Assembly (NCBI GenBank): GCA_949358305.1
Contig: OX442315.1
Coordinates: 28,172,427-28,236,426 of the forward strand
Reading direction: 5' to 3'
Length of the DNA: 64,000 bases
Source: Strigamia acuminata
Taxonomy: Eukaryota > Arthropoda > Chilopoda > Geophilomorpha > Linotaeniidae
The notes under the pieces were generated by a model. It worked only from the letters and a program-made list of their open reading frames with translations. It made no database searches and was not told the DNA's origin. Below are positions 1 through 64,000 of this stretch, piece by piece (positions within the stretch are counted from its first letter, which is position 1; each line of letters starts with the position of its first letter). Both the position numbers and the translations under genes were made by a program.

Positions 1-300
1 TAAGCAAAAAACAAGGTTATCTAACAATTTGGTTTAAAATTAAAATTAAAGCAAGAATTAATTACTATTATTTCATTTTACTGTAGGTAACCTTAAAAAT
101 AAAAATTATTAATCTGCTGCACACATTTTCAATTATTTTTCCAATAACATTTATCAGAATTACTTGGCTCCCATTAAGTTTTTCAGCCATACAATTTATC
201 CACGATTATAGAACACATTAACAGTTTTACTTTTTTCTTAATTTTCATTACAAGCAAACATGTACCAATTTACGTATTTTGTATTTCAAGCCAATTGGAA

Positions 301-948
301 TTAATAACGTCGTTTCTTTTCTTTTTCGCGATTATCATCCGAACTACCAAATAAGTAGTAGGCAGCACCTAGTAAAGCAGCAGCACCAACAGCAACTGCA
401 CCCACAGTCGCAGCAGTCTGTACAGTGTCAACTTGATCGCTCACATGTTGGTCGTATCTTCGGTCATTAACAAAATGTTCGCAATTGTTTCTTCGTAGAT
501 CGTATGGTGGTGCGTATTCTCGATTCTCGTAGGCTTCAACAGCTTTTTCCGCGACTTGCATTTGAGGCTTCCATTTCTTATCCGTCGAGTTGTTTATGAT
601 GACTATACCTCCGAGCTTCATCACTTCTTCGACCGAATCAATTCGAATTTCACCGTGACTGTCTCCCAGCATTTTGTCAACCAGATAGCCTACTTGCATT
701 GCCTGTTGCTTGGTGTATGTGCAATCCAATTCTTTCAAAGATACACTTATATTAAACAGATGATAATTATCCACGTTACCTGACACGGTCAGATGAACTA
801 CACAATGTTTGATGTTTTTGTATTGGCCAACGTAGACCCCAAAATGTGAATACCACCCGCGAGGAAATTCCAGGATATCTCCTGGTTTAACCTCACAGTA
901 AAACTCGAAAAGTTGGTCTCGAGTGTATTTCTTAGAGGCGGCCATCAT
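301..948 (-). CDS. PLAAT / H-rev107-like LRAT-domain protein, C-terminal membrane anchor
   Basis: Intronless 215-residue protein of the LRAT / H-rev107 (PLAAT, NlpC/P60-like) family. Known members are thiol phospholipases A and acyltransferases acting on membrane glycerophospholipids. Visible landmarks: an N-terminal 'KPGDILEFPRGWYSHFGVYVG' type block (about residues 22-41) whose SHFGVY supplies the first catalytic His, and the NNCEHFVN motif near residues 154-161 that carries the nucleophilic Cys. A hydrophobic Ala/Val/Leu-rich helix near residues 178-199 followed by a basic tail is a likely tail anchor, as in vertebrate PLAATs. Length is slightly above the usual 160-170. The start could be either of two adjacent ATGs. 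A decayed copy of its 5' end lies at about 2716-2826. Family is confident; substrate is not known. Confidence 0.85.
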   Translation of the reverse strand: MMAASKKYTRDQLFEFYCEVKPGDILEFPRGWYSHFGVYVGQYKNIKHCVVHLTVSGNVDNYHLFNISVSLKELDCTYTKQQAMQVGYLVDKMLGDSHGEIRIDSVEEVMKLGGIVIINNSTDKKWKPQMQVAEKAVEAYENREYAPPYDLRRNNCEHFVNDRRYDQHVSDQVDTVQTAATVGAVAVGAAALLGAAYYLFGSSDDNREKEKKRRY

Positions 949-1743
949 GTGTTGAGTAACTAGCTAAATTTAGACTGGAATGATATATTTAAAAAAAAGT
1001 TTATGTAGAAAAAGTAAGCCAGTCATTTTACATGAGATGTAGCATGCAAAATTGCAAATAATGAAGAAAAGATTATTTTTTTGGTTACTTACCGAATTAA
1101 AACAAACGTGAGGTTTTAAACTTTTCTTGTGCAGTTATCTTAATTGTCAACGGGGTTTCCCCTGCAGCTTACACGGCCAGCGGAGATACAGGTGGCATAC
1201 AGGTGGCATTCTGGTTGCACAACTCAACTGGGTGAGGATGTGAAAACGAGAGCCAACGCAAACATACACGTACTGAGAAAAAAATTTTGATAATAGTTTA
1301 AATACAGACGTATTTTTATAGACGTGTATTTTTATAACTGGCTGAATTACATTTTCCATTTGAATGAAAATCATCTTTTAATTTTTGTGTACGGTATAAA
1401 GTTTTTTTTTATGTTTTAAATATTTTTATTCCCGTAACCTTTATACCGGTAGAGGTCTTTTTTCATTAACAAGGCAATAATATATTTGTATCTATGATGC
1501 CATTTTTCAACCAAATAATACATAATTCTAGAAACAATGTGATAATATTAAACCATTTAAGACATCAATAACAATTGTAATTAAATATGTAGTACACACG
1601 ATAAATAATAATAACAAATAGATTTATTTTCCAAATCGGGAGGGTGTCCCGATAAGCCAGAGGCCTACAGGGAGGGTCACTCCAGGAAACAAAACCAAAT
1701 CGAACAAAGGAAATAAATACAGTGATTAAAGAAAGTAAAACAA
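949..1743. other. Intergenic, AT-rich, no gene recognised
   Basis: This is the 5' flank of the PLAAT-like gene. It contains a GC-richer patch at about 1150-1260 with a short tandem 'atacaggtggc' repeat (two units near 1187-1210), then AT-rich sequence. Short open frames here have no recognisable domain. The segment may be part of the degenerated transposon whose ORF follows. Confidence 0.5.
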
Positions 1744-2190
1744 TCATAAACAAACGATCTTGGTACGATGCATGAATCGGTCGCACCACCCATTCGAAGC
1801 TAGAAAAGATGAAATGCCTGGTGTGTCCTTACATTCACCTTTCGCCAGTTGTAGAGCTCGCAAACGAATAGAATTCCGTGTTATTATGATGCCATCTTTA
1901 CGTTGCGCCATAACCCAGTTGCTTAACACATTTTCTAGTTGAGGAAAGGAAGCCTCAGCTCCACGCTGGGCACGTTTCGTTTTGGGCAGTTGTTGCAGTG
2001 AATCTTTCTGTTTACGCCAACGCCGAACATTACTTTCTCCCACGCCAAATTCTCTCGCAGCAGCACAGTTATTATTATTTTCTGCAAATATCACGACACG
2101 TAATTTAAATCCCGCTTCAAAAGAAAAACGCTTTCGTTTCGCTTGGATACTTTTCACGATTGGTTGGATTCTTGGATTCTTGCAAGACAT
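1744..2190 (-). mobile_element. Pogo/Tigger-type DNA-binding fragment (Brinker-like HTH + CENP-B-like HTH), no transposase domain
   Basis: The 148-residue reading frame starts with a Brinker-type helix-turn-helix (about residues 20-60, with the typical 'GVGESNVRRWRKQK' recognition helix). A linker and a CENP-B/Tc5-type second HTH follow (about residues 80-140, 'NGWCDRFMHR' near the end). This pair is the N-terminal DNA-binding half of many pogo/Tigger and JRK-type transposases and of genes derived from them. The frame stops right after the second HTH and no DDE catalytic domain is visible downstream on the minus strand. It is therefore either a truncated transposase or a stand-alone DNA-binding derivative. 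Flanks have simple TTGGAT repeats upstream and no terminal inverted repeats I can pair. Confidence 0.65.
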
Positions 2191-2245
2191 TATTGGATTG
2201 TTGGATTGTCGTTGGATGGTTGGATTGTCGGTTCTTTGGATGGTT
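2160..2245. repeat. TTGGAT-rich simple repeat
   Basis: Imperfect tandem runs of 'ttggat' and 'tggattg' lie directly 5' of, and overlapping, the start of the pogo-like frame. The first codons of that frame (IQPIVKSIQ) fall inside it, so the true start codon of the ORF is uncertain. Confidence 0.7.
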
Positions 2246-2715
2246 TTGGCCTGCCGGTTGGTCTTTTATATACAAAAATGTAACGAACGTAGTACTTACG
2301 TTACATTGTTACATTTTTTTATATACGCGCATATAAGCCGACCCCCCCAATTAGAGGTCCGAATTTTGAAATAAATTTTTCGGTTTATACCCAGGGATAT
2401 ACGGTAAGCAGGACGTCCCCAAAAACATACACTGAGGTCCTTCAAACAACAAAAAATGTCAGTAGTTAATACAATTAAGAAGAAAAATCAGTAAACTATA
2501 AAAGTATCAATATGTATGTGTGTAGTTTATCACTTAGCATGGTCATAGCCCAATAGGCAGGGTGCCTGTCTGGGGATTCGACCAAGCAAGCCGCAATCTT
2601 AATTTTTCGACAATTGGCATTAATAACGCCAAGTGGGGGTGCAACTGAACAAGAGGAGGTGCAAGGCACCCAAGCAGCAGGGCCGAGGGGGCGGCAGAGC
2701 CTCAAAATAACTTCC

Positions 2716-2826
2716 ATATGGGAACTCCAGGATGTCTCCTGGTGTAACCACTTCATAGAGCTGGAAAAGGGTGGCTCGGATGAAACGTTATGACAGAGCC
2801 ATCAGTTCTAGCTAAATCTAGACAGC
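2716..2826 (-). pseudogene. Decayed copy of the 5' end of the PLAAT-like gene
   Basis: This stretch aligns by eye with about 860-985. The shared order is 'tccaggatatctcctggt' (here tccaggatgtctcctggt), then 'gaaaagttggtctcg' (here gaaaagggtggctcgg), then the start region and the 5' flank 'ctagctaaatttagac' (here ctagctaaatctagac). The reading frame is interrupted, the start ATG is lost and the remaining four fifths of the gene are absent. It is a partial duplication that kept upstream non-coding sequence, so it is not a retrocopy. Confidence 0.7.
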
Positions 2827-2829
2827 AAT

Positions 2830-3800
2830 AATAATAAAAACAAAATTATATAAATCAATATACTGTATAGTGTATTAACTTTACATGAGATTAAAATAAA
2901 GTTTGTATATCTTCTTTTGCAGTTACTAACTTGTAAGTTTGTGTTTGGTTCGGTAAACTGAAACTGAACTGGCTTAAAACTCAACTGATTTTTTTCCTGA
3001 ACTGATTTGGTTTGAAAATAACGAACCCAAATCCGAACCGAAGTGAAATCAAACTGAAAATTTAGGTTGGAAATTTTTTTTTTAAAAACGCCCTGAAATT
3101 AGGATTAAATTATGACTAAAATTCAAAAAAATCTATGGAATGGGCAGCAAGCGGTCATCCATTGGTTCAGACGCTCTTTTGCATATTGCGCATCGAGTCC
3201 GTGTCTCCATGTCCAGGTCGTCACCCAGAGACACGAATTCGATCAAAGACATCCAAAAATCTTTCTTCTTCACACTTTTGCTCACATCTTGCTTTATCAT
3301 TTTGGCCAAGTGGCCAAACCTAATAACTCGTTCAACCTTGGTATATCTGAAGCTCTCTACCGGTAGGCGTAGTGTAACTTCGGGGCCCCAAAGTTGGCTT
3401 TCCGGTCTTGGTCCCTTTTGCAGCCTGTTTCGGGGCCCAAATTGAAAACAAAAATTCGAAAAAAAACTTGTATTAAATGTTAGGAGCATCGGAGCAAAAA
3501 CTTATCCTCTTTTCCATTTTATGAACAAATTCACTGTTTAGGTTCTTAAATGTACAAGCTCAAAATCTGAACCAAAAATAATTCAGGTTTGCACTATTTC
3601 AAACACGAATTGGTTCAGAAAATATGCATGGGTACACCGGGACAGGGTCAGGACTTATTACATACATATCATCTGTAATTGTATAAACTTCCCTACATAG
3701 TTGTCGTTGCACGTTGCCCGGCACCCGTCTAAGAAAATGGTGACGTTATTTTCACGTTACTGATTCAATTTTCTCGAACGTCCAATCGACGAAACCTTTA
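2830..3800. other. Intergenic, transposon-like debris, no gene recognised
   Basis: It contains stuttering near-repeats of 'ctgaactgg', 'aaactgaact' and 'gaaccgaa' (about 2945-3060) and again 'aaaatctgaaccaaaa' and 'tggttcagaaaa' (about 3560-3625), flanking a more GC-balanced core at 3130-3480. The core has open frames on both strands (118 residues on the minus strand, 3133-3489) without a domain I can name. The arrangement suggests an old insertion. Confidence 0.4.
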
Positions 3801-3805
3801 GGTAC

Positions 3806-3812
3806 TATAAAA
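3806..3812 (+). promoter_or_regulatory. TATA box of the PABPN1-like gene
   Basis: TATAAAA lies about 125 bp before the proposed ATG at 3935. That leaves room for transcription start near 3835-3840 and a leader of about 100 nt. It suggests the intronless gene has its own core promoter. Confidence 0.5.
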
Positions 3813-3934
3813 CACTAAGTTATCTTAGAGTGAACACATTTGGGATTTGTTCAAGCGTGACCAAAGACATCCTCCTACTCCTATACACTATTATTTTACA
3901 TTCTTACTTTCAAATCAACATTAAATTCGCTATC

Positions 3935-4441
3935 ATGAATAATGACAAAAATGTCAAGGACATCAAGGACAAGGACACTAAAAGCAAAACTATTGTGCCT
4001 GCCGAACGTTCTAAATTACGGATACGAAGACCGACAGCCGATTTACGTACTATTTTCATCGGCAATGTGAATTATGCCGCAACCGTTACGGAAGTACGCA
4101 AATACTTCCAATTTTGTGGATCCATAAACCGTACTAACATGCCACGCAACGAACGAACTGGACTTTCTAAGGGAATTGCTTTCATAGAGTTTGATGAAAA
4201 AGAATACGTCGATAATGCTTTGACTTTGCACGGTACGATTTTCCAGCAAAGACCGATTAGCGTTTATCGAAAACGTACGCACGCACAACAAAAAATTAAA
4301 AGCGCAAAGCGCAAACCTCAACGTGAACCGACTAAAGCCGAAAAAAGGTCGCGAGAAAACGATAATGCTGACGAAAAGACGTCCAAAAAAACGAAAATTA
4401 TTGATGATCTGGCTTTAAGCCTTCAACAGTTAGCGATGTGA
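3935..4441 (+). CDS. PABPN1-like RRM protein (short, intronless)
   Basis: Single-exon gene for a 168-residue RNA-binding protein. One RRM spans about residues 34-115, with RNP2 'TIFIGNV' and an RNP1-like 'KGIAFIEF'. Its 'NVNYAATVTEVRKYFQFCGSIN' type wording closely tracks nuclear poly(A)-binding protein 2 (PABPN1), which stimulates poly(A) polymerase. It lacks the long acidic/coiled-coil N-terminus of PABPN1 and carries a Lys/Arg-rich C-terminal tail in place of the usual Arg-rich methylated tail. The start at 3935 is chosen because the protein N-terminus before it (in frame from 3830) is hydrophobic and falls at the predicted transcription start. The absence of introns beside intron-rich genes suggests a retrocopy. 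Its 3' third is duplicated at 7204-7565. Confidence 0.8.
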   Translation: MNNDKNVKDIKDKDTKSKTIVPAERSKLRIRRPTADLRTIFIGNVNYAATVTEVRKYFQFCGSINRTNMPRNERTGLSKGIAFIEFDEKEYVDNALTLHGTIFQQRPISVYRKRTHAQQKIKSAKRKPQREPTKAEKRSRENDNADEKTSKKTKIIDDLALSLQQLAM

Positions 4442-5123
4442 TGATTAATCAATGACGAAGCTCAACATTTTTATTTTCACAAAATTTTAACAACTTCATT
4501 CAGTCGTTGTAACTGTGATGGGTGAACTGCACGTACATTTTTTTAAACAATATATCCCGTCCAACATTATAAAAAAATAAACAAATAACGAAATTTTTTT
4601 TTTTACGATTAAATTTTCCGCATTAAGAGTTTGGCGCCCTCTCTGAGTCGTAAATTGAACCTCGATTTTCATTAAAAATTTGAATTATTAATATTAACAA
4701 ACAAAATAATTTAAAATAACCGGAATTCAAAATATTTTTTTAAATATAGAATATTAGGCGTGCCAATTAATTTACTTAAATGTCATTAAAAATTAATTAC
4801 AGCCGTTCTCATTTTTTACCGCTGCAATTATGAGATGCCATGGTGGAAAAAAATTATGAACTGTTCTTAAAGGAAGATTTTAATATTAAAGAATAGGAAA
4901 TTGAGTAAAAACTAATCGATATAATAATCAACTTTTTAAAATAAGCATAAATACTGTATATTAGATTAATAATTACAAACAATGATGAAAGTTACAATCA
5001 TCTACAACCACTTAAAATTTATACTGTGAACTCCTTGCACAACTACACGAAATCATTAACATTGAGAAAAACGGTTATTTTTACAGTAATTTGAATAATT
5101 AGAAAAGAAACAAAAAATCACAT
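4442..5123. other. Intergenic between convergent genes
   Basis: 3' flanks of the PABPN1-like (+) and SGT1-like (-) genes. A polyadenylation-like AATAAA occurs at about 4576 (in 'aaaaaataaacaaat'). The rest is AT-rich with no coding signal. Confidence 0.5.
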
Positions 5124-6158
5124 TTAACAATGATCGATACGAGTTCCATCCCATTTCTTCCATTCCATTCCTTCGGGAGTTTGACTTAGGACTTTTTTCT
5201 CTCGAACTTGTTCCCAGTTGCTGTTTAAAACAGTTCCTCCGGACTCTATAAACGATTTGTTCATTGCTCTCCTCGCTTCTTCCGAGCTTTGAGCAAAAAG
5301 GTGATCAAAAAATGCCTGACCTCCTGTATCACCTTCATCAAGTTGTTCATTTTGCGTATAATCACTCACTACTTTGTCCCAATTCTTTTTCGTTGAGAAT
5401 AAATCTGGTGTATTAATATTTTCTTGAAGTTCATGCAATGTTTTCCACTGTCCACTATCTAATTTTCGCAGTTGAATTTCAATCTTCGAAGGAACAATTT
5501 TCCACGTGCTGTGTTCAGGATTAATCGCGTGCGCCAAATTAATGTCCACTTCGTAAGCAACACGATTTTCGCTTCCTTGCACTTTGCACTGCAAAGTTTT
5601 ACTGGTATATTGTATAGACACGTCCTCTGGCTTTGCATTCTTAACCAGGATGGTTACAATCACATTAATTTCCGTTTGATACCATTCATGTCTCACCTGG
5701 ATAAGACTAGCAGTCGGACAAACAATTTTAGGCTCTCCGTCATCCTTTACTTGCGGTTTGACCGTGAACTGTTTAAACCAGACATCAAAATCGTCTTTAA
5801 ACGCATCGTTCCAATCCGTAAGTGCTGAGATTGCTTTACCAAAATCGTCTTTAAATGCGTCTTTCCAATCCGTATGTGCTGCTATTGCTTTATCAATATC
5901 ATCTAATTGCACGCATTCATTTCCTTTCATCAAGCGTGATTTAGTTTCCGTTATCCACAATTCTGAGGCTTTATCTGCGTCATGTTTGGCTTTTTCGTAA
6001 TTTCTGAGTAACAAGTTTGAATTTGCCCGACTTCTATAATAAATCACTTGCGTGGAGTCAATCTCAATGGCTTTTGTGTAAAAATCATTTGCCATATTAT
6101 AATCTTCTCGGGCAAAGGCTTCGTTGCCTTTAGTGTAATACGCATCTGACGATGTCAT
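5124..6158 (-). CDS. SUGT1: SGT1 / SUGT1-like co-chaperone (TPR-CS-SGS), intronless
   Basis: 344-residue protein with SGT1 architecture. An N-terminal TPR region is at about residues 1-120 ('GNEAFAREDYNMANDFYTKAI'). A CS (p23-like) domain starts at about residue 155 with 'IQVRHEWYQTEINVIVTILV'. The C-terminal SGS domain ends in 'EGMEWKKWDG'. SGT1 couples HSP90 to SCF ubiquitin ligase and kinetochore clients. The start is the ATG at 6158; the open frame extends 25 codons further 5' but without another ATG. The TPR block is abnormal: an 18-codon unit is tandemly duplicated where the third TPR is expected (see 5786-5893). There are no introns and it has its own TATA box, so it is probably a retrocopy or a lineage-specific intronless paralog. 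A partial decayed copy follows upstream at about 6600-7075. Confidence 0.88.
   Translation of the reverse strand: MTSSDAYYTKGNEAFAREDYNMANDFYTKAIEIDSTQVIYYRSRANSNLLLRNYEKAKHDADKASELWITETKSRLMKGNECVQLDDIDKAIAAHTDWKDAFKDDFGKAISALTDWNDAFKDDFDVWFKQFTVKPQVKDDGEPKIVCPTASLIQVRHEWYQTEINVIVTILVKNAKPEDVSIQYTSKTLQCKVQGSENRVAYEVDINLAHAINPEHSTWKIVPSKIEIQLRKLDSGQWKTLHELQENINTPDLFSTKKNWDKVVSDYTQNEQLDEGDTGGQAFFDHLFAQSSEEARRAMNKSFIESGGTVLNSNWEQVREKKVLSQTPEGMEWKKWDGTRIDHC
5786..5893 (-). repeat. 54-bp in-frame tandem duplication inside SGT1-like TPR region
   Basis: Two 54-bp units (5786-5839 and 5840-5893) encode near-identical 18-residue segments of the form 'DKAIAAHTDWKDAFKDDF' and 'GKAISALTDWNDAFKDDF'. They replace the normal third TPR spacing. 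Confidence 0.85.
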
Positions 6159-6210
6159 TTTGGATGTGAGGTGGAAAATGATTAACTCGTTGTATTTGGA
6201 TGAGTCGGGA

Positions 6211-6217
6211 TTATATA
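6211..6217 (-). promoter_or_regulatory. TATA box of the SGT1-like gene
   Basis: On the minus strand TATATAA lies about 55 bp before the ATG at 6158. A start site about 30 bp downstream would give a very short leader. Confidence 0.5.
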
Positions 6218-6599
6218 GTCTCGTGGGGGCCACTTGTGAAAAAGGTTTACCTAATTGGTGGAGAATTGGAACGTCTCAATTCCTCTCCTAAAGGTTTCTG
6301 TGATCGTTGCATGAGTCATGATAAATTGTTTAAAATGCATTAATAGATTACTGCAACAGGTTTTGCATAAATAAAAATGATAACTTCAAATAAAACAATG
6401 CGATAAAGGTTTTACTATATGATTATAAATTCCGATATTAATTTTTATCAACTATCATCATTGGCTTTTGAAACTACAACAGGTTATTTAAATTTCTATA
6501 ATTTTTTTTTGCAGAAATCAGCAGAAGTATAAAAAACAAACTAAATATTTTCAGAACCGAAAACAAATCAAATTCCCAATTAAAATTTTACAAGAACCA

Positions 6600-7075
6600 T
6601 CAGGCGTTCCATTCCATGGCTTCCAATGCATTCCGTCAAATGTTCGGCTAATAACTTTTCGCTTTCGGTACTCAAGAGTTGATCAAAAATTGGTCCATTT
6701 CTTTCCTCAGTTCTTCAAAGCTTTCAGTACGAAGCTCTTGAATTAATTCATCAGTTTCTGCTACTAATTTATCAATATCTTCATCCTTCGGACTAGCCAA
6801 AGACTCAAGAAACAATGTATTAATATTTTTTTTCGTTCCTCGCAATGTTTCCCACAATACGCTTTCTAATTTTTGCATTTGAATCTCAATCATCGAAGGA
6901 CCAATTCTCCATCTGCTGTTTGCAGGATGAATTTTATGCGCCAAATTAAAGTGCAGAATGTAATCATCACGTTCACTCTCTTCTTTTACTTTGCATTGCA
7001 TACTTTTACTGTCAAATTTTATAGAAACTTGATCCAGCTTCGCAGAATAAATAAGGTCACATAGATTTCACTTTG
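6600..7075 (-). pseudogene. Decayed partial SGT1-like copy (CS and SGS remnants)
   Basis: A 109-codon open piece (6672-7001) carries the second half of a CS domain ('NLAHKIHPANSRWRIGPSMIEIQ', compare 'NLAHAINPEHSTWKIVPSKIEIQ' in the intact gene) and a shortened linker. A further CS strand is readable in another frame up to about 7075. Past the stop, near 6605-6640, the SGS signature (GMHWKPWNG-like) is still readable. The TPR part is missing. The frame breaks and stop codons make it non-functional as an SGT1. Confidence 0.8.
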
Positions 7076-7203
7076 ATACTATTCGTGTCTAACCATCATA
7101 CTGTTAAGAATTTTTGTATTCTTAAATTTTTAGTAGTTCGATTGCGCACTGATCCAACCAGAGGTCAAAAATTTCTTTGTTCGCACCGTGTACTGAATTT
7201 CCT

Positions 7204-7565
7204 GTCATAAATACTTCTACCGATTAGCGTTTATCGAAAACGTACGCATGCACAACAAAAAATTAAAAGCGCAAAGCGCAAACCTCAACGTGAAGCGACT
7301 AAAGCCGAAAAAAGGTCGCGAGAAAACGATAATGCTGACGAAAAGACGTCCAAAAAAACGAAAATTATTGATGATCTGGCTTTAAGCCTTCAACAGTTAG
7401 CGATGTGATGATTAATCAATGACGAAGCTCAACATTTTTATTTTCACAAACTTTTGACAACTTCATTCAGTCGTCGTAACTGTGATGGATGAACTGCACT
7501 TACATTTTTTTAAACATTGTTCCACTTTAGAAACGATATATCCCGTCCACAATATAAAAAAAATA
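7204..7565 (+). pseudogene. 3' fragment copy of the PABPN1-like gene
   Basis: Nearly identical to about 4252-4585, from 'cgattagcgtttatcgaaaa' through the stop codon and the 3' flank. Differences are single substitutions plus a short insertion near 7518-7532. It lacks the RRM start, so only the end of the RRM and the basic tail are present. The high identity, including the 3' flank, indicates a recent DNA-level duplication. Confidence 0.9.
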
Positions 7566-7840
7566 AACAAATCAAGTAAAAGTTTGTACTTAAAAAAATT
7601 AAGTTACCAATTTTTTTCTTCTTTTTGTTACATTTTTGAAAAATTGCAATACGAAATAATAAAATAAAAACAAGAAATTATTTTATAATGGAATGTTGAT
7701 TCAATCCATTGCCCCCTTGTGTTCAAATCGTTAAATATTAAAAAAAAAAAAACACTGCGTCCATAATAAAAAGGTACAATTCAATCCACCACAGATAAGA
7801 GTACAATTTCTTCATAGTACAAAACATGTTTTGGCAGTCA

Positions 7841-10014
7841 TTAGTCTTCCGCCGCTTCGTCTACTTTTTCGGGATTCGTCCCGGACTTGTCTGATTTATC
7901 TGTTTTTTTCTTCTTTTTCTTTGCAGTCTTTTTGGCAGATGTGTTCAATAATTGCTGTTAAAACCAAACAAATTAAACCCAACTCTTATTTACGCACAAA
8001 TGCAAAACAAACCTTCAATTCAGGATCATCTATGGTAAATTCTGATTTATAACAATCACTTTCCAAAGGCAGCCCCGTAATTTTATGAGAGCCACTCGGC
8101 ATCAAGAGGACAGTAAATTTAAACTGGGCAGAAAATTCACCTAAAAATTGTAAAAAAAAATAAATAAAACAAACAAACAATAAATCGTATCAATATTTAC
8201 CTTCTTTCTCGTATAAAACATGAAAAGGTTCCAATAATTTGTGGGTGATACATTCCTTTACTCCCATTTTAGCCTTCTTTTCATCCTCTACCGACCTATA
8301 ATAATTCAACAATTTTATTGTAGATAATCGGAGGTGTTAACCACACTTACCTCAATGTGAATGGCATCATTCCAAATCGTTTATCAATTTCGCTATAAAA
8401 CGCTAAAAATAAAAATAAATAAACATGTCTAATTAACAAAAAAATCTATTTTTTCTTATACCTCGCGAAGCTTTCATTTTTAGCTGATAAATCGTGTCAG
8501 TTTTTTTGAAAACAGTTGTTCGGGCATCCATTTCACGACCTTTCCCGTCACCAGTACTAATAAGTACATCGACTGCATAAACTTCATACACTTCAAAATC
8601 ACATTTTTCGTGATCTTTCCTATGAAATTAAAAATATCCAAAAAAAATCGTGAAATTATCATAAACCACAACATATTAATTAACTCAATTTACTTTTGGG
8701 CCTCTGTTGGATTTTGAATAATTGTTTTTTCACCATCGATGGTAAACTGTTTTAACTGATGAGAAAGCACGCCTTCAATCGGTTTACATTTATAACTTTC
8801 GACAACTTGCTGCACTTTTTCGGTAATCATATTGTTCTGAAATCAATTGATAATCCTTTAGTTTTGGTTTCCCCTTTTCTAATTTTATTCCAAAAAAGTA
8901 CCTGATTTCCTGGTTTAACTAGCCTCAAAGCAGCCTCCGATGCTAAATGAGCCGCAACAATAACGTCAGCTTTTCTTCCGGTTGCCGGAGCATCCTTTTA
9001 AATAAATTAAATAAATCAAATTCAAATGCCACAGCTTCTACTGACAATCGTTATTCAATCTCTATCCAAAAAACAGGTTATTAGCGATTAAAACCACCCA
9101 TTTGTAGTTTGACCTTCGTCAAGTGTAAACACGAATGTTTCGCAATAACGATTTGACAACCAATTCGTTGCCTTTCTCATTTAAAACACACGCACGCTTC
9201 TCCAATTCTACCTTTGTAGCGCCAACTACTACCGTATGTGCCGTTACTGCAATAAAACCGTCGACATGAACTCCCAAGTCTCTGAAATATTAAAATTTCG
9301 CAAACATTATCATCAATTTCAAATACATCGCGAAAGAAATTACACTTTAACCACATCGCCCGCTTTCATAACGCAATCTGAATCTGTTTTCAGTGGAGAA
9401 TAATGACAAATGCAATTATTAACTGAAACACAGGTGGGAAAGGCCACACCTACAAAAAAACAACATACAAACAAATTAGTATTAATTAATCGCCAAACGA
9501 AATCAACAAATACAAACCTTTCTTCATATCCTTTTCCTTTTTGAACACTTTATTTGTTTCGTCAACTATTAGCTGATCTCCTAATTCGCATAGTTCTCGC
9601 ACTGAAGTTTCTGGTTTGCATTTCTCTAGCACCAGCTTCAGGACTTCTGAAATGAGCAAATAAAGCACGTGGTCACATTCTGTTTACAAAATTAATCAAT
9701 ACACAAACAAAACACTAAATACTTGTACGAAATGTATTAAAACGCATTAAATGACAGCCTAACACACTGGATTGTGTGGAATATTATTACAATATGATTG
9801 AATTCGGCAATAAAAAGCAACGATGGCCCGCCAACATATGCCTCAAAGCTGGAGTTTTGTTGGAGGTTTGGCACAGATTTCTTGACAAATAAATTTGTGG
9901 CGGTAGTTAGATGACACGCAACAACTTACTATTAACCATTTCTCCTGCCATTTTATATTTGGTGACCACAAGGTCTTCGGCAATAGTCTTCTCCACATTG
10001 TCTTTGTCCGCCAT
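7841..10014 (-). CDS. PA2G4: PA2G4 / EBP1 (proliferation-associated 2G4)
   Basis: Ten exons read cleanly on the minus strand: 9930-10014, 9518-9646, 9344-9449, 9212-9281, 8902-8994, 8694-8836, 8462-8619, 8351-8402, 8201-8295, 8013-8140, with a last coding exon 7841-7954. Introns are GT..AG and frame is preserved across the junctions I checked. The product starts [20 protein letters not shown] and carries the pita-bread (methionine aminopeptidase) fold blocks '[13 protein letters not shown]', '[14 protein letters not shown]' and 'ATGRKADVI'. The Lys-rich C-terminus ends in EAAED. PA2G4 is a catalytically inactive MetAP homologue that binds ErbB3, RNA and the ribosome exit region. Family identity is secure; exon ends are by eye. 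Confidence 0.93.
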
Positions 10015-10492
10015 TTTAAAAATGTAACAACTATCTACTACACAAAGCGGTGGCGCAAGTGGCGCTGATTTTTAAGATCCGGGTATTACTGGTGAAGACG
10101 CCAGCTGGTGACAGTTTATGAAATTAACATAGGAAAATATATTTTCTTTTCAGTTTATTTTTTACTTTTTTTTAAAAAAAGTTTTTCTTTCTTTTTTTCG
10201 GCAGCGCAAGAGTTACTCAAAAATAATAAAAATATTTAATGCTCGTTTTAGTTTTAATATTAAAATAAATTTATACAGTTTTTGAATAATAATTTAACTT
10301 TCGTTATTTTTTCTTGTGTTTTGATTACAAAACAATCCATAGGAATTTAACCATTTGGTGTTATTTTTATTTTCTGAATGGAAATACAAATAAATGACAC
10401 TGGGATGTTATACACAGCATGCTTTTGGTTATAATTACATACAATGACAACTCGAATTACTTTTGTTCCTATTTGGTCTTATCCAATTCAGA
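10015..10492. other. Shared 5' region between PA2G4 (-) and sushi/Ig gene (+)
   Basis: About 480 bp between divergent start codons. It is AT-rich, and I see no TATA-like element placed convincingly for either gene. Confidence 0.4.
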
Positions 10493-10510
10493 ATGTTAGC
10501 AGACAGGACG

Positions 10511-11126
10511 ATGTTGATCATCATTTATCTTGCAGTAAATTTTTTTGCAACATTTGCAACCAAAGGTAGGAAATATTGAAATTTATTTAAACAGATTTGA
10601 AAAAATTTTCTCCATTACTTACAAATTTTTGATAAATTTCTACATAAAAAAAAAAATGAGAAATTTCGAAATTGAATGTAGACTAACTAACGATATAGAA
10701 ACACAGTTTACAATTCCGTTCTAATGGGAACATAAAACCAGCCGTTCCTTGCAACGAGTTGTTTGCTACGCCTCTGAAAGCTGCAGCGCAGTGCAGTGCA
10801 GCGCATCAAATTCGGTTCATAACTTCAAATAAAATCGCATTTGTTTCCTTTGTTTCAGAAAACTGCACTGTTCCTGAAATTCAGAATGGTTATGTTCACG
10901 AATTGACCAAATATAGTGAATATATTCTGCTTGTAAGTATATAAAAGTAAGTACAATTGGGTGCTAATACAGAGTTTCCAAAAAGGAACCAGGGGCTCTT
11001 TTACCACACAACACAGAAATATTAGTTACATGCGATGAAGATTTTGACATAACAGCAAATCGACTTGTGGACGAAAATTTCGCACTGAAATGCGACGACG
11101 GAAACTTCGAGTTCGTGCCGTTTTGC

Positions 11127-11161
<35 letters not shown>

Positions 11162-13154
11162 ATTTAGTTATCATGTATATTAAATAATGAATTAATTTTA
11201 GTTGCGAAACCTAATTATGAAATGATGCCTGGCAGAGGGAGATTAATGGGCAACAGAGGACGCGATAGATTTCACAAAATCCTAAACAAGCTCTCATGCC
11301 TTTACGAAGTAAGAGGAGAAAATATTATGGCATTTCATAATGGATCTCAAATAACACGTAATACTTATTTATCATTATAAAACCACCCATAAACGTTCGA
11401 TTTAAACAAACACTTATTATTATTACCGATATTGTAAACCATACGTGTATATTTAAATCGAATTTCACAAAGTCAATATTTACCAACAACATAACCATGT
11501 TTCAGGAAACACAACTTTCCATGATAGTACCACTTTGAATTTCCGTTGCACCGACATTTCAACATTTTCTTTACTTGGTAACATGAGTCGAACATGTGAA
11601 GAAGGAAAATGGAGCGGAAAAACTCCTCATTGCATTCGGCTTTACCCTCACAGCTGTAAGGATTAGATTTAGACCATTAAACCATTAGATTTGTTTGTAT
11701 AACAAGTTAAAACATTTTATAACTTATTATTACCAGTCTATTCCCCACCTGTTATCTCACACGTCGTTGCACTTGACGAATTCACAATACTGGATAATGG
11801 CAGTCTTTCCGTACTACAACATACCAACTTAACTTTACACTGTTTGTGGTTAAAAGATAACGGAGACCCATATTGGAGAAGAAATGGAAAATACATTGAC
11901 AATGAAGTGATTCCATCGAACGTTGGTAATATAAATGAGCATAAAATGATTACAGCATACGATTGCATTGATTTTGCTTTTTCAACAGTATGGAATGAAT
12001 CAGAAAGTTCTTTAGACTTATTTATACCCAGAATCCAATTGAGAGCCGCTGGTTCTTATGTATGTCAAACCCCAAATCGAAAGCGACACGGAATCGATGT
12101 TGTTGTTAAACCGAGATTTCTTCACGATTTTCCAGGATATGGTGATAGCTAAAAAGCCAATTCATTCGACATTTGTCAACACAAACTTAATGATTTCAGA
12201 GGGCGATACCTCAGCATGTATGTTCGAACCCAGACCCTGGTCTAACACATTGGTTTTTATCAATGGAAAAGAAATAAGCAAACTGAAAAATGAATATTTA
12301 AATGGTACCATTCTGAATATTATTTGCGTAAATGTGCTGCAGTATAAAATGGAAGGAAATAAAACAATCGTATGCAAAAATGGGAGTTGGAGAGGTCTAT
12401 GGCCAAACTGTACACAACTGAACGATAGTGGTATATTTGCAAAATATATTTTAAATTATTGAATTAATTTTTTTTAAATATAAAATTCGTTATTCTACTT
12501 TTCAGCCGATTCCTCACCCCCATTGGATATCCAAATTACTGGCTCTGATAAATCTTATTTCGTGGACGATAACGGTATTGTAATAGTACCAAAAGAAACG
12601 ACCGTGTCCTTCGTTTGTCAATACAGCGGCGGTAAGCCTATAATGGCGCTACACGGAGCAAGACTTCGCCAAATAATGGGTACAACACCAATTTTAATGA
12701 GTAAATTTGCAATTATAAATTATTTACTTTCGATTTAGGACAAACTCGTGCTGGCAGCTCAACAAATTGGTATCTTCGTGCAGATATCCCAACAAACTCA
12801 ATTAGTTTCACGTTTTTCTGCAAAATCCCTCGAAAAGATTTGAATTTATTCCATTCAGTGGAAGTCGTTGCTAAAGGTGAAATCTGTTTGTTCAATTATT
12901 AAATCGTAGAGTAGGTAATTAACTAATTTTCCCTAGGTTCCTGCAAAATGGATGCGAGGAAAATGCAATACAGATGGAGAGGAAGTAGAATACTCCCTGC
13001 GCCTGACCGCCAAATGTTTGTTGAAGAAGAGTTAGTGAATGTCCAATGTGACAACAGCACTTCCAGTGTAATTCCCACATATTTTCGTTGTGGTGATAAG
13101 GGAAATTGGATTGCAGGCCCCAATCAAAGATGCAGACCAACCAGAAAAAGATAA
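10511..13154 (+). CDS. Secreted sushi (CCP)/Ig-domain protein, Hikaru genki-like
   Basis: Exons: 10511-10565, 10859-10932, 10986-11127, 11202-11357, 11506-11655, 11737-about 12104, about 12136-12430, 12506-12700, 12739-12876, 12937-13154. Their sum is a multiple of three, giving about 596 residues. A signal peptide (MLIIIYLAVNFFATFATK) opens the protein; an alternative ATG lies at 10493. Cys-paired CCP-like modules precede an Ig-like domain ('LTLHCLW...GDPYWR...GSYVCQTP', within 11750-12100) and more CCP-like modules follow. One Ig embedded among CCP domains, and the CLW/GDPYW and CQTP wording, recalls insect Hikaru genki, a synaptic-cleft matrix protein. Several CCP modules are divergent. 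The function is inferred from architecture only. Confidence 0.72.
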
Positions 13155-13417
13155 TTTAACCGCCAAAAGATTATTTAGTTAATCCATGTTTATCTAATCC
13201 CAAATTGTAATTTAAGAAATGAGAAATTAGAGTTCTGTAATCTACAATGAATTTCATTAAAACAAATACTTGTACAGAAATAGATAAGAATTAATACTAT
13301 AGATCGCTAAGGTATTTACAATATATATTTTTTTAAATATTCTCTTACTTAGTTCATTGCACGTATATAAGAAATAATTGTGAACCTTTAAAGCTTAATA
13401 TAATCTCGTGAATAATA
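13155..13417. other. Convergent 3' flanks of sushi/Ig gene and ZO-1
   Basis: AT-rich spacer with no coding signal. Part of it (from about 13300) matches the 3' flank of the second ZU5 unit near 14390, marking the edge of the tandem duplication. Confidence 0.5.
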
Positions 13418-14066
13418 TTAAAAGTGATCGACTAGAAGAATAACATAATCTCCATCAACACGCCACTGTCTGCTCTCTTTATCCAGCGATAAGTTTTGCC
13501 ATTTGCTACGATTACCTGCCAAATGAGAATCAAATGTCAAGTATTTACATATAATTACATTAAAATCAATTTACCTGTGGGCGTTTCACTAATTTTAAGC
13601 GCAAACGACCAATCCTCCTGATTTTTAGTGGCACAATGCGGTAATCGTAACTCCACAGGTTTACTGAAGTTCACGCCATGCGGGCCACACATTACAAGAG
13701 GACTTAGCAATTTCTCTCCTAAAAAAAGAATAAATAAATGTTAAATTGTAATTATGTTAATATTAAAATCGTAATCACCTTTGTCTTTATTCAGAGGTGG
13801 CAACAATTTGTTGTCCTGACACACTTTTAAAAATATTTCCTGTTCAGAATTGGGTGGAAGAGCGCCCGGTGGAATAACGAGACAAACCCCCGTCTTGGGA
13901 CACACTATTTTACCCCCTTCAGCACCAAATTTGCCTCGTCCTGATCCTAAAATTGCATTATTTACTTCTTGGACATTCCCATTGGTATCTTGGTTATCTT
14001 CAGTGGAAGTTGACGAAGAGGAGCCGGAACTGGAGCTGGATTCAACATCAACAATCCCAACAGACC
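13418..14066 (-). CDS. ZO-1 terminal unit A: ZU5 exons (distal copy)
   Basis: Terminal exon set A starts at the acceptor before '[14 protein letters not shown]' (about 14066). It encodes a Ser-rich linker and a ZU5 domain ('[20 protein letters not shown]'), and ends '..YVILLVDHF' with a stop at 13418-13420. The linker, the ZU5 start '[11 protein letters not shown]' and the 'VCQDNK' block each match unit B one for one. It joins the same upstream donor ('DTLK', phase 2), so it can only be used instead of unit B. The C-terminal 'L(V/I)DHF' end is conserved in ZO-1 proteins of other animals. Confidence 0.85.
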
Positions 14067-17000
14067 TTCATGTATAATGTTGAAATTAAGAAATTAAAAA
14101 ATATAAATAATTTTTGCTTCGCCATATAAAATCATTAGTAAGTGCGACAATGTGTGAAGGTGTAAACATGCATGTGCTGTGCTATTTGGAAATCATGCTC
14201 AACAAACAGTGCATTGGGTGAAATTAGTTTATTGGGCAATACAACTGTACAGTTTACAGAATAACCAATAACAAATGCGCCCCACAAACCCTTCCCTCGG
14301 CTTTAACGGGCAATATTGTAAAATATCAAGAGAAAAATTACTCTACTTACTCATAATTTAAATACCAGAAATACAATAGATAATAACATAGTTTTCTACA
14401 GTATTTACAATATGTATTTAGTAATATAATCTTTGGCACATTTAGAAATAATTGTAACCCTTCCAAAATCTGCTATAATCTCATTAATAACATTTAAAAA
14501 TGATCAACTAGAAGAGTAACATAGTCTCCATCTTGGCTCCCTTTATCCAGAGATAAGTTTTGCCATTTACTATGGTCACCTAGCAAAAAAATAAAAAAAT
14601 AAAATAAAATAATAATTGTCTTAAATATTACAATAAATTTACCTATAGGGTTCTCACTAGCAATTGCCCAATCGCCCTGACTTTCAGCAGAATGGGGTAT
14701 GCGCAACTCAACAGATTTATTAAAAGTCAGGCCTTGAGGTCCACAAATCACGAGCGGACTTAACAATTTCTCACCTGCAGAATAAAAAAATCCAAAAAAA
14801 TTAAAAATTTAACTTGCATACATTCAAATTTATACATCACCTCTATCTTCATCCACCGGAAGCAAAATCTTATTATCCCGACACACTTTGAAAAAAATCT
14901 CCTGTTCAGTATTAGAAGACAAAGCGCCTGGTGGAATGACGAGACAAACTCCCGTCTTGGAACATTCAATTTTCCCCCCTTCAACACCAATTTTGCCACG
15001 AGCTGATCCTAAAACCAACTGATTAGCTTCCTGAACACTTCCTTTACCGTCCTGGCTATCTTCACTAGAAGTTGAAGAGTCGGAAGAGGAGGAGCCGGAA
15101 CTGGACTCCACATCACCAATCCCAACAGACCTTCATTTACAAGGCCCAAATTAGGATCGATATAAACATCATCTCGTTCACCGTAATAAAATTAGTAAGT
15201 GCAACAACATATGAAGGTGCCAAACATGCTTGTGCTGTTTGGAAATCATGCTCGACAAACAAGTGAACAAAGTGCGTTGGGTGAAATTAGTTTATTGGGT
15301 AATACAGATATTTTAACTGTACAGTTTATAGAATAACAAGCAAATTCGTTTTACAAACCCTTCCCTCTTCAGTTCATGTGCAATATTGTCTTGCTTAATT
15401 ACAGGTGCAAAATGTCAAGTGACTTTGAGATGAACGGGACAAAGCAACAAAAAGAATCACACATCAACAGTTTAGACTCCACTTACTTCAGAGTATCCAC
15501 GTTGACAGTGAGCGGCGAGAAGCCGTGCAGCGAGTTTGGTTTTTTATACAGTTCAAACGCGCTGCCACGGTTTTCCCTGTTAGACAAGTCCAAACCACTC
15601 GCGTCTCGGTGGTGATGCGCCACTTCTCGCGGTGGCGGTACATTGTAATAGTAGCCACCGCCACCGCCTCTTCGGCTCGGACTCGCCGTTTTGTGGGTGG
15701 TGTCGTAATTCCGATCTAAACTGCTTCCTTGGCCGGAATCGAATCCGGCACTGTCCGAATCACATCGTGTCTTCATCCCTCCGTTAACGAGTCGTTCGGC
15801 TATCGTATTGTGATCATTCAGTCCGTAACTTTTCCCGGCGTAGTAATTCGTCGCGGGTCTCATTGCGTAATCGTTCTCGTTATAATTATTCAAACGACCG
15901 CTGTCGGGTTTGGCGATGTCGTACATTAATTTATTCCTCGCCACCTCGTCCTCTCGATTCCAGTAGTTTTCGGCTGGTAATCCCGAGTTGGGCGAGCGGT
16001 AGTTTTTTGGCTTCGGTGGAGGTACGGGTTTGTATTCGTTTCTACTACTAATTACCGTATATGCAAGAACGAAAAGTAAATAAACTAGCTCTCAAAATAG
16101 CAAAACTCACCTATATTTAGGTGCATTCAACTCTAGCATTTTGTTCCTAATCGGTTGTGAAGTCGATCGCGTGTATCTGTACGGATCGTGCAGCATTCTC
16201 AGTTGCTGTTCTCTCGCTTTCGCATCGTCTGGGAGTCCAACTGGCAGTTTTCCGTAAGAATCACTCCCGTACGATAACGTTTCGCTACTGTTTTGATAAC
16301 TGTACGGCTTTTCAGGACTTTTTTGGGTAGCATTTATGTAATTTCCAGCTCCAGGGTTCGGTTCAATATTATCTAAAATTTAAAAATGGTTAATTATTTT
16401 ATTTTTATTATTGAAATTTAAATTTATACCATTGAATCCAAACAACCGTTCATGAGCTGACCGTAAATGGAATGGTTTACTCCCTCGGTCAATTTTTGGC
16501 GGCACTTTTGGAGGTGAACGAGACTTTGTGCTGTATGGATCTAATGCATGCTCACCGGATAAAATCAGTTAATCGTAACTTTTAAATCGATTTATAAAAA
16601 TTACCCATTGGATCTCCATTAGTTCTCTCCGAGTATGTATCACTTACAGGTCTCGAACTATAAGCATTATATTTGTGTCTTGGTTCAACTGCGTGTTGAG
16701 ATATTGAGTTCCGATTTTCATTCGACGAATAATATTTACTATAAAACTGTTCTTCAGTCGCAGCTAAACAATAAAAATGTTCATTTACATTTATTCCACA
16801 GGTAATTCATCTAGTTTAATTACCATCAACTCGTTTTGGATCTACCGCGGAAGCTTGCGAAGGATAGGGACAATTATCAAACTCCTTTCCAAGAAAAAAA
16901 ATGTTAGTTATTCAAAAATTATCTTAATCCGAGTTATACTTGCATTGTACGGTGGTGGACCGTGATAAGAAGGAAGTCCAATGTCTTCTTGAGTGGCGAT

Positions 17001-20000
17001 GCTTGGATCGGAAGACGCCTTAACCAGCCGTCTGTCTCCGTAAGAAGGAGTAATCGCTTCGTTGGTATTGCGATGATTTATTTCTGTGGCTAAATCCAAA
17101 TCACTTTCAGGAGACGAGGCATAACTCAATCGTGATGTCATTGGAAACAAAAAATCATCCGTGATAGGTTCTTCAGGCTGAAAGCAATATTCCATCATTC
17201 AAATTCCCAGTTTAATATTTAAACGACAAGTCTTAAATTACTTTTGTTTCCGAAATCCAAATCGGCTGCTGCTGTTGCATTTCGATAACTTCTTTTATCT
17301 TCTTGTACCAAGTGTCAGCACTTGTTAAAGTGACAGTTGCTGCAATAATAAATAAAAATTGTGACTAAAATATAAAAATTAGAAAAATATATTACCTGTA
17401 AAAATGTGTGACCAAGTCTTTTCCAGTTTTCCCATGTGATCGAACAACTTCTTAGAGCTTTTTCCAGTGGATTTCGAGAGGCGACTTCTCAAATCTTTAA
17501 TCACGTGTTTATTATCCGCTCTCATGAAGATGACAATAGGATAGAACTGAGCATAATTCAGCCTATCAACGGCATTTGGTGTAATGTCGACAACTGCATG
17601 TTTCCCCTGTCAACAATTTCAATAAATCATCAATAACATTAAAAATCGTAAATAGTGATTACTTACGCGTTCACTAATTTCTTTTATGGCACTGAGACGC
17701 ACAATCGCAGCAGATTTACTCTTTGGTGAATCGTCCAAGTGATTATCAAGTTCTAGAATTTAAAATTAAACATAAAAATACGATTCATTGTATGTATATA
17801 TATATAATAAAACACTTACGTGGCGACACAAATTTAGAAGGAGAATCCTTAAGCAGTTTATCCCGCGCTGCATCGGAAAGTGGCCCCAACAAAATTACGG
17901 GACGAGTAAAACCAGCTGAAATAATTTGATTTTTAATTACTAAAATTAAATCAAGTAAAACCAAATATTCTTAACTTACGATGTCTCAATGTAATTCTCT
18001 CGTAGGATGGAAACTTTGAAGCAGAATCCACTACAAATTAAAAAATAAATATAAAATAAAAAATAAAACGATCATTTCACATGCAAAATGAACAACTTAC
18101 TCAGTAGTTTTGTTCGCCTTGCACTCCGCCTTTTAAAAAAGCTTCCCCGACTTTCAGAAAATGATTCCTTTTTGGCGGAATTTGCTCGTTCCACAGCCAA
18201 TTCCTCTGCTCTGTAAAGACTCCTCATTGTCACGCATCGTCCCGTTATAACACTTTAATTTATCTTACCGGCTTTTATTAGGAATGATGCCTTTCTGCGT
18301 TTGTTGATTATTACGACCAATACGATACACTTGCCACGACCCTACAACTCCATTATACAGCGTATCCACAACATGAAACACATCCCCAATACGGAAGCTC
18401 AACTCAGACTTATTGACATTATCATAATTGAAATGAGTTCTAAAAAAAAATTAAAATAAGTACTAAAAATAACAACCCAATGAATAAAAATGCTTACCTG
18501 ACATAGAAAGAGTCTCCAGCTTGGCTCGCAACAATAGAATCGTATTCCTCTCTTCGATATTGAACGATAAGATCGATTCTGTCTTGCAAATTGAGTAAAT
18601 AAAGCACCGCTTCTTCCCGAGTCACATCTTTCATGTCAAAGTTATTAACCTACAAATTAAACGTGTAAACACACATGGAACTTGTAACTGATCAAAATTT
18701 GTATAATATACACATTTTTCTTCAGTTATTTATCTTTAAACAAGCATCAACTCAAGCATACCTTCAAGATTTTATCGCCTGGCTGAAGACCTTGTAACGA
18801 AGCAGGACTTCCTGGTTGCACAGCAGTTACGAAGATTCCCGTCTGATTGCCACCAGTCAATCTAATCCCCACACTCCCCTCTTTAAGAAAGGAAATAAAA
18901 CGTGGATCTGGCCTAAAAATAAAAACAAATAATTAATACATATCATTATTTTTAAATTAAATCTATATCCCACGCTTACAATGATAATTTTCCTCTTCTC
19001 GATAGGGGGTCATCATCGTACAATTCTGTGAAAAAAAAAAAAGATTAAAAAAATTAAATCAAGATTCAAGAATAATGTATTCAATTTTTCTCCAGATAAC
19101 AAAGCACCTGAATTTAAATGACCTTGTGATAATGGCGTGGAAGGTTGATTTAAATTTCCATCATAATGTGGCGGCGGTGGTCGAGGTGGGGGATCATCCT
19201 CTTCGGGGATTACGCGAGGACGGTTATGATTATGACCCTGGAGCAAAGGCGTAGCCGGTTGATCCAACTGACTAAGCGAAATATCCATCAAAGGTCCCCT
19301 GCTACGTCCACTCATTCTTTGTAAATTAATCCGCAATGCATTAACATTATAAAGTCGTTTGTTTTCAAATATAAGTTACCTCGTCAAATTATTCTTATCC
19401 TCGGGAGGTGGTGGTGGTGAACGGTACTTATCTCCTCTTATTGGCGGTTGTACGTATAAATTTTGATTAGAATAATTCCTCATTTCATTAACATCGCTAA
19501 AGCTATGCATGTTATTGACATCATCTGCAAGAAGCTCCATTTGATTCGCGGGCGCATTCAATTGACTATTAAATCGAATCTGCTTACTTTTTGTGGGTGC
19601 CATCGTGTTGTCGTAAACATTTTGAGTATTTTCATTAACGTTTTTTGTGGTTTCTCGTCGAACCACCAACTGCAATTTCTCCTTGCAATTTTCTATCAGT
19701 TTCTTGGCCTCCTTTAATGTCAATGAATCAGTTGTAGCGTTGTTGATCTGCGGCGACAGTATAATTTTGTAGCAATAAAAAAGGAAAAAAAAGTTAATTA
19801 ATTAATTTTCTACCTTTGTAATAATGTCTCCTTCAGCCACACCAGAAGCGTCTTTACCGATGATATTTTTATTCGTAATCTCTTTAATAAATAATTTACA
19901 ACCAAGAACAATTCCAAAATCTACAACGTAAGAAAAAAATTAAACAGATTAAAAGATTAAATACAATTAATTAATTATGGTAATTAAACAAAAACGCACC

Positions 20001-23000
20001 ATCCTTCTTTTTATTCTTTGTAAGAGTAATTCTAAGAGTATGATAATCTTGTTGAGGTCCCGGCAACACAACTCTACGTTTAATCAACTGCAATAACAGA
20101 ACTTAGAACGACTATTTACATCAAAAATAAGTTCGCGACTTTTTGAGAATTTTTCATTGAACCAAAACATCGAATCAAACGTGAATTACCAATCTTTTTA
20201 AATTCACAAATAAATTAGGTGCATTCAATCTTCAAAAGACAAATTGACTTATTCATCTGAAATGACTTCTACAAACACGGTATAACGTTTTTTACATCAG
20301 ACCTCTGAGAAGTCATCTTGAAAGGATTCAAATAAGAGGCTTAGGATTAAATAAAATTGAAATCATTTCTGCTGTTTCCGCCATGTTTCAAAGCAATAAT
20401 TATAGATCATGTACCTATATTCTTAATTCTCACAATTCTCATAATAACCATAGTTGCTTAGGTTTTGGTTCCTAGGCAACTCCCCGCTCTAAAGAATAAA
20501 ACCAAAGACCTCAAAATCCCAGTGATAACAGGTCTATTATTTGATCATTGGGACTTGTTCCAATTAGTCTTAACAACATATCAACTTCTATGACTTATAG
20601 AAGTGACTTATCTCTTCTGCTATTGGCTATTGTTACCACACGTTGTGGGTAGCCATCTTTTTAGTTCATTTTAGTGTGTTCAATCAAGAAAATAATTCGT
20701 CTTTTAAAGTTTGAATGAACTTTTTAGCTTCCTGGTAAAATTAGTTGGCAAAAACTCGCAAACTCTCGAAAAACAATTTCAACTCGATTTGACTAACCAA
20801 ATGAATGGGCGAAGCACTATCTCTCAAAACCTGCACCGCTTTGGCATATTCAACATTTTCCAACGAAGCCCCATTCACGCTAATTACTCTGTCATTAATT
20901 CTACAAAGAAGGCCGATTAATCAAAATTATATTAGTTTCAACACCACACTCACAATAGTCGTCCTTCGGCTGGCCCGGCTTTAAGAACATCGGAAATGGC
21001 AATGGCTGGGTCTCCATTACTGAAATGTGGATTGTCTCTGCCACCACTAACGGCAATACCAAACCCATATCCAGGTACACGATTTATTGGGACTGTGTGG
21101 TATTCCCAGACGGCACGCTCACCATCCTACAATTTAAAAAAATATATATTACCAAATTTTATTTTAAAACGAAGTAAATAAAAAAAATAAAAAAAAATAA
21201 AAAAAATTTCATCACAAACTACTGTTACTATCGTCAGCAATATCTTTCGCCCTCTCTTTAGGGTCCATCATCTGTTGACATGCATATGACACGTCTTTGG
21301 AACCACATTTCCTTGGACCAGCAATTTTTTTACCCTTAAATCGGATAACTCGGAGAAAAAATTGCAAATAAGAAAAAAGTTCTGCTGACTTTAGTTGCTG
21401 TGCAAGCGAGTCTCTTGAAATCATAAACTAAACTCAAAAGACATCTGTTTTTGGCAGCGAGAAAATCATCAATGAGTGGAAGTAATCGACGGTTTTTTTC
21501 ACCAAAAAACTTCACAATTTAGTCAACCGACAATAACCATAAAGCAAAAGAAGAAAAAACGAAGAAAAAACGAAAAAAAAAAAAAAAAACAAGTTTAACA
21601 TTCCCATCTTTGCTTTGCATGTTTATTCTCTCACTCTCAAGCAGATGAAATAGGAGAAGACATTAAGTCTGCTCATAAATCAGATTCAATTCCAACGTAG
21701 ACCTGCTCGTATATCACGTGTGGACAACTGCTTTCCCCTCGTCTTCCATTACTATCAAACAACCTGCAGAACTTCATTCCGGCTAAACCAAAATTCAAAT
21801 TTTTTTACATTAATTTTAAATGAAAAGGTCTTCCATTAAAATGTCCACACTGCACCACCCGAACGTGCGGTTTATTCCCTGCGCCATTCAATATTTCTCG
21901 TCCTCGCAGTCCCCCCGATCCTTCGCCTTCGCCGCAATATCCTTCTCCTTTTTTCTTTTTTTTATTATTTCCGCTTGCTTCCTTATTAGTCCATAAAATA
22001 AGTGGTTACCGAAGCAAATATGGCTCAATGTCAAAATGAAACACGACACGAACTTGACTTTTCATCTGCCACAACTTCGAACAAGAAATATACCGAAGTC
22101 AATCGCCGTCCCTTAAATTGGCTCACTTTGCCGTATTAGAACGAGCAAAGAATAAAGGCAAAAAATGAAGACGAAAAAAATAAGTACAATCCTCATAGGT
22201 CGTCACCGAGAAACTTGGCACGAGACACCACAAATGATAATAAAAGAAAAACGAGTGGAAAAAAGTTGGGAAATGAAACGAAATAAATAAATAAATAAAT
22301 AAAAGTTCGTAGATTTATTAGTGTTATATCCAGCACGATTGGGAAGAAAAAAAAAAAAAGTGGGTGGCGGGAGGTCGTCTGACATCATATTAATTTGCTT
22401 CATTTCTCCAGGGAGCAACGAACAAGGAATACATGAGTGGATATAAAAAGAGAGGAAGGTAGAGAGAACCAAGCTCACTAAGTTACCAACATGCTTTTGC
22501 CATTAGCTGCCAATGTCCTTCTCAGCAGCTTCCCGCCAGACCTACTAATCCTCGTATTATGGATCTATATTTGCTCCAAAAGAAGCGAGCAATATGTAAT
22601 CTTAAACCAACGTCACATAAATTCTACTCTTTTGTAGTCCCAGCGCTCACCAATTTGCAAAAGTTGATTTCCAAAGACACCAATTTGATTCACTTAATTT
22701 CCCACTTCTTTAACTTAGTCAAACCCGACGTGGCGTCGATTTTTGATTAAAATTGTTGCAAAAAATACTTTCTTTCGTCTCCTTTTTACATAAAACCCGC
22801 GTTGAATCTCTTTTCCTCCTTTTATATCTGTCCCTCAAGACAGAAATTCACTTTGCGCATGCGTGTATCTCGGTCATCATAAGTGAATTCAAATACGCGT
22901 TCAATGAAGAGATACTTTATCTTTAATGTACTTCTATTTCCATAGATTGAATGCACTTACTCGTTAATCAAACATTCCACGCCCTATGTGTAAAGCTTAA

Positions 23001-26000
23001 CTTTTGAGCAAAAATGTTTTCCACTCAAAAGATCAATTGTCGGCTGTCGCTCAACCACAATTTGGCGCTAATATTGCGTTAAACCAGCGACCGTTTGTAA
23101 AGAAATTAGTAATTAAGTCAACAAATAAGTTACGCCAAACATTAGTAAAAGCGCGCTTTTAATACGAGCACAAAATGTCCGGATGTAATTTCCTGCCAGC
23201 CATAAAAAAGGCTTTAAATTTTCATCAAACCTTCACTGTGTGTATTCTGGTAATCTCCTGCGGACCAAAGCATTCATAATCAATAATGCACAGACACTGC
23301 ATGTGGCAATGTTTGTAACATGTGAGCACAAATGTTTAATAATGTTTTATCTAACGAGATAAATCTAAATTATTATCAAAATGTAATTCCCAAGTAACAA
23401 GCAACATCTTCGCGCGCAGAGTGTCTGCGAGTACAGCACGAGGGCGAATTTTCATGCAAGAAATTTCCGGTTTGGCCAGCAGAGTTCATCGCAATTGTCA
23501 ACATTACGTCTGCATCGTGCACACAAATGCTATTTATTAAACTTACATTCCAAGAAAAAGCTAGGTCTTCAACCTTTACTTATTCATGGCAGCAAAGGAT
23601 TTTAATGCCATCCATTAAAATGATGAAAAGGAAGGAAACTAATAAGCACCATTCAATTTCACATGATAAATCAAAACTCGGCATCGCCACAACCAGACTA
23701 CCACACCCAACAATTTCAACCTAAATCACCCATTACGTTTTTTCCAAAATCAAATTTATAGATTCATTTTTTTGACGTAATCAAACTTGAGAGCCCACTT
23801 TATTAAATTGGATCTTAAACACCCTAATGTCACACCATTCTGCTGTCATCTTCAATTTTATACCTTTCCATTAAATCGCGACAATTCCTAACCAAAAAAT
23901 AAATAAAAATAAAAATAAATCTTCTATTGTATGTTAATGCATACGGGATTACATTTTAAGTTGATGCTTAATGTAGCTTTTGAACGCGCATGCGCAGTGA
24001 ATCGGTGTTTGAGAAATCACGGATTCACATCGTAAACAAAAGCTCCACAAATAGTTCAATTGTTCTGCAGTTTAATCATTAACACTTAACGAACACGACC
24101 TTCAAAATCTCCAGAGGAAACTTAATCAATGACAACATAAATTTACTATCACTTTTCTTATATTTCTTAAGCTTTATTTATAATGTAACGCGTCTATTAC
24201 TGCTTTTAACACCAAAAACTAAAAAAAAAAAAATTATATATAAATTTTAAAAAATTATAATCTTTGAAAATGTTTCATTTTTAATTTTTTATTTTCTAAG
24301 ATTGCATTAGTGAAACATGTTATTTTATAATTTTTATTCCATGTCACAATTCAGACATTAATTCAATTAAACCTTATTATTTTCTAGCTGTCAGTTGAAA
24401 ACAGAATTAAAATTTTTAAAACATTAACCGCTTTATTGATCTCATTCCTTCACATTAAAAAATTTATTAATTTTTCCATTTTCCATCTGTTTGTCTTCAT
24501 AATTGAAATATTTTATTAAGCACAGAATTATTTAAAAAAAAACACAACTTCACATTAAACTTTAAATTTAATTCAAAGAGATGTCATCGAATTAAGCGAC
24601 GAAAAAACGCTTCACTTGTTCGAAGAAAAATATTGACATCCATATTTGTTTATCAAATCAAACTTACTTCTGCTCCAATGGCAATAAGATAAGAAAAAAA
24701 AGTGTTTCAAGCCGCACATTAATATCCTTCACATAATCCCAACTTGCAAACATTTAAACTCGTTATCTTTCAATTTTTTCCCGGTTATGCAATTTATCTA
24801 AATACCCGATAATAAATAAATAAATACGGTAACTAAAACGCATCTTTTGAATCAATAATTCCCACAAGAGACGAATTAAAGTAGCGAGAGAAAACTATTG
24901 AGTTTTGCATTTAGGCGCCGCTACAAAACTGAAAAACCGATAAACTCTTGTTTACACGTAATCAGACGATAAATTTATCTTCTCAATAACAAAAAAACAA
25001 AAAAACACCAAAACAAAAAAACAAAAACAAAAAAATCTTCCCGTTTCCAAACTAAGCACCTCAGGAAAAAAAATTAACTTAGAAAAACGTTATAAAATTG
25101 TATTTTGTCACAAGTGGATTTCATTTCGAGAAATAAAAATAGCACGAAAAAATTGATGTTTTTCTAGTTGCACTCATAACCATCAATTTTTTTTTCCGTG
25201 CACAACTTCTACTAAAGTCGAATGCCAAGCGGGATTTAATGAGTTCTCCACGCAAATGACTCTGTTTTCAACTCGAAATGACAGACTGGATGTCATCAAA
25301 TTTGTACACAAATTCAGTCATTTATACTTGATTAATTAAACAACTTTTATTACCCACCGCACACTTTTGTCTGCAACAACAACCTCGAAATTAATCTATT
25401 CAAATGACCAAAAATGCTGCTGCCAACTTCATATATTTAAACACGCCTTAATAATAAGTTACCTCGCAGAAAGACATTTTACGCCAATGACGTCATACAT
25501 TCCTATTTTTACTGTTACAAGAACAAAAGCCGCGATCGATATGTTTACAACAGAAATGTTACCTGTATTCATTAAGTCATAGCCCTTTTAAAAAAAAAAA
25601 AAAAAAAAAAAAACATTTTGTAATTTAAAAACTTTTTTGTTGCAGAAAGATGAGAAAACGCGAGATTGAAACGAGATAATCTACATATGACAAAGATAAG
25701 TCATCTTAGTTATACGACTCGGGAAGCTAGCTTTGATTAAACAACCTTGTAAGAGCTCAGTAATGGTTTGTCCCAATTAGATAACAGATAAAAACTCTCT
25801 ACAACTTGAAAAAAAATTACCTATAAAAAACCCGATATTTTATTTTTTAAGAAAAGAAAAAAAAATTTCAGAAAAAAAAAAAAAAATTTATAAAAAAAAA
25901 TCCATATCTAAAGCCCTAATGTGCTCGTTTTAAAACACATATTACACCTTAATTCTTTATTGTCAAAACCCACAAATTGAAGCCAACCTTTCCCAATTGA

Positions 26001-29000
26001 AGCACTTGCGAGGACTAAGAAATGCACAAATCGGTGGAAATTGTAGCTCGTTAAGTTAAAACAATTTCTTCCGACGCTAACACGAATCACCCCAGAGTGA
26101 GAAGAGCGGTAAATCCATCTCTACCTCCTCTTGGGTAATGGTAAATGAGCTCTGGTGCTTCCAGCTCAAATTTGGGCTCTTGGTTTTGCCGCTTCAGGTT
26201 GGTTGTGCTGGCAACGCCTTCCTTTCTTTCTTTCTTACCTACTGGATCGAATGACTTGAATACAACTTTGAAGCGTCTATTCATTTTAGGCCCGATACAC
26301 TCATTCCTTGCCAAAACTTTTATCCCATCTTAAAATCTCCATCTTTAAAGCTTCTTTTTCCTCTTTTTTTTGCTTTACCCCGCCTTAATAAGATCCGAAA
26401 CCCATTTGTAACCAATTTCTTGCCTGCTTTCCATCAAGTGTCAAAGGAATGGTGTATCGTGACTAACTTTCAACTCCAGAGCGGAAAGAATCCTCTTGCG
26501 AAAGTTCATTATGGGAGTCCATCTATTGGGAACTCGGGATTTACTTTAGTTTTTCAATAAGAAACGCATCAACCTATTTGTCTTTGCCTGACAGCTTAGT
26601 CTCGCATCACCCTGCAAGAGACTCGAGTCCCTCTAACCCTTTCTTACCCTCCTTTGGAATACGAGAAGACAATCCAATTCCAATCATCTTGTTCCAACAA
26701 ATTACTCATCCAACGAAAACATCCCGCACATCTGTTCTTTTTTTTAAATATAAAAAAAAAAAATTTAACCAAATGATTAAAAAAAAAAAATTAATAAAAA
26801 TAAATTAGAGCGTATAAAAATGTAATGAAAAAAAAATTCCATAACGGTTTCCCCGCAATCTTCCTAAAGTGATGGATTTTTTTTCCTTTCTTTTTTTCCC
26901 TTCGTTTATCCCATCTTTATCCGAGTCGCATGCTTCGGCGTGCTGTTGTTGCTTATTTTACGAGTGGGCTTTTCTGCTGTGCATCCGGCAAGTACAGCAA
27001 AACTTTCCTTCCCTAATTTTCCGTTACGAGTCTGCTGTTGCTCTTTTTTTTTCATCCCAATAACAAACCATATTTCCCAAGCGTGAATTCCATTAAAGTT
27101 TAAACTATTCTCCACTTTCTCGCTAATTTAAGCACTAATTCTCAATTATATTCGTCATTTATCATACAGCAAAACACAATTCAAACGAACGAATCTTAAT
27201 AAGCAAACCAAACCATAATTTTTCCATTTTTTCCATTTATTTTCCCAAAAAAATATTTATAAAATTAAAACCGCAAACAAAACCGGTTCTATACATCCTC
27301 CATCCTTCACACAAAACGATTATGTAAATATTTTTATTCAACTTAATCCTATTTTAATTTTTTCAAATCGCCCATTAAAATGCATACCTCGTAGCTCATT
27401 CACCACCACGAACTCAAAGCAGCTGACAACGCTTTCGTTACAATTTACGAGTTACTTTTCGCTTTCCAAGACAATCCCGAACCATCTATCGCAGCTGCGA
27501 AAACACAATAATCTTACCGTTGGTAACACCTTCATTGCAGACAACGATGCGATCACGCACACGATGCAACGTCACCCGGTTGACCCTTAGCACGTCGAAA
27601 TCGGACGAGGTTAATTGTGATCACCGTATGACAACAACAGGTGAAACAAACACGCCCACACCTGGCACGCGCCAAAACCAAGTGGCGCCGAACAGAGCAC
27701 AACAGAGTGAAGCGGCTGAGAGGGAAGGAAAGTCGATTTGTGCAAGGGACGGGATGGGATAGCGGGTGATTTATGGAACGAAAGCGGGTGAAATGTGAGG
27801 CACCGTCTTTTTCATATTCGAAACAGATAACAACTGTCACTTGCAGTAATTGTTTTTTATCCTAACTCTTTTTTTTATCCCGCCTTTTCCTATTAATTTG
27901 TTTTCACCAGTGCAATTTAAAAAACGAAACACGAAACATGAAGTAAAAAAATATTTAATTCAATAAATTTCATTATTAATTCCAACATTTCACATGCCAC
28001 AACATGTTCGTGTTGGTGTAATTGCCATTACTCTTCAAACTGATCAATTCGTTTTCATCCTTTTTCTGACCTTTCGCTGTCCTTCAATCAAAACGAATGT
28101 TGCAATTTCCCATTTTTACAAAATGTCATTATTAATTTTTTTTTTTTTTTGTAAATTAAAAAGAATTATACATTTCCCCTCATCATAACTTCACCTCAAT
28201 TTAATTTCTCGGCGAGCTGCAAGACAGCAGCATGTGTTAAGGGTCGCTCCAAATATGACTCATCTGGCGTCCACTAACGACGCCTGCTAAATCTCCCACT
28301 GTCATGTAGCATTCATGACCACTCAGCGTCCATCCAGATCCACCACAAACATTGGCAACAAAAGTAAAAGTGAAAACGCAGGAAAACAAACAAGAAGAAT
28401 TCAATTTCGCATATTAATATTGAATTGAATAAAATGAATACCGGTAACTAAAATATTTACAACATTTACACGCTAGAAAATTCATACATTCAGTGCGCAC
28501 GTTCGCTTTGAATCCAATTGTAATTTCTATTTTAACCGAGCAAATTTAATTATAAGTCATCCTGTTTTACAGCTAAGCTCATTTATTGATCCTTATTTAC
28601 CTTCCAATAGACAGCACATCCTAATTATTAGACAAGAGAAAACTGAGCGGGTGGCTGCAAGTAATCATTTTTTTGTCACTCCCATCGCAGTGACATATTC
28701 CGATAAGAGTGTCTGAAGCCCCAGTGGATTGCCCTGATTAATTGCCGCTTCAAGCTACATTCTAATTACAACCTAGCTCCATATTGGAAACAAATCAAGT
28801 CAAATGTGACGACGAATGTCTTAAGCCATTCATAAATGCCTATAAATCCCTCCATTTAGCAGCTCCCCCTCACTGGATCAATTGAATACTCCTTTCCTCT
28901 TGCCCACAACGTTAAAAATAAACAAAAAAATATTAAATAGTCAGTTTTCCCCTTCTTTCTCTCCAAGTGTTGTATTATTTTATACATAGGCCTATATTAA

Positions 29001-32000
29001 AAAAAAAATTAGTAGAGAAAAATTTCATTTTCAGAATTTGCAATGCATATGTTCATATGGTTTTAATGGCTTGAAAAGAACACATTACACGATGTTTGTA
29101 GTACCTATCTGTGTAGAAAAAAAATGCTAATTGTTAACCGATATGCAAAAGCAAAATAAGCGTTTCCCTTCTTATTTAAATAATATAAAACGACTTAAAA
29201 AAAATAAAATTAAAAAAATAAAAAAATGAAAATTTATTCCTCTTATTTTTTTCACCTCTTTACCCACTCATTCAGAAAGTCATATTTTTCCTAACCCATT
29301 TACCTTTTTCTAACCTCCAGATTGCTGAACGTGTGAGTATCATTAGCACTCGTTTTCTGGCCAGAGACCAAGGGATTTCCATGAGGATTCCCAAGCGGTT
29401 TCGAGTCCAGTTCAATGCTGCTTTTCATGCTTAGGAGAGTTAATTTGATGAGAAAGCAGAACCGGGGGCACAACTCTTGTCTTGCAAGATCCCTTTTTCT
29501 TATAATCGAAGTAAATTTTCGCACCCATTCATTACATTACATCGTCCGTTTATGAAGGCGCGCTCTATTAATAATAGGCTGCAAAAGGGAAAACGACGCT
29601 TTATATTTTCGTTAGAATAAAAAGTCGATATAATGTTTTTAAGAAAAAATGCGCGCAATAAATTTGTCTTTTCTCAGCTTTATGTTTATACCACGACCAT
29701 GATATGTACAGATAATATTTAAAGAGCACCGCATCAACCCGAATTTATCCATCATTATTTTACTCATGTTTCTTTTATATAACGAATGCAATTTATCCGT
29801 TTATCCCATATAACAATACTGTAAATAAATAAAGAAATTGAAAGGAAAAAAATGCGAATATAAAAATAGATGCTGTTTGTTTTTAACCTCATTTGGCTCT
29901 TCATTACAGATTCCATTTTAATACAGTGGTCTTTTAATCGAATCTTAATCTTATTATGTTCCCAAATCGATAATTTTTTTATTGCCTTCAAAGAATCTTT
30001 AAAATAAAAAGAGCAGAAAATATATTTTGATGAAAACGAATAATAGTCTTCCAACCATAACATTGGTATTCCAATGTTTCCATAGCAGCTATGATTGCAA
30101 CTTACTCAACCACCTATAAATAAACTCCATAAAGACACACGTTGTAATGTCACAATACATTTGTTTTTTTTCAAAATCTACTCCATAAATCACATCTTTT
30201 TTCACCTAAGTTAATAAATAAAATAAAAAACCCTCCCAAAAAAATAAAAAATTAAAACAAAAAAAAAACTCAAAACATTTATTTTGCTAAAATTCCTCGT
30301 TTACTCACCATCAATTAAGATGAAAAGATAAAATTAACATTAATTCAAAAATAATTAATTAAACTTGTATCCGCCATGTGCAAACAATGACTGCATTTGT
30401 CACCATTAAAACAACAAATAAAGTTTTTGTAAAACCAGCAAAAAACAAACATTTTTTCTCTTTATAAAAAAGACGGAAGAAAAGCAGTGGTCATCAATCA
30501 TAAATCTGACTTGCTCTTTTATTTCCCCACCCCATCTCCCCCCATCCCCCCCGCACACACACTAAAAAAAAAATATAAAAAATAAAATAAAAATGCAAAG
30601 TATCACCAAGCACCCCGCTCCAAAGTGATGTAAAATGGAAATGAAATGTTCATTCTTAACTCGACACAAAATCCTTGCTCTCAAAACGCGGTAATAAGAA
30701 TAAATAATAACAATCATTGGGGCGCGAAAATGAGGTCAAACAAGGCATCGATCAAACATGTAGAACGAACCTAACCTAAAAGTCAAATACAACTTTTAAA
30801 ACCACGAGTATGAAAATGAATAAAGATCGAAGGCAGCATCGTTGTACCTCGAGAATTCAACCTGGCCAGAAGAATGTTGGCTCCCTTATCGCAGTTCAAT
30901 TTCATCATGTTGGGACTGGGGCCTGATAAAACAATTTGAATAAGAATGCGAGGAACGCTGATCCCAGATAGTGGCGAAGTGCAGCATTCCCCTTCCTTCA
31001 AACTACTACAGCAAATCTCAAAATAACGGAAATGAATTTACTGTGTAATTAAAGCCGCACAAAACCGGCCTGTCTGCAGCGGCGTTAAATCAGGAAATTG
31101 TACAATAAACGCAGTCAGGCGCTCTTTCCTGGGCGACACAGGATGATCGGGATGAAAACGGGCGCAGGGGGGAGTGGTACACATCCAGCCATCCATCCAT
31201 CCATCCATCCCACTGCATTCCACTCACTTCCCCTTTCAGCAGCCGAGCAATTAATCGGAGAGGTAAAAATTGATGAAGCAAGGAGAATAGAGAGTTGTAC
31301 GCTAATGTGCCCACTTTTATCTGCTTCGTTGCAGACGAGAGTTGGTTATGGAAATACACACAACGAGGTGTTGGAAAACGTTACATCATCCATTCTTTCT
31401 TACTAATGATGACTCATGGGAGTAATGTCTCGCTATTAGATAATTTAGCACGGGACGCAAAACACAAACAAAACTGTTAAATAAACCCGACCTCGCAAAA
31501 CGCTCCAACAAGTTAAGCTTTTTCCTCCTTTTTTTTTATTGCTTCTCCACGTTATCAACATGCAGGTACTTGAAATAAAGGAATTTTATTGCCGCACAAT
31601 CTCTGTTCTATTACATACACTTTAGATTCCATCAATAAACAACATTTCCTTCAGATGTCGTTTCGTTTTTATTGCTGGTGACTGATACGGTCCAGGATCT
31701 ATATCAAATTCATCTTCAATTCATTACTCCTTAAAACTGCCCCGCTATTTTTCGAATTCCATCACAATTTTCCAGAGGTAAGGAATAAAGAATAATTGAT
31801 GCCCCACTGCAAAGGGCACTCTGCAGAATAAACGAAGACCTGATGGTGAGCGACAAGGTAAAAAACCTTCATTTCTAAAACAAGTTGGAGCGGTCAGGCC
31901 ACCTGTGGTGTCCGCCTACAGTGCTTGTTTTGGTTTTGTCACATGCCATTGATTGACAGATTACAGCAACAAAGAGGCGTGGTTTGAATCGACATCAGTC

Positions 32001-35000
32001 ACCACCACGCCTAATAATAACTATAATAGCGATGGTAATAAAATAACCACAAAAAAACCAACTAATTATTCTGAAAGGTTGTTGTTGCATTATGGCAAAC
32101 CTAAGCAAGCAAAAAATTATTATGCAAATATTCTCTGCATATTTGTGGATGAAAATTAATTGCACACAATTCCGTGTATTTGCTCAGGCAGTAACTCGTT
32201 TAGAAAAATAAAAAAAGATTTGTAATCGCATAATTATTTCAAACAATTCCTTTAAGCTCCTCCATTTCAGTTAGCATATATTCCCTACGCTCGAACATTA
32301 TCTCTTACTCGCACACAAAAAAATAATTCATTAGACACTAATTGGTTCACTAATCCCTCGTGAAATTCTGATGGGAACAAAAAAAAAAGAAAAAAAAAAA
32401 AACAACCAACAAGAACCCGGTAAAAATTACTCATCTTAACATAACTTGAAAACAATTTTCCTTTCATAAAGACATTTCATTTAATAAGAGATAAACGCTA
32501 TCATGTCGTATCAATAAAGCTGAACGACGCAGCAGTGTGCGCAGATTGGTTCCAGCACGCTTCCGACGAAATTCATGCGCAAAACTAGAATTTCTAGTTA
32601 GAAACACGTTTGTGAAATAAGACATAGTGTTCTCATAAAAATGTCCAAACTTAGTCTTTCCAACAGTAGCGACCTGGTGTCTGCATGGCCATGCAAGCAA
32701 TATATTGCCAACTATTTCTTACAAAACACGCTTGTTCTCTCAACTGTGAACAAAAAAAAGAGAATTCCTAAAGAATTTCCTTTTCACCTATTTTCCCCCT
32801 TTTCCTTTCTACTCCTCACACAAATACCACAACCATCGGCTTTAGTCTTTTAATGCATCACTAGTTACACTTCAAAACTGTAAATTCAATGCTCATTTCA
32901 ACGTATCCGTTGACTGAAACAATAAAAAGGGTAAATCAAAGCCCCCGAAAAAAGATCTTAGTTGAGAATTGGGATCTAATCCTGTTTTTGCACTTTAATG
33001 AAAAGCCACAAAAGTTGACAAGCACCGTGTAAGTTCCTGCAAAACAACCATCAACGGGCCTCAATTTCTACTAGTACAAGAGCTCGTCTGCACTCGGTGC
33101 AATTGCATTCGCTTTCCTCCCTTTTCTAGTTTCTGAGGGAAGCTCGTGAATGGGGGGATGGGGAAATGAGATGAGTGGCTCACTTTCAACTTCACTTGAA
33201 CAGAGGTGAAAGCAACAGGTGACTGTGCCCTCACTTTAATCAAATTGTTGATATCTTTTAGAAGCAACAAACTTTAAATCAAAGTTGACTTCTTCTTCGC
33301 TAATTCTTTACAACTTTTTCCCTCCTGCTGGAAAAACGCGAGCAATTTGTTAGGTGCTTCGTTTAAGTACAATTAAATAGCCCGAGTTGACCCGATGTAC
33401 TTACTTTTAACTTCATTTAATAGCTGGGAAGACCATTGCATCATTGCTGATCATGTGGTGATAAAGGAAATGAACCAATATATAATGCATGAAACAAAAT
33501 TGCCAAATTAAATTATTCTGCAGGCAATTTAATGACTAAAGTGCTATTAAAAGTAATTTTAGTTCCGGTAAGTAAGTTCAATCTATTTAAATACTCTTAT
33601 TATAAAGTTTCAATTTCATTTAAAAATTTTATTTTCACAAATTCCCATGAATCCCCCAATTATATTTAAAGGTCACGTGAACCGTATGGTGTATCCAATT
33701 AAAAGTCAAGCATCAAAAATGTGATAAATAACAGCTGGAAATTAGTTAAATTATTTGCGTAGCACAAACACAGCTCCCCCTGTAAGCCATCGCCCTTTGG
33801 TGGTTGAATTTCGCTTCGAAAATATTCTGCGATGGTCAAAAATGGAACATTTGGTATCACTAAGTTTCAGGTTTAAATCCATCAGATCCATGGCAGACTC
33901 ATTACACGTAGGTGCGTAGTGCAATTTGTTGTGAAATTAGGTCTGCGCATGCGTGTTCAACAGCTTAAACTCGTCGGGTTTGACACAGGTTCCCATGATA
34001 CACAACACCGCAGCAAAACTTCATTCTAAGAGGCTCCAAGATTAACACGTGCGAACTCCACCTTTAATATTTTACATTTTCAAAGAACTAACTTTAAATT
34101 TTCAAATTCTACCATTTCCCATTCTACCCATAATTATTTCATTTTATTTCTTCAAAAAGTCACAACTAAATTTTTAACAAAAAAAAAAATTTTAAAAAAA
34201 AAAATCCAAAATTAAAAACACTTATTTAAAATAAAAAAAAAATTAAATTACATTAAAACTTCTAAACTCATGAACTTTCAGCTAAATTGAAGAAAGAAGA
34301 CGGTAATTCCACAAAGCAGCAATTTTAAGACAAGAGGTCAAAACGAACCACGACAAGAATCCCATTTAAGAACTGCTTCCACTAAATTAAATGGTTAAAG
34401 GTCATTAGTTAATAAGCAGACATCCCAACTTCAACCACCAAAAGCTTCCTATTTCTTCAAGCGGAACAATACACCCAACGGTAAACATTAAACAAATTTT
34501 TCAAAATAAACCGAAAGCGTGTTGAAACTATCAAATCTATCTACACAAACACACGAACTCACTCACTCGAACCGCCCGATTGAGCGAGGGATTAACAAGG
34601 CAGCAAATTTATTTTGATTCATTAAATATAAATATCCCAGAGGCTTCAGCTGGCAAACAAATCAATGCAATAGCCAACCGATTTACCGCCATTTACATTA
34701 TTCAAAAACCTTAATTCAAACCAGATCTTCGGCACAATTCTTGGCACCGAAAAATATGCGCCCCATAAACTTTAATGCAGATAAAATTAACCATTTCGCG
34801 TGTATACATAACCACAATTACCTTCTGATTAACTCCCGAAATGTCAGGCACCTGCGAATGCCAATGACCTCATGAATTTGCCTCGGAATGCAGGCCAGGC
34901 CCCTTACATCCTCGGTGAACATGGATCTCTAGCCCTAAGGGAAAGGAGTTGCAAACACAAACCGAAAAACGAAACTTTAAAAAAAAAAATAAAAATAAAA

Positions 35001-38000
35001 ATAAAAAAATAAACTTTTCATTTCACATCCCGCCAAGCGTGAACTTCAAATTTGTACAAATAGAATTAAAAGTCCACGGAATCGTTTTACGTTAATCCCC
35101 TACTTCCCTTCTTAATGAATCGCATTTCACACTAAACTTAATTTAATAAAACAATGAGCCGAGCGCGTTAACCTTTTCAATGCAAACATTAAAAAGCTAC
35201 AAAGCAGAATAGCGAGATAGAGATAGAACGAGAGAGAGAACGAGAGAGAGAGAAAGGTCTCGTTGTAACCTCTCTTTATAATTGCACTGCAATTTGATCA
35301 CTAGGCTTTCACATAAACAAATAACTGAGATTCCAAACACGACTTTAGTGCTTCCCCTACTTCTTCCCCACCCCCATACCAAGTCCTTCATCCATCCAAC
35401 CACCTGCCAACCTCATGGGAGTTTAAAGAGAGGCAAGTTTTCTAGAGAGGGGGCAGCTGTTTTATCGGAGCAATACAGACGAGAGACGTTCTGACCTACA
35501 GCTGAACATCAATTTTCGTTGCAAACAGGTCCCAATCGAATTCCACTCCCTTGTTGAATCTCTTTCCTCTCTCCATTGAATTTACAACTGAAAACACTAC
35601 AGCTCGCGTGCACAATTCAATTTGACCCCACCCTTTTTCCTTTAAAATGCAAAATGCGGTTGCAAATGCCTTTTCTTTTATTTTTTTTATTTTTTATTTT
35701 TTATCAAGCTATCACACTCATTTCAAAATCCAATTAAACACACAATTTGATTCTGTTATAAAGATAGAGATAGACCAAAAACACGAGATAATTGCACGAA
35801 GAAAAAAGAAAAAAAAGAAAAAAAACCTTTATGATTGTGATTTTTTTTTAATTAAAGCAAAAATTTAAATTAAAACAAAATTATATTTCACAAAAATAAA
35901 AACGTGATTGAAAAATAATAATTCTCTTATTTTTAAAATAGAAAAAAAGGTCGATACAAAAAAAAATCTGATATTATTAAATTCCACTCTCTTTTTTAAA
36001 AAAAAAAATTAAATAAATAAATAAATAAATAAATAAATTTCATAAAAAAAAGAGGCTTAGAACAACAAAAAGAGGTCTCAAAAAACAAAAGACAAAAAAA
36101 AAAAAGCACTGCCAATGCCAACCCTCGTCATTTCAAAATGAATTTTTCATTCATTACACATCAAAACTATCCCTTTGGCTACTCCAAACCCACGTCACCA
36201 CTCAACCTTTTATTGCGAAAGATCCAAGCTTTAAACTTCTTCAAACCCACTTCAAACAAAAACCAACGCAAATATCATTCTCCAAACTTCCCACAAACTC
36301 AAGCACCAACAAAATATTCACACAAAAAAAAACTATTTAAATTCCAACAGAATTACATATGGCCGCCATAAGGAGAACAGGCAAGAAAGTTATACGACCT
36401 TGGAATGTGGGTTTTAAGACCTCTCCAGCGACTTTAATCTTTATGGAAGTCTCGTTGGCATCTAAAGGAAGCCAGATCTCACTCACCCTAGCTTCTTGAT
36501 CAAAGTTGGGCATATTCCGAGGCGAAGGCGACGCATGCAGACAGCACTCGAGTGGGGATAAGTCAGCGCTAAGCCTGTCCATCTTCAACTCAAGGCCGTG
36601 GGGCGACTGGCCTCGTGGCAACAAATCTACTCAGCTCCAACCTGGCGTACTACTCTCCTGCTGACCGAATATTCTCGGCCGAGTGAACCAATCGACGCCA
36701 CCAGGCCACCTGTTGCCCTAGGCCAAGCAATCTAAACCGCCTTAAACTTGGCGGAATTTCTCACGTTTCAACTTGTACGCGCAGAGTCATCTTACGAATA
36801 GTGGGTCAACTAAAGCGCGTTGCTCGTACTCAATAAACTTGAAGCAAATAAATTAAATCATAGGTTTTTTTTTGGATTAGGTTGGCTTGGTAAATGTGTT
36901 GTATTTTCATGGTGGATGCAAACACTAAATCCTTTTAGTTTTAACATGTTTTATTATCTCTCAAGGAATACTCACTGAAATTTATTGCATAATTCAGTGG
37001 TAAAAGAAAAAATCAATGTTACGGGTCCCGTTCACGTTAAATTTTGATAATTTTGACAATTTTTGCTTCTTATAAAAATTTAAACATTTTTTTTTGGCAA
37101 ATTTCACAATTTTTTTGTTCAATAATTCTAAATTTTTGAAAAATTTGTCTATTTTTAGTTTGATATTTTCGAATTTATGGCAAATTTCACAATTCTTTGT
37201 TCAATATTTCCAAAATTTTAGCAAATTTGAATATTATTGGTTCAATGTTTACACATTTTGGAAAATTCAAACTCCGGTATAATTTTTTTTTATAAAATCT
37301 CAATTCGATTTAATTTTAACGTTACGTTTTAATTTTCTTCAGTTTAGTTTAACTTTAGAATTTGGCTTCATCTACATTTGCTGAAGGTCCCCTACTGACC
37401 GGAAGTTCACCCCAAGTAGTAAATAACAGTTGATAACATTTGCTAAGTCAAACTCGAAGTTTATTTTTATCAAATTAACGATCGAAGTTCATTTGAACAA
37501 TAATTTTACCATCCGTAAATCACACGCATTTAAATTCAAAAATTCCATATTCCATATCTTTGAATTATTGAATCGTTCCCTTCTTTAGCTCCGGGCCCCC
37601 CACGTCGGATGGTGTTATTTAATAACTGACGAATTCCAAAAATTGGAAGCGAAAGACAACAAACACAACAGAACGTTCCACAAGATGTACCAAAACCAAA
37701 CTAACCCAACCATTCCATTCCACACAATCCAAATATTTACAAATGAACTCACACAAACACATGACACATTTATTATTCACACAAGCTTTAAACCACCTCT
37801 GCTGTTGTTCTGCATGCAAAATTCCAGAGTTAATCTTCCCCTATTAAGTATAAACCAACACATATTTGCCATTTCCAATAAACCATTAAAAACTTAATAT
37901 ATTTTAAACACGACCCACAATTCATTATCTTACACAACACGAACCCAAACATTGCGGTTAATATTTTCAAATCACGAAATTCTTCGAGTAATTGCTTTCC

Positions 38001-38337
38001 CCCATATGTAGAACAAGTAATCAATTTCTACTTGCGTTTCATTTCGAAACAATGATTTATGTCAACACATTGAAATGCGCTCCACTGGAAACCAATGCGG
38101 TTACACTAAAACACTTTCCACTCGAGCCTCGACACTTAATTAATATTCTAATCAAACAGCAACAAATTCGACAAATAGCCGCACAGAGACATCACATTCA
38201 CAAACCTTGCTTCTAACCCTTTGAACCCGAACTCGAACATGACCTCCATCTTTCTTGTGGCTTCTCGATTTGTTACCGGATTTCGTATGTCGTCTTTTCT
38301 TTTTCGGCGCGGGAGGAGCTCCTTTAAAACGCCACAT
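13418..38337 (-). CDS. TJP1: ZO-1 / polychaetoid (MAGUK: PDZ1-PDZ2-PDZ3-SH3-GUK-ZU5)
   Basis: Multi-exon gene on the minus strand. PDZ1 lies in 20954-21126 and 20798-20900 ('[19 protein letters not shown]'). PDZ2 spans about 20000-20087, 19810-19920 and 19376-19748. PDZ3 is at about 18650-18980 ('[17 protein letters not shown]'). SH3 is at about 18270-18640. GUK is at about 17241-18213 ('[20 protein letters not shown]'), without an obvious intact ATP site, as usual for MAGUK pseudokinases. Proline- and serine-rich tail exons occupy about 15489-17180 (ending 'NVDTLK'), and then come two alternative ZU5 terminal units. The candidate first coding exon is 38206-38337. ZO-1 links cell-junction membrane proteins to actin. 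PDZ1 '[19 protein letters not shown]' is diagnostic. The position of the first exon is an inference; the rest is secure. Two upstream alternatives are discussed in the findings. Confidence 0.92.
14494..15133 (-). CDS. ZO-1 terminal unit B: ZU5 exons (proximal copy)
   Basis: The second terminal set begins with the acceptor before '[14 protein letters not shown]' (about 15133). It encodes the same Ser-rich linker and ZU5 ('[20 protein letters not shown]', '[17 protein letters not shown]'), then '[11 protein letters not shown]' with a stop at 14494-14496. Intron positions match unit A. Both units are intact and open, which argues for selection on each. Confidence 0.85.
20101..20797 (-). other. 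ZO-1 intron within PDZ1-PDZ2, no extra gene seen
   Basis: About 700 bp between the exon ending 20798 and the exon starting at 20087. No domain or RNA gene is recognisable. Confidence 0.5.
21127..38205 (-). other. Candidate 17-kb first intron of ZO-1; no confident gene inside
   Basis: The sequence between the PDZ1 exon and the 38206-38337 exon is AT-rich with many homopolymer A/T runs and simple repeats (e.g. (aaat)n at about 36012-36040, gaga-rich at about 35216-35255, an atcc repeat at about 31185-31210). GC-richer islands at about 26100-26330, 27400-27800, 30780-31400 and 36360-36860 carry short open frames without recognisable domains. They could be alternative 5' exons, enhancers or promoters. 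A frame at 21212-21424 (minus, 70 codons, rich in K/D) is also unplaced. I could not identify any conserved gene. Confidence 0.5.
38206..38337 (-). CDS. Candidate first coding exon of ZO-1
   Basis: It is a 132-nt frame of exactly 44 codons from an ATG (38335-38337) to a good donor (AAG|GTTTGT). It is strongly basic (Lys/Arg/His-rich, e.g. [18 protein letters not shown]) and ends in phase 0. The PDZ1 exon at 21126 begins in phase 0 with [10 protein letters not shown]. Joining the two keeps the frame and gives a basic N-terminal leader before PDZ1. No other start is visible for the PDZ1 exon in the intron, but a transcript would be needed to prove the splice. Confidence 0.5.
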
Positions 38338-38612
38338 TCTCCACCATCGACACAAATTCACGCGAAGACGTACAACTGGTTCATTTTACTTTACAATTGA
38401 CGTGTAACTTTATCATCTGTGCCAGTCTGTGATCAGTACGCACAAATTCTAATCCAATCAGCGCATAAAACTCGAGAGACCAATTTGTTTCCATCACTTT
38501 TTTTCACACCGTGGTCAATCAATCACTTGTATTTTATATTTCATGAAAAACAATACTCGATTTGATTGCTTAATTCTACCCAATTTCATTCAAAAAATAA
38601 ATTACCGTAGTA
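38338..38612. other. 5' flank of the candidate ZO-1 first exon
   Basis: AT-rich, no coding signal; it may contain the promoter. It ends at the inverted-repeat transposon. Confidence 0.35.
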
Positions 38613-38971
38613 CAGTAGCACCTCGATTATCCGAACTAATTGAGAGACATGGGTGTTCATAAAACCGGATAATCGAACATTAGATTTATACACATATTGT
38701 ACTGCATATGAAAATATTGTTACAAAGCATTAAAACCGACCAAAAATGGATAAAAATTGTCAAAAAACATTAAAACCGACCAAACATGGATAAAAATTGT
38801 CAAAAATCATTAAAAACCGATTGAAAATAGGTGAAAATCGTAAAAAAAAAACATTAACAATCGATTAAAAACCCGATAACAATCGTTAAAAAATCGATAA
38901 AAAATCGCCTGCTGCTGTTCGGATAATCGAACATTCGTATAACCGGTGTTCCGATAATCGAGGTTCTACTG
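38613..38971. mobile_element. Non-autonomous mariner/pogo (Tigger-like) MITE with TA target duplication
   Basis: The ends are inverted: CAGTAGCACCTCGATTATC at the left and, as the reverse complement at the right, CAGTAGAACCTCGATTATC. TA dinucleotides flank the element at 38611-38612 and 38972-38973. This terminus type is typical of Tigger/pogo elements, which target TA. A second inverted pair (ccggataatcgaacat near 38674 and ggataatcgaacattcgtat near 38920) lies inside. The interior is filled by a degenerate tandem array of about 40 bp. Confidence 0.85.
38718..38908. repeat. Tandem array of about 40-bp units inside the MITE
   Basis: Units of the form 'cattaaaaccgaccaaaaat...ggataaaaattgtcaaaaa' repeat with increasing decay toward the right end ('gattaaaaacccgataacaa'). 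Confidence 0.75.
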
Positions 38972-38973
38972 TA

Positions 38974-39398
38974 AAACTAAGTTTTATAGAAATCCTCTTT
39001 TCCGTTATTATCCCTGGATTTAATTTCTCGAGTCCAGGATATTAGCATGGAATCAAATGGAAAAAAGGATTTGTTAAAGAATTTATTCCATTTCATGTTA
39101 CGAATTTTAATTATCGTTTTATACACGCTACTACTGAGCCATTTACAAAACTCTAATCTCGCTCCATCGTATTATTAACATGTAAATAACTAATGTACAA
39201 CTCACCCACACATTAGCACAACTCCTGTAATGACCCAACACACACTTAGTAGTATTAATCGTTGCTGGCACTGAAAATTTCTCACAAAATACACAAATAC
39301 TTCCAGTTTTTCTTCTGAATAAACAAAATAAATGCTCAGAAAAACTTCAAAACATCAACTTTAGCTTAATCTTATCAAAATTTAACTACAAAACTTAC
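38974..39398. other. Spacer between MITE and CARD gene, no gene recognised
   Basis: AT-rich sequence with a short inverted pair (atccctgga / tccaggat near 39009-39042). No coding signal. Confidence 0.4.
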
Positions 39399-39402
39399 CA
39401 CT

Positions 39403-40473
39403 TCAATGACCCTTCAAGCTGTCAAGCAGCTTTAAAATAAATACAAAAAAAAAATATTATAATCCCAAAAAAAATAAAAATTAATGAAAAAAAAATTTTT
39501 AAAAATTTAAAAGTACAAATACCTCATCTTCATCAGCTTCGACGATCTCAGGTTTACTCTGACCTCTCACAGGACTCCTTACAGGTGAATTTCTGCTGTT
39601 TGTAAAATCTTGCAACGACAAACTCGTCCTACTTAACCGACTCATACTTTGCCTAAATTAGTCGACATGAAATTGCGTTTAATTCATATGCTTTAACATC
39701 AACATAAAATTTAATTTTCTATTTTCTATTAAGAATTCACCTGTTGTTTGTTGCCAAATTATCAAGATTTGCAAGCGCTCGGTCCCTTTCATCCTTCATT
39801 TCAGTATAACGATACCAAGCATCGTCTCTCTCTTTAACTGCCTGTGCTTTTTCTCTTAAAACCGCATCTCGTTCTTTTAGTGCGAGTTCAAACCCCATTT
39901 TTAATGCCTGGGACGGCGCTTTGTCTTCGTGACGGCCACCTGTGTCATAGAAAAAAGAAAATATTAACAACAAAAGACTCACCAAACAGAAAAATAGAAA
40001 TTCTATCCAAACAAAATAAATAAATATTCGTGTTTTCTGCTTAAAATAATTCAAATTTGTAAAAAAAAAAATAAAAAAATTACGTAATTACTTGTCCGGC
40101 AGTGAGTCATGTTGTTTACTAATTATTTAAACTCACATGGTTTGCACATGTCAGTTTCGATGACATCTAATTTTTTTTTAATTGAATAAATACCTGCATT
40201 GGCTACACCATAGCGATTTGTGAAATGCGGAGACAATCGTTCTAATTTTTTGTAAACTTCTTGAAATGCCCATAAATCTTTTTTCGATAAGAAGTCTAAA
40301 AAAGTTTCGGTTCTTAACGCAACGTTGTTTTCACGTAAAATAGCCGCTTCTTCTTCATTACTGAACACGCCTTTCTGTACTAATTCGGGGAGAAAGTGGA
40401 GAATATTAACATCACGTGTTAACGATTCTTTATATCGCTCTAGCAACAACGAAGCAGGAGAAGTGGGCGCCAT
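39403..40473 (-). CDS. CARD plus coiled-coil protein (MAGUK-type N-terminal module, DLG5/CARMA-like)
   Basis: Exons: start ATG at 40471-40473 down to 40137, 39741-39939, 39523-39652, and a short end exon from 39429 whose frame gives LLDSLKGH and a stop at 39403-39405. The first exon begins MAPTSPASLLLERYKESLTRD and carries a CARD-like six-helix segment through about residue 85. Exon 2 is coiled coil ('KERDAVLREKAQAVKERDDA', 'KDERDRALANLDNL'). The CARD resembles the N-terminus of DLG5, where it also precedes a long coiled coil and then PDZ-SH3-GUK domains. Read to the stop, the protein is about 230 residues. The exon ending at 39523 is phase 0. It could also splice to the ZO-1 PDZ1 exon. An in-frame extension 5' of the ATG also exists. 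The function is inferred only. Confidence 0.68.
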
Positions 40474-40909
40474 TTTGGACGCTTCTCGGCCTAATAAAGC
40501 CGAAGTGTCGAAGGTCACTATGCCAATGTCCTACCAAAGATTATGAAAAGTTGCTTAACGGTGCATTATGAGAAATATTTTTTTTTCTGTTCATCGAACT
40601 GCAACGCAAAACGAGAGAAACCAAATGTTTTCTGGAAAAGATGTTTATTATTACAACACTTAAATAATTTTTATTTTTTTTTATGTTTAAAATATAAAAA
40701 TTTTGCGTTTCAATTTTCTTCTGTTCTTTTAGAAAGTCGGAACTCTTGAATTTTATTTATTTATTTTTATTTTATTTAGGATTCTGGCTTCGCCGAGCTT
40801 TGCTGTGCCATCTAAGTTTCTGTAGAACTCGAATTAATGCATCATGGTGGCGCCACAGTGAACTTCCGGTTCTGCGCAATTTAAATTGTTGTAAATTTTT
40901 GGTAAAGTA
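40474..40909. promoter_or_regulatory. Divergent promoter region, CARD gene (-) / TIMM17 (+)
   Basis: About 435 bp between start codons. It includes 'aacttccggttctgcg' near 40861 (ETS/initiator-like), typical of TATA-less housekeeping promoters. A good acceptor-like site at about 40531-40532 means the CARD gene may have an extra 5' exon reaching into this region. Confidence 0.45.
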
Positions 40910-41975
40910 ATGGAAGAATACGCACGTGAGCCATGGTAAAAAGAACCGTTTTAGATTTTTATTGTGTAGAAAGATGTGGGGAAAAATCTATCTCTTACAT
41001 CTATCGTTAATACTGTAAAAAAAATATTGGTAAATTGTGTGTCGGAAGACACCGCATGGTTGATAAAATGCCGGTAGGCCTATGCTATTGGATGATGAAA
41101 TAAGAATGCGGCTAAGAAAAACAAAATTACTTTAAAAATATTAATTTTTTTTCTTTCAATAATTTCAGTCCATGGAGAATAGTAGACGATTGTGGCGGAG
41201 CTTTTACGATGGGAGCTCTCGGCGGTGCAATATTTCAAAGTATAAAAGGATTCAGAAATGCTCCTTCGGTAATTCAAAAATGAAGTAATTTCTGTAATTT
41301 AAATATTAATAAGACATTATTTTTGCATTAGGGAGTTAACAGACGTCTTTTAGGAAGTTTAGTTGCAGTTAAAGAAAGAGCCCCGATTGTTGGCGGTAAA
41401 ATTTCGTGATTTATTCAAATTTATATAGAAATTAATAATTTTTATTTTTGCTTTAGGTAATTTTGCTGTTTGGGGAGGTTTATTTTCAACTATAGATTGC
41501 TCATTAGTGCATATAAGAAAGAAAGAAGATCCTTGGAACTCTATAACAAGCGGTGCTGCCACTGGAGCGATTTTGGCAGTCCGAAGTACGTATTATTTTT
41601 CGACGTGAAATGATTAAAATTAATTGTAAAACAATTAATTTGTGTATTATTTAGATGGTACAGGTGCCATGGTTGGTTCTGCAGTAATTGGTACGATGCA
41701 AAAATGAATTTAATTTGTGATATTTGGGATAATTTTGATTTTGTTTTCTCAGGTGGTGTTCTTTTAGCGTTGATAGAAGGCGTTGGTATTCTATTCACTC
41801 GCTTCTCAGCAGAACAGTTTAAACCAAGTAAATAAATAAATAATAATAGAAAATTGACATAGATTGTGTTATTATTTAATTTTTTTGAATTAATTTTTTA
41901 GTAAATCCACAAATGGACGATCCATCGCAGTTATCTAGGGACGTGCCCGGTTTCAAGTCTTCGCAATATCAATAA
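40910..41975 (+). CDS. TIMM17: Tim17, inner-membrane protein import channel subunit
   Basis: Seven exons: 40910-40935, 41169-41268, 41332-41395, 41457-41585, 41655-41690, 41753-41827, 41902-41975. Every junction is GT..AG and keeps frame. Protein of about 167 residues: N-terminus [20 protein letters not shown], then the PRAT/Tim17 glycine-rich membrane segments ('[21 protein letters not shown]', '[30 protein letters not shown]') and the basic loop motif. Tim17 is the core of the TIM23 complex that imports presequence proteins into the mitochondrial matrix. Length and all four hydrophobic segments are normal. Confidence 0.96.
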
Positions 41976-42429
41976 AGATTTTTTTATTCTAATACGTTTG
42001 GAAATTTTTACCTAGTTGACGATTTTTTTGGACCTCATTTATTTATCAACATTAATTTCAGAGTTTAATGATAATAGTAATAATTATAAATTTTTTTTTT
42101 TTAAAAAAAGTTAATTTAAACCAGCCGTGTAAATATACAGTTCATAATTAGCATTTTTTTGTTTTTTGTTGCAACATGAAAATTAATAGTTGATCTGTTG
42201 TATAACTAGTCGTATGGAGGACCCACATGTAAATATTGCATAAATAAACTTGTGACCCAATCTGAAAATGACAGTTTATAGTTTTCTTCTATTCAGTAGT
42301 GACAATTTTATCTGCGTGCAGAGAGACATTTCTTTATTTTGCACGTGCAAACACATAATTAGCGACACAATATCGTTTTAACAACAATATTACTATAAAT
42401 ACGCACATAAGCAATAGTTTCACGCAGAT
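41976..42429. other. TIMM17 3' flank and tRNA upstream region
   Basis: The only notable feature is an AT-rich 3' flank, including AATAAA-like sites near 42241. No coding signal. Confidence 0.4.
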
Positions 42430-42501
42430 GGTCCCATGGTGTAATGGTTAGCACTCTGGACTCTGAATCCAGCGATCCGAGTTCAAATCTCGGTGGGACC
42501 T
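42430..42501 (+). tRNA. tRNA-Gln (anticodon CTG)
   Basis: 72-nt cloverleaf. The acceptor stem is GGTCCCA at 42430-42436 paired with TGGGACC at 42494-42500, with discriminator T at 42501. The D arm contains TGGTTAGCA. The anticodon stem CTGGA/TCCAG (42456-42460/42468-42472) encloses the loop CTCTGAA, giving anticodon CTG at 42463-42465. The T arm GTTCAAATC is normal. No intron. Confidence 0.95.
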
Positions 42502-42507
42502 TGCGCT

Positions 42508-42517
42508 TTTTTTTTTT
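42508..42517 (+). terminator. Pol III T-run terminator
   Basis: A run of ten T follows a few bases after the tRNA 3' end, as expected for RNA polymerase III termination. Confidence 0.85.
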
Positions 42518-43528
42518 GCTTTTATTTCAAAAACATTTTTGCACTATGTCAGAAAGACATTCTAAAATGTTTTTCTCAATGTTGTTGACAAAAGTTAAAG
42601 CGAGATATTTTTTAAACTAGTGTTTCAAAATAAATGTAAATTTATCAAAACAGCCATTAGATGGCGCCAGCAAGCGGATTTGCTCGAGGATTTGCTTCTT
42701 TGGTTCAATGAGCCGACCACATCTGGCCCAATCGAGCCACATCGCCAGACAATTTATCTATTTTTATAATATTTCCTTAACCTTGGACGAATAATTCGTC
42801 CAAGCCTTAACGGCCCCTTTTCAAATTTGTAACAGAACACAAATAATGCAATAGTTCAAACCTTTTATTTAAAAGTATATAAAATTAAGAATAACCCAAA
42901 AATTCAATACACTTATATAATTAAGACTATTTTATAGTTAATGAATACATATTTTCTTCTTCAGTCAGTCAGTTGCAGATTAAAGTACGACTCTAAAACA
43001 AAATATTAGTTCAAAACCTTAAATCCCCAAACTTAGTTCTATATATGTATTAATTTTTTTGTAACACTGTTACTAGCAGCATTTTTAACAGTAAAACAGT
43101 TAATTGATGTGTATAGTACGGTATTACAACGTATAATCCATATGTCTACTCTTCAATCCTAGAAATATACCATAAAATATAATTATGTCATAATACTGTG
43201 GTATTTCAAATCGGTTATGCTCACAATAGCAATAAACTACTGCAATGCGTTGAATTACAGGGAAAAAAGTAAAAATTACGTAAACTAAAGATTAAGCTGC
43301 CAACTGTATCACATAAAGTTCAAAGCATTAATAAATATATTAACAGAGTATAATAACCATTAATAAATACATCATACAGCAATCTTTAATCGGATAAGAG
43401 TTTAATAACTGTGAATTTTAGCTTAACACATTTATTTACTGATATAAAAATTGAATATTATTCTTTACAGTATTAAATTTGAGGAGTAGTGCTTTGTATA
43501 CGCTTAAATTAATTTGTTTATATTGTCC
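42518..43528. other. 3' flank of ARL6IP5-like gene 1
   Basis: About 1 kb without coding signal. It may include a long 3' UTR, since the AT-rich stretch runs down from the stop. The palindrome above is the only notable structure. Confidence 0.4.
42782..42804. repeat. Short perfect palindrome
   Basis: Two 11-nt arms (CTTGGACGAAT / ATTCGTCCAAG) around one central A. No known binding protein is implied. Confidence 0.6.
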
Positions 43529-44392
43529 TTACGATCCAGGGTCTTCTTGTCCCAAAGCTTCCAAAATTATTCCCATCGGTGTCTTTTTCAAACCCACAAA
43601 CTCAAGTTTATTCGAAAACTTGTTTTTAATATTCCGCAAACGCATTGAAGCGTGGATGAAAGCAACTATACAAAACAAAAACATTTTTTAAATAAATTCC
43701 ATTCGATTGAGTGAAAATAGGTTAAAATTACCGGCCATTGGTAGCAAAATACCAAACAGAAAAACTACAACCGAGCCCAGCATGTAAACAATGAAATATC
43801 CGCCTAAAATACGGACATGAATTAGTGAATTTAATACACGAATTATTTGGTAATCACAACCCACCTGTGAAAATAATGATTACACTCAGCACAGGATGGT
43901 CATGTTTGAATTTCAAAGCTGCTCTTTGTGAATTCGTTCCGTAATAAAACAAACCAAATGCAACTAGTATTGCCAGGAATCCATACAGCATCTTAACTGG
44001 ATGAATCAAGCTAAATTAATTGTATAAAAAAATTAAACAATATAAAAAAAATCAATTAATTTCTGCTTGTACGATGATGTCATTATAGAATGATATTATT
44101 TATAAGGGCGGGGTTCGTCTTACCCAACAATTAAGAAAATAACAACGGACAAAAGAAAATAATTCGACTGGTAGTAAAGAAGATTGTTCAAAACTCGATT
44201 TCCCCATTTTTCCGGATCCTTGAAATTTGGAACCTGAAACCGAGCGGATTCCAAAAGAAAATCGTCCAAGGGCCTCAGCGGTGCGATCTAGACGAGACAT
44301 ACAATTCGTTTTACTTTCTGTGAATGTTGAAAGTATTATCAGTTTAAATTAAAAGTGAAAACCTGAACATCCGAGTCCGTCTTAACCGACAT
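43529..44392 (-). CDS. ARL6IP5: ARL6IP5 / PRA1-family protein, copy 1
   Basis: Five exons: 44363-44392, 44124-44287, 43865-44010, 43732-43803, 43529-43665. The N-terminus [10 protein letters not shown] is joined to '[20 protein letters not shown]'. It is a PRA1/PRAF3 (JWA) four-helix membrane protein: paired hydrophobic segments ('[18 protein letters not shown]', '[20 protein letters not shown]', '[20 protein letters not shown]'). The tail '[20 protein letters not shown]' and '[12 protein letters not shown]' is diagnostic. Family members act in ER/Golgi membrane traffic and glutamate-transporter regulation. Exon phases are identical to those of the neighbouring copy 2. Confidence 0.92.
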
Positions 44393-44946
44393 GTCTGAGA
44401 CCGAAGTTGATTTGTGGGGCGAATTTAAGCAGACGCGACAGACGGCACCTGCACCAAACAATTAGTGGAATCGCCGACCAAGGTTAATGCAATTCTAGCC
44501 GAGATCAAACTTTGAACTTTTTGGATTAATTATGTAATTATAGTCAATTATAACAGACTTAAATTTTTAGTGAGGAATAACTGCAACAAAAATTTTTTTT
44601 TCTGTTTTGATATCAATTGGTGAAGATTCATTCTGTGACAAACAACGTTATGAAAAGAACAAATCTTCATCTAATTTTTCTTTTTTTCTTCTACAAAATT
44701 TATTCTGAGTGTTTACACAGGTTTTCACTTCTTCGCGAGCGGCTTTGGCTAGTATTCGTGCAATTTCCGCCAAAATAAAGACGTACAAATTGAATTATAT
44801 TTATTTTCAATTTTTATTTTGCTTAGATTAAAAACAAATACTTCGTCTGTAGTTAATCTATAAATGACACAGCGTCACAGCACAATTTATCACGAAAATA
44901 TTACACTTTTTCATTTTTTCAATATCTTTTAAAATAATTATTCAAT
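44393..44946. other. 5' flank of copy 1 and 3' flank of copy 2
   Basis: AT-rich with no gene recognised. It contains T-rich runs (44580-44600, 44670-44700). Confidence 0.4.
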
Positions 44947-45988
44947 TCATTGTGGATAAACTTTCTTTTTATCGATAAAATAATTTAGCAAAGTTCCCAT
45001 GGGAGTATTACTAATAATGCCTTGGTTTTCTGCGGCGTTTGTGATTTTATTTTGCATATTCCTCATTCGAAAAGTTGCGTGTATTATGATAACTAAGTGA
45101 AAAAATAAATCATTAATAATGCAGTCAACCTATCAACGTAAAGCCAGGGGTGGATCCAAGGGGGGTGGGGGAAGGTGAATTGAAAAATTTCATTTTAATT
45201 ACCATAAATTGAATTTTTGGACAATAAATTCAATTTTTGGACAATAAATTCAATTTTTGGACCATAAATTCAATTTTTGGACCATAAATTCAATTTTTGG
45301 ACAATAAATTCAATTTTTGGATCAAAAAATTCTTCTGACATCAAAAAAAATTTATTTTTTGGCTAAAAACATCCAATTTTTATGTGTGAAAAAATTGAAC
45401 CAAAATAGCTTTGTTCCTTGTACGGTTTCTGGATCCGCCCCTGCGTATAAAGAAAGTCATACGGGCTATGGGCAAAAGCACTCCAAATGACATCACTAAA
45501 ACATTCTTCGCACTTTTGTACAAAATAAACACACCTATGAGATAATTCAAGATATAATTTTTTTTAAAAGGTATTATTCTGTCTGAATTGAATATAATAC
45601 TATACTATACTTACTAATAAGTTTTGACCCAATCCGAATTAATTCAGAATATCCCGTAACCGTTAAGCAGTTGATCAAAATGCAAATCGAAACTGATAAA
45701 ATTCCAATAATAACGTCCAACGGATGAAAACTGCTACAAAATAAACGTGAAATATATTTCATTATTTTTTCAATCTTCACTTAGAAGTTGCAATATTTAC
45801 CAATATAAAAGAGAAAAAAGAATGAAGGCCAAAATATAATTTGACTGGTAGTAAATCAAATTATTTTTAACTCTATAAATCCAATTATTTGGAATTTGAA
45901 ATCGAGCTGAACTCAAAACAAAATCATTTAAAGACCGTAGAGGTGCCACCATTAGTTTTGTGCCACCTTTCACTTTACCACGATCCAT
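44947..45988 (-). CDS. ARL6IP5 / PRA1-family protein, copy 2 (tandem paralog)
   Basis: Four exons: 45801-45988, 45615-45733, about 45440-45537, about 44947-45100. It starts MDRGKVKGGTKLMVAPLRSL and continues with the PRA1-type core ('FQIPNNWIYRVKNNLIYYQS'). The end is 'IIIHATFRMRNMQNK' and 'NTPMGTLLNYF', matching the C-terminal signature of copy 1. Introns 2-4 are in the same places and phases as in copy 1, so it arose by DNA-level duplication. Its sequence has diverged more than copy 1. Copy 1 has an extra first intron before the 'APLR' block. The third intron carries a 20-bp minisatellite. Confidence 0.88.
45201..45320. repeat. 20-bp minisatellite, six units, in intron of ARL6IP5-like copy 2
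   Basis: Six adjacent units of the form 'acaataaattcaatttttgg', differing at one or two bases each. Unit length is constant, so it is not CRISPR-like (no spacers). Confidence 0.92.
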
Positions 45989-46369
45989 CTTATTATAAAA
46001 CACAAGTTTTTCTATAACAAACTACAGTAACAGCACGTGGTAACAGTACCAAAAGTTTTAACTGCCACGATGAATCGATAGTTTGTTTTGCTTATCACCT
46101 CGTTTTCACTTGAATTACGATCGACTACATTCTTCGAGTGTAATACATCATTTTGTCCATAGCTAGTCTCCACAGCTACCACCAGAGAGAGCTTTCGCAG
46201 AATGTTGACAAAATGGATATCAGGTGCATTGCGCCGGGTACAACAGTAATAATATAATTACCTTGTCATAATTATTTTACAACAAAAAGAAGATCTTTGT
46301 TCGAAAAAAATAGTTCTGCATCGTTTCTTTCTGCTTGAGATTAGTAAAAAAATAAGAAAATATTTAAAA
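45989..46369. promoter_or_regulatory. Divergent promoter region, ARL6IP5-like 2 (-) / UBA3 (+)
   Basis: About 380 bp between the two start codons, without a clear TATA at the expected places. The region presumably carries both promoters. Confidence 0.4.
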
Positions 46370-48481
46370 ATGAGTGAAGAACCGTAAGTGGTAAACGTTA
46401 ACGGTTTCTCAATAATAAAATAAAAAAATGTGTTTTTCTTCTTAATTAGCATGGAAGAACGTCCAGATTGGCCCGGACGATGGAACCACGTTCGCAAATT
46501 TTTGGAACGTGGTGGACCTTTCTCTCATCCTGATTTCGAACCGAGTTTTGAGGTACAACTTTGTGTATTTCATTATTTCCTGTATTTATTTAATTTATTT
46601 TCTTTACAGACATTGGACTTTCTTCTGGATACGTGTAAAATCTTAATAATCGGAGCGGGCGGATTAGGTTGCGAACTATTGAAGAATTTAGCTTTAATTG
46701 GTTTCCGCAATTTGGATGTGATTGATATGGACACGATTGAAATCTCCAATTTGAATCGACAATTTTTATTTCGGTTTGTGCGCTTTTTGCGACATTTATG
46801 TCAAATAACAAACGAAACTTAACGTTTTATTCAAGGCACAAAGACGTGGGCAAATCAAAGGCAGAAGTTGCAGCCGATTTTATTAACACTAGAATACCCG
46901 GAACCCACGTTAAACCGTAAAACACAATACATTTAATTTTCAAATATAATATTAATAATTGTGATTTATGTATAGACATTTTTGCCGAATTCAGGATAAA
47001 GATGAAAGTTTTTATAGAGGTTGTTTATTTTCTTTTTTAAATTTATAATTCAACTTGATTGATTTTAATTTGATTTGTTTAGATTTTCATATAGTTGTGT
47101 GCGGTTTGGATTCGATCGTGGCTCGTCGATGGATAAATGGAATGCTCGTATGACTTTAGTGTTAATTTGAAGTGATTTTTCAGTGATTTTACTTTCTCGC
47201 AGATAAGTCTTTTGAATTACGAAGACGGGATGTTAGACCAAACGAGTGTGATACCGATGGTTGACGGAGGAACTGAAGGCTTTAAAGGAAACGCACGAAT
47301 TATTTTACCTGGAATGTCTGCGTGTATTGAATGCACTTTGGATTTGTTTCCGCCTCAAGTAATTAAACTAATTAAATTAATTTAATTATGTTAACATAAT
47401 TTGATATTTAGATCAATTTTCCACTTTGCACTATCGCCCACACGCCGAGGTTGCCGGAACATTGCATAGAATACATCCGGGTTCTTCTTTGGCCAAAAGA
47501 AGAACCTTTTGGAGGTTTAATTTTATTTTGATTTAAGTGTACAATTAAACACTAAAATCGTGAATGTTTACAGAAAAGGTTGCAATTGATGGCGATGATC
47601 CTGCTCACGTACAGTGGATTCACGAAAAAGCGCAAGAACGGGCGAGCGAGTTTGGTATTTCAGGTGTTACTTATCGATTAACACAAGGTGTTGTGAAACA
47701 CATCATCCCAGCTGTGGCATCAACGAATGCTGTAATTGCAGGTTAATTTTTTTTAATAACAAAATTTCATTAAAAATATTTATTAAAATTTTTGTTTTTT
47801 AGCGGTGTGTAGTACGGAAGTATTTAAATTAGCAACGAGGTGAATACGTGTTTCAAATAAAATTCAGATTAAACATTTTTTTTTTCTTTTCGTACGTAGT
47901 TGTTGCAATCCATTAAACAATTATATGGTTTTTAATGACGTTGATGGATTGTATACATACACTTTTGAAGCTGAGAAAAAGGTATATGCAATCAAGAACT
48001 ATTACGGTATGTCAAAATTAAAACGATTTTTTAGGAAAACTGTGTGGCGTGCAGTCAAATTCCACAAAATCTTACTTTTGCGGAAGATGCAAAATTACAG
48101 GCAGTGTGTGATTACTTAAAAGAGAATGCGGAATTGTAAGTTTATTTTGTGTTAACGCTGAAATTAGAAAAGTAAATAATAAATAATCAATGAAATGTTT
48201 TAGTCAAATGAAGTCGCCAGCGATCACTGCAATGTTTAACGGTAAGAATAAAACACTCTACATGCCGTCAGTTCCGTCAATTGAAGAACAGACGAGGCCT
48301 AATTTAAAGAAAACTTTAAATGGTATGTTTGCATATATATTACGCATCTGAAGGCTATAATATTGTTTTTTATTTATTTTTATATTTAGAACTAGGACTC
48401 ATGAATGGTCATCAGCTTATTGTTGCTGATATCACAACACCTAATTCGATTGTATTTCAATTGCAATTCAGTAACGATTGA
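46370..48481 (+). CDS. UBA3: UBA3, catalytic subunit of NEDD8-activating enzyme E1
   Basis: About a dozen exons starting 46370-46383, 46450-46552 and 46610-about 46770 and ending at a TGA in 48479-48481. The adenylation (ThiF) domain has '[21 protein letters not shown]' (nucleotide-binding loop) and '[20 protein letters not shown]'. The catalytic-Cys block is '[20 protein letters not shown]', and the C-terminal ubiquitin-fold domain ends '[11 protein letters not shown]'. UBA3 pairs with NAE1/APPBP1 to charge NEDD8 and pass it to UBE2M. The length fits the roughly 440-460 residue family. All named motifs are intact. Confidence 0.95.
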
Positions 48482-48884
48482 GTATTTTTTTGTAATTTAA
48501 ATATTCTAAGAATCCTTCTCTTGAGCAATTTCTATTTATACATTATATTTAGCAAGAATAAAAACTGAAAAGTAATAAAATTAGTGTATATATAAAGAAT
48601 TATTTTTGTGACAATGCGGCAAACATCGGATAGTTGACACGTGATCCAGCTGACCAATCCAGCCACAGGAATGGCGTCGTTTATTTATTGCGTTTTCAAC
48701 ATGGCGTCGCTCACTAGCCAGCTGAAAGCGTGTTTGTTCGTAGCGTAGGCTGCGAAGTTTCCCTCGAAACCTGGCCTTCCAGATTTGCAGGAAAATCATA
48801 AACGGCGCGAAAAAACTTAACATTTGAATGCAGCTCGTGGTATCAACAGCCGACATGGGTCAACGAAAAACAACGTGAGCAACA

Positions 48885-49499
48885 ATGGCATTTTTCCACC
48901 GGCATTTGGTTCGCAGACGGACTTTGTGTCTCTTCGTTTTTGGAATCATCATGACCATTATTTACATAAGTTACCAAGCGATGTCGTTGGGGAACCTTGG
49001 ACAGGAACTTTCAGTGGAATACCAAAGAAAAAAGTTACAAAAAAATATGTACGTTAACAAATATCAAAAAGCTGACGACGTTTTTATTCCCCATGTCGAA
49101 AGCAACGATCACGGGCTGAAAGTGCGAGGAGTTCGGCCTGAAGATATTCGTTTTTACATTCCAAGTTCAACAGGTAATTTTAGATGTTTGGACCAAACGG
49201 AAGAGTTTTCGTCCACTCGTGTAAATGATGATTATTGCGACTGTACAGACGGAAGCGACGAGCCGAGTACTTCAGCGTGCTCCAATGGCAAATTTCACTG
49301 TGAATTTCAACCAAAAAATTTATATCAATCGATTTCGATACCGTCATCACGTGTCAACGATGGTATTTGTGATTGCTGCGATGGGAGCGATGAATGGACA
49401 AATACCAATGTTCCATCTCACGCTAGGATATCGGACAAACTCGAAATTAAACTAGGATTAGATCAAGTTCCATGTAGAAATCGATGTGCATTAAAGTAA
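48885..49499 (+). CDS. Type II membrane protein with glucosidase II beta-like (PRKCSH N-terminal) LDLa-type repeats
   Basis: Intronless 204-residue protein. The N-terminus is a short basic stretch followed by a hydrophobic signal-anchor (about residues 13-30, 'TLCLFVFGIIMTIIYISY'). Two Cys-rich units of the form 'VNDDYCDCTDGSDEP' and 'VNDGICDCCDGSDEW' match the calcium-binding N-terminal domain of glucosidase II beta (PRKCSH). The long EF-hand/MRH part of PRKCSH is absent. The start at 48885 is the only ATG before the anchor in frame; an upstream ATG (near 48855) leads to a seven-codon micro-ORF. Likely ER/Golgi lumenal, membrane-tethered. Partner unknown. Confidence 0.82.
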   Translation: MAFFHRHLVRRRTLCLFVFGIIMTIIYISYQAMSLGNLGQELSVEYQRKKLQKNMYVNKYQKADDVFIPHVESNDHGLKVRGVRPEDIRFYIPSSTGNFRCLDQTEEFSSTRVNDDYCDCTDGSDEPSTSACSNGKFHCEFQPKNLYQSISIPSSRVNDGICDCCDGSDEWTNTNVPSHARISDKLEIKLGLDQVPCRNRCALK

Positions 49500-49971
49500 C
49501 TTTAAGCTATTAGTCATTAACCTAGTTTTGTTTGTGTTTTTTCAACTAAAAATCAATTCTAAACATATTGCTTTCTAAAAACTAACTTTGAACTAAGATT
49601 TTTTTTTTAAAAAAATCTTCGATTATCAAACCAAAGACTATTACAAATTAGATGTATTAGAAAAGCTCCAGGATGTAATAAAAAATGTACTTAATTAACG
49701 CTGCATTTTCACTTCAATCAGAACCAGCTGGTTCCTCGACAGATTGGTTTGGCAAATACATGACTGTTCGTTTAATCGGTTCATAATCACTTGTAATCTA
49801 CACAATTGCATGAATTTGTTATTCTGTACACCGTGCACCGTTGTTTTTGTCAAAAATGTTACACCTAACTCCGTAGTCCCATCACAAGCTAATTTTTTGT
49901 TTCGTTTTTGAAAAAAAAATAAGAATAAAATATAATAAAATATGTTGTTTATGTCTTTAAAAACGATTGCA
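49500..49971. other. Convergent 3' flanks of PRKCSH-like and Tudor genes
   Basis: No coding signal beyond short frames. T-rich tracts near 49597-49612. Confidence 0.4.
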
Positions 49972-52900
49972 TTAGCCTTTGACCGAGTGAACACTTTTTG
50001 ATTGGACATCAATTCGACTTCCAAACCCGTATCGAACCAGTTCTTCATTAATAGAGCACTTTTGTTGAGGATCGTAGACAGTCACGTACACAAAATTATC
50101 AAAAACGTTTTCAACTGTGATGAGAAAAGCCTGATTCCCTTGGCCTATTCGATCTTGGAACCAAAGACTAGAACAAAAATGATACACATTAATTAAACAT
50201 TCGAGAATATCAACAAAGGTTCAACAAACTAACCTCGACTGTTTACTCCAAACACTATCAATCGGTTCTACATCCCACAAACGACACTCCACAGCTTGGC
50301 TCGGATAATACATAAATTCCGCAGGTAAAGGCTTCACATCTCGTCGATCAACCTGCACAGTGTCACCGTAATCCACACAAACGGCCTAAAATACATTTAA
50401 ATGTCATTGCAATCGTTAAAATTTAATGTTTCAATTCATTCGTACCGTAATTGTGTCACTAGTCTCATCATCAACTAGTATTTTAACTCTATACCACACA
50501 TCTTCACATTTTGCAGCTACAAGTTCACCTTCTGTGTAAATGATATTAGGATTGACATGATCGTGACTCTTGCTACACTTCTGACTATTCAATAAATAAC
50601 AAAGACAATTAAACCATTTTTTTTTTTTCTTTTTCGTCTTACTGTAAGGCAGTCATTAAAGTTGATAGATTGAAGACTTCATTCGCTTCATCTGCTGCGG
50701 GAATACAATTTATAAATTAATTTTCAATGTGAGAAATATTGTCTTTACCCGTTTCCAAATGTTCAAAGAAATCTTGAGTTCCGTAAGGTAAAACAACGAA
50801 AAAATGACCCGGGTTGTCAATGGCTGTAAAAAAGACAGCTAACGCCATTCCGGGTTCTACATTGTCCGAAATATTCACTAAATTTCCGTACGCTGGCAGT
50901 AAATCCGTTGTCACTAAAATTATGAATTAAATTATTAGTAGGCCTATATTAAATTGAGCACTGCATTAAATTACGGTCTGAGAAATAGGTGTGCTCGAAA
51001 CGACAGAATGAATCGGTGCATTTGCCGCGGTTAAAATTGTGACAAATTCTTTGATCGTCAGTTCGTTCTGTAAGTTTCAATTTCATTATAAATAAAAATT
51101 GCATGTAAAAATTAAAAAAAATACTTACTGTAACCAGTGACAGCCAAACCCACGTCAGATGTTCCGTAGATATTTTGCATTGAATAAATGTCATCATCAT
51201 ACTCGTTAAGAGGATCCCAATTATTCCATTCATCATTATCATTTATTTTGCCATCTAAAAAACATCATTTTAATACAATATTTTTTTGTTACAAAAAATT
51301 AAAATTAAATAAGTTAACTTAAAACACAAATTATACAATCTGTCAAACAATAACATCCAAATTTTAAAAACAATCATTTGTCGCCCTTACTCAAATCATT
51401 CCTAGATGCAAATCCACTCGCAAAAAGTAAATCATTTATCGTTGCCACATTCTTCTTGCCGTAAGCGGACAGTTTCACGGGAATAGGAAAACTAAAATTT
51501 TATAAAAAAAAAAAAATTAATAAAAATTTTAAAAAATTTTAAAATTGCCATACTTTTTGCTCAAGTCAGATGTCTCCCTAATTTCAGGTATAATTTTCCC
51601 CACTAGATGATTTTCACTTAAAGTTAGATCCTTAAACTTATCGATCGCTTCTTTAGGCCATTCCCAATGTTCACGTGGTGAATCATATTTTCCTTTATTA
51701 ATTTCCGGTGGATACACATTCGCCAGAGCAAAGTGGACCGCAAACGCCGGTAACTTGCAATGACATTCGAGTAGTGGTCTAAGATCCTTAATCTTGAGCC
51801 ATTCTTGATCTCCATAATCGACGTAATGTACATTAAATGAATGTTGCTTTTGCGCATCAGTCCGTCGTCTAAATCGTTTAGGCTGCACGAGAGAGTTAAA
51901 ATACAACTTTTAACCTAAAAACAATTCCAAAATGCGACGATATACCTTCTTAACCTCCACCACTAATCCCCTGTGCCACTTATCATCTTGCGAAGATTTA
52001 GCCGCCCAGAACGTGCCAACAGTGACATTCAGTGGAATAGGCGGCAAAACACATTCATTATATTCTTTCTCAATTGATTCCAGCAGCTCCACCAATAAAC
52101 TGTGATCATCTCCTTTCTCTTGTAATATTGCATAGAAGGAAGTTGGTGAGTTGATGTGCGTTGTTATTAAAGAGAATTCAGATTCGGAAGGCAGTTCCGA
52201 CTCTGGAATATTTGCCGCCCAGGTAAACCTATTTCTGCATTCAATATCTGTAATAATTATATCATCGTTTGAGCAGGTACATGTAGAATTATAATAATTC
52301 ATCATTTACCTACGCTGTCGTCTTCACTTTTGGAAGTTTTCATAGATGACAGCGACTCAATACTTTGTACCCTTAGCATGGGTTTTAATTCTTGTTCCTT
52401 AAACTTAAGAAATAAAAAAAAAAGAAAAATATAGTTAAATACTTCATTTATTGACTGAATTGTAGGTGATATACGCGTACAACAATAGTTAACAAAGTTT
52501 ATACTTCAAAAATACAAGTTACTTTTCGAGTTATTTTTTCAAGCATAAAACTTGTTCTTTTTTTATTCCATTATTTCCGCACCTTATTACTGGCGAAAGG
52601 ACGATTAGTCGTTTTTTGATATTCCTGCTCGTATTTTGCCAATTTCTTCTCAATCAAACGTTTACCAACACTAATAAGAAAAAATAAAATATAAAAAATA
52701 AAATAAACATTTTCTGTAATCAAATTAATTCAAAATGACATGCGCCCAAGATTAATTATTTTCTTTACCGCCGAGAATTCGCCATTTCAAAACCTACGGT
52801 ACAAAATAAGCCTAAAGCCTGGTTCACACTTGCGGATACGTTGCATCCGGGGTTTGCTGCAAATGAGCTGTGATTGGCTGCGGAAAAAAATCGCGTGGGA

Positions 52901-55036
52901 AAACTAGAAAATATTTCTCGTTGTCCGCGCGATTTTTTTCCCGCAGCCAATTACAGCTCATTGTAGCAAACCCCGGATGCAACAGATGTCATACATTTGC
53001 GATAATTGAGTCACGTTATATTGACAGCTTTTGCCAACCAAACAACAAAAAATTAACCAAGAATTTTTTTTTAAAAAAAATAAAAAAAAGCAAATAAATA
53101 AATAACTCACTTCATGACGTTTAGTTTCGTTCCTTCTTCCAACTCCACGACAGCTAATCCGTCAGACATAAAATCAACCAATGTCATCTGGAACACGTTT
53201 TCATGTACCCAATTATGGAATTTAGCATTGGCATCGCTCGACCACTCAACTCCATCGTAAGGTATTACCTAAAAAAATAAAAATAAATTTTGAAATATTC
53301 TCTTCCTTCTAAATTAGCCTAGAAAACATACACCAGACAGTTTGCAATGCATCGCAGTTGCAGGAAAAGCAGCGCATTCTTTACTCAGCGAACACAATTT
53401 ATCCGGCGAAACGACATTCAAAGTGCCAACATCCAAATAGCGTACTTCCACATTTTGAACTGAAAAAAAAAATTCATCTTTTAACGCTAAATCCCGTCTA
53501 AAATCAAAGCCTTACACGCTAATAGAAAGGTTCAAATTCTCGCTAAACTGCTACAATTTTTAAAACCTTACTGAAATTACACGTACTAGGCGACTCATCT
53601 TCCCAATTGTAACAAATCCTCTTAACCTCGGCACGAAACCACAGATCTTCGGCATCGTCCCACACGCAGCAATGCAAACCAATCGACAAGTTCTTCCCCG
53701 GCTTCGCAGCATTTGGCCCGTTGCAGTGATGACTAAAAATCCGAAAAACATGTAAACAAATATCAAAAAATCAACAAAAAATCAACAAAAACAAACCTCA
53801 TTAAAAAATCCAGCCGGACATTGGTATCCTGTCCCAAAAACTGCACCCAAAAATCGGACGGTGTCTGAACGTCCAAAACCACAACTTCCACACGCGATCC
53901 GACGTTACACAAAGCTGGTGCAACTGCAAGTTGACTACTGTACGTGGAAAGGACTGACACATTGGAAAAAGATACACTAAAAGCGTCATTACTACTGCTT
54001 GCACTTGACACGACACTTTGATTTTCGGTCAATTTAGTTGACACACTTTGTTTGGATTCGACCATATCGGGAACCTCATCTATGTCGTCTTCGTCGTCTT
54101 CGATATTATTGCCGTCGTCTCTTTCGTAGCTAGCCACCGATTCCGTGTCGTAATTCACCAGCGGTCCTTTGGTCGAGTTCCCGGCCAAGTGATAGACTCC
54201 GTCGGCGGAACAAATGGCACGCGGAGTGTTCTCCACGGATGGAAAGTGATGCGAGCCCTTTGGAGATTTAATATTCAAGTCGCCCGCTTTTTCCGCACCG
54301 GGAGGAAGACTGCGCGGTTTGTCCAACGTTTGGTGGATTTTACCTATTCCGTTTCCAGTCCCGGTGTTACTGCAATCTTCTTTCAATTTGGAATCATTTT
54401 CGTTGAATATTTCTTCGGCTTCCTTCTTTTCTGGACACGACTCTTGGTTCAGACGAGGCGGAAGCTGGGAAATGTCCATGTTTGTTCGAGATGGTTTTTT
54501 TATGGCTTTCGCATCACCTGCCCCCTTGGGATCCATCGGTGTTTGGCAACTGGCATTCGAAGTTGACGCTCCGCAAGAGACATTGAAACCGGCCACGGAC
54601 ATGGACGAACGCATGGATGTCATAGAAATAATCGAACCTAAACTTGCTTGAGACGAATCGGAGGAACTGTCCGATTCATCGTCTTCCGTTGGTAAGCGAC
54701 TGGAGATGTTAACTAAACGTCCGTAAGATTGAGTAATGACGCTTGTCAGCGGGCCCAGTTTAAGCCAGAATTTCGATTTGCTGTGTTCGTCTAGCAGTTG
54801 GTTTCCGGCATTGTTTGCCTTGAAAGGAAAAAAAAAATAAGAAAATGGTAAATTAGACGAGGGTTGGTTCGTCGTATCATATTTCGTGGGTGTCGTGTTA
54901 CCTGTTCTAGAATTTCCTTCGTTTGTTGAGAAATTTGTTCGTAGGTTTTTCGGATTTTCTGCAACCTTTTCAGAATTTCCTTTTTCTCTCTGTCAATTTC
55001 TTTGCGCCCTCGTTTGTAGCTCTTCACCGAACTCAT
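49972..55036 (-). CDS. Multi-Tudor-domain protein with one CCCH zinc finger
   Basis: About fifteen exons. The N-terminus MSSVKSYKRGRKEIDREKKE begins a coiled coil, followed by a long Ser-rich/acidic region (53770-54700). Extended Tudor-type blocks are recognisable: first 'NVGSRVEVVVLDVQTPSDFW' with 'VEVRYLDVGT' (about 53330-53920); second 'SFNVHYVDYGDQEWLKIKDL' (about 51500-52310); third 'ITAVCVDYGDTVQVDRRDVK' (about 50000-50910). The Tyr-Asp/Asp-Tyr-Gly strands are the dimethyl-arginine pocket region. A CCCH finger 'ICHNFNRGKCTDSFCRFEH' lies between Tudor 2 and 3 (about 50995-51050). Such proteins act in germline nuage and the piRNA pathway. The combination with CCCH is unusual to me. Function by architecture only. 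Confidence 0.82.
52840..52983. repeat. Foldback element (56-nt arms) in Tudor gene intron
   Basis: Left arm 52840-52895 (begins gttgcatccggggtttgctg) and right arm 52928-52983 are inverted and near-identical, separated by about 32 nt. Long hairpins of this kind are typical of miniature inverted-repeat elements. Arm ends and sequence do not match the TA-flanked MITE at 38.6 kb. Confidence 0.85.
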
Positions 55037-55602
55037 TTTTTAAACTGTGACCACTGAAAATCCTGGTCAATGCAGAAAATTAAACAATTACAAATGTAAC
55101 TCCATACAAAATTCACGCCAAGTCCTCATGCGATCACGTGCGTTGAAAATCCTTGACGGAAAGAAGGAACGTTCGTTTCGTGGTGAAGAGCTACCTCGCT
55201 TCTCATTGGCTATTTCAAAATGATTTAATTAGAACATTTAAAATATATATTTCTTTTTATTTAGAAAAAAATGTAACATTTTACTGTATCGGTAGAGAAG
55301 TTAGTTAAGAGTTTTAGTGAAATCCAATCTTAAAAACATTTTTATGCAGGATTGATATTCTCCAATTCTGGTATGGAAAGTCATCCGTACCATAATTAAC
55401 AACTAAATTGTTTCGGAAGGTGGTTACCAACCGTATTCATTTTCAGTGCATTTTATCATTTAATCAGTGCAATATCCGGTATTGTAGTTACGTTTTTCAG
55501 TAAGCAAGTTTCGTAAAATTTAATATAACAGACAACAACATTATAAAACAATTTAACGTCTCTTTTTTATCTTCACAGATACCGTTGCTGGTTTTTGCTG
55601 GT
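55037..55602. promoter_or_regulatory. Divergent promoter region, Tudor gene (-) / TATDN2 (+)
   Basis: About 565 bp between start codons, with a possible CCAAT-type 'ctcattggctatt' at about 55202. A 5' UTR intron for TATDN2 is possible because an acceptor-like 'cttcacag' lies at 55571-55578. Confidence 0.45.
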
Positions 55603-58227
55603 ATGGCATCAACATCTGATGATGATGATATTAGTGCAACTGCTGAAATCAAACGTAAAAAGATCGTTGCGAATAGCTCGGTGAGTAAAGATTGAAGTTT
55701 ATATCATTGCAATATTTTGCATAGATTGTTAATTTAAACATTTTTGCAGAGATGATTTGTGACTTCGATACCGCATGACACATGCGGTGGAAAAAAATGA
55801 CGATTAAAGGATTGAAGATGTGGTAAACAATTTATAAAACATTTACTACATTACGGTATTTGATTATTTCTTTTGGAGCAAATATTTGCTGTATTTTCCC
55901 GAATTATGACTTCAATTTCGACAAATCCTCACGTATTGACCAAATATAAACATAAATCATACATAAACGTAGATCATACATAAACACATTGTCGCGCAAT
56001 GTCTAAAGAACGATCACAACCTCGGAAAAATACGGTATTTATTGACACACAAGACCAATCCTTTAATCAATGACTACGGTATGTTAACTTGAGTTTATTT
56101 GTTTTATTCATGCAGAATTATATTTACGACGTGAACGTATTATTTTCATGACAGCTGTGATTGGTTGAGAGATACATTGAAATACATTGATGAAAATCCT
56201 AATTTCATTTTGTCAACTTTGCTAAAAACGGATAAGGTTAGGTCTGGGGGGGGTAAGAAAAAAAAAAGCTAAAACCTCGAAAACATTGAATTTGAGAAAA
56301 ATTACGTTGAGGAAACGAACCGACATGAATAGATCTCAGCCAATCCCAGCGCGTCATGAAAATAATACGTTCACGTCGGACGTGAAGTTCACGTCGTGAA
56401 CGTAGCCACTGCCTTATATTTAACGTCACAATATTTCTTTTTAAACATTTGTTTTAGGATTCAGAGCAATTGTCATCGAAACGAATGAAACTTCCGGAAA
56501 TGCAGAGATATAAATCTCAAGAAAATTTGAGCGAACATCCATTTTATACCCGTGATAGTTGTAATCTGCCGTTAACTAACTACAGTTTTTCATCGTGTGA
56601 TGACAGCTCAACAAGTGATAGAAAACACGACGATCAAAATTATTTCGGTTCTCGTGACCGCTTACCGTCCCAATCGCCGTCTCCGCCAAACGGGAAGACT
56701 TCTAAACCTGATTCTGGTAGCCCGAAATCCGTCAATCATGTAACTGATTCGGTACAACAATCACCGGATTGTAAGAAAGTCGATGTAATTGCAGAACCGG
56801 AGCCAATCGATCCTTTCAGAAAATTTATGATCAAAAAAAGGGAAGCAGAAGCGGAAGCAAAAAAAAAAAAAACTACGGAAAATTGGACTGTTTGTCTAGA
56901 CGATTTTACACACGACGAGGCACATGCGGAAACCTTGTTTTATAGCAAACAACAAAAGCTAACTGTGAGCGATAGCGCACTAACAATCTGGAGAAAAGAT
57001 ATACTTGAATCTCCGCCAACCGTTTCATCACCTTCGAATTTGAGTGTGATTCAATCGAATACCGAATATGCAAACTACTTAAAAGAGCTGGAAAAATTGA
57101 ATTCAAACGTATCGTTTATAGATACTCACTGCCATTTGGATTTTTTATTCAAACAAACATGCTTTAGAAAGGTAACAAAAATTGCTTCTAAAATTTACGA
57201 TCGGGTTTTAAATATTAATTTTCGTTTCAGAATTCACATTCAGCATATCAGAGACTTCATAAAAGTAGTTATCCGTCATGTTACGAAGGTTGTGTGGCTA
57301 TATTTTGCGATCCTAAAACATTTAAAGAGGTAAATTGACCATGAAATTTTATTAGGAACAAATTATTTAATTTTTAATTTATTTAGGACACGTGGAAGGA
57401 AATACTCGCAGAAGATAAGGTGTGGGCAGCATTTGGTTGCCATCCTCACAACGCTGATTCGTACAGCGATGAGATTGAGAACGACATGAAAATTGCATTA
57501 AAACATGAAAAAGTTGTCGCGTTAGGTGAAATTGGGTTGGATTATTCGAGCAGGTAAAAATTTATATTTCTAAAAAGTAAACATACGTGATTTTTATTTA
57601 ATTTTTTTTTCTAGAAATTCTTCAAACCGTCAAAAGCAAAAAAAAGTTTTCCGCAGACAACTGGAACTAGCAAAAGAGTTGAATTTACCCGTTGTAATTC
57701 ATTCACGAGATGCCGCCAAAGACACGTTAGAAATCATGAAAGAAGTATGTTGATGGTTTTAAAGTTTAAGATGTATTACTGTATTCTAACTTCTAATGTC
57801 ATTTTTAGATTTTACCATCTGATTTCAAGATTCACAGACATTGCTTTACTAGGAATTGGACCGAAGCACAACTATGGCTAAATGAGTTTACCAATTTATA
57901 TTTAGGCCTCACCAATTTAGTTACGTTCGACGACGTAATAGAACTTCACGAGGTGGCAAAGAAAATTCCACTCGAGAAGTTGCTACTCGAAACCGATGCT
58001 CCGTATTTTGTACCCAGATTGGTAAGTTTAGATTTCTTTTATTGTTTGAATTGAAAATAATACGGAGAAATATTTTTACTTTTTTTTAGGAAAGCAAAGG
58101 TAATAGACGATCACATCCGGGGATGGCTATTCACGTGGCGATACAAGTGGCTTCGTTGCGTTCTGAACCGTTAGAAACAATTCTGAAATCAACCAGAGAC
58201 AACACCAAAAAAATGTACGGCATTTAG
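55603..58227 (+). CDS. TATDN2: TATDN2-like TatD-family deoxyribonuclease
   Basis: First coding exon 55603-55680; second starts at 56458 and runs to about 57170; further exons at about 57231-57328, 57389-57555, 57615-57746, 57811-58020 and 58090-58227. The N-terminal half is a low-complexity, Ser-rich and charged region (about 220 residues). The TatD metal-hydrolase domain begins 'FIDTHCHLDF' and continues 'ALGEIGLDY', 'VVIHSRDA', 'IHRHCFTRNW' and 'LLLETDAPYF'. The metal ligands His-x-His, Glu, His and Asp are present. TATDN2 is a nuclear nuclease reported to act on DNA and RNA. The start is the first in-frame ATG of an exon with proper donor. Intron 1 (55681-56457) carries a foldback element. 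Confidence 0.92.
56127..56378. repeat. Foldback element in TATDN2 intron 1
   Basis: Left arm 56127-56169 (cgacgtgaacgtattatttt) and right arm about 56335-56378 are inverted with a few mismatches, spaced by about 165 nt. A further short inverted pair (gattaaaggattg at about 55803; caatcctttaatc at about 56063) precedes it. Confidence 0.75.
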
Positions 58228-58430
58228 ATACCAACTTTTGATTTTTTTTACTTTTTACATTTTTTAAAGTCACAATGGTATTTTTTATCATTTTACAATT
58301 GTAATTAAACATTTTATGCTACACTTGTTACAGTGAAGTAATGATTCCTTATGACAATGACTTTTTTTTCAAAATTAAGAATTGTAACTTAAGTAGTAGA
58401 AGAAATAAAATGAAATAAAATAAAAATGAC

Positions 58431-60055
58431 CTAGTCTTTCTTCTTCTCTTTAGTAATTAATTTATGAACCATATTGTATACGTCAACAAAAATCAAAGTT
58501 CCCGCAAACACAAATGATGTACCTATCCAATGTTCCACGGTAAAGGGATTCTTGAAATACCAAATGGAAAAAAGTAAACTAATAAATTTACGCAATGTCA
58601 CTACTAAGGTGACTACGAGCGACGAGCATTCTGTCGTTAAAACGAAAACGGATCGAATGCATACATATCTGATTTTGATTAAAGAGATACTTGAAAAATA
58701 AAAAGCTACCGTACTGTGTACAACTACATTTTCACTAAAGGATACTGCGTTATCACGTTTCCTATTAAATAAAGCCACATGATAGGAACTGATAAACCAA
58801 GTAATGGTAGCGTAGTTGGTTGTGATTGATTGAATAAGATTCCATGTTTCCAGATGTCCGAATAAAGTAGTAGAAACCCGGGTAATGGAAGTGCATGCTA
58901 GTAAACGTTTTTAAAATGTCAACGGAAATTTTTTGCGACTTTAATTGAGCTTAAGTTGAGTCTTACTGAAAAAAAGAGAGCTTCTTTAGGGTGTTTTCCG
59001 TACTTTGCGTATAAAGTTTCCTGAAATATTCCCATTCTTGCGGACATAAATAAAGCCATTGTGAGCAGAAATATTCCTGTAAAAATATTGTACCATAATG
59101 TTTTCCTCTTAATATTTTTTATTTTAATACCTATTCCCCATGTTAGATAGTGAAATATCCCTCCATCAACTGCTGTTTTTTCAGTCAATTTTTGCTAAAT
59201 AATACATTTTTTAATTTTAATTTATCTAAATCAAATTTTAAAAAAAAAACACTTACTATACTTTTCCCTGATGCAACAGTGCATATAACAATTCCACATG
59301 TAATCAGACTAACCGAGATGTATTTAGACAATGAATACCTATTAAAGAATAAGAATTGCAAATGAAAATTACAAATTGAAAAAAGTTGTCCTATACTACC
59401 TTCTTTTCAAAATAATAATTCCAAGTACTAAGTTAGCTATTAGAGAGCCCTTGTAACACAAAAAAATAATAAATGTATTTCAATTCGACTCAAAACATAT
59501 AAAACATCACTTACAGCTCTGAATATCATGTGCAAGGGCATAGCTATATTGAAAGCCAATGCATAATTGTTTATTACACTCACAATAAAAAACATAGTGA
59601 CTAAAACTGCATAGTGCCTGGAAAATAATTAAAATGACTATCAAAATATTATATTCTTATTATGTAATAGTTACTATACTTTAATGGAACTGCATTCTTC
59701 ACACTGCCACATTTTGTAGTAAAAAAATATCCCTCAATGGCAATGATAAGAAATTGAGAAAATGTAATAATGTTTCCACTTCCAGGATGTTCACTAATGA
59801 ATATGTCAAGAAAATACAAATCGTTCATAGCAGATAGTAAAAATATTAATGTCAATTTTAAAAGGAAAGAAATAGACGCGATACGCCGACTATCGTGGCT
59901 TTAAATCACGGAAACAAGACACAAATCACCATTGCAACCGATTATAAATTTTTCACCATTTATTTGAGATACACTTACGTAATAATTAACTCTAAAAACA
60001 CTACGTTTGAACAACATCCTAAAAAGACAAGGAGTATTGCCACAGCCGGCAGCAT
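58431..60055 (-). CDS. SLC35B4: SLC35B4-like nucleotide-sugar transporter (UDP-xylose/UDP-GlcNAc)
   Basis: Exons on the minus strand from about 59983-60055 down to the stop at 58431-58433. The start MLPAVAILLVFLGCCSNVVF is the first TM segment. The next exon gives 'SEHPGSGNIITFSQFLIIAI', and later exons give 'LFMSARMGIFQETLYAKYGK' and 'FVLTTECSSLVVTLVVTLRK', which match the conserved SLC35B4 blocks. The C-terminus ends in a KKKKD lysine cluster, which could act as a di-lysine-type ER/Golgi retrieval signal. The protein belongs to the drug/metabolite transporter superfamily with about ten TM helices. Exon ends in the middle of the gene are approximate. Confidence 0.93.
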
Positions 60056-60787
60056 CTTAACCAAGCTTTACTAATAATTAGCGGTGACAGCGTACATAAT
60101 CTGCGTGGCTGACTAAACTCGTATAGGTGCACATGCCTGATGTGACGTTTAAACCACGCCTCTGCCGACCAGCAATCCAAGGTCGTTCGGTAGGTTTTAA
60201 TGCACTAAACAATCCGACTTTATAAACAACAATTCATAGATATCGCAATTGAAGACGAGGAATCTAATGATAACGCTTATTTTTATTTAATTTTAAATTT
60301 AAAAAAAAAACAAAGCAAAATTTATTAAATTTGTCTTATTTGGAATTTAGACATGTTGCTATGGTTGCCGTGGAAAAACCCACAACAATTATAAGGTTTT
60401 GAAGAATAAAATTTGAATCAAATAGACGATTTTAAAAAAGCAACTAATTTATAATATTTTGAATAAAAATACAATGACGACTTCCACTCTCATTGTGCCA
60501 TCCATAAAAAATCGTCAAGTTATATAAAATACATTAAAAATAAATAAATAACGATTTGAATAGACAACTGTCACGACACACATAAACGTTTAGTTACGTT
60601 CATTCATACTCAAGTAGAGTTTTTCCTTATGTAATTTTGGTTGACTGCATTTAAATCAATAGAATTAACTAGCATTTATAGATTAGTTCGCCTGAGATAT
60701 TTTTCGAAAAAATATTTATAAACATTACAAAAATGAGATCAGTGTCAACTTTTATTTACAGTATTTTTACAGATTCATTTATAAGAT
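60056..60787. other. Spacer between SLC35B4 5' end and NDUFAF3 3' end
   Basis: No coding signal. It is AT-rich and contains the SLC35B4 promoter and NDUFAF3 3' flank. Confidence 0.4.
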
Positions 60788-61654
60788 TTACGAGCCATAA
60801 TCCTCGGAAATAAATAATTTATTCCTTCTGTGTTGCGAATCAATTAAGTCATCGTCAGTCAACTGAATTTGTGTTGGTGGAATAAGAGCTGCGGCCACAT
60901 ATCTTCCTTCAGAATTCAAAAAATTAAAAGTTGCACAAGCTTGATCCTATAGAAATAAATGTAAATATCAATTACAATAAAGTTCCAATTTAAATATTAC
61001 TAAAATTACAGTTGGTAACATTTCAAATGTAATTCTTTTCGAGTGAAGGAACTTCTTAACCGCTTCTGTCACCTTTGTATTTTTATCACCAGTCCCGACT
61101 ACAAGTATATCTGAAAAATATTGATAAATCTATCATTTAATTACTTAAATATTTAATATTTATTTATATATTTAATTTACCCAATTTGGGTTCCAATAGA
61201 TAAAATAACGACAGAGAATTTTCATTTATGTCTTCGACACTTTTCACCTTAAAAGAGGCGATAACTGTTCAAATTAATTCATCAAAAAACAAAATAACAT
61301 CTCAGCTCGTACATTCCAAGACAGGACAGTTTTAGGAAATATTGCAATTGGTCCAACAGCCATGAGATTGTTATTCAGTCGAAACCCCACGGCACTGAAC
61401 GCATTTATCAATAATAATTCCTGGTTTTTGTTAATAATTGTGACGGTCGTTTTCCCATCCGATTCGCCGGTGACCGAATAGCGTCGAAGTGATTCAAGTC
61501 CGAAAGCCGACCTGCAAAAATTTTCTTAAATTAAAAAAAAATAATCCATCAAAACTTCATTTTACCTGAAATTTAATTTTACTAGCGTCGAATTAACACG
61601 ACACAGACTATTATAATTCAACAGTCGACCAAGCTGAGTAATTGAAGCAGCCAT
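60788..61654 (-). CDS. NDUFAF3: NDUFAF3, mitochondrial complex I assembly factor
   Basis: Four to five exons with the ATG at 61652-61654 and a TAA at 60788-60790. The N-terminus MAASITQLGRLLNYNSLCRV is a mitochondrial presequence-like stretch. The DUF498/AAMDC-type core includes 'LLINAFSAVGFRLNNNLMAV', 'GPIAIFPKTVLSWN', 'LSLFYLLEPKLDILVVGTGD' and 'QACATFNFLNSEGRYVAAAL'. This order is specific for NDUFAF3, which pairs with NDUFAF4 in the Q-module assembly of complex I. Length is normal. Confidence 0.93.
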
Positions 61655-62554
61655 GTTTATTTTTTACCCTCAGCGCCATCTCGTGAGCAAATGCTAAAAA
61701 TTGAAAAGTTGTTTGCATTGCATTTTTTAAATTTATTGTTTATTTGTTTTGGAAACTAGACAGCTGTCATAAAAATACAAATAGCGTCACCACCATTGAA
61801 CTTTAAAAAAATAATAATAATAAATCTATCAAAATATCGACTACTTCTCAACTAGTTTTCTGAAAGGGTTAATTTATTTTTTCCAATAAATATCAAATGC
61901 CAATATTCATTTAGATAACCTTCACCTTTACCCTATCCTTTTCCAGCAAAATGCAAATTCCAGAATCTTCTGCAACAATGTTTAGCATTGTTTAAGACTT
62001 AAAAAAGAAAGAGGGAGGGTGTTCACAGAGTAATTGTCAGCTGTGATGTAATGAAGCTAAAATAACCCAGAAACCTGGCCAACCACTGAATTACCAGCTT
62101 GCCTTGGCCCCGCACCGAGAATTCCATTTTATTCGCTCATTTAAAATTGTTTAACATCTGGCACTGCCAGTGGAAGAATATGAACTCTTAATTTAAATGT
62201 AATAATGTTTTTTAAAAAAAAAATAAAACAAAACAAAAATAAAACTTGACCCACACGAAAACTTTACGAGAGTTTTTAACGTTTGTCCTTCATCTTTAGC
62301 AGGAAATGAGATAGAATAGATGGTTCGTTACTAACGTTAAATTCTGTTCAATTCAAGCAGAGCTAACATCGATTCTTTAAACAATCTGTTTTCATAAAGC
62401 AGAATTTAAAAAAAAAAAAAATTTAATTAAAAAAAAAAGAAGCTAATCCTTTACATTTATTAAAAATCACACATTTATTCTAAGCCCATGAGTTCCAATC
62501 TCTATCTTTTCTTTAAAAAAAATAAATCATTAGCGTAATTAACTGCATCCAGGT
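61655..62554. other. Intergenic, no gene recognised
   Basis: About 900 bp AT-rich sequence with homopolymer A runs (62212-62245, 62405-62440). No coding signal. Confidence 0.45.
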
Positions 62555-62842
62555 CGATCCAGGTATATTTATGTTATTGTGTATGATCTGACGTCATCTA
62601 AAAACTTCCTCATCTCCCTTTTGATAGAACGTTGGATCCGTCCGGACAAACCTGTTCTATTAGAATGGAACCTTCTATAAAACCCTAAACCTAAACTTCG
62701 CTTTGGATTGCAGCTAAAATCGAATTGCTTTTCACGAAACGAAAATGTCCATTTCATCCATTTAGCCATAATGAGTCGATTGATTATGAATTCATTGTTC
62801 CACATTTTTAATTACCACTTGGGTCTTCATTTACAAGCTCTT
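62555..62842. repeat. 288-bp direct repeat, copy 1
   Basis: Starts 'cgatccaggtatatttatg' and ends 'ttcatttacaagctctt'. It is virtually identical to copy 2 at 63322-63609, including its open frame on the minus strand, which therefore appears twice without a recognisable domain. Confidence 0.93.
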
Positions 62843-63321
62843 TTTTTCAAATAAATTTAGTGAAGTGGGAATGTTTTTTAATTTTAATTTTAACTCTTAG
62901 TGAAATGTGGTAAAATACGAGGTAAAATAGCACGCAATCAAATGCAATCACAATTGCGAACAATGATGAATTCCGGGCTCGATTCCGGGATTAATTTGAA
63001 GTTCGCGCTAAATCGTAAATGCGCATGCGCAGATACCGCGCAGCGAGGTGCGCAGGTATAATTTCTTCCGATGATGATTTTACGGACAATTTCAAGGACA
63101 ATTTCAAGGAAGTTTCTTGTAAAAATATTATTACATTTTTTAATCATAAATTTTGTTTTTATTTTTCTCGATTTGTATACAACTTAAAGATTCGAGATTC
63201 GAAGATTCGGTGGGATTCGGAAAGATTCGGGTGGGATTCGGAAAGATTCGGGTGGGATTCGGAAAGATTCGGGCGGGATTCGGAAGCCATTGTCAGAGAT
63301 TCGGTCGAATGTCGCCCCCCT
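62843..63321. other. Segment between the direct repeats
   Basis: About 480 bp of sequence not repeated elsewhere in the window, with a CpG-containing patch 'aaatgcgcatgcgcagatac' near 63018, followed by a 21-bp minisatellite. No coding signal recognised. Confidence 0.5.
63211..63283. repeat. 21-bp minisatellite, three full units plus a partial unit
   Basis: Units 'tgggattcggaaagattcgg' followed by one more g, repeated at 63211, 63232 and 63253, with a partial fourth from about 63274. It sits near the second 288-bp repeat. Confidence 0.9.
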
Positions 63322-63609
63322 CGATCCAGGTATATTTATGTTATTGTGTATGATCTGACGTCATCTAAAAACTTCCTCATCTCCCTTTTGATAGAACGTT
63401 GGATCCGTCCGGACAAACCTGTTCTATTAGAATGGAACCTTCTATAAAACCCTAAACCTAAACTTCGCTTTGGATTGCAGCTAAAATCGAATTGCTTTTC
63501 ACGAAACGAAAATGTCCATTTCATCCATTTAGCCATAATGAGTCGATTGATTATGAATTCATTGTTCCACATTTTTAATTACCACTTGGGTCTTCATTTA
63601 CAAGCTCTT
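63322..63609. repeat. 288-bp direct repeat, copy 2
   Basis: Same orientation and length as copy 1, separated from it by about 480 bp. It may be a terminal repeat of a small element or a simple tandem duplication with an insertion between. Confidence 0.93.
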
Positions 63610-64000
63610 ACAATTTATTTATAGCACATATTTATCACTAAATACGTTTCCTGGATAAAAATTTTTACTTGTTTTGTTTACAACTACATAAATGAAACGA
63701 AATATCTCCCTCCCCCCACCTCTCCCCTCCCCGTCTTGGCAGCGAGCCAACGACAAAATAAGCGATAGCACTTCAAGGATTATCATTTTCGTTTCTTGTC
63801 AAATTTTCGATCCAATGATTTTAAATACTTGTATTTCTTTCATGTAGAAATCGTTGTTTTGTTTTAGAAACGAAATTAAAGCGTAAATAAAACGAAAGAA
63901 AAAGAAAAAGCAAAAAAATAAAACCGCAGGAAAAGAAAATAAATATCTAATCGCTGTGGAATTGACCTACATTTGTGGTACAACAAGTTCAATGCATTTC
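63610..64000. other. Window end, no gene recognised
   Basis: AT-rich with a C-rich tract (about 63707-63732). No coding signal. Confidence 0.4.

What the first reader, a model, noticed from the sequence alone, without database searches (positions are those of the whole stretch)
39403..40518. CARD plus coiled-coil module sits on the ZO-1 strand with phase-compatible exon end
A CARD and a coiled coil on the minus strand are immediately upstream of the ZO-1 gene. Its third exon ends in phase 0 with an acidic 'EADEDE', and ZO-1's PDZ1 exon begins in phase 0 with '[10 protein letters not shown]'. CARMA/CARD11 and DLG5 have CARD-coiled coil-PDZ-SH3-GUK. A CARD-coiled coil-PDZx3-SH3-GUK-ZU5 protein would be a composite of both groups and may reflect an ancestral MAGUK architecture. 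The alternative is a small separate gene ending at a stop four bases before another donor, i.e. a poison or alternative last exon at 39399-39429.
Basis: inference. Interest (0 to 1): 0.78.

Follow-up and report, generated by a model that had tools for sequence, protein, structure and literature searches.

The report
CARD domain heading myriapod ZO-1 scaffold
The piece just upstream of a centipede- or millipede-like animal's ZO-1 gene is most likely the gene's own front end: it adds an interaction domain best known from immunity and cell death (CARD) to a cell-junction scaffold, an arrangement that many related animals also show.

Summary
Three minus-strand exons (40473-40194, 39939-39741, 39652-39523) encode a true CARD (Pfam PF00619, 38 bits, cut-off 23.9), a coiled coil and an acidic linker. 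Spliced in phase 0 to the PDZ1 exon at 21126, they open one 1561-codon frame: CARD-CC-PDZx3-SH3-GUK-ZU5.

They are most likely the 5' end of ZO-1, not a separate gene. All hits to the CARD-CC part, 7 and 9 (including those 7), are long annotated ZO-1 proteins. 48 of 125 listed ZO-type proteins begin with this CARD (13 of the 48 trained the profile): amphioxus, brachiopod, molluscs, chelicerates, crustaceans and insects, including fly polychaetoid isoforms that carry no Pfam CARD tag. A tree places the window beside a millipede. In print, zebrafish ZO1b-Alpha carries a CARD (PMC10703405).

Less recognised: the CARD-CC looks ancestral to bilaterian ZO, and its closest relative found is the CARD of a DLG5-like gene in the same genome (66.7 bits, against at most 40.6 for solved CARDs). 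Function is inferred: alternative promoters choose between a self-assembling CARD-CC scaffold and shorter isoforms.

The parts
40194..40473 (-). ZO-1 exon 1: start codon and complete CARD, ends in phase 1
39741..39939 (-). exon 2: coiled coil (QALKMGFELALKERDAVLRE...), phase 1 in, phase 2 out
   Evidence: 65% identity to Lingula ZO-1 residues 88-156, E 3.7e-19, the only place in the genome that this search gave for the coiled-coil part; 63% over 68 aa to Branchiostoma and Lingula
39523..39652 (-). exon 3: Ser-rich linker and acidic tail EADEDE, phase 2 in, phase 0 out
   Evidence: many arthropod homologues read E-x-L-x-E/D-P-V-E-E just before GGER in the same position; acceptor weak, 49th percentile
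39399..39429 (-). possible 31-nt cassette between exons 3 and 4; in the CARD frame it reads LLDSLKGH then stop
   Evidence: acceptor 98.1 and donor 99.9 percentile of window sites; no transcript or conservation evidence
38206..38337 (-). candidate alternative first exon, basic N-terminus [44 protein letters not shown], phase 0 donor (a second donor lies at 38218)
   Evidence: the only start codon in intron 3 that met the criteria, with two possible donors; none in 41000-64000 of the minus strand or on the plus strand (criteria set after the lead was seen); mites, horseshoe crab and flies have basic alternative N-termini ending K, R or Q before GER
20798..21126 (-). ZO-1 exons 4-5 (21126-20954, 20900-20798): PDZ1, first exon phase 0
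   Evidence: Pfam PDZ, three stretches in the model; model
19380..20087 (-). ZO-1 exons 6-8: end of PDZ1, PDZ2 and following linker
18498..18912 (-). ZO-1 exons 11-12: PDZ3
   Evidence: Pfam PDZ best stretch residues 578-648
18269..18439 (-). ZO-1 exon 13: SH3
   Evidence: PF07653 41.4 bits, residues 667-728
17242..17915 (-). ZO-1 exons 16-19: guanylate-kinase-like domain
   Evidence: PF00625 56.6 bits, residues 831-931; genome hit C3:28189823-28190053
14494..15130 (-). ZO-1 exons 26-28, ZU5 copy A with stop
   Evidence: PF00791 hits at window 14845-14997 and 14662-14778; model
13418..14065 (-). second, tandem-duplicated set of ZU5 terminal exons (copy B), also open when joined to exon 25 (1568 aa)
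   Evidence: PF00791 hits at window 13783-13935 and 13588-13719

Best explanation
The three exons are the 5' end of this animal's ZO-1 (TJP1/polychaetoid) gene. Transcripts that start upstream of 40473 give a long isoform, CARD-coiled coil-PDZx3-SH3-GUK-ZU5; transcripts that start inside the 18.4-kb intron 3, perhaps with the basic exon at 38337-38206, give a short isoform that enters at the PDZ1 exon. Shown here: the CARD, the open frame, the homology of the whole CARD-CC unit to N-termini of ZO-1 in other bilaterians, and that both kinds of N-terminus are annotated in other arthropods. Inferred: the splice itself, the alternative promoter, and the work of the CARD-CC. For that work I commit to this: the coiled coil brings copies together and the CARD stacks with other CARDs (its own kind, or the sister CARD of DLG5), so that the long isoform builds larger junction scaffolds in epithelia than the short one. 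I give this mechanism about 40%; the confidence below is for the gene assignment. It does not need BCL10, of which the CARD family search of the genome gave no sign.
Confidence: 0.92

Rival explanations
1. A small separate CARD-coiled coil gene (CARD9-like) lies head to tail with ZO-1 and ends at the 31-nt exon 39429-39399.
For: The 31-nt segment has strong splice sites and an in-frame stop; the gap to PDZ1 is 18.4 kb; AATAAA motifs occur in the intron, as AT-rich DNA would give anyway.
Against: The CARD-CC unit matches ZO-1 N-termini end to end; the coiled coil is 63% identical to that of amphioxus and brachiopod ZO-1, while solved CARD9 and CARD11 CARDs reach only 32 and 28 bits with the ZO-CARD profile; the acidic exon 3 tail corresponds to the residues that precede PDZ1 in other arthropods.
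Confidence: 0.04
2. The locus makes both: the 31-nt cassette is a regulated poison exon that turns the long isoform off, or yields a free CARD-CC protein.
For: Both sites score among the best in the window; the clam Mya has two listed isoforms that differ by a small insert at this junction (P0007 and P0009).
Against: No transcript; no related DNA was available to ask whether the cassette is conserved; strong-looking sites occur by chance in 64 kb.
Confidence: 0.25
3. CARMA-type origin: the CARD-CC was added to ZO-1 independently, by fusion with a CARD9-like gene, as proposed for vertebrate CARMA (PMC5978004).
For: Fusion is the published proposal for CARMA; the ZO-CARD profile does match CARD9 and CARD11 among solved CARDs, after APAF1.
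Against: The CARD of the DLG5-like gene scores 66.7 bits, well above CARD9 and CARD11; both CARDs appear to occupy one first coding exon that ends in phase 1 at nearly the same place (read by eye; gene models, not cDNA); the feature spans protostomes and chordates.
Confidence: 0.12

Closest known systems
Zebrafish tjp1b / ZO1b-Alpha (PMC10703405; abstract passage, part 1 of section 6 and found passages seen)
   Same: CARD at the N-terminus of a ZO-1 with PDZ, SH3, GUK and ZU5, made by an alternative first exon
   Different: Vertebrate; three starts (Alpha, Beta, Gamma); a text search of the paper for 'conserved' found none and for 'evolution' one occurrence, and the passages seen say nothing of invertebrates
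Annotated CARD-bearing ZO-1 of other invertebrates (Tachypleus, Centruroides, Parasteatoda, Lingula, Pecten, Branchiostoma)
   Same: Same order of domains; coiled-coil profile found in Tachypleus, three spiders, molluscs, brachiopod and amphioxus
   Different: Database predictions; the insect records with the CARD did not match the coiled-coil profile
DLG5-like gene of the same genome (C10, locus L020)
   Same: N-terminal CARD, coiled coil, PDZ, SH3, GUK; nearest CARD by profile
   Different: Long coiled coil; no ZU5 hit lies in the stretch fetched; separate locus. The name DLG5 rests on this architecture; its best-matching solved PDZ is DLG4 (66 bits), then DLG5 (59.3)
CARMA1-3 (CARD11, CARD14, CARD10)
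   Same: CARD-coiled coil-PDZ-SH3-GUK order
   Different: One PDZ, no ZU5 and a BCL10 partner (recalled, and in part PMC1978500 and PMC5978004 passages); CARD11 CARD only 28 bits to the ZO profile

Membership tests
ZO (TJP1/polychaetoid) MAGUK | Three PDZ, SH3, GUK in order | tested here: met
   PF00595 three stretches, PF07653, PF00625
ZO (TJP1/polychaetoid) MAGUK | C-terminal ZU5 | tested here: met
   PF00791 in both terminal exon sets
ZO (TJP1/polychaetoid) MAGUK | Groups with ZO proteins by phylogeny | tested here: met
CARD domain | Match to the curated profile above cut-off | tested here: met
   39.7 and 38 bits, cut-off 23.9
CARD domain | Six-helix bundle close to solved CARDs | tested here: met
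CARD-bearing ZO isoform (ZO1b-Alpha type) | CARD-CC in the same transcript as the ZO core | not testable with these tools
   No RNA data; supported by homology and phase only
CARMA | One PDZ and no ZU5 | tested here: not met
   Three PDZ and ZU5
CARMA | Binds BCL10 | not testable with these tools
   The CARD family search of the genome gave only three places: ZO-1, the DLG5-like gene and a CARD-NB-ARC (APAF1-like) gene; split or divergent CARDs can be missed
DLG5 | Long coiled coil and DLG5 locus | tested here: not met
   The DLG5-like gene is a different gene on C10

The most novel reading that the evidence does not exclude
ZO and DLG5, and possibly CARMA, descend from one CARD-coiled coil-PDZ-SH3-GUK gene. 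The ZO CARD-CC is an ancient, BCL10-independent junction-assembly module of bilaterians, still present in cryptic, loop-inserted form in Drosophila polychaetoid isoforms. CARMA immune scaffolds would then be a late reuse of a junctional module rather than a fresh fusion.
Probability: 0.4. Interest if true: 0.72.

Novelty: new member of a known kind. Interest (0 to 1): 0.5.

Why it matters
In the passages and sections I saw, two surveys of MAGUK evolution name the CARD as a mark of CARMA and DLG5 and mention none in ZO (PMC1978500, PMC2859873; their figures and tables of architecture were not seen). The data here say that a CARD-CC is an old part of ZO, shared by arthropods, lophotrochozoans and chordates, and related most closely to the CARD of a DLG5-like gene. 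That bears on the sponge CARD-PDZ-SH3-GUK protein which PMC2859873 proposes as the ancestral form of DLG5, CARMA and ZO, and offers an alternative to a late fusion origin of CARMA. It also points to an isoform-specific experiment in Drosophila, where the CARD has no Pfam tag in the records seen.

Tried and rejected
Separate-gene reading: weighed and set aside because the CARD-CC unit is collinear with ZO-1 N-termini in other animals. Literature: 'polychaetoid' with 'caspase recruitment' gave 0 papers; CARD, ZO-1, polychaetoid and MAGUK together gave 0; 'ZU5 domain', CARD and MAGUK gave 0. The other searches gave listings, from which four papers were opened. The library holds open-licence papers only, so absence there is weak. 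Single-sequence search of solved structures found nothing; the profile did. Conserved alternative first exon by tblastn of other N-termini: mostly low-complexity noise (plus-strand matches down to E 1.6e-4), with one weak minus-strand lead at 38310-38248 (E 0.011) that became the candidate; the criteria there were chosen after seeing it. A coiled-coil match between ZO and the DLG5-like gene (26.6 bits over 42 aa) is not used as evidence, since coiled coils match by composition. A first gene model lost frame at exon 22-23 and was corrected by using the GTAAGT donor at 16648; exon 20 has a GC donor and exon 23 a poor acceptor, so that stretch is uncertain. The DLG5 name was checked late: Pfam gives CARD, PDZ pieces, SH3 and GUK; the best solved match of one PDZ is DLG4, DLG5 second, so 'DLG5-like' is the safer name.

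Full report

Does it belong to ZO-1? Joining exon 3 (phase 0) to the PDZ1 exon at 21126 and on through 28 exons gives 1561 codons with no stop. Pfam finds CARD, three PDZ, SH3 and GUK in the first 1026 residues of the model and ZU5 in the last exons. Phase alone is a one-in-three coincidence. The weight lies on homologues: a search with residues 1-205 returned 7 proteins at E up to 0.001 and, with a full-length model and E up to 1, 9 proteins including those 7. All are annotated ZO-1/TJP1 proteins with a Pfam CARD, from amphioxus, a brachiopod and molluscs. These searches only admit proteins of 0.55 to 1.75 times the query's length, so a short stand-alone CARD-CC could not have shown up.

How widespread. 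A search with residues 1-650 scored the 7989 candidates sharing most words and gave 577 proteins at E up to 1e-10, of which 120 were listed. Of the 125 proteins listed in the three searches together, 48 begin with the CARD by the ZO-CARD profile, 13 of them being sequences from which that profile was built; 77 do not; none lies between E 1e-4 and 1; 0 of 2500 shuffled N-termini pass. By the listing 18 of the 48 carry the Pfam CARD tag. The 30 without it include all 20 fly records among the 48 (for example Drosophila bipectinata P0078, Hermetia P0044, Musca autumnalis P0066), where a long insert splits the CARD between the places of its third and fourth helices. Several records come from one species, so counts of records are not counts of species. 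The coiled-coil profile is found in 14 of 125: molluscs, brachiopod, amphioxus, Tachypleus and three spiders, 8 of the 14 being its training set. The window keeps the coiled coil; the insect records did not match. Some species have records both with and without the CARD (Musca autumnalis P0066 and P0088, D. bipectinata P0078 and P0103), as expected from alternative first exons. The records are mostly automatic predictions.

Whose genome. In a tree of 33 ZO-type cores the window pairs with the millipede Chamberlinius (97/95), next to Pancrustacea at a weaker 82/91. By identity over alignment columns the cricket Gryllus is highest (65% over 778 columns), by path length and alignment score Chamberlinius is nearest. 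So the animal is most likely a myriapod; the listed Chamberlinius protein is a short form without CARD.

Relation to DLG5 and CARMA. The genome holds a DLG5-like gene on C10 (L020): CARD (38.8 bits), long coiled coil, PDZ pieces, SH3 and GUK. One of its PDZ domains is closest to DLG4 (66 bits) and next to DLG5 (59.3) among solved chains, so the name rests on the architecture. Its CARD lies in what looks like the first coding exon, which ends in phase 1 like the ZO CARD exon and, counted by eye from the conserved proline, within about three codons of the same place. The ZO-CARD profile scores this CARD 66.7 bits, the same genome's CARD-NB-ARC (APAF1-like) CARD 46.8, and among solved CARDs APAF1 40.6, CARD9 32, CARD11 28, BCL10 16. 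The DLG5-like CARD as a single query reaches 32.3 bits at best against solved chains, RAIDD first; single-sequence and profile scores are not on one scale. One DLG5-like sequence is thin sampling, and profile scores are not a tree. PMC2859873 (passages and two sections) proposes a sponge CARD-PDZ-SH3-GUK protein as the ancestral form of DLG5, CARMA and ZO, and warns that its support values are in part low. PMC5978004 (passages) proposes that CARMA arose when a CARD9-like gene fused with a ZO-1/Dlg5-like MAGUK. [quoted passage not shown] The present data favour the common-ancestor view for ZO and DLG5 and leave CARMA open.

What is known. Zebrafish tjp1b has three transcription starts; ZO1b-Alpha (2005 aa) carries a CARD, is expressed mainly outside neurons and was not found at synapses; all three forms keep the PDZ, SH3, GUK and ZU5 part (PMC10703405: abstract passage, part 1 of section 6, and found passages). 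So the architecture is in print in one vertebrate. Three searches found no paper that describes it in polychaetoid or under ZU5 and MAGUK terms, within an open-licence library.

How it may work. Inference: one gene, at least two starts. The long form brings CARD and coiled coil to the junction scaffold. Intron 3 holds a candidate second start, a basic exon at 38337-38206 that ends in phase 0 and resembles the basic alternative N-termini of mites, horseshoe crab and flies; no other start met the same criteria in the control stretches, though the criteria were set after the lead was seen. Coiled-coil pairing plus CARD stacking would make the long form a nucleator of larger scaffolds. The CARD family search of the genome gave ZO-1, the DLG5-like and the APAF1-like gene only, so BCL10 is an unlikely partner, with the caveat that split or divergent CARDs can be missed.

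Against. No transcript; a weak exon 3 acceptor; a strong 31-nt cassette with a stop just downstream, which could act as a poison exon. No DNA of a sister species was available to test conservation of the cassette or of the candidate first exon.

Verdict. It is a new member of an arrangement already present in databases and, for one vertebrate, in print. The interest lies in its age, its tie to DLG5 and its cryptic presence in flies.

Noticed in passing
window 15130-14494 and 14065-13418 (minus): The ZU5-encoding terminal exons of ZO-1 are duplicated in tandem; both sets are open and join exon 25 in frame, so the gene may have two alternative C-termini. Exon identity is 218 of 290, 99 of 144 and 74 of 98 aligned positions.
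   Followed up: partly
window 38337-38206 (minus): Candidate alternative first exon with a Lys/Arg-rich N-terminus inside intron 3.
   Followed up: partly
window 39429-39399 (minus): 31-nt cassette with very good splice sites and an in-frame stop.
   Followed up: partly
L020 (C10:302500-312000, minus): DLG5-like gene with a CARD in an arthropod; PMC1978500 (passage) reports a CARD in mouse or human DLG5 and not in all other species it looked at.
   Followed up: partly
C10:288811-289029 (minus), L024: A ZU5 domain lies about 14.3 kb beyond the guanylate-kinase match of the DLG5-like gene on the same strand; whether it belongs to that gene or to a neighbour was not examined.
   Followed up: no
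P0078, P0044, P0051, P0066, P0081 and other fly ZO records: Fly polychaetoid/ZO isoforms begin with a CARD that is split by a long insert and carries no Pfam CARD tag in the listing.
   Followed up: partly
window 5124-6275 (minus): Open reading frame with TPR, CS and SGS domains, SGT1-like.
   Followed up: no
window 1744-2265 (minus): Tc5/CENP-B type DNA-binding domains, likely part of a transposase.
   Followed up: no
P0007 against P0009: Two Mya arenaria ZO-1 isoforms differ by a small insert exactly at the junction between the CARD-CC part and PDZ1.
   Followed up: no
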